The notes under the pieces are model-generated. The model saw nothing but the letters and a program-made list of their open reading frames with translations, was not told the origin of the DNA and searched no databases. This document shows, piece by piece, positions 1 to 43,915 of a stretch of DNA of 43,915 bases. The position numbers and the translations under genes are program-made. The DNA is from Granulosicoccus sp. (GTDB taxonomy: Bacteria; Pseudomonadota; Gammaproteobacteria; Granulosicoccales; Granulosicoccaceae), in the NCBI GenBank assembly GCA_023301795.1, contig JALZVU010000195.1, positions 1-43,915 on the forward strand, written 5' to 3'. Each line of letters starts with the position of its first letter. Position 1 is the first letter of the stretch.

Positions 1-843
1 GAAGACGGCATTGTTTTTTTCGAAGGAGGTGATGATTCCAGGGAAACTGTTGTTTTGATCCATGGTTTTGCCGATAGTAAAAATGGACATTTGATGGTAG
101 CCAAAAAACTACTTGGAAAATATCGAGTGTTGATCCCGGATTTGCCAGGGTTTGGTGAAAACACTAGGCATCACCAAGAAAAGTATTCCATCTCCTTTAT
201 GGCTGAAAAAGTCATTGAGCTATTGCACGAGAAAATGCTTGGGAAAGTGCATATCCTAGGCAACTCCTTGGGAGGGGCTGTCGCAATGGAGGTAGCCTGC
301 AAGGCACCCGAATTGGTACAAAGTCTTGTATTGGTAGGCAGTGCCGGTTTTTACAGCGCCGACATCAGAACAGTTCAGAATGACATTCTTGAGGGGAACT
401 ATGTTTTTCAAATAAATTCCGATCATGAATTCAAAGAATTAGTGGGCAGGGTCTATGCTAGGCCCCCGAGGATTCCATCTTTTCTATTCAGTTATCTATC
501 AAGGGAGTTTCAAGCGCAAGGCAAATGGTATAGAAAGTTGTTAGATGATCTTGCGGGTGAGAGTTCTGTCAATGATATACATGGTAAGTTATCGCAAAAT
601 TCGTATAACGATCGAGCCAAAGAATTTCCTATGAATACCTTGTTGCTGTGGGGGCAGAAAGACAAAATCATTCCGCAAGAAATGGGCGAATTTGCAAAAA
701 GCATTATCCCGAATTCAACACTAAAAATATTGTTTCATGCGGGGCATGCTCCTCAGCATGAGAACTTATCTGACTACATGGATGCTTTATTGATTTTTTT
801 GAATGAAAGTAAAATTGGCAATTCTCTTATGAGTGAAATTTGA
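1..843 (+). CDS. alpha/beta hydrolase, 5'-truncated
   Basis: The reading frame is open to base 1, so the start lies outside the window; the TTG at 55 is an internal Leu codon of the LIHGFAD oxyanion-loop strand, not a start. About 280 residues are visible. They show the alpha/beta-hydrolase fold order: LIHG near residue 19, DLPGFG, the nucleophile elbow GNSLGG with Ser at base 265, a cap region, WGQKDKIIP carrying the likely acid Asp, and AGHAP with the catalytic His. Substrate cannot be assigned; esterase, lipase and C-C hydrolase activities are all possible. No signal peptide can be judged. The next gene starts 1 base after the stop, so the two are probably co-transcribed. The gene is clearly more AT-rich than those after 2.7 kb. 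Confidence 0.85.
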   Translation, partial: EDGIVFFEGGDDSRETVVLIHGFADSKNGHLMVAKKLLGKYRVLIPDLPGFGENTRHHQEKYSISFMAEKVIELLHEKMLGKVHILGNSLGGAVAMEVACKAPELVQSLVLVGSAGFYSADIRTVQNDILEGNYVFQINSDHEFKELVGRVYARPPRIPSFLFSYLSREFQAQGKWYRKLLDDLAGESSVNDIHGKLSQNSYNDRAKEFPMNTLLLWGQKDKIIPQEMGEFAKSIIPNSTLKILFHAGHAPQHENLSDYMDALLIFLNESKIGNSLMSEI

Positions 844-844
844 A

Positions 845-1240
845 ATGGTTGGACATTTGAAGTCAGGGTTTAAGTATTTTGTCATTGCATCCTCTTTGCC
901 GGCTACAGTCTGGCCAATATTGGGCCTGATTATATCTAATACACGTAAAGGGGGAGATCTTGATTTTATGTACATCTCCTTAACGGTCCCACTGCTTTTT
1001 GGCTCGTTTAATTTAATATCGTCATTTGTTAAATTTGAGAGAAACGCAAGAAATATGCTCTTCACTGGCCTTCTTCTCGGTTTAGTGATGGCAAGTTTTG
1101 GTAGCTATAGCAATATCCCGGAAAGAGTCTATGGACTAACGGGCAACATGTCTTACTTGGTCTTAGTTGGTGGTCCAATATTCTATGGCTTGGTATGGCG
1201 TTTTGTTGTGCATCCTCTTGAGAGAGCAATCATTAAATAG
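845..1240 (+). CDS. small four-helix membrane protein, unknown
   Basis: I do not recognise this 131-residue protein. ATG 845 lies just after the hydrolase TGA (841-843); a GTG at 833 is an in-frame alternative. Four hydrophobic segments are visible, at about residues 11-30, 41-60, 72-90 and 99-118, with short charged loops, so it is an integral inner-membrane protein. No catalytic motif can be seen. The tight junction with the preceding hydrolase suggests co-expression and perhaps a shared lipid-related role, which is inference only. Base composition is AT-rich like its neighbour. Confidence 0.65.
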   Translation: MVGHLKSGFKYFVIASSLPATVWPILGLIISNTRKGGDLDFMYISLTVPLLFGSFNLISSFVKFERNARNMLFTGLLLGLVMASFGSYSNIPERVYGLTGNMSYLVLVGGPIFYGLVWRFVVHPLERAIIK

Positions 1241-1462
1241 TCTTCTGCCTGAAAGGCTGTTTGCTCTTCTTGTGGTGAAGAATCCGCTAGTGTTGCCATA
1301 ATCGAATGCTATTTCTGGTTGAGAATCAGAGCAGTGATCATTGCAAAAATCCGAATATTTGGACATCATTTTTGCCGGCACCAGGGAGTTTTACAATTTC
1401 CGAGCAAAGGCAAGATGCAATTTCCGTCATGACATAGTATTGTATTGTTCTAGGAGAGAATT

Positions 1463-1840
1463 ATGCCCACTGCAAAGCTAAATGATCAACTTACTATTTC
1501 TATTGCGGTTGCCAACCGCGCTCAATCTGCTGAGTGGTATAGCACTCATTTGGGATTTGAGGAAATCTTCTCAATTGATGAGGCTGGCTGGACTGAGCTA
1601 AAAACCACAGTGCCAGGTGTCACCCTTGGGTTAGGGGATATCGATAAAGTCTCACCCGGAAGCTGCGTGCCAGTATTTGGTGTCTCTGATATCAGTGAAG
1701 CCAGGTCAGCGCTTGAAAAACAGGCGGTTAAATTTGATGGCGATACCATAACCATGGAAGGTATGGTGAGTATTGCGACTTTCTATGATCCAGATGGAAA
1801 CGCCATGATGTTGGCTGAGGATCTGTCAACATCTAACTAA
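1463..1840 (+). CDS. VOC (glyoxalase/bleomycin resistance) family protein
   Basis: This 125-residue protein has the length and motifs of a single vicinal-oxygen-chelate module pair. It has ISIAVANRAQSAEWY followed by LGF near the N-terminus and FYDPDGNAMMLAE at the C-terminus, where Glu is the usual last metal ligand. Proteins of this type bind a divalent metal and act as lyases, dioxygenases or drug-binding proteins; the substrate here is unknown. The start ATG has a good Shine-Dalgarno (GGAGAG, 1452-1457). The 3' end overlaps the convergent SBP-like gene by 8 bases. It appears monocistronic. Confidence 0.8.
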   Translation: MPTAKLNDQLTISIAVANRAQSAEWYSTHLGFEEIFSIDEAGWTELKTTVPGVTLGLGDIDKVSPGSCVPVFGVSDISEARSALEKQAVKFDGDTITMEGMVSIATFYDPDGNAMMLAEDLSTSN

Positions 1841-2606
1841 TTTCGGTACCAGTTTCGGTATTGGTATTGGTATAACCCGCTACGGATAACTTCCCTGTGA
1901 CTCCATATTGATCTATTAAATCAGCCACCAACCCAGTCTGGCGCGCGCGTAGCACAAAATCATGTAAATACTGAATAGCTTCCGTATGGTGAGGTTTGCA
2001 CCCAATGGATTGCTGTACGGCAGTAAAGCTATCATCAAACAGCGTGGATCCTGGCATTAGAGTCTGTTGTTCAATAAGCTTGGGTCGTAAGCCTGCCAGA
2101 GCGTCTAACTGTGCATCACGAAACAGTTCGAATGATGCGTCCAGAGAGGGTGCGCGCTCTAGCGTGGCATGCTTAAGATTATCACTCAGCCAAAGATCAT
2201 ATGCAGCGCGCTCTTTTACGGCGATACGAATCCCGGGTTGATCAACGTCCTTTTGAGTTTTGAGAGGCGACGCCGGTGGTACCAGATAAGAGGCCTGTAT
2301 TTCGCAATACGCAGGGCTGAAGCTGATGAGCCGTGCTCTTTCCGGTTCTGCCGCTATATTGGCAAGATCCCATTCGTCGTTTCTTGCAGCATCTGCTACC
2401 AATCCCGGACCTTCATAGCGAATAAGCTCTAAATTGACATTCAGCTCTGTTGTGATGGCACGAGCGATAGCGGGTGAAACCCCGTCTGGTTCATCATTGC
2501 TGTCGGTGGTGTTCACAAGCAAAAAATTGCTCATGTTCAAAGCAAGACGACACGTGCCGTGAGGTGCCAGCTGTTGTCGTACGATATCGAGTGTGGAGCT
2601 GTTCAT
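1833..2606 (-). CDS. SBP family 3-like protein without signal peptide
   Basis: The 257-residue protein resembles the polar amino-acid type solute-binding fold. It has a ligand pocket opening (GVSPAIARAITTEL, residues about 42-55), then EWDLANIAAEPERA, RLISFSPAY and the hinge-crossing second lobe with IRIAVKERAAYDLWL. ATG 2606 is the first possible start, because an in-frame TGA precedes it by three codons. The protein begins directly with MNSSTLDIVRQQL and has no hydrophobic signal, so it should stay in the cytoplasm. No permease or ATPase lies nearby. Enzymes with this fold (cyclohexadienyl dehydratase) and cytosolic SBP homologues are alternatives. The C-terminal tail is a short Thr/Asn/Glu repeat encoded by partial GGTATT repeats. 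Confidence 0.7.
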   Translation of the reverse strand: MNSSTLDIVRQQLAPHGTCRLALNMSNFLLVNTTDSNDEPDGVSPAIARAITTELNVNLELIRYEGPGLVADAARNDEWDLANIAAEPERARLISFSPAYCEIQASYLVPPASPLKTQKDVDQPGIRIAVKERAAYDLWLSDNLKHATLERAPSLDASFELFRDAQLDALAGLRPKLIEQQTLMPGSTLFDDSFTAVQQSIGCKPHHTEAIQYLHDFVLRARQTGLVADLIDQYGVTGKLSVAGYTNTNTETGTEIS

Positions 2607-2788
2607 GATCTCTCAGTGTTTCGAAGTTCAGAATGGTGGTCTACTGTGCGTAACTATCATAAATACTCTATTGAGGTTTGTCTGTAGAGGCCGGAGTGTT
2701 TTACTGTTGCATGAGATAGCAGGGGGCTACCTGATGGTCCCCGTGTGTGAGTGTTATTTTACCCAGGAATTTGTGGCATCCTTTAAAC

Positions 2789-3880
2789 ATGAGCGCGCTG
2801 ACTGAATCTCAAGTAAATGCAGTGAACCACGTAAGGCTCTGCGCTGTAAAATATCATCAGGCCGCTCTGGAAAATGCTACGCACTTGCTCGATCAAGCTG
2901 ATATGCCGATAGCGAGATACGTCAATGCACTCGCAGTCATTCAGGCCAAGACTCCCATCGATGTATCGTTTCACCCGGACCGCTTGTGCGCTGGTGGTGA
3001 AAATGTTGCTGCCAGCTTACTGAACAGCGGTACGTACTCAAACCAGTTTGAAACCGGTATTTCTAATGGTGGCCTGTCGGCATTCAAAGGTGGCAATAGA
3101 GATGAATGGGAGCGGCGGCTGTTTGGTGGTGCGTACCAGGGTGCTGAGGTTGCGGCTAAGGCACGCCCGAAGTATGGAGCGCTGAATCTGATGAATTACT
3201 GGGACGGGGCATGTCCACGATTTGGTAGTTGCCACTTTCGGTTAAAGGCTGCAATCGCCTCACGGTGTACGTATGCTTATGGTGATAGTTCCACGAATCC
3301 TGACAATGTCGTGGTGCTTGATCAATTTGATGCGGTACTCGTTGCGTTGATGAAAGACGTGGTCAGCAGTCAGGCTACTTTGCGCGCCAGTGGGCTTGAT
3401 CTATCAGCGTTTCTCGATCGATTAATTGGCGAAGATTTTTTGTTTCAAACGTCAGGTTCATTATCTGCTCCTGGCCGTTCTCTTGATGAATGTATCGAAG
3501 TGCATATTCACGGCGCGCTGAACCTTGCCGAAGATGTAGAGTGGCTAGCCGCGGATGCTTCCTTTTATGGGACTGAGTGCGGTGAGCAACTGGTTCAGCT
3601 TTCTGAGCGTTACCGTTTTGCGATCTTTTGGAAACCGCATCTTGAACTGGCTACGTCATTAGTTCCAGATGATTTTCGGGGAAGCGTGATGGTGCCTCTT
3701 GCACAGCGTATCGCACCTGACGGCGTGCTCAATGCCGCAAAGATCGGCGACGCCGTGGTTGCGCTTAGTGAGAGCCCAGAAGCATGGGCTGAGTGGGGCA
3801 GTACCGCTCAAACGCTTCAATACTTGAAGCAGATCTGGCATGTGCTGGTGGCGTTTGGGCAAGTTAGGCAAAGAGCTTAG
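2789..3880 (+). CDS. DUF3626 domain-containing protein
   Basis: The protein is 363 residues from ATG 2789; an upstream in-frame GTG/ATG region from 2747 lacks support. It matches my memory of the DUF3626 family: FETGISNGGLSAF, RLFGGAY, RPKYGALNL, then GACPRFGSCHFRL and a conserved EVHIHGAL segment with paired histidines. The function of the family is unproven. The RPKYGAL and HIH motifs make an enzymatic role plausible, but I assign none. There is no signal peptide or membrane segment. It is divergent from the SBP-like gene across a 182-base gap and convergent with nfeD, so it is probably expressed alone. Confidence 0.72.
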   Translation: MSALTESQVNAVNHVRLCAVKYHQAALENATHLLDQADMPIARYVNALAVIQAKTPIDVSFHPDRLCAGGENVAASLLNSGTYSNQFETGISNGGLSAFKGGNRDEWERRLFGGAYQGAEVAAKARPKYGALNLMNYWDGACPRFGSCHFRLKAAIASRCTYAYGDSSTNPDNVVVLDQFDAVLVALMKDVVSSQATLRASGLDLSAFLDRLIGEDFLFQTSGSLSAPGRSLDECIEVHIHGALNLAEDVEWLAADASFYGTECGEQLVQLSERYRFAIFWKPHLELATSLVPDDFRGSVMVPLAQRIAPDGVLNAAKIGDAVVALSESPEAWAEWGSTAQTLQYLKQIWHVLVAFGQVRQRA

Positions 3881-3938
3881 ATCTGTCTTACAGATAGCGT
3901 ACGCTCAGGTGACGATATGTTTCTCTGAGTGCTAAGCC

Positions 3939-4421
3939 CTAACTACCACCGCCAACTGGAGCTACATAAAACACACCCACTTTCACCGCCACGACCTCAA
4001 CCTCCGTACCGGCAGATATATCAGCGCTTTTTAATTCGTGACCAGGCTCTACACGCCAGGTAATGCCCGAATACTTCTGCTGAGAATGAACGGTACGGTT
4101 TATGTCATCAGTGACAAAGAATCTATGGCCAATAAGATCGCTACTGCGATCATTGCCAAGCTCTGTACCGCTCTGGAGGCTTTTGAGAGGTTTCCACAGT
4201 AGGGCAGTTGCTAAGGCTGTAGACACTGCAAAACAGGCAACGGCTGCAATGAACAGATCAGGTACCAGGCCGAACCACAACAATGCCCCTGTAATGAGGG
4301 CACCTATGCTGCCGAACAGCAGAACGCCGCTGCCCATGCCAAAGGCTACAAGTTCGATGGCCAACAGCACAAAGCCCAGAGCGAGCCAGACGGCTGTCTG
4401 ATTGGCTAGAAACATCTCCAT
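3939..4421 (-). CDS. NfeD family membrane protein
   Basis: This 160-residue protein has two or three hydrophobic helices in its first 80 residues (WLALGFVLLAIELVAFGMG and following) and then a small beta-rich OB-fold domain from about residue 95 ending in VEVVAVKVGVFYV. This is the short NfeD1b/YbbK layout without a ClpP-like protease domain. Such proteins sit in the inner membrane and partner SPFH proteins. The start overlaps the stop of the upstream SPFH gene in a TAATG junction, so the two are translationally coupled, which supports the assignment. Confidence 0.88.
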   Translation of the reverse strand: MEMFLANQTAVWLALGFVLLAIELVAFGMGSGVLLFGSIGALITGALLWFGLVPDLFIAAVACFAVSTALATALLWKPLKSLQSGTELGNDRSSDLIGHRFFVTDDINRTVHSQQKYSGITWRVEPGHELKSADISAGTEVEVVAVKVGVFYVAPVGGGS

Positions 4422-5377
4422 TAGTTACTATTTGTGTTCAGACCAGCAGAGTTCATTGCCGCGACCACGGCCATGCTCTGTGCCACAACACTTCCTGCTT
4501 CAGATTTTTCGGCATCCATCAATACAATAGTGGAGTGCTTGGCAATAGCCTCTTTGGCTGCGATGGCGCGCGTGGCCAGATCAAGTTGGACAGCCTTCTG
4601 GCCTTCAGCGGTGGCCGCGGCTTGGCCGATAGTTGCCAATGCTTGTGCTTGAGCTGACGCGACAGTTTTAATAGCCTCGGCCTCACCTTGTGCTTCCAGG
4701 ATTTGTTCTTCGCGTTGGGCTTCTGCAGCGAGAACGATAGAAGCTTTCTGACCCTCAGCGACATTAATCGCAGATTGGCGCTCACCTTCTGATTCCAGAA
4801 CAGTGGCACGCTTGTCTCGCTCTGCTTTCATTTGACGTTCCATTGCCTCAAGAACACTTTGTGGCGGCGTGATGTCCTTTATTTCGTATCGTAGGCAGGT
4901 AGTACCCCAAGCCTCACCAGCTTCGTTGATAGCTGCAACGATGGCCAGGTTCAACACCTCTCGCTCTTCGAAGGTTTTGTCCAGTGTCATCTTGCCTATT
5001 TCAGATCGCATGGTGGTCTGAGCGAGCTGAGTGACACCAAAAATATAGTTGTCGATACCGTAGCTGGACTTCTCCGGGTCTATCACCTTGAGGTAGAGAA
5101 TGCCGTCGACGGTTAAGGTGATGTTGTCTTTAGTGATGGCCGACTGCGATGGAACATCCAGCGCGAGTTCTTTAAGAGATACCTGGTAGGCAATCCGGTC
5201 GATAAACGGAAAGATAAACTTCAGTCCAGCGGTTAGGGTGGTTCTGAACTTACCGAAGCGTTCCACCACAAACGCGGTGTTTTGCGGCACGAATTTTACC
5301 GATGAATTGAGGATGAGGACCAAGACAATGGCTAGTCCTATCCAGAAAATTGATGCAGCGTTGAGCAGAAAATCCAT
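4421..5377 (-). CDS. qmcA: SPFH/stomatin-like protein (QmcA type)
   Basis: A 318-residue protein with one N-terminal membrane segment (FWIGLAIVLVLILNSSV), then the band-7/SPFH domain: VPQNTAFVVERFGKF, FIFPFIDRIAY and TTMRSEIGKMTLD. A long Ala/Glu/Gln-rich coiled coil follows from about residue 180 to 275, with heptads such as ERQSAINVAEGQKAS. This is the QmcA/slipin-2 layout; these proteins oligomerise on the inner membrane as microdomain scaffolds and modulate proteases. The gene is coupled to nfeD downstream. The E. coli locus has the same pairing (qmcA-ybbK), which strengthens the symbol. Confidence 0.9.
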   Translation of the reverse strand: MDFLLNAASIFWIGLAIVLVLILNSSVKFVPQNTAFVVERFGKFRTTLTAGLKFIFPFIDRIAYQVSLKELALDVPSQSAITKDNITLTVDGILYLKVIDPEKSSYGIDNYIFGVTQLAQTTMRSEIGKMTLDKTFEEREVLNLAIVAAINEAGEAWGTTCLRYEIKDITPPQSVLEAMERQMKAERDKRATVLESEGERQSAINVAEGQKASIVLAAEAQREEQILEAQGEAEAIKTVASAQAQALATIGQAAATAEGQKAVQLDLATRAIAAKEAIAKHSTIVLMDAEKSEAGSVVAQSMAVVAAMNSAGLNTNSN

Positions 5378-5510
5378 AGAAGCTATGTACCTATTAAGTG
5401 AGATAATTAATCCTTTACCTTACGAACATGGTACCTAAAAGGAGAAAATTCAATAGATTAGCTTCATATATAGTTTGTACTAGGATAAGAATTACGGTTC
5501 ACAACCCACA

Positions 5511-6281
5511 CTATTTAGCCGTAAACCCGCCATCCACGTACAGTACTTGTCCGGTCATATAGCTACTTGCAGCCGAGCAAAGAAACAGAGTAGGGCCGCT
5601 GAGGTCCTCCAGCTCACCATTGCGCCCAATGCAGGTTTGGCGGGCATTGGCAGCTGCTTTGGCGTCGTCATCAAATACCGCCTGCGTAAGTTCTGTTGGA
5701 AAGAATCCAGGGGCTATTGCATTGGCGCGCACACCCTCTGGAGACCAGGCCTGTGCCATCGCCCGAGTAAGCTGGGTAACACCGCCTTTGGAAGCGCCGT
5801 AGGGCATGCTATCAGGGAAAGCGCGTATCGATTGCAGAGAGGCAATGTTGATGATGGTGCCGTCGCCCCTCATGCCATTCACTAATGCCCGGCTTAGAAA
5901 GAAAGGTACCGTCAGATTCAGGTTTATCGTCTGATTCCAGCTTTGCGCACTGATCTGATCGGCAGGTTCTCGAAAGTTTACACCGGCCGCGTTGATCAGA
6001 GAGTTTGGTGCACCAAAAGGCGCACTGAGCTCTATTGCTAGCGCATCGAAATCCTCAACGGCGTTCAAATCACAGCAGACAGTGTGCACGCGCGCTGTGG
6101 GTATATCGCGGCGAAGGGTATCCGCCAACGAATCGATAGTATCTTTGCGTCTGGCTACTAATACAACACCTGCACCCGCGTGCGCCAGTACGGTTGCCAT
6201 GTGCTTGCCAATACCTGAAGAGGCGCCTGTAACAACTACCACACGCCCTTCAACGCTAAACCTGTGTAATGCTTGATTCAT
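5511..6281 (-). CDS. SDR family NAD(P)-dependent dehydrogenase
   Basis: A 256-residue classical short-chain dehydrogenase. It has the cofactor motif TGASSGIG near residue 19, NAAG near 98, the catalytic Ser in NIASLQS, the YxxxK pair in YGASKGG, and the C-terminal VDGGFTAK. It resembles the gluconate 5-dehydrogenase/3-ketoacyl reductase-like branch. It lies 20 bases downstream of the HpsN-like gene in the same direction, so it probably acts on the same substrate route. In known dihydroxypropanesulfonate catabolism a second dehydrogenase (HpsO or HpsP) interconverts the enantiomers before HpsN. That role here is inferred from position, not from diagnostic residues. Confidence 0.88.
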   Translation of the reverse strand: MNQALHRFSVEGRVVVVTGASSGIGKHMATVLAHAGAGVVLVARRKDTIDSLADTLRRDIPTARVHTVCCDLNAVEDFDALAIELSAPFGAPNSLINAAGVNFREPADQISAQSWNQTINLNLTVPFFLSRALVNGMRGDGTIINIASLQSIRAFPDSMPYGASKGGVTQLTRAMAQAWSPEGVRANAIAPGFFPTELTQAVFDDDAKAAANARQTCIGRNGELEDLSGPTLFLCSAASSYMTGQVLYVDGGFTAK

Positions 6282-6301
6282 GGATTTACGTTCTGAGTCA
6301 A

Positions 6302-7642
<1,341 letters not shown>

Positions 7643-7650
7643 TTACGAAT

Positions 7651-7664
7651 TGTAAGCGCATACA
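7651..7664. promoter_or_regulatory. LacI-type operator palindrome
   Basis: The sequence TGTAAGCGCATACA is an inverted repeat centred on CG, with one mismatched pair between the half-sites TGTAAGC and GCATACA. That is the form of LacI/PurR-family operators. It lies between the divergent hpsN-like gene (start 7603) and the lacI-type gene (start 7731), placed to control both. The binding protein is inferred to be the adjacent regulator. Confidence 0.6.
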
Positions 7665-7730
7665 TTGTGTAAACTCAAGGCCAATTATTGCTTATTTTCA
7701 TTTTATTCCTCCCAGAAACTGTCAGCACAC

Positions 7731-8777
7731 ATGCCTAAACAGACAGATGTTGCCAAGCTGGCTGGCGTATCCACCGCGACGGTGTCACGGGTGATCAACG
7801 CCCGTGGTGTCGTCACAGAAGAGGTGCGGCAACGCGTTCAGAGCGCCATTGACGCTTTGCAATACGTACCCCATGCCAGTGCTCGAGCCTTGGCGCTACA
7901 GCGAAGCGGTACGCTGGGTGCCATTATTCCTACATTGAACAACGCTATTTTTGCTGAGGGTATCAATGCTTTTGAACGCGCTGCGCAGTTGCGCGGGTAC
8001 ACGTTCATCCTGGCTGTCTCTCATGAGGAGCGTGAACAACATGCTGAGCAAGTAATACGCATGATTGAGCGCGGTGTTGATGGATTACTGCTGGTGGGTA
8101 ACGATCATGAACCGGTAGTGTTCGAGCGATTGGAAAAAGCGGCTGTTCGCCACGTATGTACCTGGGCGTTTGATGAGGGAGCGCGAGCCCCTAACATCGG
8201 TTTTGATAATGCAAACGCGATGCATGAGGTGGTTGACCATCTTGTCAGTCTGGGCCATCGGGATATCGGTGTTCTGGCCGGTATAGCTGCTCATAACGAT
8301 CGTGCCCGCGAGCGTGTTCATGGCATAGTCAAACGCTTGAATTACCATGGCATAGCACTGCCGGCAAGCCGAATTGTTGAAGTTGCATATTCTTTGCGCG
8401 ATAGCCGTAGAGCGTTCTGGCAGCTTATTGATCACGATGTGTCGGCCATCATTTGTGGCAATGATGTCATTGCCCAAGGCGCCTTGCTAGAGGCGCTGAA
8501 AATGGGATTGTCGATACCGGGCGATCTATCTATTATCGGCTTTGATGATCTTGAGTTATCGGCCGAACTTTATCCAGCGCTTACCACGGTGCATGTCAAT
8601 GCGCAGCGTATGGGCGAGAGAGCGGCAGGTGCGCTCATTGATGCTGTGGAAAACAAGACCCACGTGTTGAGTCAGCAACTTGATACTCATCTGGTGGTAC
8701 GTGGAACGACGGGCTTGTGCAAAGAGATAGACGCGAATAGCCCAACAATTGACCTGGCTGATCGTGCCACGGTTTAG
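7731..8777 (+). CDS. LacI family transcriptional regulator
   Basis: A 348-residue regulator. The true start is ATG 7731, because the DNA-binding helix-turn-helix begins at once (TDVAKLAGVSTATVSRVIN, residues 5-23); the upstream in-frame extension to 7665 overlaps the predicted operator and would add 22 unsupported residues. The hinge helix (ALQYVPHASARALA) and the periplasmic-binding-protein-like effector domain follow: LGAIIPTLNNAIFAEG, GVDGLLLVGNDH, FDNANAMHEVVDHL, AIICGNDVIAQGAL and IIGFDDLELS. It probably represses the divergent hpsN-SDR operon until a pathway sugar or sulfonate is bound. The effector is unknown. Confidence 0.9.
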   Translation: MPKQTDVAKLAGVSTATVSRVINARGVVTEEVRQRVQSAIDALQYVPHASARALALQRSGTLGAIIPTLNNAIFAEGINAFERAAQLRGYTFILAVSHEEREQHAEQVIRMIERGVDGLLLVGNDHEPVVFERLEKAAVRHVCTWAFDEGARAPNIGFDNANAMHEVVDHLVSLGHRDIGVLAGIAAHNDRARERVHGIVKRLNYHGIALPASRIVEVAYSLRDSRRAFWQLIDHDVSAIICGNDVIAQGALLEALKMGLSIPGDLSIIGFDDLELSAELYPALTTVHVNAQRMGERAAGALIDAVENKTHVLSQQLDTHLVVRGTTGLCKEIDANSPTIDLADRATV

Positions 8778-8826
8778 TGGTTGCGTGATCTCTTATAGAA
8801 GTTTTGCGTGCTAGCGTGATTTATCT

Positions 8827-9825
8827 TCAGTAATTCAAAGAGCGTACAAACGCGGCAATGGTGTCAGCAATAAGTTCTGGGCGGGTCTGGTGAGGCGCAT
8901 GACCAGCGCCTTCAACCACCAGGCTTTGCAGCTGATCTATCTGCTGGACAAGACGATCATGGTGATTCCATGCAGGTACTACACTGTCGTCGCTGCCAGC
9001 GATGGACAGTAGCGGTTGACTGATCGTGGGATAACGCTGTGACTGTGTACTCAGCAGGGGGCTTAGCTTTGTCCGGTCAACTGAATTGTGTTTGTACGTG
9101 GCAGGTCTAAGCGACAACTTCAAACCTGTATTCTGGATGTAGTTTTCTGGCACCGCCTCCGGCGTAAAAACGCTTTGCACGGCCTCCTCAAGCGATAACC
9201 GTCCTAAGGGTGAGATGTACTGCCAACGAAAGATATCACCCAGTATGGGACGCGCGCTGAGCTCCACATGCCAGGCACTATCTCCTTCCCAGGGATGTGT
9301 TGCGCCTGCTATCAGCACTCCCGCTTTTACGCTGACATGAGGATGCTCAGTAAGAAGCGCGGCCATAACAACGGATCCCGCCCACGAGTGTCCTACCAAC
9401 ACGGGATTGTTAATGTCCAGTGTGTGCAACGCGTCCAGAATCATGGCGGCTTGCCTGGCTGGATCGTGTGCATCGCTAACTGGGCCGCGTTCGCTGTAAC
9501 CGTGTCCGGGCCTGTCTATGGACAGTACACGCCAGTCAGTGGCCAGAGCAGGGTGTAGGTTGGTGGAAAAATCCAGCGCGCTGGTGCTTGCTCCGTGGAT
9601 CAGTACGATAGTTGCTGCATCTGCATCTGCATCTGCATCTGCAGGTGTACCGGAGTCTATGACGTGTAGTTGATAATCACCCGACGCCACCAGCTCACCT
9701 TGCATCGGATGCTCATGCATTGCCTGAAACGATAAGGCTACAGTGAGTGCCACCAACGACAGATTGAAGACCAGTACAACCAGTAAGAGCCGTTTGATGC
9801 GCGATTTCATCCACGCATTATCCAT
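8827..9825 (-). CDS. membrane-anchored alpha/beta hydrolase
   Basis: A 332-residue alpha/beta hydrolase with an N-terminal hydrophobic anchor (IKRLLLVVLVFNLSLVALTVALSF, shown here only as residues about 9-32). Motifs in order are VLIHGAS, IDRPGHGYS, the nucleophile elbow GHSWAG (Ser about 143), SIAGSDDSVVP with the acid Asp, and GAGHAPHQ with the His. A run of Asp-Ala pairs (about residues 62-70), encoded by CTGCAT repeats, sits between the anchor and the catalytic core and probably acts as a flexible linker. It is the last gene of an apparent three-gene operon with the lipoprotein (29-base gap) and the HAMP protein. The substrate is unknown. Confidence 0.85.
   Translation of the reverse strand: MDNAWMKSRIKRLLLVVLVFNLSLVALTVALSFQAMHEHPMQGELVASGDYQLHVIDSGTPADADADADAATIVLIHGASTSALDFSTNLHPALATDWRVLSIDRPGHGYSERGPVSDAHDPARQAAMILDALHTLDINNPVLVGHSWAGSVVMAALLTEHPHVSVKAGVLIAGATHPWEGDSAWHVELSARPILGDIFRWQYISPLGRLSLEEAVQSVFTPEAVPENYIQNTGLKLSLRPATYKHNSVDRTKLSPLLSTQSQRYPTISQPLLSIAGSDDSVVPAWNHHDRLVQQIDQLQSLVVEGAGHAPHQTRPELIADTIAAFVRSLNY
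9615..9643. repeat. CTGCAT hexanucleotide repeat, about 4.8 copies
   Basis: Perfect tandem CTGCAT units inside the hydrolase gene encode alternating Asp and Ala on the minus strand. Unit loss or gain would keep the frame and only change the linker length. Confidence 0.9.
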
Positions 9826-9854
9826 GAACTTTAGGGTTTTATAAAGCGTACGGG

Positions 9855-10931
9855 CTAAACACTGGAAAGCATCTGCGCCGCTCGATCAAACCACATTCGT
9901 GACATCAAATTGTCTTTGGGTAGTTTGACGCCCAAAGCGTCTATACCGGTATGTCGCAGCATCAGGTCTTGCAATAAATGACGTGCAGACTCCGCGTTGC
10001 CGACTGCAATCTGCGCAATGGCATCGCTGTACAACGACGTATCGTAATAGTTAGTATCTGGATGGGCTTGTCTGAGGGCCTGCATCGACAGCAGTGCATT
10101 GGCAGGTTCATCAAGATCGATAAGTTGAATGTAGCCTTTTAGATACTGCGCATCGTCGGCCAGATAGCTGTCTGGGTATGATTGTGCAAAAACATCCAAT
10201 GTGCGAACAGCGCCTGCAAAGTCTTTCTCGTCACGCTGGGTCATTGCCTGCAGATAAAGTCCTAAGTCAGCGTCTCCACCATAGCTCTGAGCTTCATCGA
10301 TAATGGGAAGGCGTATAGCGGCGCGGCGCTTGTTGATCGTGACAGGATCATTTGCCAAGTAACTTTTATATGAGCTTCTGGCCGCCAGGAATTCTCCATC
10401 CGCTGCAAGTTCGTTGCCCCGGTAGAAGCTCTGTTCGTTAACATTGACTGACTCCTCCACCAGTTTTATGGTTTCGTAGTCAACAACAAAGCGCGCATGC
10501 TTTTCACCCTGGGTGATGGGCGTGAAGCTAACGTCCACAGTAACCACTTCGGAAGGTTGTAAAACAATGTTGTCAAGCACCTGAACAGCAAATTCTTCTG
10601 AGTTGTCGCTGAACTGCGTTGCAGGCTCTGGCGCCACCACCGAGATATTTTTCAGTGGATGTATATCGGCTCCGCGATTGGCAATGCGCACCTCAAAGCT
10701 CTCTGTTGTGCCAACATTGCGTGTGCCGTAGTACAGCACTTGTTCTTCATCTTCGCCCAGAGATTGCTGTTGGTGGGTGACGAATAAAAACGTGCCGTTG
10801 ACACCTCGTTCTTCAACCGGTGGGCCGTCTTGTCCGCCACCGCCACTATCACAAGCGCTGATCAAAGCCGCTGCAATGGATACGCTGAGGCAAGTACGCA
10901 GTTTCCATGAACTCATTTTTTGTACATCCAC
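9855..10931 (-). CDS. lipoprotein with Ig-like and TPR-like regions, unknown
   Basis: GTG 10931 is the longest start; ATG 10916 (MSSWKLRTCLSV) is equally plausible. A lipoprotein signal with lipobox ISAC is followed by a Gly-rich linker, so it is probably lipidated and outside the inner membrane. Residues about 45-165 look like an Ig/ASH-type beta domain (NVGTTESFEVRIANRG, VTVDVSFTPITQGEKHARF). Residues about 170-350 are alpha-helical TPR-like repeats (NELAADGEFLAARSSYKSYL, FAQSYPDSYLADDAQYLKG), as in BamD/YbgF-type proteins. A structural or assembly role in the envelope is inferred. It lies 39 bases downstream of the HAMP protein gene, in the same operon. Confidence 0.72.
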   Translation of the reverse strand: MDVQKMSSWKLRTCLSVSIAAALISACDSGGGGQDGPPVEERGVNGTFLFVTHQQQSLGEDEEQVLYYGTRNVGTTESFEVRIANRGADIHPLKNISVVAPEPATQFSDNSEEFAVQVLDNIVLQPSEVVTVDVSFTPITQGEKHARFVVDYETIKLVEESVNVNEQSFYRGNELAADGEFLAARSSYKSYLANDPVTINKRRAAIRLPIIDEAQSYGGDADLGLYLQAMTQRDEKDFAGAVRTLDVFAQSYPDSYLADDAQYLKGYIQLIDLDEPANALLSMQALRQAHPDTNYYDTSLYSDAIAQIAVGNAESARHLLQDLMLRHTGIDALGVKLPKDNLMSRMWFDRAAQMLSSV

Positions 10932-10970
10932 TTTAATAGCAAGGCTGTGTTTTTGAAATGTAACGCGGAG

Positions 10971-11654
10971 TCAGGCTACTTTTCTGCCAGCGTCATCGTC
11001 ATCATCGACTAGGTTCAGTGGACCCGCTTGCAAGTTCAGCTTAGTATCTTGCACGTGAAAGAAATCTAACGCACTTCGGCAGTTGTTCAGTGCGCCGTCG
11101 ACATCTTGTTCAGTAGATGTTGTTGAAGGCTCGCTTCTGATAGTTGTCGCAGCTTCTATGCTGTGTTTGGCAGCGGCAATCTGGGTGCGTACCGAGTGCA
11201 TTGCTGCGCTGAGTTCACTAGAGATTTCTCCGAATTCACTTTTATCGCTTGAGCGCAAGCGGACATCCATGTTGCCGTTTCCGACTTCTCGCAATGCGCG
11301 CTTAATGGCCATGATTGGGTGGCCCAGTTTGCGGGTAATATAGATGCCCAGCCCGATGGTTATGAGGGTGTTGATGCCAAGCATGGCCAACATCCATTGA
11401 CCCAAAACAGTGGCCATTGTGGGCATTGCCTCATTGACCATTGCAATGTCTTCAGAAACAAAAAGCAGTGGAGCAACGCCTTGCAGCAGGGTTCCAACTA
11501 TCTGATAGTAGAACACGCCTAACAATGCAGTAGTCACGGCAAGGTACAGTATCGATAACTTGATGACGCGCCGGATCTCTCTTGCCTGAAACGTCTTGTC
11601 ACGTAGCAATGAAATCAGGAAATTTGAATCAGACGAACGAGCCATGTTCTTCAC
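10971..11654 (-). CDS. HAMP domain membrane protein without output domain
   Basis: A 227-residue protein (GTG 11654; ATG 11645 with an upstream GGTGAAG is an alternative). Two membrane helices, residues about 30-50 and 84-105, flank a short periplasmic loop. A HAMP linker follows (LGHPIMAIKRALREVGNGNM, then the DE-type SEFGEISSELSAAM) and a short helical and acidic C-terminus (VDDDDDAGRK). There is no kinase, methyl-accepting, cyclase or GGDEF domain, so it cannot signal by itself in a known way. Co-transcription with a lipoprotein and a hydrolase suggests it transmits or scaffolds an envelope signal (inference). Confidence 0.75.
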   Translation of the reverse strand: MKNMARSSDSNFLISLLRDKTFQAREIRRVIKLSILYLAVTTALLGVFYYQIVGTLLQGVAPLLFVSEDIAMVNEAMPTMATVLGQWMLAMLGINTLITIGLGIYITRKLGHPIMAIKRALREVGNGNMDVRLRSSDKSEFGEISSELSAAMHSVRTQIAAAKHSIEAATTIRSEPSTTSTEQDVDGALNNCRSALDFFHVQDTKLNLQAGPLNLVDDDDDAGRKVA

Positions 11655-11780
11655 CAGTACAATAATAATAATTATCTTTCGGCGTGATTTGAGTTAACTT
11701 GATCGCCTTGACGGCCACCTTTGAGCTTTCGCGGTGCACACTTGTGCGTCAAGTCGCAAGTTTCTTAACGACGACGAGTT

Positions 11781-13226
11781 ATGACCCCCGATCCTCTGGA
11801 ATACGTAGACACTGGAACAGCCTTTTCGCTGGCGGGAGCGGTGTATCTGGTGCTAGCTATCTGGGCCGGGCTGCATGTTGTTCTGAACAAGCGGAACGAG
11901 GCGTCAGCATTCAGTTGGCTGGGTATTATTGTCCTGGCGCCTCTAATGGGTGCCTTGTTGTACTGGTTATTCGGAATCAACCGCATTCTTCTTCGCGCGC
12001 GGGCAGAACTGCCCGATTTATCAGCGGTAGCCACCCGCAGTAACGACGAGCAGTGTGTACAGATAGCTGCTTTGCCGATGAGTTGGCAAGAACGAATGCG
12101 CTTTGGTCGCGGGGTGCATGACGCCCCATACTTGCCAGACAATGCGCTTGAGCCCTTGCTCAACGGTGATGAGGCCTATCCGCAGATGCTCGCGGCCATA
12201 GAGATGGCACAAACCAGCGTCGTGCTGTCCAGTTACATTTTTGAATTCGATGAAGTGGGGCGGCAGTTTGTGGCAGCGTTAACCAATGCGCATCGAAGGG
12301 GCGTTGAGGTGCGAGTATTGATCGACGGCTTAGGCGTGGGTTACGGATTGAGCCTGGTGCGATCTGATCGCGTACTGCGTGGCCAAGGTGTGCAAACTGC
12401 CCGTTTCCTGTCAGCGTTGTCCACCAGTGGCACACGTTTCATCAACCTTCGTAACCATAGAAAAATTCTGTCAGTTGATGGTCAGGTTGCTTTCCTGGGC
12501 GGTATCAACATTCGGGACAACAATCTTCTGTCTGGCAGTTCGGCACACAAAACGCAGGATGTCCATTTTAAAGTGCAGGGGCCTGTCATTAATCAGATTA
12601 ATCAGGTGTTTGCTGCCGACTGGGAGTTTGCCAGTAACGAGCAGTTAAGCTTGCCACGCTGGTGTGATGATGGTCAATCGCGCCCGGTTGTCAGTCGCGT
12701 ACTTCTGGATGGCCCAGATGACAATTTCCAGAAATTGAAACTGACAATCATGGGTGCGGTGCAATCGGCAACTACCAGAGTTTGTGTGATGTCGCCGTAT
12801 TTTCTACCCGACAAGTCGATGACGAATGTATTGCAGCTTGCAGTGCTGCGAGGCGTAAGGGTTGATGTTTGCGTGCCAGAGAAAAACAATTTGCGCTTTG
12901 TGGGTTGGGCTATGCAGGCTAATCAGGCTGAGTTATTGGCCATCGGCGTTAATCTCTATGAGTCGCCGGATCCCTTTGACCATAGCAAGCTGTTTCTGGT
13001 TGACGATGACTGGAGTCTGGTGGGCTCAAGTAACTGGGATGCCCGGAGCCTGGAACTGAACTTCGAGATTAATCTAGAATGTTACAGCAAGCGTCTTAAC
13101 AAGCAACTGAGGGCTATTGTTGGGGCTAAGATGGCTCTAGCAACACAACTTACACAAGCACCTGACCAACATTTTCTGGTGCGGGTGCGTAATAACTTCT
13201 TTCGTTTGTTTTCACCGTATTTATAA
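11781..13226 (+). CDS. cls: cardiolipin synthase, phospholipase D family
   Basis: A 481-residue protein with two N-terminal membrane helices (residues about 12-36 and 45-68) and two PLD phosphotransfer motifs. These are His226-x-Lys228 with Asp233 (NHRKILSVD) and His401-x-Lys403 with Asp408 (DHSKLFLVDDDWSLVGSSNWD). This is the layout of bacterial cardiolipin synthases, which condense two phosphatidylglycerols (ClsA/ClsB) at the inner membrane. ClsA-type helices favour ClsA-like chemistry, but the A/B/C class is not certain. The next gene starts 12 bases later and encodes an EEP hydrolase. Confidence 0.9.
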   Translation: MTPDPLEYVDTGTAFSLAGAVYLVLAIWAGLHVVLNKRNEASAFSWLGIIVLAPLMGALLYWLFGINRILLRARAELPDLSAVATRSNDEQCVQIAALPMSWQERMRFGRGVHDAPYLPDNALEPLLNGDEAYPQMLAAIEMAQTSVVLSSYIFEFDEVGRQFVAALTNAHRRGVEVRVLIDGLGVGYGLSLVRSDRVLRGQGVQTARFLSALSTSGTRFINLRNHRKILSVDGQVAFLGGINIRDNNLLSGSSAHKTQDVHFKVQGPVINQINQVFAADWEFASNEQLSLPRWCDDGQSRPVVSRVLLDGPDDNFQKLKLTIMGAVQSATTRVCVMSPYFLPDKSMTNVLQLAVLRGVRVDVCVPEKNNLRFVGWAMQANQAELLAIGVNLYESPDPFDHSKLFLVDDDWSLVGSSNWDARSLELNFEINLECYSKRLNKQLRAIVGAKMALATQLTQAPDQHFLVRVRNNFFRLFSPYL

Positions 13227-13238
13227 CTCAGGGTAACT

Positions 13239-14018
13239 ATGCTGCGAAATCGCTTCATGCCGCAATGCTTTTCTGCTGATGATGAGCTTCAGGTGATGGG
13301 CTGTGCGCAACAAAGCGGACTGGGGCCTGTTGTGCGATGCCTGCTATGGAATATTCTCAAGGCAAAACGCAGCAGTTGGCAGGATGATTTTGTCGAATTG
13401 ATTGCTGATCGTGATTTGGTGCTGTTACAGGAGGCGGTTTGTAACGCCCCTAGCGACCCCACATTTACGCAAAGTGCCCGTTTGGAGTGGGTGATGGCCA
13501 GAAGCTTCAAGGACCCTAGAACGCAGTGTGAGCATGGTGTTAACACTGGGTGTGTGGTTAAGGCGGTGGAGCGGCGTTTCTATCTCTCGCCGCATCACGA
13601 GCCGGTGTCACTGACACAGAAATTACTGTTAACTACGCTATATCCATTGCGTAATTGCTCAGAGCAATTGCTAGTGTTGAACATGCACGCGATAAACTTT
13701 GTCGGCGTAAAAAAATATGCAGAACAGCTCGGTCAGTTAGAAGCTGCGTTATCAGTGCATCAAGGCCCGATAATCCTTGGTGGCGACTTTAATACCTGGA
13801 ATCCGGCAAGGCTTGCACACTTTCAGCGGGTAGCTGTTGGCGCTGGATTGCATGAAGCTGATATGCAAAGGCGAAGCCGTCTGTCGCAGATGAATCAGCA
13901 TCTGGATCACTTGTTCTACAGGGGCTTGACGCTACGATCTGTTGAGTCGTTGGGGCATTATCAGTCGTCAGACCATGCGCCTATTACTGCGACGTTTGAG
14001 CTTGAGAAGATTACCTAG
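13239..14018 (+). CDS. endonuclease/exonuclease/phosphatase (EEP) family protein
   Basis: A 259-residue DNase I-like fold protein. The motifs are LLWNILKAKRSSWQDDF (Asn), LVLLQEA (metal-binding Glu), NMHAINF, GGDFNTWN (catalytic Asp and Asn), LDHLFYRG and SSDHAPI (terminal Asp-His). All core residues of the superfamily are present, so it should be an active metal-dependent phosphoesterase. Substrates in this family range from DNA to phospholipids and inositol phosphates. The 12-base spacing from the cardiolipin synthase gene and the preceding CAGGGTAAC site suggest one operon and hint at a phospholipid-related role (inference). No signal peptide is seen. Confidence 0.88.
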   Translation: MLRNRFMPQCFSADDELQVMGCAQQSGLGPVVRCLLWNILKAKRSSWQDDFVELIADRDLVLLQEAVCNAPSDPTFTQSARLEWVMARSFKDPRTQCEHGVNTGCVVKAVERRFYLSPHHEPVSLTQKLLLTTLYPLRNCSEQLLVLNMHAINFVGVKKYAEQLGQLEAALSVHQGPIILGGDFNTWNPARLAHFQRVAVGAGLHEADMQRRSRLSQMNQHLDHLFYRGLTLRSVESLGHYQSSDHAPITATFELEKIT

Positions 14019-14034
14019 ATGACTTGGTAGGTCG

Positions 14035-14226
14035 CTAGCCGCTAACAACGGTGATAAGGAAGGTGACGAACAGCACGACAGCTGCCAGGAGAATCGATAC
14101 GTTTAACCATTCCTTGGACGAACCACGCGGGCCATTTTTTACATAATAAATTGCCGTTGGCCACATACGCACGAGGATGTACACACAGAGTAGGGCCATT
14201 GGAATCTGATACCAAAGAGAATTCAC
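14035..14226 (-). CDS. small two-helix membrane protein, unknown
   Basis: A 63-residue protein starting at GTG 14226, with AAGGAG about 10 bases upstream, which supports real translation. Two membrane helices (IPMALLCVYILVRMW and SILLAAVVLFVTFLITVVS) flank a basic loop (YYVKNGPRGSSKEW), suggesting a hairpin with the loop in the cytoplasm. I do not recognise the family. It lies downstream of the BI-1 gene on the same strand, separated by a strong hairpin, so it may be transcribed separately. Confidence 0.65.
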   Translation of the reverse strand: MNSLWYQIPMALLCVYILVRMWPTAIYYVKNGPRGSSKEWLNVSILLAAVVLFVTFLITVVSG

Positions 14227-14275
14227 AACAGATGACTCCTTAAAGAATGTCGAAGGTATTGGTATTTGTTAACGA

Positions 14276-14300
14276 CACTGGGCCGCAAAGCGGCCCAGTG
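14276..14300. terminator. perfect 11-bp hairpin between BI-1 and small membrane gene
   Basis: CACTGGGCCGC (14276-14286) and GCGGCCCAGTG (14290-14300) pair perfectly around an AAA loop. On the plus strand it is followed by TTTGTGGTTT; on the minus strand, the direction of the flanking genes, the T-run is weak. It most likely ends or attenuates the BI-1 transcript. Confidence 0.55.
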
Positions 14301-14377
14301 TTTGTGGTTTGACTGATTGAACGAGTGATTACTGCATTCAGACCGTTCAGGACCTTATGGGCGAGGGTGCAATCTGC

Positions 14378-15052
14378 CTAGTCGTCGCCACCCATGATGC
14401 CAAGCAGCTGGAGCAGGTTGGTAAACATGAGGAAGATGTTCAAAAACATAGAAATGGTAGCTCTGATGTAGTTGGTCTCACCACCATTGATGATGCGGCT
14501 GGTGTCGAACAGAATGAAACCGCTCATCATCAAAACGATGGCCCCCGATATTGCCGCAGACAACAACGGGATCTGCACAAATATATTCAGCAATATCGCG
14601 CCGATGACAACGAACATGCCGATGAACAACATGCCACCCATGAAGTCAAAGCTCTTCTTAGTCTTTAGCACATAAGCACTTAATGCGAAGAATATGGTTC
14701 CAGTACCACCCATGGCAGTTGCCACGAGTGTTGAGCCATTAGGCAGGGCGGTGTAGTGGTTGAGCATTGGGCCCAAGCCGAAGCCAAGCATGCCAGTAAT
14801 CAGAAAAACGACTCCTACGCCAGCAGCGGAATTCTCAAATTTCGGCAGCACAAACCACAAGACACCGAAGGCGCCTAATGTTGAGACTAGGGCCATCATG
14901 AACGGCGGATTGATCGCCATGGACATGGCAGCCATAACACCGCTGAAAACCAAGGTGGAAGCCAACAAGGCATACGTGTTCTGCAAGACGCGATTGGTGG
15001 AGAGCGCACTCTCCTGACTTTGCGCGACCGGTTTGGTTACATCTACAGCCAT
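14378..15052 (-). CDS. Bax inhibitor-1 / YccA family membrane protein
   Basis: A 224-residue protein from ATG 15052, chosen because AAGGAG lies 10 bases upstream; the longer frame to 15124 adds an unlikely N-terminus. Seven hydrophobic helices run from YALLASTLVFSGVMAAMSM to LNIFLMFTNLLQLLGIMGG, with the family signature FDTSRIINGG near the end. Bacterial BI-1 proteins include pH-gated calcium leak channels (BsYetJ) and FtsH modulators (YccA); which applies here is unknown. The gene appears to have its own promoter in the 15053-15343 gap. Confidence 0.9.
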   Translation of the reverse strand: MAVDVTKPVAQSQESALSTNRVLQNTYALLASTLVFSGVMAAMSMAINPPFMMALVSTLGAFGVLWFVLPKFENSAAGVGVVFLITGMLGFGLGPMLNHYTALPNGSTLVATAMGGTGTIFFALSAYVLKTKKSFDFMGGMLFIGMFVVIGAILLNIFVQIPLLSAAISGAIVLMMSGFILFDTSRIINGGETNYIRATISMFLNIFLMFTNLLQLLGIMGGDD

Positions 15053-15343
15053 ACTAGTAATACTCCTTAAAATGACAAACGGCAAGTTAGGTTGCCGACC
15101 GACAACAGTTTGATAACTATACACTTGTAGCCCAAAGCGCAGGTTCCGGATCAGTCGTATTTCTCGGATGCACTCTACGGATAAACAGTGTTAGCGACCC
15201 ATACACTACGGGATAACTGATCCTTTGCAGTGTGGTCTGTGGAAGAGATATGGCTTGATTAAGGTCATTCAAGTGATCTGTGTTGTAAATAAACCGATAG
15301 TGTCACCACATTCACCTCAGAATCTTGTACACTTCGTGCCGCT

Positions 15344-15431
15344 GGAGAGGTGGCAGAGTGGTCGAATGCGGCGGTCTTGAAAACCGTTGACTGTTAAAGG
15401 TCCGGGGGTTCGAATCCCTCCCTCTCCGCCA
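15344..15431 (+). tRNA. tRNA-Ser (anticodon UGA)
   Basis: An 88-base tRNA with acceptor arms GGAGAGG and CCTCTCC, discriminator G and encoded CCA (15429-15431). The D-loop region is GGCAGAGTGGTCGAA, the anticodon loop CTTGAAA places TGA at 15378-15380, a long variable arm fits class II tRNA-Ser, and the T-arm contains GGTTCGAATCC. It reads UCA and other UCN codons. Confidence 0.97.
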
Positions 15432-15784
15432 TTATTGCGCGCAAACCGCCACCGGGCGGGCAAAGTCTTGGCTCATGGTACGTTTGTCGGGTCTGCTCAC
15501 AACCTGACAATGCCCAAACTGGGTTGCCTCAAGCGTGTTACAAAACGTCGTGCAACGCAGTCTGTTCTGACGCAAGCCCCCAGCAGCCAATTCGTGTCGA
15601 GAGCCTGCTATGCTGCAATGGCGCTAGGCCGATTTTTGGCAAGCAGCTTCATCCGAAAACAACCTCGCTGGCTCGGCCTCTACAAATTGCCAATCGAGCA
15701 ACACTGCTGACTAAGCGGTTTGTCGGTCATGGCGGCAGGGTGATACGTCGGCAACCCTGCGGCCAACCGCTGGTGCTACTAATT
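15432..15784. other. 353-bp stretch with no supported gene
   Basis: Between tRNA-Ser and the Sel1 gene stop I see only a small CCGCC/GGCGG hairpin (about 15447-15460) just after the tRNA, with no T-run. The open frames across it start inside the tRNA or lack ribosome sites and protein-like composition. I see no mobile-element signature or attachment repeat. Confidence 0.5.
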
Positions 15785-17014
15785 CTAGATCGTATCCAGT
15801 GACACCGATTTAATTTTCTCACTCAAGACGGTAAGCAGTTCGTTGTTGATAGCGCCGGTCACTGGCAAATTGTTATCCCTTTGAAATGCTCTGGCGGCAG
15901 CACTGGTTTTGTCACCTGGCATGCCATCTGCGGTTCCCAAGCGATATCCAAGAATCGTAAGCAATTGCTGCGCTTTCATAACGGTTTCTCTAGAAGGCTC
16001 AACCCGTGTCAGTGATTGTGGAATGGGCTGTTTATTCTGGATGTGCTCATACCAGGTAGAGCTGAGTTGCTGTGCCTCATTGATTTGAGCGGATGTCATT
16101 TGCTGTTTAAAGGACGATCTGTTCCCTCTGGCACCCTCCACATTTTGAGCAGCAGCCAGGTTAGTCCACGCGTAGGCTTTTACATAGCTCTGAGATACAC
16201 CTTCACCGTTGAAGTACATGATCCCGAGATTGAATTGTGCATTTGCATGCCCCTGTTCTGCAGCAAGCCGATACCAGTTCACCGCTTCTCGATCGTCTGC
16301 TGAAACACCTTCACCGAAGTCATAGCTCACTGCAAGAGAGAATTGAGCTTCAGCATGGCCTTGCTCTGCGGCAAGCCTGTACCATTTTACCGCCTCACGA
16401 TTGTCTACAGGGACACCTTCGCCGTTGTCATAGCTGAGTGCAAGATTGAACTGCGCTTTTACGTTCCCTTGTTCTGCAGCTAAGCGATACCACTTCACCG
16501 CCTCCCGGTCGTCTTCCATTACGCCTTCACCGTTGTCGTAGCTAAGTGCAAGATAGAGTTGCGCTTGAGCATATCCTTGTTCTGCAGCAAGCTTATACAG
16601 CTTCACGGCCTCGCTATCGTCTTCCGCGATTCCTTCGCCAAAATCGTACATTACTGCAAGATTGAATTGCGCTTTAGCATGCCCTTGTTCTACGGCAAGC
16701 CTGTACCACTCTACTGCTTTGAGATCATCGGCCGGAACACCCTCGCCGTGGCGAAACATTAGGGCCAGATTAAATTGCGCGCTCACATACCCTTGTTCTG
16801 CAGCAAGCCGGTACCATTTCACCGCCTGCAGATCGTTCTCCGGAACACCGTTGCCGAAATCGTACATAACGGCAAGTTCGAACTGCGCGTTTGCGTCTCC
16901 CTGTTCTGCCAACTCGCGGGCGGCTGTAAGGGACTCGTCAGCCTGCACCTTCAGAATCGGAAATGATGTCGCTAATAGGGCCGCTATGAATAATAGGAAA
17001 AAAGAGTGACGCAT
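15785..17014 (-). CDS. exported Sel1-repeat protein with peptidoglycan-binding domain
   Basis: A 409-residue protein. A signal peptide (FFLLFIAALLATSFPILKVQA) is followed by seven 36-residue Sel1-like repeats (residues about 39-290) of the form GHAxAQFNLAxxYDxGEGV, then AVKWYRLAAEQ. A degenerate unit and spacer follow, and residues about 345-405 form a PG_binding_1 domain (QQLLTILGYRLGTADGMPG, AARAFQRDNNLPVTG). Sel1 solenoids bind partner proteins, and the C-terminal domain should hold it at the periplasmic cell wall. The nearly identical repeat units at DNA level make copy-number change likely. It is monocistronic, with ordinary gaps on both sides. Confidence 0.88.
   Translation of the reverse strand: MRHSFFLLFIAALLATSFPILKVQADESLTAARELAEQGDANAQFELAVMYDFGNGVPENDLQAVKWYRLAAEQGYVSAQFNLALMFRHGEGVPADDLKAVEWYRLAVEQGHAKAQFNLAVMYDFGEGIAEDDSEAVKLYKLAAEQGYAQAQLYLALSYDNGEGVMEDDREAVKWYRLAAEQGNVKAQFNLALSYDNGEGVPVDNREAVKWYRLAAEQGHAEAQFSLAVSYDFGEGVSADDREAVNWYRLAAEQGHANAQFNLGIMYFNGEGVSQSYVKAYAWTNLAAAQNVEGARGNRSSFKQQMTSAQINEAQQLSSTWYEHIQNKQPIPQSLTRVEPSRETVMKAQQLLTILGYRLGTADGMPGDKTSAAARAFQRDNNLPVTGAINNELLTVLSEKIKSVSLDTI
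16145..16900. repeat. seven tandem 108-bp units encoding Sel1 repeats
   Basis: Seven in-frame 36-codon units with strongly conserved sequence, for example the recurrent CCTTGTTCTGCAGCAAGC segment on the plus strand. Each encodes one Sel1-like helix pair. Confidence 0.85.
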
Positions 17015-17186
17015 TGATTAACTCCTCAAGTTAACAATCTTAGCGTCCCTAGCTACCCTCCGATAAAACGGTTCCCTGTGATCGAAGTCCTAAATCGTTG
17101 GTAACTGAATAGGCTGACTGCTTATATTCCACTCAAAGCTGGCAATTTTGAACTTGGCTATCAACACAGCATGTTGGCCAGCCATA

Positions 17187-17214
17187 ACGCAAAACGGCCG
17201 ATTAGTATCGGCCG
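17187..17214 (-). terminator. rho-independent terminator of the tau operon
   Basis: On the minus strand a perfect 8-bp stem, CGGCCGAT/ATCGGCCG (17195-17214, loop of 4), is followed by TTTTGCGTT. It lies 65 bases past the tauC stop. A second 7-bp hairpin, CTAGCAC/GTGCTAG (17244-17264), sits between the gene and the terminator. Confidence 0.75.
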
Positions 17215-17279
17215 CCGTAGCTACTTTACAGCTTGCTGGGACACTAGCACTGTAATGGTGCTAGCGATTCACTAGAGCA

Positions 17280-18548
17280 CTAGCCCTTGCCTTTCCAAGG
17301 CACCATTATTCTCTCAGCCCAGCGCATCAACAGATCAATGCCGAAGCCGATGATTCCGATCAGGATAATCCCCATAATAACGATATCGGTATTCTGAAAC
17401 TTAGATGCTGTCATGATCATCATGCCTGCGCCTTGTTCAGCGGCGACAAGCTCTGCGGCCACAACAGTACCCCAGCACACACCCATGGCCACACGGGCGC
17501 CTGTAAATATCTCGGGCAAGGAGTTGGGGATGATGACATAGCGCATGATTTGTTTAGGCCCGGCCCCAAGAGAGTAGGCGGCATGAACCTTCGCGATGTT
17601 AACGCCTGAGACTCCGGCACGAGCCGCAATCGCCATGATCCACAGTGCGGCGAGAAACAGCAGAATGATCTTCCCCGATTCTCCTATACCTGCCCAGATG
17701 ATAACAAGCGGTATGAGCGCCAGTGGTGGCACCGGACGCATGAATTCCACAATAGGATCAAACCATCCTCTGAACCAGTTACTCAGTCCCATGGCATAGC
17801 CCAAAGGAATGCCCACAAGAGCGCCTAACAGGAAGCCAACAACAACGCGGAACAGGGAATAGCCCAGATGCTCGACCAGGGTGAAGTTTCTAAATCCTTC
17901 GTCAACAATTTTCAGAGTCCGTGTCCACACAGCTTCTGGCGCTGGCAAATACAGGGGCTCCATCTGCCAACCACGAGCGGGTTCGACGTTAGGCGTGCCT
18001 TTGTCTGAGAGCGTTACCTTACCGCCATCAACTTTGACGGACCCACCGGGAACAATGCTCTTGCCATTGATAGCAATGACGGTGGGTTTTGCACCTTCTT
18101 CATTCTTGTCGTTATTGGCAACGGGTACCAGTTTGGATCGCCAGCTAGCAACGCTGGCTACATCGTTCTTGGCAAATCCGTCACCAGGCGCAACTTCTAT
18201 CTTCTCAGGTTTTTGATCTCGTGGATGAACCTGTACGGTCACGGTGGCGTCGTCGGTCTCATTGGCAGCGTCTTGCGCTGTATAAGAAAACGACATGGTT
18301 CCTTCAAACGGACCGGGCGCATGCAAGAAACCAGGGATCAGTTTTGAGCCGGTAAACATGCCCCACAACAACAGGATGGTGGCGATGGAGACGACACTGG
18401 CCACGCGATTGGGGCGAACAGCACTTTCATCACCAAAGGTCACTGTTTTGCGTGAGGAAAAGCCGCGCTCTCCCGCACTTTTGATCACCTTGGTGACGAT
18501 GAAGTAGGCAGCCGCAAAAATCAGTATATAAATGATTAATGGGATCAT
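17280..18548 (-). CDS. tauC: taurine-type ABC transporter permease with periplasmic insert
   Basis: A 422-residue permease, about 150 residues longer than usual for the TauC/SsuC family. Helix one (IPLIIYILIFAAAYFIVTKV) and helix two (VASVVSIATILLLWGMF) precede a hydrophilic stretch from about residue 78 to 195 that looks beta-rich (GTMSFSYTAQDA, ATVTVQVHPRD, GKSIVPGGSVKVDGGKVTL). The standard BPD_transp_1 core follows, with EAA-loop AAYSLGAGPKQIMRYVIIP and four or five helices. The start ATG overlaps the tauB stop (ATGA). It forms the inner-membrane channel of the importer encoded upstream. The extra domain is unusual; see findings. Confidence 0.85.
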   Translation of the reverse strand: MIPLIIYILIFAAAYFIVTKVIKSAGERGFSSRKTVTFGDESAVRPNRVASVVSIATILLLWGMFTGSKLIPGFLHAPGPFEGTMSFSYTAQDAANETDDATVTVQVHPRDQKPEKIEVAPGDGFAKNDVASVASWRSKLVPVANNDKNEEGAKPTVIAINGKSIVPGGSVKVDGGKVTLSDKGTPNVEPARGWQMEPLYLPAPEAVWTRTLKIVDEGFRNFTLVEHLGYSLFRVVVGFLLGALVGIPLGYAMGLSNWFRGWFDPIVEFMRPVPPLALIPLVIIWAGIGESGKIILLFLAALWIMAIAARAGVSGVNIAKVHAAYSLGAGPKQIMRYVIIPNSLPEIFTGARVAMGVCWGTVVAAELVAAEQGAGMMIMTASKFQNTDIVIMGIILIGIIGFGIDLLMRWAERIMVPWKGKG

Positions 18549-19351
18549 GATGCATCCTCCGTTGCGCCCATGATTTCCTCTTCCATGTCCCAGATCATGT
18601 TGAGAATCTCTTCTCGCTTGATCGCAAAGTCAGGGTGCTTCTTCACTTCTCGCAGGTCTTGGCTTACGCCCAACTCGGCAAAGGGCAGGCGGTACTCTGT
18701 GTGAATTCTTCCGGGGCGCGGTGCCATGACAATCAATCGCTCGCCCAGCAGTAACGCTTCTTCCACTGAGTGAGTAATCAGGATGATGGTCTTGCCAGTC
18801 TCTTTCCAAAGCTTGAGCACCAGGCTCTGCATTTTCTCACGGGTGAGGGCATCCAGAGCCCCTAGCGGCTCATCCATCAAGATGACATCCGGATCATTGG
18901 CCAGACATCGAGCCAGCGCCACACGTTGTTGCATGCCGCCAGACAGCTCGTACACCGCTTTGTCTTTAAATTCTTTAAGCCCGACAACATCCAGCAGATG
19001 ATTGACGACCTTGGCTTTTTCGTCTTCGGGTGTTTTCTTCATTAACAGACCGAATCCGACGTTCTCTCGCACCGACATCCATTCAAACAATGCCCCTTGC
19101 TGAAAGACCATGCCGCGTTCGGCGTCCGGGCCAACGATATCGTGACCGTTGAGTTCGAGTTTACCGTCGGTAGGTGCCAGGAAGCCTGCCACTATATTCA
19201 ATAAGGTAGTTTTGCCACATCCTGATGGCCCGAGAACGCTAAGAAGCTCGCCTTCGTTAAGCGTCAGTGAGACTTTTTCCAGGGCCTGTACCGCATCTCC
19301 GTTAGGGAGATCGAAGCGCATCGACAGGTTTTCCAGTGACAGAGTGCCCAA
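18545..19351 (-). CDS. tauB: taurine-type ABC transporter ATP-binding protein
   Basis: I place the start at TTG 19351, because GGAG lies 6 bases upstream and this gives a 268-residue protein of family length. The frame can extend to 19444, but that would begin inside a stable hairpin. Motifs are Walker A GPSGCGKTT, Q-loop MVFQQGALF, signature LSGGMQQR, Walker B VILMDEPLGALD and switch His in ILITHSVEEAL. This fits the nitrate/sulfonate/taurine ATPases (TauB/SsuB). It couples to tauC by a 4-base overlap and powers sulfonate uptake with the SBP upstream. Substrate choice rests on the SBP, not on this subunit. Confidence 0.88.
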   Translation of the reverse strand: MGTLSLENLSMRFDLPNGDAVQALEKVSLTLNEGELLSVLGPSGCGKTTLLNIVAGFLAPTDGKLELNGHDIVGPDAERGMVFQQGALFEWMSVRENVGFGLLMKKTPEDEKAKVVNHLLDVVGLKEFKDKAVYELSGGMQQRVALARCLANDPDVILMDEPLGALDALTREKMQSLVLKLWKETGKTIILITHSVEEALLLGERLIVMAPRPGRIHTEYRLPFAELGVSQDLREVKKHPDFAIKREEILNMIWDMEEEIMGATEDAS

Positions 19352-19419
19352 AGCATTCTCCAGTAATAACCGACGCGGGATATGGGGTACAGCGCAGGCT
19401 TGTTGAAAGAATTGTAAGT

Positions 19420-19451
19420 CCTGGCGTTGCCCCACATGAGGCAACGCCAGG
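19420..19451 (-). other. perfect 12-bp hairpin between tauA and tauB
   Basis: CCTGGCGTTGCC (19420-19431) and GGCAACGCCAGG (19440-19451) pair perfectly around an 8-base loop. No T-run follows on the minus strand, so an mRNA 3'-stabiliser or attenuator is more likely than a full terminator. This would keep SBP levels above those of the ATPase and permease. Confidence 0.75.
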
Positions 19452-19500
19452 GTCAGCGTCGTCTTTACTAAGACAACGCTGCCGTCACTTTAGAACAAGA

Positions 19501-20496
19501 TTATTGCGCGGCTTGCAAAGGACCGATGTTCACTGCATCTTCGTAGCTGTCCAACGCAGAATCGATGGATCCGGCTTCGACAAATACATCAGCCACACCT
19601 TTCATGAACGCAGCAGCATTGCCGCCCAACCATGTTTCTGACAGCTGCTCTTCAACGGTTGGGAACTTCATGGAGGAAATGGACTGGCGAGCTGCCTCGA
19701 GGTCCATACCAGCGCCTTCAGCAATAACGGCGAGCATCTCGTCGTTCGGGTTGGTGTTCCATTCAGTGTTGGCAGCTGCTGTTACCGACAGGAAGGTTGA
19801 AACCAGATCGCCGTTCTCAGCAATGATTCCAGCAGGTGCTGATGTGACGTCAAATACCAGAATGCCGAGTTGCTCCTTCTCAGTACCGGTTAGTAGCACG
19901 TTGCCATGCTCTTTCATGCGAGTAAGACCGCCACCGTACCCACAGGCGAAATCAACAGCGCCTTGGCCCAGTGCCGCAGCACCTTCTGGTGGAGCCATGT
20001 CGACGACTTGAAGACTAGAAACGTCGACTCCAAAATGTCCCATCTGACGAAGGAAGCCGTAATGCGCTGCTGTTCCCAAAGGCACAGCGACCTTCTTGCC
20101 AGCCAGTTCGCCAGCGCTTTCCGCGTCAACTTCCAACCCTGCTGATACCACACAGTTGTCGTTTTCTGAGTAGCTGACAGCGACGTCTACAATCTGGATG
20201 TCCTGACCACCTGATGCGGCGATAACAAACGGAGGCACGCCTTGCGAGACAGACAGGTGAACATCACCAGAAGCCATCGCAGCACTCATGGCCGTACCCG
20301 TTTCAAAGGATACCCATTTTACCGGGATGCCCAATGCTTCATCATAAGCACCTGAGGCTTTGGCTGCCAGCATAGGCATTGGCCATTCAAGAAAGTAACC
20401 CACGGTGAGTTCTTCCATGCTCTGCGCGACGGCAGTTTGCGATGTTAGTACAGCTAATGCACCGGCAAGTAGTACGGGGGTTGATCTGATTTTCAC
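19501..20496 (-). CDS. tauA: taurine/sulfonate ABC transporter substrate-binding protein
   Basis: Start GTG 20496 is set by a GGAG 6 bases upstream (AAGGAGATAAAT), giving 331 residues with signal peptide VLLAGALAVLTSQTAVA. The mature protein starts ELTVGYFLEWPMPMLAAKA and shows the NMT1/TauA type II fold: WVSFETGTAMSAAMASGDV, VPPFVIAASGG, GKKVAVPLGTAAHYGFL and QGAVDFACGYGG. The pattern resembles, from memory, taurine-binding TauA proteins of marine bacteria. It delivers ligand to TauBC in the periplasm. No tauD dioxygenase or taurine dehydrogenase is nearby, so the ligand could be another sulfonate such as dihydroxypropanesulfonate. Confidence 0.85.
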   Translation of the reverse strand: MKIRSTPVLLAGALAVLTSQTAVAQSMEELTVGYFLEWPMPMLAAKASGAYDEALGIPVKWVSFETGTAMSAAMASGDVHLSVSQGVPPFVIAASGGQDIQIVDVAVSYSENDNCVVSAGLEVDAESAGELAGKKVAVPLGTAAHYGFLRQMGHFGVDVSSLQVVDMAPPEGAAALGQGAVDFACGYGGGLTRMKEHGNVLLTGTEKEQLGILVFDVTSAPAGIIAENGDLVSTFLSVTAAANTEWNTNPNDEMLAVIAEGAGMDLEAARQSISSMKFPTVEEQLSETWLGGNAAAFMKGVADVFVEAGSIDSALDSYEDAVNIGPLQAAQ

Positions 20497-20731
20497 ATTT
20501 ATCTCCTTCAAGATTATCAAGTGGACTCAAAACGCAGCATACCCAGAATTTGATTCCAGCTGACGTGCTTATTCCTATTTTTGAAATTTAATCACGGCAG
20601 TTGAGCGCTTTGAACGCAAATTACCAACATCGTCCGGTAGTTGCTGGCACAAGCGTAAACCATCTTAGGCCCCTAGTGCCCATAACTTTTCTGTGTGTCT
20701 GTCGCTGTTGCGCGTGGAAGTGACGCGTTGG

Positions 20732-20763
20732 CGTCAAATTGACGTCTTTGAATTGTGATTCAA
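20732..20763. promoter_or_regulatory. paired palindromes upstream of tauA
   Basis: Two perfect inverted repeats lie 236-267 bases upstream of the tauA start: CGTCAA-A-TTGACG (20732-20744) and TTGAAT-TGTG-ATTCAA (20748-20763). They sit in the 330-bp gap between tauA and the next gene, where the tau promoter must be. They are candidate operator sites; the regulator is unknown. Confidence 0.4.
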
Positions 20764-20826
20764 GTCGCGAATGGATAAGTCACAGGGTGCAACTGTGAAT
20801 TTTTGTGACTCTATCGTGGGAGAACG

Positions 20827-21837
20827 CTACTGGATTATCGAATTTTCCCATTCCTCCACGAAAATGCGACGTTTCATCTGGTCCAGAAAAATTAGTAGAT
20901 CTGGCTCAAGTGCAATGGGCGCATTTTGCGTGTCACGAACTTTTGTGTCGTTCAACGGAGGTAGCCCAGAGGCTATATCGCCTGCACCGCTCCAGCGTGA
21001 TGTCGCCAGGTATCGCACAAACCTTATCGCCTCATCTGGCAGTTTACTGTTAGCAGACACCATGGCAGTTCGCATCATGATGGTCGGAAAGTCGGCAGGC
21101 AGAATCACTTCAATATCGTCGCTAAGATCCGTTCGCGCGCGGGCATAGCTTCCCAGAACGTTATAGGCCACAGCTATTGTGCCGTTTGCAAGGTCTTCTA
21201 TCATCTCTCCCGAGCAGCAATAGAGACTGGCATCCAGACCTCCCATCAGTTCCATCAAGCGCCAATAGGTTTCTGACTGGCGGGCGTCTTGAGTGGCAAA
21301 CAGATAGCCCAATCCTGAATCACGAATATCGTAGGTGCCAAGCTTGCCTCTAAATACATCTGGGTTGGCTCGTAATACTTGAATCAAGCCATGGCGTGAT
21401 TGTGGCAAAGTGAGTTTGGAGAAGGCCTTTTTATTGATCACAATGGCTGCCGGCTCCAACGTGAATCCGAACAGGCTTTGCCGCCATTGAGCCCATTCGG
21501 GATGGACAATGTCGTTGATTCTGTAGGCAAACCCGTCATTGACCAGCTTCAGCTGTAAATCCATTGCGCTGGATATCAGCACATCGGCACTCTCGGGCGC
21601 TTGTCGGAATTCATCGTAGATATTTGAAGAACCCGCCACCAGGTATTCAACAGAGAGCTCTGGGTTCTGTTCTAAAAACCCCTCAATGATGGGTGAAAAA
21701 ATCGAGGTGTCGGTACTGGACATGATGCGCAGGGTGACAGCCGGTGAGGCGCCTTCGAACAGTTGGTGTTCTTCCCACTGGGCGGCGAGGGCCGCGTTTG
21801 AGTACACCCATAAAACTACAGCGAAAAGATAACGCAT
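20827..21837 (-). CDS. exported Fe3+/Fbp-type SBP, probable sensory partner of TctDE-like system
   Basis: A 336-residue protein starting at ATG 21837 (MRYLFAVVLWVYSNAALA is its signal peptide); the frame extends further upstream only as an overlap of the kinase gene. It has the ABC-type iron/polyamine SBP look: VTLRIMSSTDTSIFSPII, FRQAPESADVLISSA, EPAAIVINKKAF, IAVAYNVLGSYARAR and EAIRFVRYLA. Its start overlaps the 3' end of the sensor kinase gene by 22 bases, and no permease or ATPase is adjacent. This gene order (regulator, kinase, SBP) recurs in TctDE-type systems, so I infer it presents ligand to the kinase sensor domain. It could also serve a distant transporter. Confidence 0.78.
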   Translation of the reverse strand: MRYLFAVVLWVYSNAALAAQWEEHQLFEGASPAVTLRIMSSTDTSIFSPIIEGFLEQNPELSVEYLVAGSSNIYDEFRQAPESADVLISSAMDLQLKLVNDGFAYRINDIVHPEWAQWRQSLFGFTLEPAAIVINKKAFSKLTLPQSRHGLIQVLRANPDVFRGKLGTYDIRDSGLGYLFATQDARQSETYWRLMELMGGLDASLYCCSGEMIEDLANGTIAVAYNVLGSYARARTDLSDDIEVILPADFPTIMMRTAMVSANSKLPDEAIRFVRYLATSRWSGAGDIASGLPPLNDTKVRDTQNAPIALEPDLLIFLDQMKRRIFVEEWENSIIQ

Positions 21838-23279
21838 GCGCCTCCACTGGTCTGGTTGCTGATGTTCAGCGTGCCCGTGTGGGCATCGGCAACATCTTTG
21901 GCGATTGTCAATCCCAGCCCAGAACCAATAGTGCCTGCGGCATTGCTGCCGCGGGCAAAGCGCCGGGTAAGGTTTTTGATTTCGTTCTCGGGAAAGCCTG
22001 CGCCTTGATCGCACACTTGTATTGTCGGCTTTGGATCGCTACGCACCGTAATAGTAATGAGGCTCTCGCTGGGCGCATATTTGAGCGCATTGTCGACAAT
22101 GTTGCGCACAGCGTTTTGAATAAGTATGGGGTCACCCAGCGTGATGACTTTGGGTTGGCCTTCGAGTCTCAGCTCCACATCTTTCATCTGCGCAATGGGG
22201 GTCAGGCGCACAACAATATCTCTGACTATCTCCACCATATCAATGCTGTGATATTCAAATTGGCTGGCCCTGAAAGTGATCATGGCATGATCCAGCAGTT
22301 GAGTTGCTGCTCGCGAGCTTTCGTCGATGGCGCGAATCATTGAGCGCAAAGCCTGACGGTTCTCCTCTTTATCGACCCTTTGCAGAGTGGACTCGGCATG
22401 TGAACGCACGGTTGATAGTGGCGTACGTACACGGTGTGCAGCCTCTGCAATAAATTCTTCAGACTGGCTAAACGATTTTTCCAGTCTGGCCATCAAATGG
22501 TTAAATGCTGACACCAGCGCGACCATCTCTGTTGGCACGGGTTGCGATAGAGGGCTTAGGTCCTGTGGGCCTCGACGGGCCACAGAATTTGCCAGTTGGC
22601 GCAAGGGGCGAATGGTGGAAGAGGTGACCCAGGCGGATAACAGAACGGCAAGGCTGAAAAACCCGGCGCCGTAGAGGGCAGCCTTGAGGGTAATGGCGCG
22701 CAATGTATCGGACAAGGCGTCCTGGGTTTGCGCAACGGTTGCGCTCACGCTTGCCCGCTTGCCGCCAGCAACCAGCAAACGTGATGCGGTGATCTGCCTG
22801 ATCGGCACACCTTGATACAAGGCCGATTCAAGTACGGCGGTTGTTGACGCGGGTGGGGTTGTTTGTGCAGAAGATCGGGGCAGGTTAGCGTAGCCAGAAA
22901 GCAGCTTGTCATCTTGATAGATGGCGTAGAACACGCGATCATCTTTAGCCGTGTTGAGCATGGAAAACGCACTATGAGGGATGTCCAGTTCGACAATGCC
23001 ATTGCGGATAACAGCGGTGTCCAGCATGGAACTCACAGAGGCGCGCAGAATACTGTCCTGACTTTGCTGGGCGATCTGCGCGGCGTAATCACGCACCACT
23101 ACGTACAACAGCAACGTCAGCGCTGCCACGCCGCCAATGAGTGTGACAACAAGGCGGTTGCGCAAAGAGCCGGATATGTACACACCCGTATCGCTTAACG
23201 TGGCATCGACAGCATCGCTGGCAGGCTTAGCAGATGAAGCGACGCCCACTACTGCATGATTGACCCTACTCATGATCAA
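21816..23279 (-). CDS. tctE: TctE-like sensor histidine kinase
   Basis: A 487-residue kinase. TM1 (LVVTLIGGVAALTLLLYVVV, about residues 42-62), a periplasmic sensor of about 140 residues, TM2 (AALYGAGFFSLAVLLSAWV), then a HAMP region (RPLRQLANSVARRGPQDL). The HisKA box EAAHRVRTPLSTVRSH carries phospho-His282. The HATPase has N-box NAVRNIVDNALKYAP, G1 VCDQGAGFPENE and G2 GSGLGLTIAKDVA. It overlaps the regulator gene by 14 bases and the SBP gene by 22, so three proteins come from one coupled operon. By homology to TctDE it should sense tricarboxylates or related acids and phosphorylate the adjacent regulator. Confidence 0.88.
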   Translation of the reverse strand: MIMSRVNHAVVGVASSAKPASDAVDATLSDTGVYISGSLRNRLVVTLIGGVAALTLLLYVVVRDYAAQIAQQSQDSILRASVSSMLDTAVIRNGIVELDIPHSAFSMLNTAKDDRVFYAIYQDDKLLSGYANLPRSSAQTTPPASTTAVLESALYQGVPIRQITASRLLVAGGKRASVSATVAQTQDALSDTLRAITLKAALYGAGFFSLAVLLSAWVTSSTIRPLRQLANSVARRGPQDLSPLSQPVPTEMVALVSAFNHLMARLEKSFSQSEEFIAEAAHRVRTPLSTVRSHAESTLQRVDKEENRQALRSMIRAIDESSRAATQLLDHAMITFRASQFEYHSIDMVEIVRDIVVRLTPIAQMKDVELRLEGQPKVITLGDPILIQNAVRNIVDNALKYAPSESLITITVRSDPKPTIQVCDQGAGFPENEIKNLTRRFARGSNAAGTIGSGLGLTIAKDVADAHTGTLNISNQTSGGACVIFSL

Positions 23280-23931
23280 GTCGGTAGCCCAGGCCTCTAA
23301 TCGTTGTGATACTCACGTTAGAGCCTTCCAGGTGTTTGCGTAATCTGGCGATATAAACTTCAATGGCGTTTTCTGACACATCATCGTCTGACGAAAATAG
23401 GCGATCAACCAATTTTTGTTTTGAAAATATCTGCCCCGGCGAATTAACCAACACCTCAAGCAGCCGCAGTTCTCTGTTGCGCAGAGAGAGCGTGCGCCCG
23501 GCCACGCAAAGGTGTCCTGCAACAGGATCGAACTCGACATCGCCTATGCGCGTGACCGTGGTGCTCGAACCTGAGTTACGACGCACCACAGCTCTGCACC
23601 GAGCTTGTAGTTCAGCGTGATCAAACGGTTTGGTGATGTAATCATCTGCGCCCAGATCTAGCATACTGACTCTGTCGGATACCTGAGAGCGTGCGGTGAG
23701 CACAATAACCGGTGTATTTTTTTGCATGGCCCTGTGTCGGCTCAGAAAATCCCTTCCATCTCCGTCGGGCAGCATGATATCGAGCAGTATCAGGTCGTAG
23801 TCAGCTGCACCAATAAACTGATCTGCCTGAGCGAGACTCTCAGCCTGGTCGATAACATGCCCATCCAGTTCCATCCGCGTGGATATCGCCTGTGCAAGTT
23901 CACGATTATCTTCAATAAGCAGGAATTTCAT
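23266..23931 (-). CDS. tctD: TctD-like response regulator, OmpR family
   Basis: A 221-residue regulator with a receiver domain (acidic pocket Glu7/Asp8, phospho-acceptor Asp51 in LILLDIMLPDGDG, Thr and Lys switch residues in VLTARS and YITKPFD) and a C-terminal winged helix (LSLRNRELRLLEVLVNSPG, ENAIEVYIARLRKHLEG, IRGLGYRL). It is the first gene of the tctD-tctE-SBP operon and lies 109 bases from the divergent tctC. In TctDE systems the phosphorylated regulator activates tctCBA. A tandem 11-bp direct repeat in the divergent gap is a likely target site. Confidence 0.9.
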   Translation of the reverse strand: MKFLLIEDNRELAQAISTRMELDGHVIDQAESLAQADQFIGAADYDLILLDIMLPDGDGRDFLSRHRAMQKNTPVIVLTARSQVSDRVSMLDLGADDYITKPFDHAELQARCRAVVRRNSGSSTTVTRIGDVEFDPVAGHLCVAGRTLSLRNRELRLLEVLVNSPGQIFSKQKLVDRLFSSDDDVSENAIEVYIARLRKHLEGSNVSITTIRGLGYRLDHE

Positions 23932-23957
23932 GGATTGAGAGGGTTATATGAGAGGCG

Positions 23958-23979
23958 TGACAGGTTGTTGTCAGGTTGC
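23958..23979. promoter_or_regulatory. tandem 11-bp direct repeat, candidate TctD box
   Basis: TGACAGGTTGT (23958-23968) is followed directly by TGTCAGGTTGC (23969-23979), with 9 of 11 bases matching. The 11-base period puts both copies on one DNA face, as OmpR-family dimers require. It lies between tctD (start 23931) and tctC (start 24041). Confidence 0.55.
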
Positions 23980-24040
23980 CGTGATGAAATGATTGGAGCA
24001 TCCTGCCCACAGGACCTATGACTAACTGGAGGAAGTACAC

Positions 24041-25024
24041 GTGAAATTGAATTTAAGTCGTCGTACGCTACTGGCATCAGCCATTGTAGCGCTCAGCCTG
24101 AGTGCACCACTGCAGGTTCAAGCAGAAACCGAGCTCGATAGCATCCATTTTCTCATTCCCGGTGGTGCTGGTGGTGGTTGGGATGGTACTGCACGCGGCA
24201 CTGGAGAGGCACTGACCAATGCAGGTCTTGTCGGTACAGCGTCCTACGAAAACATGTCAGGCGGTGGTGGCGGTAAGGCCATTGGATACCTGATCGAAAA
24301 TGCTGATAGCAATGCTGACACGCTGATGGTTAACTCCACGCCCATCGTTATCCGCTCGTTGACTGGCGTATTCCCGCACAACTTCAGAGATCTGACGCTG
24401 GTTGCTGGCACTATCGGCGATTACGCGGCGATTGTTGTGGACCGAGCCAGTCCTATCAACTCTATGGATGATCTGCTTAAGGCTTTTGACGAAGACCCTA
24501 GTGGTACGGCTGTCGGCGGCGGGTCAGTGCCTGGTGGCATGGATCACCTGGTTGCTGCCATGGTGATGGAAGCTGCTGGTAAAGATGCATTGGCTCTCAA
24601 GTACATCCCTTATGATGCTGGCGGAAAAGCCATGGCGGCATTGCTGTCGGGTGAAATCGCAGCACTGTCCACCGGTTTTTCAGAAGCTGTCACTCTGGCT
24701 AATGCAGGTGAGATCAAAATCATCGGTGTGACCTCTGATGAGCGAGTGGCTGCTGCTGGAAACGCGAAGACAATGAAAGAGCAGGGCATCGACACCACGT
24801 TTGTTAACTGGCGCGGATTTTTTGGTGCCCCTAACTTGCCTGAAGACAAGGTCGCCTCTTACCAGAAAGTGATTGCTGATATGTACAGCACGCCTGAGTG
24901 GGAAGAGGTACGAGCGCGTAATGGTTGGGTCAACATCCATAATTCTGGCGCCGACTTTGAGACGTTTCTTGAAGGCCAGGAAGAGACTATTGCCGGCTTG
25001 ATGAAGAAGCTGGGTTTTCTGTAG
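24041..25024 (+). CDS. tctC: tripartite tricarboxylate transporter SBP (TctC/Bug family)
   Basis: A 327-residue protein with a GTG start preceded by GGAGGAAG (24028-24035). Signal peptide residues about 8-29 (LLASAIVALSLSAPLQVQA). The mature protein has the Bug-family opening IHFLIPGGAGGGWDGTARG, then NMSGGGGGKAIGYL, VGGGSVPGGMDHLVAAMVM, IPYDAGGKAMAALLSGEI and NWRGFFGAPNLPEDKV. TctC binds a carboxylate such as citrate in the periplasm and delivers it to TctAB, driven by ion gradient. The first lobe has the GWDGTARG variant seen in the BctC/TctC branch. A perfect hairpin follows before tctB. Confidence 0.93.
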   Translation: MKLNLSRRTLLASAIVALSLSAPLQVQAETELDSIHFLIPGGAGGGWDGTARGTGEALTNAGLVGTASYENMSGGGGGKAIGYLIENADSNADTLMVNSTPIVIRSLTGVFPHNFRDLTLVAGTIGDYAAIVVDRASPINSMDDLLKAFDEDPSGTAVGGGSVPGGMDHLVAAMVMEAAGKDALALKYIPYDAGGKAMAALLSGEIAALSTGFSEAVTLANAGEIKIIGVTSDERVAAAGNAKTMKEQGIDTTFVNWRGFFGAPNLPEDKVASYQKVIADMYSTPEWEEVRARNGWVNIHNSGADFETFLEGQEETIAGLMKKLGFL

Positions 25025-25037
25025 GGCTGGTTTTTTA

Positions 25038-25070
25038 GCTCATTGCTCCCTTATTTTGGGAGCAATGAGC
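25038..25070 (+). other. perfect 13-bp hairpin between tctC and tctB
   Basis: GCTCATTGCTCCC (25038-25050) and GGGAGCAATGAGC (25058-25070) pair perfectly around TTATTTT. The T-run precedes rather than follows the stem on the coding strand, so I read it as an mRNA stabiliser or attenuator that favours the SBP over the permeases. Confidence 0.75.
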
Positions 25071-25180
25071 GACAAGTCAGTGCCATTCGACGTTATCCAA
25101 ACCCTTTTTTAGCAGAGAACGCCTTTCTTTGCACTTCCGACTCAGGTTGGTTATTCACCGTTGGTAAATGAGTAAACACA

Positions 25181-25660
25181 ATGGCACTTGATCGATGGAT
25201 TGCGTTGATTCTCCTAGGCATCTGTTTGCTTTACGGCTATACCGCCTGGTTCACGATGGACGGCTCGCTTGCACCGTTCATGCAGCGTAATCCCATCTGG
25301 CCCAGTACTTTCCCCAAAGTACTTTCCATATTGGGAATCATTGCGTGCACGATCATCCTGCTGGGGTTAGAGAAGGGTGAGCAGAAAATGGGTGACATCG
25401 ACTACCGAAGACTTACCGATTACAAACTCGGACAAGCGTTGGGTTTGCTTGCGCTTATGGTGGCTTACGCACTGTGCCTTCGCCCGTTGGGTTTTATCGG
25501 TTCAACGATTACTTTCCTGATTCTGGGCTCTTTCATTCTTGGTGAGCGTAAGTGGCTTGTCATGATTCCGGTCGCGCTGACGGCAACGCTTATTGTCTGG
25601 TATCTAGTGCAAGAGGTTCTGGGCATATTCCTCAGTCCGCTTCCGGTCTTCTTGAGGTAG
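25181..25660 (+). CDS. tctB: tripartite tricarboxylate transporter small subunit TctB
   Basis: A 159-residue, poorly conserved four-helix membrane protein. It has IALILLGICLLYGYTAWFTM, FPKVLSILGIIACTIILLGL, QALGLLALMVAYALCLRPLGF and ITFLILGSFILGERKWLVM, with a short final helix IPVALTATLIVWYLVQEVL. Size, topology and position before tctA identify it as the small membrane subunit. It ends 4 bases before the tctA start. Confidence 0.88.
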   Translation: MALDRWIALILLGICLLYGYTAWFTMDGSLAPFMQRNPIWPSTFPKVLSILGIIACTIILLGLEKGEQKMGDIDYRRLTDYKLGQALGLLALMVAYALCLRPLGFIGSTITFLILGSFILGERKWLVMIPVALTATLIVWYLVQEVLGIFLSPLPVFLR

Positions 25661-25664
25661 CCCC

Positions 25665-27179
25665 ATGATTGAAGGTTTGCTTATCGGTCTTCAGACCGCG
25701 TTTTCCCTCCAGAACCTATTGATGGTTATCGGTGGATGTCTTATCGGGACATTTATCGGCATGCTGCCGGGGCTTGGGCCCATGTCCATCATTGCCATCA
25801 TGATTCCGGTAGCCATATCGATGGGAGATCCATCGGCAGCACTTATCTTGTTGGCAGGGGTTTACTATGGCGCTATTTTTGGTGGCTCCACCTCCTCTAT
25901 ATTACTCAATGCGCCAGGCGTTGCAGGCACTGTAGCCAGTAGTTTCGATGGCTATCCAATGGCAAAGCAAGGTAAAGCGGGTAAGGCGTTAACCATTGCC
26001 GCTATTGCCAGCTTTTGCGGCGGCACTATTGGTGCGGTGCTGTTAATGATTTTTGCGCCTGCCTTGTCATCGGTTGCTTTGCTGTTCCATTCGTCCGAAT
26101 ACTTTGCGCTGATGATTGTTGGCCTATCGGCCATTGCGGCATTCGCAGGGCCCGGGCAGGTAACTAAAGCACTATTGATGACAGTCATTGGACTCATCCT
26201 GGCAACCGTCGGCGAAGGTGCGCTATTCAATATGCCGCGCTTCACCATGGGGCTGCTGGATTTGCAGTCAGGTTTTGGTTTCATAACCCTTGCCATGGCC
26301 ATGTTCGCCTTGCCAGAGGCCATCTATCTGGTGTTAAAGCCGCGCACGCCGAACACTGATGGTGGAGGGGAGATCAAGGATCTTCGTATTACCGCCGCTG
26401 AAGCCAGATCGATTGCACCGGTTATCGGTCGGCAGTCGATACAGGGGTTTTTCATCGGTGTTTTACCGGGTGCAGGCGCAACCATTGCCAGCTTCCTCGG
26501 TTATGCCGTTGAACGAAATATAGCTACGAAAACAGAACAGGATGAATTTGGCAAGGGATCTATCAAAGGTCTGGCTGCTCCCGAAACCGCCAACAACGCT
26601 GCGTGTACTGGCTCGTTTGTGCCGTTACTAACATTAGGCATTCCAGGCTCTGGTACCACCGCTATTCTGCTGGGTGCATTAATCGCGTTAAACGTGACAC
26701 CGGGGCCACGCTTGATGATCGACGAGCCACAGATATTTTGGTCGGTCATTATTTCCATGTACATCGGTAATCTGGTGCTGTTGATTCTCAACCTGCCATT
26801 GATTCCTTACATCGCCAAAGTATTGTTAGTGCCGCGTACCTACCTCATCCCCTTTATTCTGTTCTTTACGCTGATGGGGGCGTACATAGGCCAGAACAAC
26901 GCCACAGAGTTATTGCTACTGGTAGGTTTTGGTATTTGCGCCACCGCGTTGAAGTTTGCCAACTATCCCTTGGCACCGTTACTCATCGGTTTTATTCTGG
27001 GCGGTCTGCTGGAGAATAATTTCTCCCGATCCATGCAGCTATATGATGGCGTCTCGTTTATTTGGGAAAGGCCAATGACGCTTGGATTATTGATCGTCGC
27101 ACTAATCCTGATTGTGCTGCCAAGCTACCGCGCTCGCCGCGCCCGCATAGCAGGCGCGGCGGATGGCGATTCTATCTGA
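25665..27179 (+). CDS. tctA: tripartite tricarboxylate transporter large permease TctA
   Basis: A 504-residue protein with about 10-12 membrane helices and the TctA signatures: GTFIGMLPGLGPMSIIAIMIP, YYGAIFGGSTSSILLN, NAPGVAGTVASSFDGYPMA, and the second repeat GFFIGVLPGAGATIASFLGY with PETANNAACTGSFVPLL. These inverted repeats carry the ion- and substrate-linked loops of the family. It transports the TctC ligand across the inner membrane with cations. Its last 8 bases overlap the convergent amino-acid SBP gene. It is the end of the tctCBA operon. Confidence 0.95.
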   Translation: MIEGLLIGLQTAFSLQNLLMVIGGCLIGTFIGMLPGLGPMSIIAIMIPVAISMGDPSAALILLAGVYYGAIFGGSTSSILLNAPGVAGTVASSFDGYPMAKQGKAGKALTIAAIASFCGGTIGAVLLMIFAPALSSVALLFHSSEYFALMIVGLSAIAAFAGPGQVTKALLMTVIGLILATVGEGALFNMPRFTMGLLDLQSGFGFITLAMAMFALPEAIYLVLKPRTPNTDGGGEIKDLRITAAEARSIAPVIGRQSIQGFFIGVLPGAGATIASFLGYAVERNIATKTEQDEFGKGSIKGLAAPETANNAACTGSFVPLLTLGIPGSGTTAILLGALIALNVTPGPRLMIDEPQIFWSVIISMYIGNLVLLILNLPLIPYIAKVLLVPRTYLIPFILFFTLMGAYIGQNNATELLLLVGFGICATALKFANYPLAPLLIGFILGGLLENNFSRSMQLYDGVSFIWERPMTLGLLIVALILIVLPSYRARRARIAGAADGDSI

Positions 27180-28203
27180 CAGGCGGTGCGTAGATCAATC
27201 CGCCGTCGGTCCACAGTGCATTGATGCCGCGGGGTAATCCAATAGGGGTGTCGGGTCCAATGTGGCGGTCGTAGATTTCTCCATAGTTGCCGACTTGACG
27301 AATCACCCGTGTGCACCATTGCGCGTCCAGCCCCAATTGCGCGCCGCCGTCACCCTCAGTGCCTATCAGGCGTCTAATCGCAGGTGTCGTACCGATGTCT
27401 GCATCGTCCACATTTAAGCTGGTAACACCTAATTCTTCAGCGTTGATCATGCAGTTCAATGTCCATCGCACGACGTTTTCCCACTGGCTATCATTGGGCG
27501 GCACAACAGGCCCCAATGGCTCTTTCGAGATGACCTCCGGCAGAATGACATGTGCATCAGGTGTATCGAAAGCGCTGCGTCCAGAGGCCAAACCAGAGCG
27601 ATCAGTTGTCAACGCTTTACATTCGTCATTGCTGTATCCGGCGACAGCTTCGTTTTCATCGTCGAAAAACACGGGTCGATAGCGCATGTCGCTAACGATG
27701 AAGAAGTCTGCAGCGTTCAGCTCGGAGGTGGTGTTGCGAGTCACGCAGATCGGCTGATTATCAAGTTCAAGAGCGCTGCGATACCCTGATCGTTTTTTGA
27801 CCATAAAGCCCTGACCGTCGTAAAAATTAACACCAGCGTAGTCACCAAACAGTGTGTTTCGCTCCAGCGTCCATGTGGTGTTTCGCGATAGAACATCCAT
27901 GGCTCCCTGCTGCAGTACGATAAAACGTTCTGTACTGGATACTGTGATCATTTCAACCGCTTCGCTATCGTTAAAGATAGCGCTGGCAATGCCGCGGCAA
28001 ATATCGATATCAAATCCTGCGTACTCACCCAAGCTATTGGCACGAGCAAAACCTGCCAAATCTGTATGGACACCACAACGCACCGCACCGCGATCCCGCA
28101 CTTCGTCCAGGATGGCTGCCTGTGCACTGCCGATACTGGCAGCCAATACGATAACGCTAGCCGTCAGACGCGCATGCCGCGATAAATCAAGAAGTTTCAT
28201 CAT
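27172..28203 (-). CDS. AapJ/BztA-like amino-acid SBP, no permease nearby
   Basis: A 343-residue exported protein (signal LTASVIVLAASIGSAQAA). The fold and motifs match general L-amino-acid SBPs: LDEVRDRGAVRCGVHTDLAGF, GFDIDICRGIASAIF, QQGAMDVLSRNTTWTLER, and DAQWCTRVIRQVGNYGEIYDRH near the end. AapJ/BztA normally precede aapQMP permease genes; none is here. Instead its ATG overlaps the TAA of the upstream lipoprotein gene (TAATG), so it is the third gene of an operon with two OmpA-like lipoproteins. Its role may be sensing or ligand scavenging for that system, or it may feed a remote transporter. Confidence 0.85.
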   Translation of the reverse strand: MMKLLDLSRHARLTASVIVLAASIGSAQAAILDEVRDRGAVRCGVHTDLAGFARANSLGEYAGFDIDICRGIASAIFNDSEAVEMITVSSTERFIVLQQGAMDVLSRNTTWTLERNTLFGDYAGVNFYDGQGFMVKKRSGYRSALELDNQPICVTRNTTSELNAADFFIVSDMRYRPVFFDDENEAVAGYSNDECKALTTDRSGLASGRSAFDTPDAHVILPEVISKEPLGPVVPPNDSQWENVVRWTLNCMINAEELGVTSLNVDDADIGTTPAIRRLIGTEGDGGAQLGLDAQWCTRVIRQVGNYGEIYDRHIGPDTPIGLPRGINALWTDGGLIYAPPVR

Positions 28204-29294
28204 TATTCAGGCCGGTAGTGGACAAGCTCAACGGGGGTAGGGGAATCATCGGACGTATGTCTGTAACTAGCACGAGCACACGGGGCAATGAACGTGGATT
28301 GCGATGGAATGCCAAAGCCGAGTAGCTCCTGCTCCACGCGAATGGCGCGATTCATGGCAGCTGCATTTGCGCCGTCTGCATCCAGGCAGGCTTTGATCAA
28401 CATGATGTCGTCATCGCTAAAGCCATTCACCAGCAAGCGTACGGCCTGCTTGTTGGCGTTACCCATTATCTGGGTCTTGTTATCATCAAATATTAAAACC
28501 GTGCGTCGGTGTTTTTCATAATCATCCAGCTGTGGTGGCTGTCGCTCGGCTTGCATGGTAAAAAATCGTTCTCGAGCCTTTTCGAACACGACGCGCTGTG
28601 GCGTTCGCTTGTCTGCCGGTACTTCGTTATAGTCGCGTACATCGATGGTTTTGACAGCGAGGGTGGGATCGGGTTCGCCTTCAAGCTGCACTCCACTGAT
28701 GAAGGCGTCATTGTTGCCGCCTTGTTCAGCGAAGATACTATCCGACAGTTCAATATCGGCGATGGAGTCGGCACCATCGATGGTCATGAGTGACGATGGA
28801 TAGATGAGATCGCCTTGCACACTGTACTCACGCCGCAGCCTTATCCTTCCAGCTGAGAGCTCGTAATCGGTGACCAGACCGCTTTCGGTCTCAGAGAATC
28901 GTTTGCTGTACGAGACATAATTGCGCCCTTGATCTGCGCTAACGCGCTGCATGCCAAATCCGGCTTCCTCCAACGCACGAACAATCGCGTTACCGTAGGC
29001 GGTGCGAGGCTCATTGATCTGTAACGTTACGCTACCAGACTGCATACGAGGCACTTGCACCAAGGTGGACACCATATTGGTGGCTATGAGTTGCAAGTGA
29101 GCGCGTTCCGAGGCGCTGATTTGCTCCAGTACCGCCAAATCGCCGCCAGTGCGAGGTGTAACAGCTTCAGCGCTGATGCCGTAGGAATCACCAGCAGGGG
29201 TAGTGGAGCAGGCGCTCAGAACAGCCGTGCACAGCAGTACAAATGCGGTGCCATAGGTGAGTCGTTGCCGCATTGTCATTAGCTGCTCTTTCAT
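28203..29294 (-). CDS. lipoprotein with middle and OmpA-like domains (paralogue A)
   Basis: A 363-residue lipoprotein of unknown function (lipobox LSAC, about residue 29). Residues about 85-155 hold a domain shared with its two neighbours: ALEEAGFGMQRVSADQGRNY, then AGRIRLRREYSV. The C-terminal 100 residues are a diverged OmpA-like domain (TVLIFDDNKTQIMGNANKQA) with Cys303 and Cys339 in the same places as in the paralogues. The central part resembles N0/ring-building modules only in length and secondary-structure pattern. ATG 29294 overlaps the stop of paralogue B (ATGA), and its own stop overlaps the SBP start. It is the most diverged of the three, lacking the LALGRA motif. Confidence 0.75.
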   Translation of the reverse strand: MKEQLMTMRQRLTYGTAFVLLCTAVLSACSTTPAGDSYGISAEAVTPRTGGDLAVLEQISASERAHLQLIATNMVSTLVQVPRMQSGSVTLQINEPRTAYGNAIVRALEEAGFGMQRVSADQGRNYVSYSKRFSETESGLVTDYELSAGRIRLRREYSVQGDLIYPSSLMTIDGADSIADIELSDSIFAEQGGNNDAFISGVQLEGEPDPTLAVKTIDVRDYNEVPADKRTPQRVVFEKARERFFTMQAERQPPQLDDYEKHRRTVLIFDDNKTQIMGNANKQAVRLLVNGFSDDDIMLIKACLDADGANAAAMNRAIRVEQELLGFGIPSQSTFIAPCARASYRHTSDDSPTPVELVHYRPE

Positions 29295-30418
29295 GATGTT
29301 TCACGCCACAGTTCAAGAACGACACCGCGACCCGGAAATTTATCACCTGCGGACACTGGCGCCCAACAGCCTTCATCCAGAATACGCTCTCGCTCGACAC
29401 CTTGTGCCATAAGCGCTTGGGTGACACGTTCGGCACGACCCAAAGCCAGACCTTCGTTGCCGATCTCAAGTGCGGTTGGCCCGTTGCTACAGCCCACCAG
29501 GCTGATCAGATCGGTTGGGGCAAGACGCTGTTCTACGAGTTGCTCCAGAAGTGATTTATTGGTTTCACCCAGAATCATCGAATCGTCGCCGAACACGACA
29601 ATCTGTCTATCGATCTGTTCGAAGTTATCCAGTATTGAGGTGAAATTCGACTGATCGGCGTAGAAAAGGTTGTTGATCTCCACTCGATTGGAATTCAACG
29701 CTTGCAAGCTGGGTGTCTGTGCGCTGTTGTTGGCCACTCGATTGACAAGGTCGCTGGTGATCAGCGAAATCACGGGTGGTGCTTGCCCATCCAGGTTCAA
29801 TGAGGCCACATAAATGGCAGTGGAATTTGCCTCATCGCTCACCTGAAATCGCCCGTTGGCGGTGTCAGTGATTTGCACAGGAACTCGTGTGCCCGAGAGT
29901 CTGAATGGGCTGGCAGGAGATATGGTGTTTGCTCGTGGCACTGAGTAGTCCCGAGAAATATTCACAGCGCCAATAGAGGTTGAAAAACTGATCAGCAGCT
30001 CGCCGTTTTCATCGAGATCCTCAGTACTGGTGTAGCTGAAGAAATTGGATCCCTGATCTGCGCTAACACGCTGAATACCATAGCCTTCGTTGGCAAACGC
30101 ATTAATGAAATGCTCTAAAAGCGGATCGTCGTCATTACTGAATTGCAAGGTGGTATTGAACGGCGTGTAAATCTGCGTGGCCACCCGGATGACATCAACG
30201 GCTAATGATCGATCTACAGGGGAGACGGCTGCCGCTTCTTCAAACGCAGGATCGGAAGCTGATGTCACTACGGAATCGTCCAGTGTGGAACACGATGCCA
30301 GCGCTAAGGCCACCGCGACGACCAGCGTCCGGGCCAGAAGGTTGTGTGTTTGTTCAGCCGATCGGCGGCCGCTTATCGGTCTGGGTGCCCTGTTGTTACA
30401 GGAGCTTGAAATTATCAT
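29291..30418 (-). CDS. lipoprotein with middle and OmpA-like domains (paralogue B)
   Basis: I place the start at ATG 30418 (375 residues); the frame reaches 30490 and no start has a strong ribosome site. After a basic N-region comes a lipoprotein signal (TLVVAVALALASC). The shared middle domain has AFANEGYGIQRVSADQGSNF, and IGAVNISRDYSVPR. The C-terminal OmpA-like domain has IVVFGDDSMILGETNKSL, the peptidoglycan-binding-like GNEGLALGRAERV, and Cys310 and Cys351 (LVGCSNGP, DEGCWAP). It is the first gene of a B-A-SBP operon. Lipid anchor plus OmpA-like domain predicts a bridge between membrane and cell wall. Confidence 0.75.
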   Translation of the reverse strand: MIISSSCNNRAPRPISGRRSAEQTHNLLARTLVVAVALALASCSTLDDSVVTSASDPAFEEAAAVSPVDRSLAVDVIRVATQIYTPFNTTLQFSNDDDPLLEHFINAFANEGYGIQRVSADQGSNFFSYTSTEDLDENGELLISFSTSIGAVNISRDYSVPRANTISPASPFRLSGTRVPVQITDTANGRFQVSDEANSTAIYVASLNLDGQAPPVISLITSDLVNRVANNSAQTPSLQALNSNRVEINNLFYADQSNFTSILDNFEQIDRQIVVFGDDSMILGETNKSLLEQLVEQRLAPTDLISLVGCSNGPTALEIGNEGLALGRAERVTQALMAQGVERERILDEGCWAPVSAGDKFPGRGVVLELWRETS

Positions 30419-30708
30419 GTGAACTGGAAACTCCATAAAAATTATTGCTGTCGTCGCAAATGCTGGCAGCGATACTCGCTTTGAACCCAAACCATACCAC
30501 CAGATATCGTGTTTTTAGTGCCTGTCGTCCGCACAGGAAAGTGATGTTGAGAAACGGTGCAAGCAAGTCTGTGCCAATACGTGATTTATACCTCTAAAGC
30601 GCGTCAAGATACGATTGTATAGTGCGCATAACGCTGTGTCCGGCGCGTCTGAAATTTAAGACGCAAGCCGCTAACCGCCACCACTATACGGATTCGACGA
30701 GGATAGAC
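30419..30708. promoter_or_regulatory. divergent promoter region between paralogues B and C
   Basis: A 290-bp gap separates the starts of the two divergent lipoprotein genes and must hold both promoters. I see no clear operator palindrome; the only plain signal is the GAGGA ribosome site (30699-30703) of paralogue C. Confidence 0.45.
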
Positions 30709-31842
30709 ATGAAGATTTTCTCACTATTTATTGCGCTCATCGCACTGCAGCTGGGAGGTTGTGCCGCCTTTTCGAAGAGCGGTGAGCCATCGGATGCTGC
30801 CCCCGAGCGCTTGAGTCCTGAGGCGCTGATCGCAAGTGATTTTGTTAGCGCTGTTAGTCAGCTGGCAAGCATGCCTGCGCACACTACCACCATTGAGCTT
30901 TTGCAACCTGCGCGTAATGATGCGTTCACGCTGGCCATGGAAGGGGCTTTGGATAACGCCGGATACGGGACGCGATGGGTGGCAGACTCGGTATCGGGTT
31001 CGTTCTTTCAATACCGCAAGGATCGCAAGAACGCAGCAGCTGCAGCGCACGAGGACGTCTATGAATTGGCTTTCGGCAAGGTTGAATTGCGACGCAGCTA
31101 TGTCACTGATGCACAGCAGCGGGTACGGGTAAATTCGCCGTTGTATGTTCGCGGTGCGGATGCCAGAAATGTTGTTCTAAATGATGACCTGATAGCGCAA
31201 GCGAACGCTCTTTCAGGCACCGTTGCTCTCAAACTGGCCCCCAATCCGGAGCCAGACTCGCAGAATCTTCAGGCAGCGCGTGTGCACGCCGTGCCGCTGG
31301 AACGTGCTACACAGATCTCAACCACACCGACAAATTCGTTGGGTTTGCAGAACTCCTCTTCCTTGCGAGTGCCGTCTGATGCGAATCCGCTGAATCCAAT
31401 AGTGGCCAATACGACCAACGAGCGCTCGCTGTCTTTGCCACTCATAAATTTTCCTCGAGAACAGAACGTTTTCGATCTCGGCGGGTCAAATTTTGTCCAT
31501 TTATTGGAAGGGCGGACCACAATTGTTGAGCAAGTGCTTACCTTTCCCAATGATTCAATGCGCCTAGGCGCATCGAACAAACAGTTGGTTGAGCAATTGG
31601 TCACTCGCTTCAATCCACGAACCGATGTGTTTTCGGTGATTGGTTGTTCGATGGGTCCAACGCAGGTCAGAGGCGGTAATGCGGCGCTGGCGCTTGGCCG
31701 AGCTGGACGTGTTGTCGAAGCCTTGCGCTTTGCAGGTGTTGCTAATGAGCTCATCTTGGATGAGGGCTGCTGGGCAGGCGACGGTAGTATCGATAATTTG
31801 CCACGCAGGGGTGTTGTAGTTAGTCTTAATCGCGACGCTTGA
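30709..31842 (+). CDS. lipoprotein with middle and OmpA-like domains (paralogue C)
   Basis: ATG 30709 has GAGGA upstream and gives 377 residues; the longer frame adds an implausible N-terminus. Lipobox LGGC follows IFSLFIALIALQ. The middle domain matches the paralogues (ALDNAGYGTRWVADSVSGSF, FGKVELRRSYVTD). A Pro/Asn-rich spacer of about 90 residues leads to the OmpA-like domain: LTFPNDSMRLGASNKQLVEQ, GNAALALGRAGRVVEAL, with Cys313 and Cys354 in VIGCSMGPT and DEGCWAGD. It closely resembles paralogue B there. It is divergent from B-A-SBP and precedes a thioredoxin-like gene by 52 bases. Confidence 0.78.
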   Translation: MKIFSLFIALIALQLGGCAAFSKSGEPSDAAPERLSPEALIASDFVSAVSQLASMPAHTTTIELLQPARNDAFTLAMEGALDNAGYGTRWVADSVSGSFFQYRKDRKNAAAAAHEDVYELAFGKVELRRSYVTDAQQRVRVNSPLYVRGADARNVVLNDDLIAQANALSGTVALKLAPNPEPDSQNLQAARVHAVPLERATQISTTPTNSLGLQNSSSLRVPSDANPLNPIVANTTNERSLSLPLINFPREQNVFDLGGSNFVHLLEGRTTIVEQVLTFPNDSMRLGASNKQLVEQLVTRFNPRTDVFSVIGCSMGPTQVRGGNAALALGRAGRVVEALRFAGVANELILDEGCWAGDGSIDNLPRRGVVVSLNRDA

Positions 31843-31894
31843 GTGTAAGGATTTATCCCCATTCAAGTGAGCGGTGCGTAAACTAGTAGCCATT

Positions 31895-32398
31895 ATGAAA
31901 TTAAAAAACCTATATCGACGTCTTTTGTGTAGCGCCGTTGTATGCGCCGCTTTGATGGGAATGAGTCAGGCACACGCTTTTCTACTGCAGGACATGGAGG
32001 GCGAGCGTGTTGATCTGATGGATTATGTCGGTGATGGGAGTTGGACCCTCATGATGTTCTGGGCTACAGATTGCGTGGCGTGTGAGCAACAAAAACCTGC
32101 GCTAGAGGCATTTCATCGCATGCATCACGGAGCAGATGCCAAAGTGGTCGGTGTAGTTACTGACGGCTTTGAATTAAAAGACGAAATCGATGACCTGATG
32201 GCAAAACACGACCCCAGCTATCCTAATCTGGTGGTGTATTCCGATGTGTTCTTCAAGCAGTACGAGGAGCTAACCAATAAGTCGTTCAGAGTCACACCCA
32301 CGTTCCTGTTGTTCGGGCCTAATGGGGAGTTAAAAGGCAATCTTTACGGCTATGTCGACTTCAATGCAATTTCACAGCATGTGACAAGTCAAAACTAG
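31895..32398 (+). CDS. exported thioredoxin-like (TlpA/AhpC-TSA) protein
   Basis: A 167-residue protein from ATG 31895. Signal peptide LLCSAVVCAALMGMSQAHA, then a thioredoxin fold with active site CVAC (Cys60, Cys63) in MFWATDCVACEQQKP, and the cis-Pro in VTPTFLLFGPNG. It should act on thiols or disulfides in the periplasm, as TlpA/ResA-like proteins do. There is no cytochrome maturation gene in the window. Its position 52 bases downstream of paralogue C, whose OmpA-like domain has a conserved cysteine pair, suggests that lipoprotein family as a substrate (inference). A GTG at 31874 is an alternative start. Confidence 0.82.
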   Translation: MKLKNLYRRLLCSAVVCAALMGMSQAHAFLLQDMEGERVDLMDYVGDGSWTLMMFWATDCVACEQQKPALEAFHRMHHGADAKVVGVVTDGFELKDEIDDLMAKHDPSYPNLVVYSDVFFKQYEELTNKSFRVTPTFLLFGPNGELKGNLYGYVDFNAISQHVTSQN

Positions 32399-32436
32399 AA
32401 GGCTAGCTTGGGTTGTAGTCAGACGATAGTGTGCTG

Positions 32437-33894
32437 TCAGGCCGATCCATTCATGATGGGCTTCAGCGCTTCATAGCTTGCAGTGTAGCGCGCGTAATGT
32501 TCACCAAAGCCGTCCGCATCGCCATTAGGCTCTACAGTATGCGATAGAGGCGGTGCGGCGCATACTTGCAGGGGATCGGCATCGGTTGCAGCGATCAATC
32601 CCAGGCGCGCTGCACCCAGACTTGCACCAAAGTCGCCATCGTGCGGCACATCCAGCGGCAATTGTAAGGCGTTCGCCAGCACCTGTAACCAGTACGCCGA
32701 TTTTGCACCACCGCCAATGGCTGTCGCGCGCAACAAGGTAGTGCCCGCCTGCTGAAGGGCTAGATGAGAACTCTGGAAAGCAAACGCCACGCCCTGTAGT
32801 ACTGCGCGCGTCATTTCTGTTGCGTCGGTGCCGTGTTTTAACCCGATAAAAACGCCCCGTGCATTGGCATCATTTATCGGAGTTCTTTCGCCACCAAGAT
32901 AGGGCAGAAAGATGACATCTGTGGGCGTTGCCGATGTATCGTTTAATGCATTGGCAAGTTGTGCCGGGGACTGGGATGTCAGAGTTGCCAGCCAGTTAAG
33001 CGCATCAGTTGCCGCCAGAATGACACCCATCTGGTGCCAGGTGCTGGGCAGTGCGTGACAAAACGCATGCACGGCGCTTTCAGCGTTTGGCTGATAGCGG
33101 GCATTGGCGGCAAACAAGACACCGGATGTACCCAGTGATAGAAACGCGGTGCCGGGCTTGACAGTACCCATGCCACAAGCACTGGCTGCATTGTCTCCAG
33201 CACCACCTGCTACCACCACGTTGTCTGGCATGTTGTAGCGTTTTGCCAACTCACTGCGTAGCGTGCCTGAATTGGCTGTACCTTCTACCAACCTGGGCAT
33301 CTGATCGATGCGCATCCCACAGGCATCAAGTAGTTCATCTGACCAGGCGCGTGCCTCGACATCCAGCCAACCGGTGCCTGCAGCGTCAGACATTTCGGCC
33401 ACGTACTCTCCGGTTAGCCACAAACGTACATAGTCTTTGGGCAGAAGTACTTTAGCCACCTTGTCAAACAGGGTGGGCTCATGTTCAGCTACCCAGGCAA
33501 CCTTGGGCGCTGTGAAGCCTGGAAACATGATGTTGCCCGCTAACTGTCGGGATTGTTCGGTATCCAGCTTTTGTGCTTGTGCGCTTGCGCGAGTGTCATT
33601 CCACAGCATGCACGGACGCAGCACAGCGTCAGCGCTATCGAGTAATGTGGCGCCGTGCATATGACCAGAGAGCCCGATTCCGCGTACAGCAGATAGCTGT
33701 TTGCCGTGTGATTTAGCGAGCGCGGCCAGTGTGATTTCAATGGCTGCTATCCAGTGAGCCGGATCTTGTTCAGACCAGCCATCGTGAGGACGACTGACAT
33801 TCAGAGGCGCACTGTGAGTAGCGACAATCTGCTGATCATCATCCATGATTACCGTTTTTGCGCTGGAGGTGCCAAGATCGATACCTAGATACAT
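32437..33894 (-). CDS. xylB: xylulokinase
   Basis: A 485-residue FGGY kinase beginning MYLGIDLGTSSAKTVIMDD (phosphate-1 loop). Other signatures are GLSGHMHGATLLD, MLWNDTRASAQAQ, PGFTAPKVAWVAEHEP, LLPKDYVRLWLTG, the catalytic-Asp segment EMSDAAGTGWLD, GGAGDNAASACGMG, LGTSGVLF and AIGGGAKSAYWLQ. It phosphorylates D-xylulose to D-xylulose 5-phosphate with ATP in the cytoplasm. It lies 12 bases behind the ASPIC-type gene in a leftward operon, opposite to xylFHGA, so it may be regulated separately from uptake and isomerase. Confidence 0.94.
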   Translation of the reverse strand: MYLGIDLGTSSAKTVIMDDDQQIVATHSAPLNVSRPHDGWSEQDPAHWIAAIEITLAALAKSHGKQLSAVRGIGLSGHMHGATLLDSADAVLRPCMLWNDTRASAQAQKLDTEQSRQLAGNIMFPGFTAPKVAWVAEHEPTLFDKVAKVLLPKDYVRLWLTGEYVAEMSDAAGTGWLDVEARAWSDELLDACGMRIDQMPRLVEGTANSGTLRSELAKRYNMPDNVVVAGGAGDNAASACGMGTVKPGTAFLSLGTSGVLFAANARYQPNAESAVHAFCHALPSTWHQMGVILAATDALNWLATLTSQSPAQLANALNDTSATPTDVIFLPYLGGERTPINDANARGVFIGLKHGTDATEMTRAVLQGVAFAFQSSHLALQQAGTTLLRATAIGGGAKSAYWLQVLANALQLPLDVPHDGDFGASLGAARLGLIAATDADPLQVCAAPPLSHTVEPNGDADGFGEHYARYTASYEALKPIMNGSA

Positions 33895-33906
33895 ATGTTG
33901 TTTCTC

Positions 33907-35808
33907 TTACCGTGTTTCGTCAGCGAACCACTGCAGTGCGTGGTCCTGATCTCGCTTGAGGATGACATGCCGATTAGCGAATAATTTGTAGGGTGCGCTC
34001 CACTGACCGTCTGGCCATTGCACCCGCACCGTGGCGCGTTCAGCTACCCCGAGTCCTACATGAATAAATCCTGCCATGCCGGAACTGTGGCCACCCCCCA
34101 CCTGTACCCGGCGACTTTGTACTACATTGCCTGTTTTTATCGATAGCCTTGCACCCACTGCATGGCGGTTGGCCCCTGCTTGTTGTAATTCCAGTTTGAG
34201 CCAGTTTCCGCCAGCACGGGTTGTATCCTGATGCTGCATGCCAGTATGGCGAAACACAGAGACATTGGTGTCGCGATTAACCACGACAATATCCAGCAAA
34301 CCGTCCGCGTTTAGATCAATAACGTTAGCACCACGGCCGCGCGTATCCAGAGCAATACCTGCGATATCACCTTGTTCACTGAACACGCCATCAGCACCTC
34401 CCATCAGCAGATTGTCGGGGTCAAAGCTGGCAAAGTCTTGCATGTTTTCGACATTGCCTTTGGCGATGAACAGGTCTAGCCTAGCATCGTTGTTCACATC
34501 TTCGAATTGTGCGTGCCAGCCGGTACTGGGCTTGATGTCATCACCTGTATAGGGCCGGTGGGCGGTTGCTTGTCGCGACCATGCCATATCCTCGTACGCG
34601 GGGCGGTTCTCATCAATAGCCTGTTGCAGGTCCAGTACCTGTAATTTAGTGTCGCCCATGGACGTCAGCGCGTACTCAGGGTAGCCGTCGGCATTGAGAT
34701 CAGTTTCGGCAATGCCCATACCCCAAATGACCAACGAGTCCCAGCCGTCAGCACGGCCATACAAGCGTGGATATGATCCACTGTTCAGGCGCCACAGTTG
34801 CTCTTCACCATCGCGATAGTAATGTCTGTCGTTAGTGATTCGCAGTGCATCGGTGCCGCTTTTGTTCCAGTCAGTGAATAGCATGGACAGCGCACAATAG
34901 CCTGGTGACAGGTTTTGCTTGTTGCTGTAGTCAGGATGTTGAATATCATCCTTGTTTGAGTTTGAGTTTGAGTTTGAGTTTGAGTTTGAGTTTGAGTTTG
35001 AGTTTGAGTTTGAGTTTGAGTTTGAGTTTGAGCCAGGTGTCTTGCTTGCGCTGATGCTGCCTGACGGCCGATGCAGCTCGTTATCATGACAAGTGCCCCA
35101 CGGAGAACCGGGCGCTGTGCGATCCACATAGTTTCCGAATGCGAGAGTAGGAAAGTGATGGCCTGCCTCGAACGTTGCGCTGAAGGCGGTGGTCCATGCG
35201 TTACCGCCATCAAACCCCCAGCTTGCATTGGCAGGCTTGAAACTACAATCCTCACCACCTTGAAAAATCTGATTACTGCCAACCCGCAACACGACAAGGT
35301 CTAGAAAGCCATCGTTGTTGATGTCGATGGGATAGCTTCCTAGAACGCCTTTTATATTGAGGGTTTCTGCTTTGCTGGCACTGAACGCAAGTTCACCTGC
35401 TAACTTGCTGTTGTTGATAAATAACGCGGCAGGCTCATTACCACCGGCAAAATACAACTCCGGTAATCTGTCACCGTTGCAGTCAAAACTACTGACGCCA
35501 CCGCCGACAAAATATTCCCACGGTCCTGCATAGCGATGTTCGATGCCAGCTTGTGCAGCCTGTTCCAGATAGGCAGGGATATCACCGCTGTACTGGTTGT
35601 CAGGATTATTAGCGTCAGACTCGGTGCCAGTGCCAGTGCCAGTGCCAGTGCCAGTGCCAGTGCCAGTGCCAGTGCCAGTGCCAGTGCTTGACGTGGACCT
35701 CGAGGATGCATTGGCCACAGCACCAGCGCTGAGGAGAATGAGCAACAATGCTGCGCCGCACTTGCCAATCGCACTTGAGCAACTTCTCATGGTGCCACTA
35801 GCATTCAC
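33907..35808 (-). CDS. exported FG-GAP/ASPIC-UnbV repeat protein with two dipeptide tracts
   Basis: A 633-residue protein. The GTG start at 35808 overlaps the upstream stop (GTGA); ATG 35790 is an alternative. Signal peptide ALLLILLSAGAVANA is followed by a Gly-Thr tract (residues about 41-61). FG-GAP/VCBS-type calcium loops recur: FDCNGDRLPELYF, IDINNDGFLDLVVL, DLNADGYPEYALT, VNNDARLDLFIA and DLNADGLLDIVVV. An Asn-Ser tract of 26 residues (about 260-285) splits the beta-propeller. The C-terminal 80 residues match ASPIC/UnbV (ARLSIKTGNVVQSRRVQVGG). It is an exported propeller of unknown role, in one operon with a di-haem oxidoreductase and xylB. Confidence 0.85.
   Translation of the reverse strand: MNASGTMRSCSSAIGKCGAALLLILLSAGAVANASSRSTSSTGTGTGTGTGTGTGTGTGTGTESDANNPDNQYSGDIPAYLEQAAQAGIEHRYAGPWEYFVGGGVSSFDCNGDRLPELYFAGGNEPAALFINNSKLAGELAFSASKAETLNIKGVLGSYPIDINNDGFLDLVVLRVGSNQIFQGGEDCSFKPANASWGFDGGNAWTTAFSATFEAGHHFPTLAFGNYVDRTAPGSPWGTCHDNELHRPSGSISASKTPGSNSNSNSNSNSNSNSNSNSNSNSNSNKDDIQHPDYSNKQNLSPGYCALSMLFTDWNKSGTDALRITNDRHYYRDGEEQLWRLNSGSYPRLYGRADGWDSLVIWGMGIAETDLNADGYPEYALTSMGDTKLQVLDLQQAIDENRPAYEDMAWSRQATAHRPYTGDDIKPSTGWHAQFEDVNNDARLDLFIAKGNVENMQDFASFDPDNLLMGGADGVFSEQGDIAGIALDTRGRGANVIDLNADGLLDIVVVNRDTNVSVFRHTGMQHQDTTRAGGNWLKLELQQAGANRHAVGARLSIKTGNVVQSRRVQVGGGHSSGMAGFIHVGLGVAERATVRVQWPDGQWSAPYKLFANRHVILKRDQDHALQWFADETR
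34955..35032. repeat. TTTGAG hexanucleotide repeat, 13 copies
   Basis: A perfect 78-bp tract of 13 TTTGAG units. On the minus strand it encodes alternating Asn and Ser in the ASPIC-type protein, so length changes would stay in frame. Confidence 0.95.
35624..35687. repeat. GTGCCA hexanucleotide repeat, about 10.7 copies
   Basis: A perfect GTGCCA tract inside the same gene encodes alternating Gly and Thr just after the signal peptide. It is the second independent hexamer tract in this one gene. Confidence 0.95.
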
Positions 35809-37274
35809 GGCGGGCTGATATCCAATGTTTTTAGAAAGGCGATGATCGATGAGCGTTGCTCATTATCCAGTGCATCCCAGGCGTCGCGACTGTTTCGAGC
35901 CTGACCACCGTGAGCATCTATTACCTGCGACAGTGTGGTCATGTCGCCGCGGTGTCCGTAGGGCGCTGTAGCAGCAACGCCCCAAAGCTCAGTTGTCATA
36001 AAGACGTTGCGTTCCACAAAGCGTTGCGACAGTAACTCGTTACCTAGCGACGCTACCTGCTGGTCACTGATGACGTGCCGTTTTAGATCGCCGAATAATG
36101 GAATCCGGTAGTGGCCCTCGGCATTGCGTGTTAACAGCTGCGCCCATGGAAGGAGCGATAGCGCATAAATGGTGGAATCTGCTTCATTCTCGCGCAACGT
36201 ACCAGCCGCATCCAAGGGGCCCGGATCGTGAAAATCCAGACTCTCCAGCGGCAGATAGGGTCGATGACAACTGTCGCAACCAATCTGCGCAAACAGGGCT
36301 TCACCTGTTGTGGCAGCCTGCGTCCAGCGTGTGTCGGTAGGCTGGAATCGGGTGGGTGGCGCCAGTGCCGCTTGCCATGCCACCAAGGCAGAGACATCGC
36401 TGTCACTAATCTCGCGTGTATAGCCATCACCATCGAAATCTGCATCGCCCGTCCAGCGCGGACCAAACCGTTCAGTAGCTTGCATCCCGTGATGATGATT
36501 TAGCGCATTCACCGTAAATTGGCGCAGAGAGGTCATCACCCCTTTATGGCTGAAGGGGCGTACTACCAGATCCTGATCCACACCTTGCACTTTGCGGGTG
36601 TCGATGGTGCCATCAGGCATAGCCAATAGCGAGCCAAAGTTGACTTGTTTGCTGTGCAATGACTGTTTAACGGGTGCGCCGGTCTTTTTTGCAAGCTTCA
36701 ACGCCGTTGAGCGCAGTTGTACAAGGTCGCGGCTCATTTCGCGTGCCAACAGTTCGATCAATCCTGCACCGAAGAGGTGGTTGGTATTGCGCTCGTTAGA
36801 GAATTGCGGATCCGTGGTATCGAAATCGCTATGAACAAAGCCCTCTGATACAAAAACATTGGCAGAAAAATCGCCAGCACCGCCAATAAACGGTACGTTG
36901 TGACAACTACTGCAAGCATTGGCGTCTAGACCAGCTGTTCGTGAAAATTCGCTGCGGGGGGCGCGCTTGCGTTTTGTCGGAATGATGGCTTGAGTGGCCA
37001 TAGGTCTTCCAGCACCGTCGAGAACGGTAAAGCGAGCATCAAAAAGCTGCTCTCCGTGCTCAAGAAACCGTTGCAGTGACTCGGCATCCAGGCGGCCTGT
37101 GTAACTATCGCCACCGGGTAGGGTCGGCAGTGCGTGTTCACTCCAGGGGCTTCGCTGTTCTGGCCACGAAACACTGTCTGCAGCCGACGATACGCCATGG
37201 CTCAACGCTAGCAAGAGAGCTGCTTGAACTGCTACTAAGAGATTGCCCGTTTGATGTACGCGTGTGGTCTTCAT
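35805..37274 (-). CDS. di-haem oxidoreductase, DHOR/putative peroxidase family
   Basis: ATG 37274 gives 489 residues with signal peptide LLVAVQAALLLALSHGVSSA; the frame extends to 37358 without support. Two c-type haem sites are seen: CSSCH (Cys121-His125) and CDSCH (Cys333-His337). The flanks fit the DHOR family, formerly thiol oxidoreductases, related to MauG and cytochrome c peroxidases: GGAGDFSANVF, DADFDGDGYTREI, PYLPLES, and TTELWGVAATAPYGHRGDMTTL at the C-terminus. It should be a periplasmic electron-transfer enzyme of unknown substrate. Its stop overlaps the ASPIC-type GTG start. It is divergent from xylF over a 167-base gap. Confidence 0.87.
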   Translation of the reverse strand: MKTTRVHQTGNLLVAVQAALLLALSHGVSSAADSVSWPEQRSPWSEHALPTLPGGDSYTGRLDAESLQRFLEHGEQLFDARFTVLDGAGRPMATQAIIPTKRKRAPRSEFSRTAGLDANACSSCHNVPFIGGAGDFSANVFVSEGFVHSDFDTTDPQFSNERNTNHLFGAGLIELLAREMSRDLVQLRSTALKLAKKTGAPVKQSLHSKQVNFGSLLAMPDGTIDTRKVQGVDQDLVVRPFSHKGVMTSLRQFTVNALNHHHGMQATERFGPRWTGDADFDGDGYTREISDSDVSALVAWQAALAPPTRFQPTDTRWTQAATTGEALFAQIGCDSCHRPYLPLESLDFHDPGPLDAAGTLRENEADSTIYALSLLPWAQLLTRNAEGHYRIPLFGDLKRHVISDQQVASLGNELLSQRFVERNVFMTTELWGVAATAPYGHRGDMTTLSQVIDAHGGQARNSRDAWDALDNEQRSSIIAFLKTLDISPP

Positions 37275-37441
37275 TTTGTTGGATCTGTAATTGTGGGACA
37301 GACTCTTTGGTCGATATGGCAAAAACAACTTGACACAATCCAGCTCAGAAGTCACCATTTATTCCAGTCGTGAAATAAATAACAGTTCACGTCGGTCTAG
37401 CGCCATTCGCGCGCACTGTTTCAAACTACACTGGAGTGAGC
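37275..37441. promoter_or_regulatory. divergent promoter region of xylF and the di-haem gene
   Basis: This 167-bp gap contains TTGACA at 37330-37335 reading toward xylF, but the -10 region is weak at standard spacing. An interrupted inverted repeat, GTGAA (37370-37374) and TTCAC (37386-37390), is a candidate operator for a xylose regulator. No xylR gene is in the window. Confidence 0.35.
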
Positions 37442-38479
37442 ATGAAAAAAACTGGAGCCCTTATTCTGGCTGCAACGGTATCAGCAGTTTTTGCTGGTCC
37501 TGTTCTGGCGGAAGGTAAAGTTATCGGTGTTTCCTGGTCCAACTTTCAAGAAGAGCGTTGGAAAACTGATGAGGCAGCTATGCTAGCGGCTATCGAGGCA
37601 GCGGGCGACTCATACATCTCAGCGGACGCGCAATCTTCTGCGGCTAAGCAGCTGACAGACATCGAAGCGTTGATCGCTCAAGGTGCTGATGCATTGATCA
37701 TCCTTGCTCAGGATTCCGGCGCCATTGGGCCTGCTATCGAGAACGCCGCGAACGAAGGCATCCCGGTAGTTGGCTATGATCGCCTGATTGAAAATCCTGA
37801 TGCGTTCTACATTACGTTCGATAACGTGGAAGTGGGTCGTATGCAGGCGCGGGCTGTACTGGAAGCGATGCCTGAAGGCAACTATGCGTTTATAAAAGGG
37901 TCGTCTCAAGATCCTAATGCTGATTTTCTGTTCGGTGGACAGATGGAAGTGCTCAAAGAGGCGATGGACAGCGGCAAGATCAAGAACGTGGGTGAAGCCT
38001 ATACCGACGGCTGGAAACCTGAGAACGCTCAGCGTAATATGGAGCAGATCCTCACGGCTAACGACAACAACATTGATGCTGTAGTTGCGTCTAATGATGG
38101 AACAGCTGGTGGTGTTGTTGCGGCGCTGGCAGGTCAGGGCCTTGATGGTTCAGTTCCAGTATCTGGCCAGGATGGCGACCATGCTGCATTGAACCGAGTT
38201 GCCCGCGGCACGCAAACGGTTTCTGTATGGAAAGATGCTCGGGTATTAGGTGCAGGTGCTGCCTCGATTGCCACGATGCTGGCCGACGGCAAAAGCATGA
38301 GTGATATTCCTGATAGCGTCAGCTGGGCCGGTGGTCCAAATGGTACCGAAATGACGGCTATATTCCTCGAGCCTGTGCCTATCAAAGCCGAAAATCTGGG
38401 CGATGTCATCGCTGCTGGCTGGATCGAGAAAGACAAGGTTTGTGAAGGCGCACTCGACACTGTTGCTGCTTGTCAGTAG
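37442..38479 (+). CDS. xylF: D-xylose ABC transporter substrate-binding protein
   Basis: ATG 37442 is preceded by GGAG (37433-37436) at 5-base spacing and gives 345 residues. Signal peptide [19 protein letters not shown]. It is a type I sugar SBP of the XylF branch: [80 protein letters not shown] and [10 protein letters not shown]-like [20 protein letters not shown]. It captures D-xylose in the periplasm for XylHG. It is separated from xylH by 447 bases that contain a large tetranucleotide repeat, which is unusual for one operon. Confidence 0.95.
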
Positions 38480-38926
38480 CCCACTTGTCTGGTAGATCGC
38501 TTTCTATGTCGGGTGGTCGCCAAACTAAGTAGTAAGTTAGTAAGTTAGTAAGTTAGTAAGTTAGTAAGCAAGTAAGCAAGTAAGCAAGTAAGCAAGTAAG
38601 CAAGTAAGCAAGCAAGCAAGCAAGCAAGTCGGCTCTGTATGAACTGCAGGTGCGCTGACGCTGAGGCAGCAGGTATTCGTCCTGTAATGGATGGGTACCT
38701 GCTCTCAGAACCCCTGGGGCGCAATTGAATAGCGCTGTGCACGACCAAGATTGCCTGTCGTGAGCTCTTTTGTTTGTGCAGCCCGCCTCAGCATAACTCG
38801 TTGAGTGATTCTGCAACCTGTACGTACATCGGCACGGAGTTGTGTCATGGATCGTCACTGAACAGTAAATCGCTCTGATTTAACCGTTTTGATTTCCGGT
38901 TTTTTCTTTTTTGAGTAGTCAATTCT
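38480..38926. other. 447-bp xylF-xylH gap with tandem repeat
   Basis: No supported gene. The left part holds a 100-bp CAAG/TAAG repeat (38529-38628); the right part, 38630-38926, shows no clear terminator or operator. Reading frames in the repeat give only Leu/Ala/Cys/Tyr strings and are artefacts. Confidence 0.6.
38529..38628. repeat. compound tetranucleotide repeat between xylF and xylH
   Basis: About 25 tetramer units arranged in three blocks: roughly four TTAGTAAG octamers, then about six CAAGTAAG octamers, then about five CAAG tetramers. The stepwise change suggests growth by slippage with point changes fixed between expansions. Confidence 0.93.
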
Positions 38927-40240
38927 ATGCCTGAACCACAGACCACAGCGTCGACCGATGGCGCGCGACAGTCGCAAGAGTCATTGCTGACTCGGCTTGT
39001 CCGGGCGACCGAAGTAGACACGCGCATGCTGGGCATGATGGGTGCGCTGCTGCTCATCTGGATTGTTTTCCATATCTTCTCGGATGGCAGGTTTTTAACA
39101 CCGCGTAATTTGTGGAACCTGTCTGTTCAAACATCCTCGGTTGCCATTATGTCTACCGGGATGGTCTTGATTATTGTTACCCGGCACATCGATTTATCGG
39201 TTGGCTCAATTCTGGGTTTTGTCGCGATGATCATGGGGGTAACGCAAACGGTAGCGCTACCTGACATGCTGGGTTCTGGCAGCAGCTACACCTGGGCGAT
39301 TACGTTGGCTGTCGGCATCGTAGCGGGTGCATTCATTGGCGCAATACATGGCTATATCATCGCCTATTTAAGCGTACCAGCCTTTATCGTCACGCTGGGT
39401 GGTTTACTGGTATGGCGTGGGGCTGCCTGGTGGGTAACTTCTGGCCAAACTGTTGCGCCGATGGACCCCACCTTTCGCCTTATGGGCGGCGGGCCTTATG
39501 GTGCCATAGGTGCATTCTGGAGCTGGGTAGTGGGGTGCATTGCCTGTGCCGGCATAGTTTTTATGATTGCCTTAGGCCGACGCAACCGCAAGCGTTTTAA
39601 TTTTCCATTGCGGCCAATGTGGGCAGAACTCACATTGGCAGGCGCAGGCTGTGCGGCAGTGCTGGGTGCTGTGGCTGTTGCCAATAGTTATCCTTGGCCG
39701 CGTGGCATTGTTAACCGTTATGCAACCGCTAATAATATTGCAGTGCCTGAAGGCGGCTTGTTTATTGCGCACGGCATTGCTATACCGGTTCTCATAGCGG
39801 TGTGTGTTGGTATTGTCATGACATTCGTGGCTACCCGTACGCGTTTTGGTCGTTATGTTTTTGCCATGGGGGGGAACCCTGAAGCGGCTGAATTAGCGGG
39901 TATCAACACACGCTGGGTGACAATGAAAATCTTTATCCTCATGGGTATGTTGTGTGCCATTGCCGGTGCTATCTCAACTGCAAGACTCAATGCATCCACC
40001 AATGCACAAGGTACGCTTGACGAGCTATTGGTTATCGCTGCAGCAGTTATAGGCGGAACATCGCTCAGCGGCGGAATAGGGACGATTGTGGGGGCCATCC
40101 TCGGGGCTCTTGTCATGCAGTCTCTGCAGTCAGGCATGGTGCTGTTGGGCGTTGATGCACCTTTTCAGAATGTGGTTGTGGGTGTAGTGCTTGTACTGGC
40201 GGTGTGGCTGGACGGGCTCTACCGTAGACATTCGGTGTAG
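38927..40240 (+). CDS. xylH: D-xylose ABC transporter permease
   Basis: A 437-residue permease of the ribose/xylose/arabinose type with about 10-12 helices. Key segments are FLTPRNLWNLSVQTSSVAIM, TRHIDLSVGSILGFVAMIMG, GYIIAYLSVPAFIVTLGGL, GRYVFAMGGNPEAAELAGI and IGGTSLSGGIGTIVGAILGA. Length and the 100-residue central loop (RRNRKRFNFPLRPMWAEL) fit XylH. It forms the membrane channel with XylG. The ribosome site is weak. The order xylF-xylH-xylG differs from E. coli xylFGH. Confidence 0.93.
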   Translation: MPEPQTTASTDGARQSQESLLTRLVRATEVDTRMLGMMGALLLIWIVFHIFSDGRFLTPRNLWNLSVQTSSVAIMSTGMVLIIVTRHIDLSVGSILGFVAMIMGVTQTVALPDMLGSGSSYTWAITLAVGIVAGAFIGAIHGYIIAYLSVPAFIVTLGGLLVWRGAAWWVTSGQTVAPMDPTFRLMGGGPYGAIGAFWSWVVGCIACAGIVFMIALGRRNRKRFNFPLRPMWAELTLAGAGCAAVLGAVAVANSYPWPRGIVNRYATANNIAVPEGGLFIAHGIAIPVLIAVCVGIVMTFVATRTRFGRYVFAMGGNPEAAELAGINTRWVTMKIFILMGMLCAIAGAISTARLNASTNAQGTLDELLVIAAAVIGGTSLSGGIGTIVGAILGALVMQSLQSGMVLLGVDAPFQNVVVGVVLVLAVWLDGLYRRHSV

Positions 40241-40252
40241 CGAGAATATTTC

Positions 40253-41083
40253 ATGAATAATGCAAGTGTGGAAAATCAGTCTACGAATGTAAATCGCCCG
40301 GAGCCCGTTGTTCGGATGGAGGATTGCTCGATTTCCTTCGGCGGCATTCATGCAGTGGATAACGCCTCGCTGAGTTTATGCAAAGGCGAAGTTGTCGCAT
40401 TACTGGGGCACAACGGTGCTGGTAAATCTACGTTTATCAAGTTGCTCTCGGGTGCCTATAAACGTGATACCGGCACCATCCATATTCGTGGTGAACAAGC
40501 CACTATCAACAACCCACGTGATGCCAAGGCCTATGGCATTGAAACTATCTACCAGACTCTGGCGCTAGCCGACAACGTGGACACCGCCGCCAATTTATAC
40601 CTAGGGCGCGAGTTGCGAACGGCTTGGGGCACACTGGATGATGTGGCTATGGAAGCCCGTGCACGTGAGGTGATGGGCAGGCTTAATCCACGGTTCCAGC
40701 GTTTCAAGGAACCTGTAAAAGCGTTGTCGGGTGGTCAGCGTCAGTCAGTGGCTATTGCGCGGGCCATCCTGTTTGACGCTCAGATACTGATCATGGACGA
40801 ACCCACTGCGGCGCTTGGACCGCAAGAGACAGCTCAGGTGGGTGAGCTCATCAAACAGCTGAAAGATGATGGCATCAGTATCTTTCTGATCAGCCATGAT
40901 ATAGACGATGTTTTTGATTTGGCTGATCATGTGGCCGTCATGAAAAACGGACAGATGGTGGGTACAGCGCCGGTTACCGACGTGACCCGAGATGAAGTGC
41001 TTGGCATGATCATACTGGGCAAGTGTCCACCCGGCGCCACGCCTGGGCCAGGTGCTTTGCGTGATGGCACGGTCAGTCAGTAG
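40253..41083 (+). CDS. xylG: xylose ABC transporter ATP-binding protein, single-domain
   Basis: A 276-residue ATPase with one nucleotide-binding domain: Walker [10 protein letters not shown] (residues 52-60), signature [15 protein letters not shown], Walker [13 protein letters not shown] and switch His in [21 protein letters not shown]. coli XylG has two fused domains and about 510 residues, so this single-domain type must act as a homodimer. Single-domain versions are known in other proteobacterial sugar importers. It starts 12 bases after xylH and powers xylose uptake. Confidence 0.92.
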
Positions 41084-41135
41084 AACCTTTATTATTTAAC
41101 GTTATTCATTAATGACACTCAACAGGATTTCCTCT

Positions 41136-42446
41136 ATGAGTACAGGTTTTTTCGGATCAATTGACCGCATCCCCTATGCCGGTCCCCAAAGCGATGATCC
41201 GCTTACGTTTCGCCACTATCAAGCCGATGAATTGGTGTTGGGCAAGCGTATGGAGGATCACCTGCGTTTCTCTGTGTGTTATTGGCACAGCTTTGTGTGG
41301 CCGGGTAACGACCCCTTTGGTGCTCAGAGCTTTGAACGCCCCTGGTTTGGCAACACGCTGGAAGATGCCAAGCTCAAAGCCGATGTTGCTTTCGAGATGT
41401 TCACAGCGCTAGGCGCGCCGTACTACTGCTGGCATGATGCTGATATCAGGCCTGAAGGCGGCTCATTCGCGGAAAACACCGCTAATCTGGATGTGATGGT
41501 GGACTATCTTGGTGAAAAAATGGAGGCCACTGGGGTAAAGCTGCTGTGGGGTACGGCTAACCTGTTCTCGCATCGACGTTACATGGGGGGAGCAGCGACC
41601 AACCCTGATCCTGATGTTTTTGCCTTTGCCGCTGCCACCGTCAAAACCTGTCTGGACGCTACCCACAAGCTCGGTGGCGAAAACTACGTTCTCTGGGGAG
41701 GACGTGAAGGCTACGAGACACTGCTCAATACCGACCTGGAGCGCGAGCTTGACCAAATGGGCCGATTCCTGAATATGGTCGTTGAATACAAACACAAAAT
41801 CGGATTTAAGGGCGCAATTCTGATTGAGCCCAAGCCTCAGGAACCGACCAAACACCAGTATGATTTCGACGTGGCTACGGTGTATGGTTTTCTGAAGCGT
41901 TACGGCCTGGAGAACGAGGTTCGGGTCAACGTGGAGCAGGGTCACGCCATCCTTGCAGGGCACAGTTTTGAGCATGAGCTGGCCCTAGCGCGCACATTGG
42001 GCATATTCGGCTCCATCGATATGAACAGAAACGACTACCAATCGGGTTGGGATACTGATCAGTTCCCCAACAACGTGCCGGAAATGGCCTTGGCCTACTA
42101 TCAGGTCCTGCAAGCCGGTGGCTTCAGCACGGGCGGCACGAACTTTGATTCCAAATTACGACGGCAGTCCATCGACCCTCAAGATTTGCTTATCGCGCAC
42201 ATCGGCGGTATGGATTGTTGCGCACAAGGGCTGCGGGCTGCGGCCAAAATGGTCGAAGACGGTGCATTGTCCGTACCTCTGAAGGAACGTTATAGCGGTT
42301 GGAGTGACCAACATGCTAAGCAGATGTTAAGTGGGGCGCTTGGACTAGATGACATAGCTACCCATGTCTTGCACAATGATGTAAACCCGAGACCTCGCTC
42401 AGGAGCGCAAGAGAAGCTTGAAAACATTGTCAACCGTTACGTCTAA
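41136..42446 (+). CDS. xylA: xylose isomerase
   Basis: A 436-residue protein from ATG 41136, with AGGAT upstream; an in-frame ATG at 41112 is less likely. Signatures of class II xylose isomerases are all seen: [26 protein letters not shown] (catalytic His), [36 protein letters not shown] (metal-binding Glu, His), [19 protein letters not shown] and [19 protein letters not shown] (Asp metal ligands). It converts D-xylose to D-xylulose, which XylB phosphorylates. It closes the uptake operon xylFHGA and overlaps the following DUF4159 gene by 29 bases. Confidence 0.97.
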
Positions 42447-43341
42447 GCCCGGCTCCAACGAGCCCGGGTCCAAAAAATCAAGGCGCCTGCTGCAGAGAAT
42501 TCGCAGTGGCGCTGCAGGTGCTGCCTGCCTGTTCGCAGCAGGCGCGGCTCAAGCCGAGCTTGCCATCTGCACAACGCCTCAGCGTCCTGATTGTCCCATG
42601 GCCCTGACAACACCTGCAGAACAGGAATTCACGTTCTCACGGCTGATGTTTAACGACAATCAGGTTGCTATCGCGAACCTTGGAGATCGTATTGGCTACC
42701 CGCACTGGCAGGCCGATTGCTCCGAATCCGAGCCGCATTTCATTGCGGCAATGAAACGTCTGACACGGGTAGACACAAATACGCAAAGCCAGTCTATCGC
42801 CCTGACTGACCCGCGCATCTACGACTACCCGATGTTATACGTCGTTGAAGCAGGCTTTGCTTCATTTTCACAAGGTGAGGCGGACAACCTGCGCGAGTAC
42901 CTCCTGCGCGGCGGATTTTTGCTGGTAGATGATTTTCACGGATCCTACCAATGGTCAGAGTTCGAAGGCTGGATGGGGCAGGTGTTCCCTGACCGGGATA
43001 TTGTCGATATTCCGCCAAGCCACGAAATCTTCAACGTGCATTTTGCCATTGACGAATTCATCCAGATCCCAGGGCTGCGCGCTCTGTGCCTGAATCCAGG
43101 ACAGACCTGGGAGTTACCCATCATGAAGACTGCCGCGGTTAACGAAAGTAATACATCCCGCCAAGAGCCTCGCTGGCGAGGTGTGCTTGACGATGATGGC
43201 CGGGTGATGGCCATCATTAACTGGAACATGGATTTAGGCGATGCCTGGGAGCATGCGGACATGGAGGAATACAGTGCGCTGTATACCGCCACGGCCTATC
43301 GCTTAGGCGTCAACTACGTCATTTACGGAATGACGCATTGA
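42418..43341 (+). CDS. exported DUF4159 protein
   Basis: A 307-residue protein of DUF4159. The most upstream start is TTG 42418, with AGGAG 12 bases before it; the true start is uncertain. A signal peptide is present ([17 protein letters not shown]). Family motifs are [61 protein letters not shown] and [19 protein letters not shown]. In other genomes DUF4159 goes with MoxR/aerotolerance-type clusters and its role is unknown. Here it overlaps the 3' end of xylA, so it is likely co-expressed with xylose use. Confidence 0.8.
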
Positions 43342-43347
43342 TGTTTT

Positions 43348-43915
43348 TCAGGCTGGCACATTCATGATGTGCAGCCCCAGCATGTGCTGCATACAACGCA
43401 GTACCTGCGAGCTGTAACCGAACTCGTTGTCATACCAGACATAAAGCACGCAGCGATCACCTTCAACAATCGTTGCCACAGAGTCAAAGATGGCAGGCTC
43501 TGGTGTTCCTACAAAATCGGTGGAGACCACCTCTGTGCTGTAGGAATAGCTGATCTGCTGGCGTAGTTCTGAGTTAAACGACACCTCGCGCACATAGGCG
43601 TTTAGTTCATCGCGAGTGGTGGATTTGCCAAGATTAAGATTGCACACGGCCATCGACACATTGGGCGTCGGCACGCGAATGGCGTTGCCGGTCAGCTTGC
43701 CGGCAAGTTCGGGCAACGCCTTTGCCACAGCTTTCGCCGCACCTGTTGAAGTCAGTACCATATTCAACGGTGCGCTTCTTCCTCGCCGTTCAGCCGGATG
43801 GTAGTTGTCAATCAGATTCTGGTCATTCGTGTAGGAATGAACGGTTTCAACGTGGCCGTTTATTACGCCAAACTTGTCGTTGATCACTTTGAGCACCGGC
43901 GTAATAGCATTGGTT
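43348..43915 (-). CDS. glyceraldehyde-3-phosphate dehydrogenase, C-terminal part
   Basis: The frame is open through the window end; about 188 residues are seen. The first visible codons read TNAITPVLKVINDKFG, so the catalytic Cys of the CTTN motif lies just outside. Then come HSYTNDQNLIDNYHPAERRG (anion site), STGAAKAVAKALPEL, RVPTPNVSM, YSTEVVSTDFVGTPEPAIFD and YVWYDNEFGYSSQVLR. The long VLYVWYDNEFGYSSQVL ending with an extended C-terminus resembles the large GapB-type enzymes (about 480 residues) of pseudomonads. It oxidises glyceraldehyde 3-phosphate in glycolysis or the reverse in gluconeogenesis. It is convergent with the DUF4159 gene. Confidence 0.9.
   Translation of the reverse strand, partial: TNAITPVLKVINDKFGVINGHVETVHSYTNDQNLIDNYHPAERRGRSAPLNMVLTSTGAAKAVAKALPELAGKLTGNAIRVPTPNVSMAVCNLNLGKSTTRDELNAYVREVSFNSELRQQISYSYSTEVVSTDFVGTPEPAIFDSVATIVEGDRCVLYVWYDNEFGYSSQVLRCMQHMLGLHIMNVPA

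What the first reader, a model, noticed from the sequence alone, without database searches (positions are those of the whole stretch)
27172..32398. Three-paralogue OmpA-like lipoprotein locus with an orphan amino-acid SBP and a thioredoxin
Three adjacent genes (28203-29294, 29291-30418, 30709-31842) encode lipoproteins with the same layout: lipobox, a middle domain with a GYG/GFG...ADQG...NF/SY pattern and a beta-strand ending in R-x-YSV, and a C-terminal OmpA-like domain. They arose by duplication and sit in a divergent arrangement, with an SBP start-stop coupled on one side and an exported thioredoxin-like gene on the other. I know no described system with this gene set. It could be an envelope ring or wall-anchored sensing complex; the function is inference.
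Basis: partly seen in the sequence, partly recalled or inferred. Interest (0 to 1): 0.78.

Follow-up and report, generated by a model that had tools for sequence, protein, structure and literature searches.

The report
Orphan secretion-system lipoproteins with amino-acid binder
A marine bacterium carries a conserved gene cluster in which paired outer-membrane lipoproteins, each joining a part known from bacterial secretion machines to a cell-wall-binding-type part, travel with an amino-acid-binding protein and often a thioredoxin, although no secretion machine sits beside them; what the cluster does is not yet known.

Summary
The genome is Granulosicoccus-like (relatives named). Lp2 (29291-30418), Lp1 (28203-29294) and Lp3 (30709-31842) are paralogues; Lp2, Lp1 and the SBP overlap start to stop. 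The middle domain is homologous to TrbH, the VirB7-position lipoprotein of P-type T4SS (hhalign 98.2%, E 2.7e-14). Its nearest relatives outside the family are TrbH genes between trbG and trbI. The C-terminus has an OmpA fold (Lp2 model, Z 13.3) with a conserved Cys pair (75 and 76 of 76). Only the Lp1 clade keeps the pocket Asp (18 of 19; 0 of 57 others). The pair plus SBP is contiguous in 20 of 27 genus genomes, with the thioredoxin in 17 of those; pairs without SBP also exist. G000 has no TrbI and only a below-cut-off SctR hit. Relatives sit in a T4SS (L080) and beside T3SS export genes (L155, L157, L164). Most likely it is an outer-membrane scaffold derived from secretion machines that now holds an amino-acid-binding protein. 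Architecture is well supported; function is inference.

The parts
27172..28203 (-). Orphan AapJ/BztA-type amino-acid substrate-binding protein (SBP), 343 aa, exported
   Evidence: PF00497 43.6 bits; PDB 4z9n E 6.1e-102 over 29-343; canonical aapJ-permease-permease-ATPase set lies elsewhere, G000:C89
28203..29294 (-). Lp1: lipoprotein, TrbH-type domain plus degenerate OmpA-like domain that keeps the Asp and Arg of the diaminopimelate pocket
   Evidence: NCBIfam TrbH 18.8 bits, below cut-off
29291..30418 (-). Lp2: lipoprotein, TrbH-type domain plus OmpA-like domain lacking the pocket Asp
29894..30220 (-). TrbH-type domain of Lp2 (residues 67-175)
   Evidence: hhalign of the family profile to five true TrbH 98.2%, E 2.7e-14; separate model mean pLDDT 95
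29294..29629 (-). OmpA-like domain of Lp2 (residues 264-375) with Cys310 and Cys351
   Evidence: Z 13.3 to 9uu2, 3.0 A over 106 residues; Cys 75 of 76 and 76 of 76
30419..30708 (.). Divergent intergenic region between Lp2 and Lp3
   Evidence: promoter scan not above shuffles
30709..31842 (+). Lp3: third TrbH-OmpA lipoprotein paralogue, divergent
   Evidence: NCBIfam TrbH 24 bits, below cut-off; Lp3 clade SH-aLRT 99
31874..32398 (+). Exported TlpA/ResA-like thioredoxin, CVAC active site; likely start ATG 31895
   Evidence: PF00578 49.5 bits; CXXC in 22 of 22 homologue rows, two genes being listed twice

Best explanation
SHOWN: three paralogous lipoproteins, each a TrbH-type domain followed by an OmpA-like domain with an extra conserved Cys pair; two of them (Lp2, Lp1) are inherited as a pair and overlap in frame with an orphan amino-acid-binding protein; a thioredoxin is usually next door; the genome has no detected TrbI and only a below-cut-off SctR hit. 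INFERRED: Lp1 and Lp2 form a hetero-oligomer under the outer membrane through their TrbH domains, as VirB7-type lipoproteins do in the outer-membrane core of T4SS, but without a channel. Lp1, whose clade alone keeps both Asp and Arg of the pocket, holds peptidoglycan; the OmpA domains of Lp2 and Lp3, which lost the Asp, are docking surfaces, as proposed for DotK and Lpg0657. The SBP docks on this scaffold, so amino acids are caught near the outer membrane or wall and passed to the AapQMP permease encoded elsewhere. The thioredoxin keeps the disulfides of the lipoproteins, and perhaps of the SBP, correct. In short: a secretion-machine outer-membrane part re-used as a scaffold for nutrient capture.
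For: TrbH homology: hhalign 98.2%, E 2.7e-14 (control TrbH vs SBP 0.1%); NCBIfam TrbH model NF010457 matched by 29 of 56 rows, of which at most three are true TrbH rows; the best N-domain hits outside the family were TrbH between trbG and trbI in L088, L089, L090. Link: pair plus SBP in 20 of 27 genus genomes, several layouts, plus G028 of another genus; overlapping frames. SBP intact: Asp201 in 14 and Arg115 in 13 of 14 aligned (roles recalled). Separate aapJQMP. No TrbI in G000; SctR-type hit only below cut-off. Asp split 18 of 19 Lp1 vs 0 of 57. Use in machines: L080 T4SS, L155/L157/L164 T3SS.
Against: No measurement of any interaction, ligand or location. No complex could be modelled. The TrbH domain found no clear fold partner (best Z 5.6), so ring formation is by homology of position only. 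Three of 20 clusters lack the thioredoxin, and the thioredoxin also stands alone. Pairs without SBP exist: four with thioredoxin (G009, G013, second clusters of G021 and G026) and six with neither (G003 T4SS, G005:C12, G008:C37, G017:C101, G018, G023:C455). The six Cys of the SBP are also in the ordinary AapJ copies, so they do not argue for the thioredoxin. G017, G023 and G028 show no second AapJ-type hit at E 1e-20, though they are 82-88% complete.
Confidence: 0.35

Rival explanations
1. Envelope sensor in the manner of YfiBNR: the OmpA-type lipoproteins and the SBP form a redox- or ligand-gated sensor; the thioredoxin toggles the Cys pair beside the pocket and the SBP signals through an inner-membrane partner encoded elsewhere.
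For: YfiB is among the fold matches (5y61_B Z 11.3, 2.8 A over 99 residues). In YfiBNR an OmpA-like lipoprotein sequesters YfiR, and a cysteine-dependent redox role of YfiR has been suggested (PMC4655355, passages). Cys pair conserved in 75 and 76 of 76.
Against: I saw no receptor, cyclase or kinase gene that travels with the set in the ten loci listed; flanks differ between layouts. The SBP and thioredoxin matched other families. YfiR and YfiN were not searched.
Confidence: 0.2
2. Spare outer-membrane part of a secretion machine (T3SS or T4SS) encoded elsewhere; SBP and thioredoxin help it assemble.
For: Family members sit in a T4SS (L080) and next to SctR/S/T genes (L155, L157, L164).
Against: G000 lacks TrbI and its SctR-type hit is 188.9 bits, below 208.6 and in the range of the other below-cut-off hits, which I take to be flagellar FliP. 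Only 2 of 27 genus genomes have TrbI, 20 of 27 have the cluster; G003, the one with the T4SS pair, lacks the cluster.
Confidence: 0.15
3. General outer-membrane to peptidoglycan tethers that happen to share an operon with an SBP and a disulfide helper; no dedicated complex.
For: 50 of 85 lipoprotein clusters are single genes and ten or so pairs lack the SBP; OmpA-like domains are common, 25 hits in G000.
Against: Same gene order kept in layouts with different flanks, overlapping frames, similar branching of Lp1 and Lp2 by eye, Asp absent outside Lp1.
Confidence: 0.2

Closest known systems
TrbH, VirB7-position lipoprotein of P-type (RP4-like) T4SS; PF07283
   Same: Lipobox, same domain over nearly its whole length, a shared Gly and Arg, one relative (L080) directly after trbI
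   Different: Here about 375 aa with an added OmpA-like domain, in several paralogues, without trbG/trbI nearby; below all curated TrbH cut-offs
Dot/Icm outer-membrane cap: DotD plus DotK and Lpg0657
   Same: VirB7-row lipoprotein combined with two proteins that resemble peptidoglycan-binding domains but lack key residues (PMC7511231, passages); Foldseek ranks Dot/Icm cap chains 18th and 20th for the Lp2 model
   Different: Separate chains there, one chain here; DotD has an N0 domain (recalled), which the TrbH model did not match clearly; no channel here
Xanthomonas VirB7 with N0 domain
   Same: A VirB7-type lipoprotein enlarged by a globular domain that oligomerises (PMC3093366, abstract)
   Different: Extra domain is N0 there, OmpA-like here; part of a T4SS there
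YfiB of YfiBNR; Pal and other OmpA-like lipoproteins
   Same: Lipid anchor plus OmpA-like domain; Z 11-12
   Different: No TrbH domain (recalled); no SBP or thioredoxin in the set
AapJ/BztA SBP of amino-acid ABC transporters
   Same: About 50% identity to the ordinary copies, binding-site residues kept
   Different: No permease or ATPase in the operon; overlaps in frame with a lipoprotein gene

Membership tests
TrbH (PF07283, NCBIfam TrbH) | Profile homology over the domain | tested here: met
   hhalign 98.2%, E 2.7e-14 over 103 columns
TrbH (PF07283, NCBIfam TrbH) | Score over the curated cut-off | tested here: not met
   Best window score 31.2 bits against 162; Pfam TrbH matched 2 of 53 rows at E up to 0.01
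TrbH (PF07283, NCBIfam TrbH) | Gene beside trbG/trbI of a T4SS | tested here: not met
   None seen among the window's frames and G000 has no TrbI; met only by relative L080
OmpA-like domain | Fold | tested here: met
   Lp2 residues 267-372, Z 13.3, 3.0 A, 106 residues; Lp1 and Lp3 not modelled
OmpA-like domain | Score over Pfam cut-off | tested here: not met
   Lp2 20 vs 27.2 bits; Lp1 and Lp3 no hit
OmpA-like domain | Asp and Arg of the diaminopimelate pocket (roles recalled) | tested here: inconclusive
   Arg 74 of 76; Asp 18 of 19 in Lp1, 0 of 57 in the rest
AapJ-type SBP | Full-length homology to a solved amino-acid SBP | tested here: met
   4z9n E 6.1e-102
AapJ-type SBP | Permease and ATPase in the same operon | tested here: not met
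   None beside it; permease- and ATPase-like frames follow the other copy (by look)
TlpA/ResA thioredoxin | Thioredoxin-fold family with CXXC | tested here: met
TlpA/ResA thioredoxin | Curated ResA or TlpA cut-off | tested here: not met
   40.5 vs 170 and 39.8 vs 230 bits
Type IV secretion system | VirB10/TrbI in the genome | tested here: not met
   0 in G000, 97% complete
Type III secretion system | SctR over cut-off in the genome | tested here: not met
   188.9 vs 208.6 bits
DotD/VirB7 N0 domain | N0 fold of the middle domain | tested here: inconclusive
   No clear fold match, best Z 5.6
YfiBNR | YfiR and YfiN partners | not tested
   No search made

The most novel reading that the evidence does not exclude
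The TrbH domain is a portable outer-membrane lipoprotein adaptor that Granulosicoccaceae have moved between a T4SS, T3SS operons and a machine-free module. In the last, two TrbH-OmpA subunits, one wall-binding and one not, form an asymmetric ring or patch that carries an amino-acid-binding protein under thioredoxin control: a secretion-derived, redox-gated nutrient or wall-fragment capture complex of a kind not described.
Probability: 0.25. Interest if true: 0.82.

Novelty: new variant of a known kind. Interest (0 to 1): 0.6.

Why it matters
It gives a natural test of how an outer-membrane part of a secretion machine can be taken over for another job. It adds a single chain of VirB7-row plus OmpA-type parts to set beside the Dot/Icm cap, where the two are separate chains. 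It gives a confident model (mean pLDDT 95) for the TrbH-type domain, and an asymmetric pair (Asp kept or lost) that simple binding assays can test. The 27 genus genomes show 0 to 7 matches of the family each, some genes being split into two matches, so the family is a large unexplained investment of the genus.

Tried and rejected
Rejected: plasmid or phage origin. No plasmid match to Lp2 at E up to 0.01 and no PHROG match for the three lipoproteins at E up to 0.01. Rejected: part of a T4SS in this genome. Thought unlikely: chance neighbours, because the set recurs in several layouts; no formal null was computed, and the ten clusters of the window layout also share flanking genes, so they count as one arrangement.

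Led nowhere: fold search with the TrbH-type domain. Foldseek best E 9.1e-4 to chain B of an LptDE complex (9q8n) with TM about 0.28; next 0.099. VIA best Z 5.6 to a Tim21 fusion, 4.0 A over 88 residues, then Tim21 4.9 and 4.5 and a mix with LptE, PelC and NTF2-like chains near 3.5-4. The tool warns that such values may mean only a common arrangement. Profile of the small partner protein in L045-type operons: best E 0.2 in PDB. Promoter and terminator scan: counts within shuffles. Literature: searches gave nothing on this set (six terms together, gave 0 papers; the others gave listings that I judged from titles, abstract starts and term counts, apart from passages of PMC7555446).

Weak points kept: absence of the full-length family outside the order rests, where at most five candidates per genome were scored and genomes were a sample of the class. 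The T3SS link is not universal. Of 15 SctR loci over the cut-off in 13 of 48 genomes, three contigs end at SctT or before it (L174, L175, L176); of the other 12, five have a TrbH-type lipoprotein within 2 kb downstream (three adjacent: G790, G780, G015:C80; two after a gap of about 1 to 2 kb: L170, L171, where the genes that follow are metabolic) and seven have none in the stretch fetched. The T4SS with TrbH-OmpA genes is a single case (G003). In the tree, L080_7201 joins Lp1 with only 86 support on a long branch, and the tree was made by the quick method. Rows dropped: one search found 81 hits in the loci then held, of which 76 different sequences over 280 aa went into; one search left out the TrbH, L080 and L076 rows on purpose.
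Full report
WHAT IS THERE. The window is contig C195 of a 5.78 Mb draft genome, 97% complete. Its closest relatives bear the name Granulosicoccus or Granulosicoccaceae where names are given. Lp2 overlaps Lp1 by ATGA and Lp1 overlaps the SBP by TAATG, so the three are very likely translated as a unit. Lp3 and the thioredoxin run the other way.

WHAT THE LIPOPROTEINS ARE. NCBIfam gives weak hits to conjugal transfer protein TrbH for all three, far below the curated cut-offs. I tested this four ways. (a) A profile of 53 family members searched over 369 genomes of the class (at most five candidates scored in each) gave, outside the window's family of genomes, mostly ordinary OmpA domains plus a few N-terminal hits; the three best of the latter (L088, L089, L090) are each a 138-185 aa lipoprotein gene lying between a VirB9/TrbG-like and a TrbI-like gene (these two neighbours named by look), and Pfam calls all three TrbH over its cut-off. 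(b) Profile against profile, with those rows left out: 98.2%, E 2.7e-14 over 103 columns; the same TrbH profile against the SBP profile gave 0.1%. (c) Scanning 56 N-domains one by one, NCBIfam TrbH model NF010457 was matched by 29, of which at most three are true TrbH rows. (d) A family member (L080, G003) is encoded directly after trbI in most of a T4SS: TrbE, TrbL, VirB8, CagX/VirB9, TrbI, then TrbH-OmpA, a bacterial PH-domain protein, and a second TrbH-OmpA, with a VirB11-type ATPase, a lytic transglycosylase and a coupling protein upstream.

The C-terminal domain of Lp2 has the OmpA fold: model mean pLDDT 83, VIA Z 13.3 to 9uu2 and 12.9 to 3td5, best Foldseek E 2.3e-6. Across 76 different family sequences the lipobox Cys, Gly112 and Arg156 are invariant, Cys310 is in 75 and Cys351 in 76, and the OmpA Arg in 74; the pocket Asp is in 18 of 19 Lp1 and 0 of 57 others. 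The match of the Asp to Lp2 Asn312 follows the OmpA alignment printed; the roles of Asp and Arg in binding diaminopimelate are recalled. That the two Cys form a disulfide is inferred; I had no coordinates to measure.

DUPLICATION AND PAIRING. In the tree of 76 rows (quick method) the genes at the Lp1, Lp2 and Lp3 positions each form one clade (96, 95, 99). The duplications therefore came before the spread of these lineages. Other pairs (L073, L081, L062, L080) place one partner near Lp1 (support 91 and 86, not strong), which hints that an Lp1-type and a second subunit have long gone together.

THE LINKED SET. From, joined with a 1.5 kb limit: 20 of 27 genus genomes have pair plus SBP (14 of the 17 listed at 90% completeness or more); G028 of another genus too. 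Layouts: ten as in the window; six with two lipoproteins, thioredoxin and SBP in one direction; four (G028 included) without thioredoxin; one (G008) without Lp3. Four further clusters are pair plus thioredoxin without SBP, G011 has a broken version, and six pairs have neither partner (two further bare 'pairs' are one gene split into two hits). Fifty of 85 lipoprotein clusters are singles. Flanking genes differ between the layouts, but within the window layout they are kept too. The full-length family was found only in the order of the window: 34 of 48 genomes there have a match, but in genus g4 the matches cover the TrbH part only.

THE PARTNERS. The SBP is of the AapJ type (4z9n, E 6.1e-102). 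Arg115 and Asp201, which I take from recalled HisJ-type chemistry to hold the ligand, are kept in 13 and 14 of 14 aligned rows, two of them ordinary AapJ. Its six Cys are in all 14 rows as well, so they are not special to this locus. The ordinary aapJ with two permease-like genes and an ATPase-like gene stands elsewhere in G000 and G024 (named by look). I recall, without a call, that 4z9n was solved with glutathione; that is a lead only. The thioredoxin is TlpA/ResA-like with CXXC in 22 of 22 listed rows, two genes being listed twice, but it also lives alone.

WIDER USE OF THE DOMAIN. TrbH-type lipoproteins without the OmpA part follow type III export genes in G790 and G780 and in the Granulosicoccus G015. 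SctR, SctS and SctT are over their NCBIfam cut-offs in L155 and L164; in L157 SctR and SctT were tested and pass. In G015 the next gene is a separate OmpA-type protein (7.3e-19 to a YiaD/OmpA model): the same two parts that are in one chain in the window stand there as neighbours. The link is not universal: 5 of 12 T3SS loci that could be judged, two of the five after a gap.

HOW IT MAY WORK. VirB7 anchors and steadies the outer-membrane core complex (PMC12624023, passages), and that review lists TrbH and DotD in the same row. In Dot/Icm, two proteins that resemble peptidoglycan-binding domains, DotK and Lpg0657, sit beside DotD and are suspected not to bind peptidoglycan because key residues are missing (PMC7511231, passages). 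The window family reads like DotD and DotK parts in one chain, in two versions, with one version still fit to bind the wall. With no channel, the simplest job is a scaffold for the co-translated SBP. A dedicated thioredoxin-family isomerase for envelope machines has precedent in F-plasmid TrbB (PMC7555446, passages). Scaffold plus capture is my first choice (0.35); sensing (0.2), plain tethering (0.2) and service to a distant machine (0.15) follow.

VERDICT. The structure of the locus is real and conserved, and the middle domain is now identified. The function remains inference. I rate it a new variant of a known kind (secretion-system outer-membrane lipoproteins), with interest 0.6.

Noticed in passing
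L155:6212-7042, L157:3359-3910, L164:5246-6358: TrbH-type lipoproteins without OmpA part directly after non-flagellar type III export genes; in L164 followed by a separate OmpA-type gene, and its lipoprotein ends in a DUF4384 domain.
   Followed up: partly
L045:7056-9488 and the same set in L048, L066, L068: Single TrbH-OmpA lipoprotein followed by a 235-250 aa exported protein that looks secretin-N0-like to me (no Pfam support in the three tested) and a small membrane protein with weak Y4YQ_C and T2SSC hits in the two tested.
   Followed up: partly
L080:5520-16966 with L142:1375-6726: T4SS with two TrbH-OmpA lipoproteins in place of TrbH, in one genome only (G003).
   Followed up: partly
L061:8789-9499 (similar-looking gene in L064 and L137): A CAP-domain lipoprotein gene sits just upstream of the pair-plus-SBP operon where the thioredoxin is missing; only the L061 gene was tested.
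   Followed up: no
window 34954-35032 and 35624-35687: Perfect hexamer repeats (13.2 and 10.7 copies) inside the 633-aa open frame 33907-35808, coding runs of Ser-Asn and Thr-Gly.
   Followed up: no
window 38531-38629: Eight-base tandem repeat, 12.4 copies, shortly after the frame ending at 38479.
   Followed up: no
window 16227-16889: Tandem 108-base units inside the open frame 15785-17014, suggesting a repeat protein.
   Followed up: no
L144:2579-4012 (G000:C235): A further family member of the window's genome, split into two matches by a stretch that weakly matches the LED repeat model.
   Followed up: no
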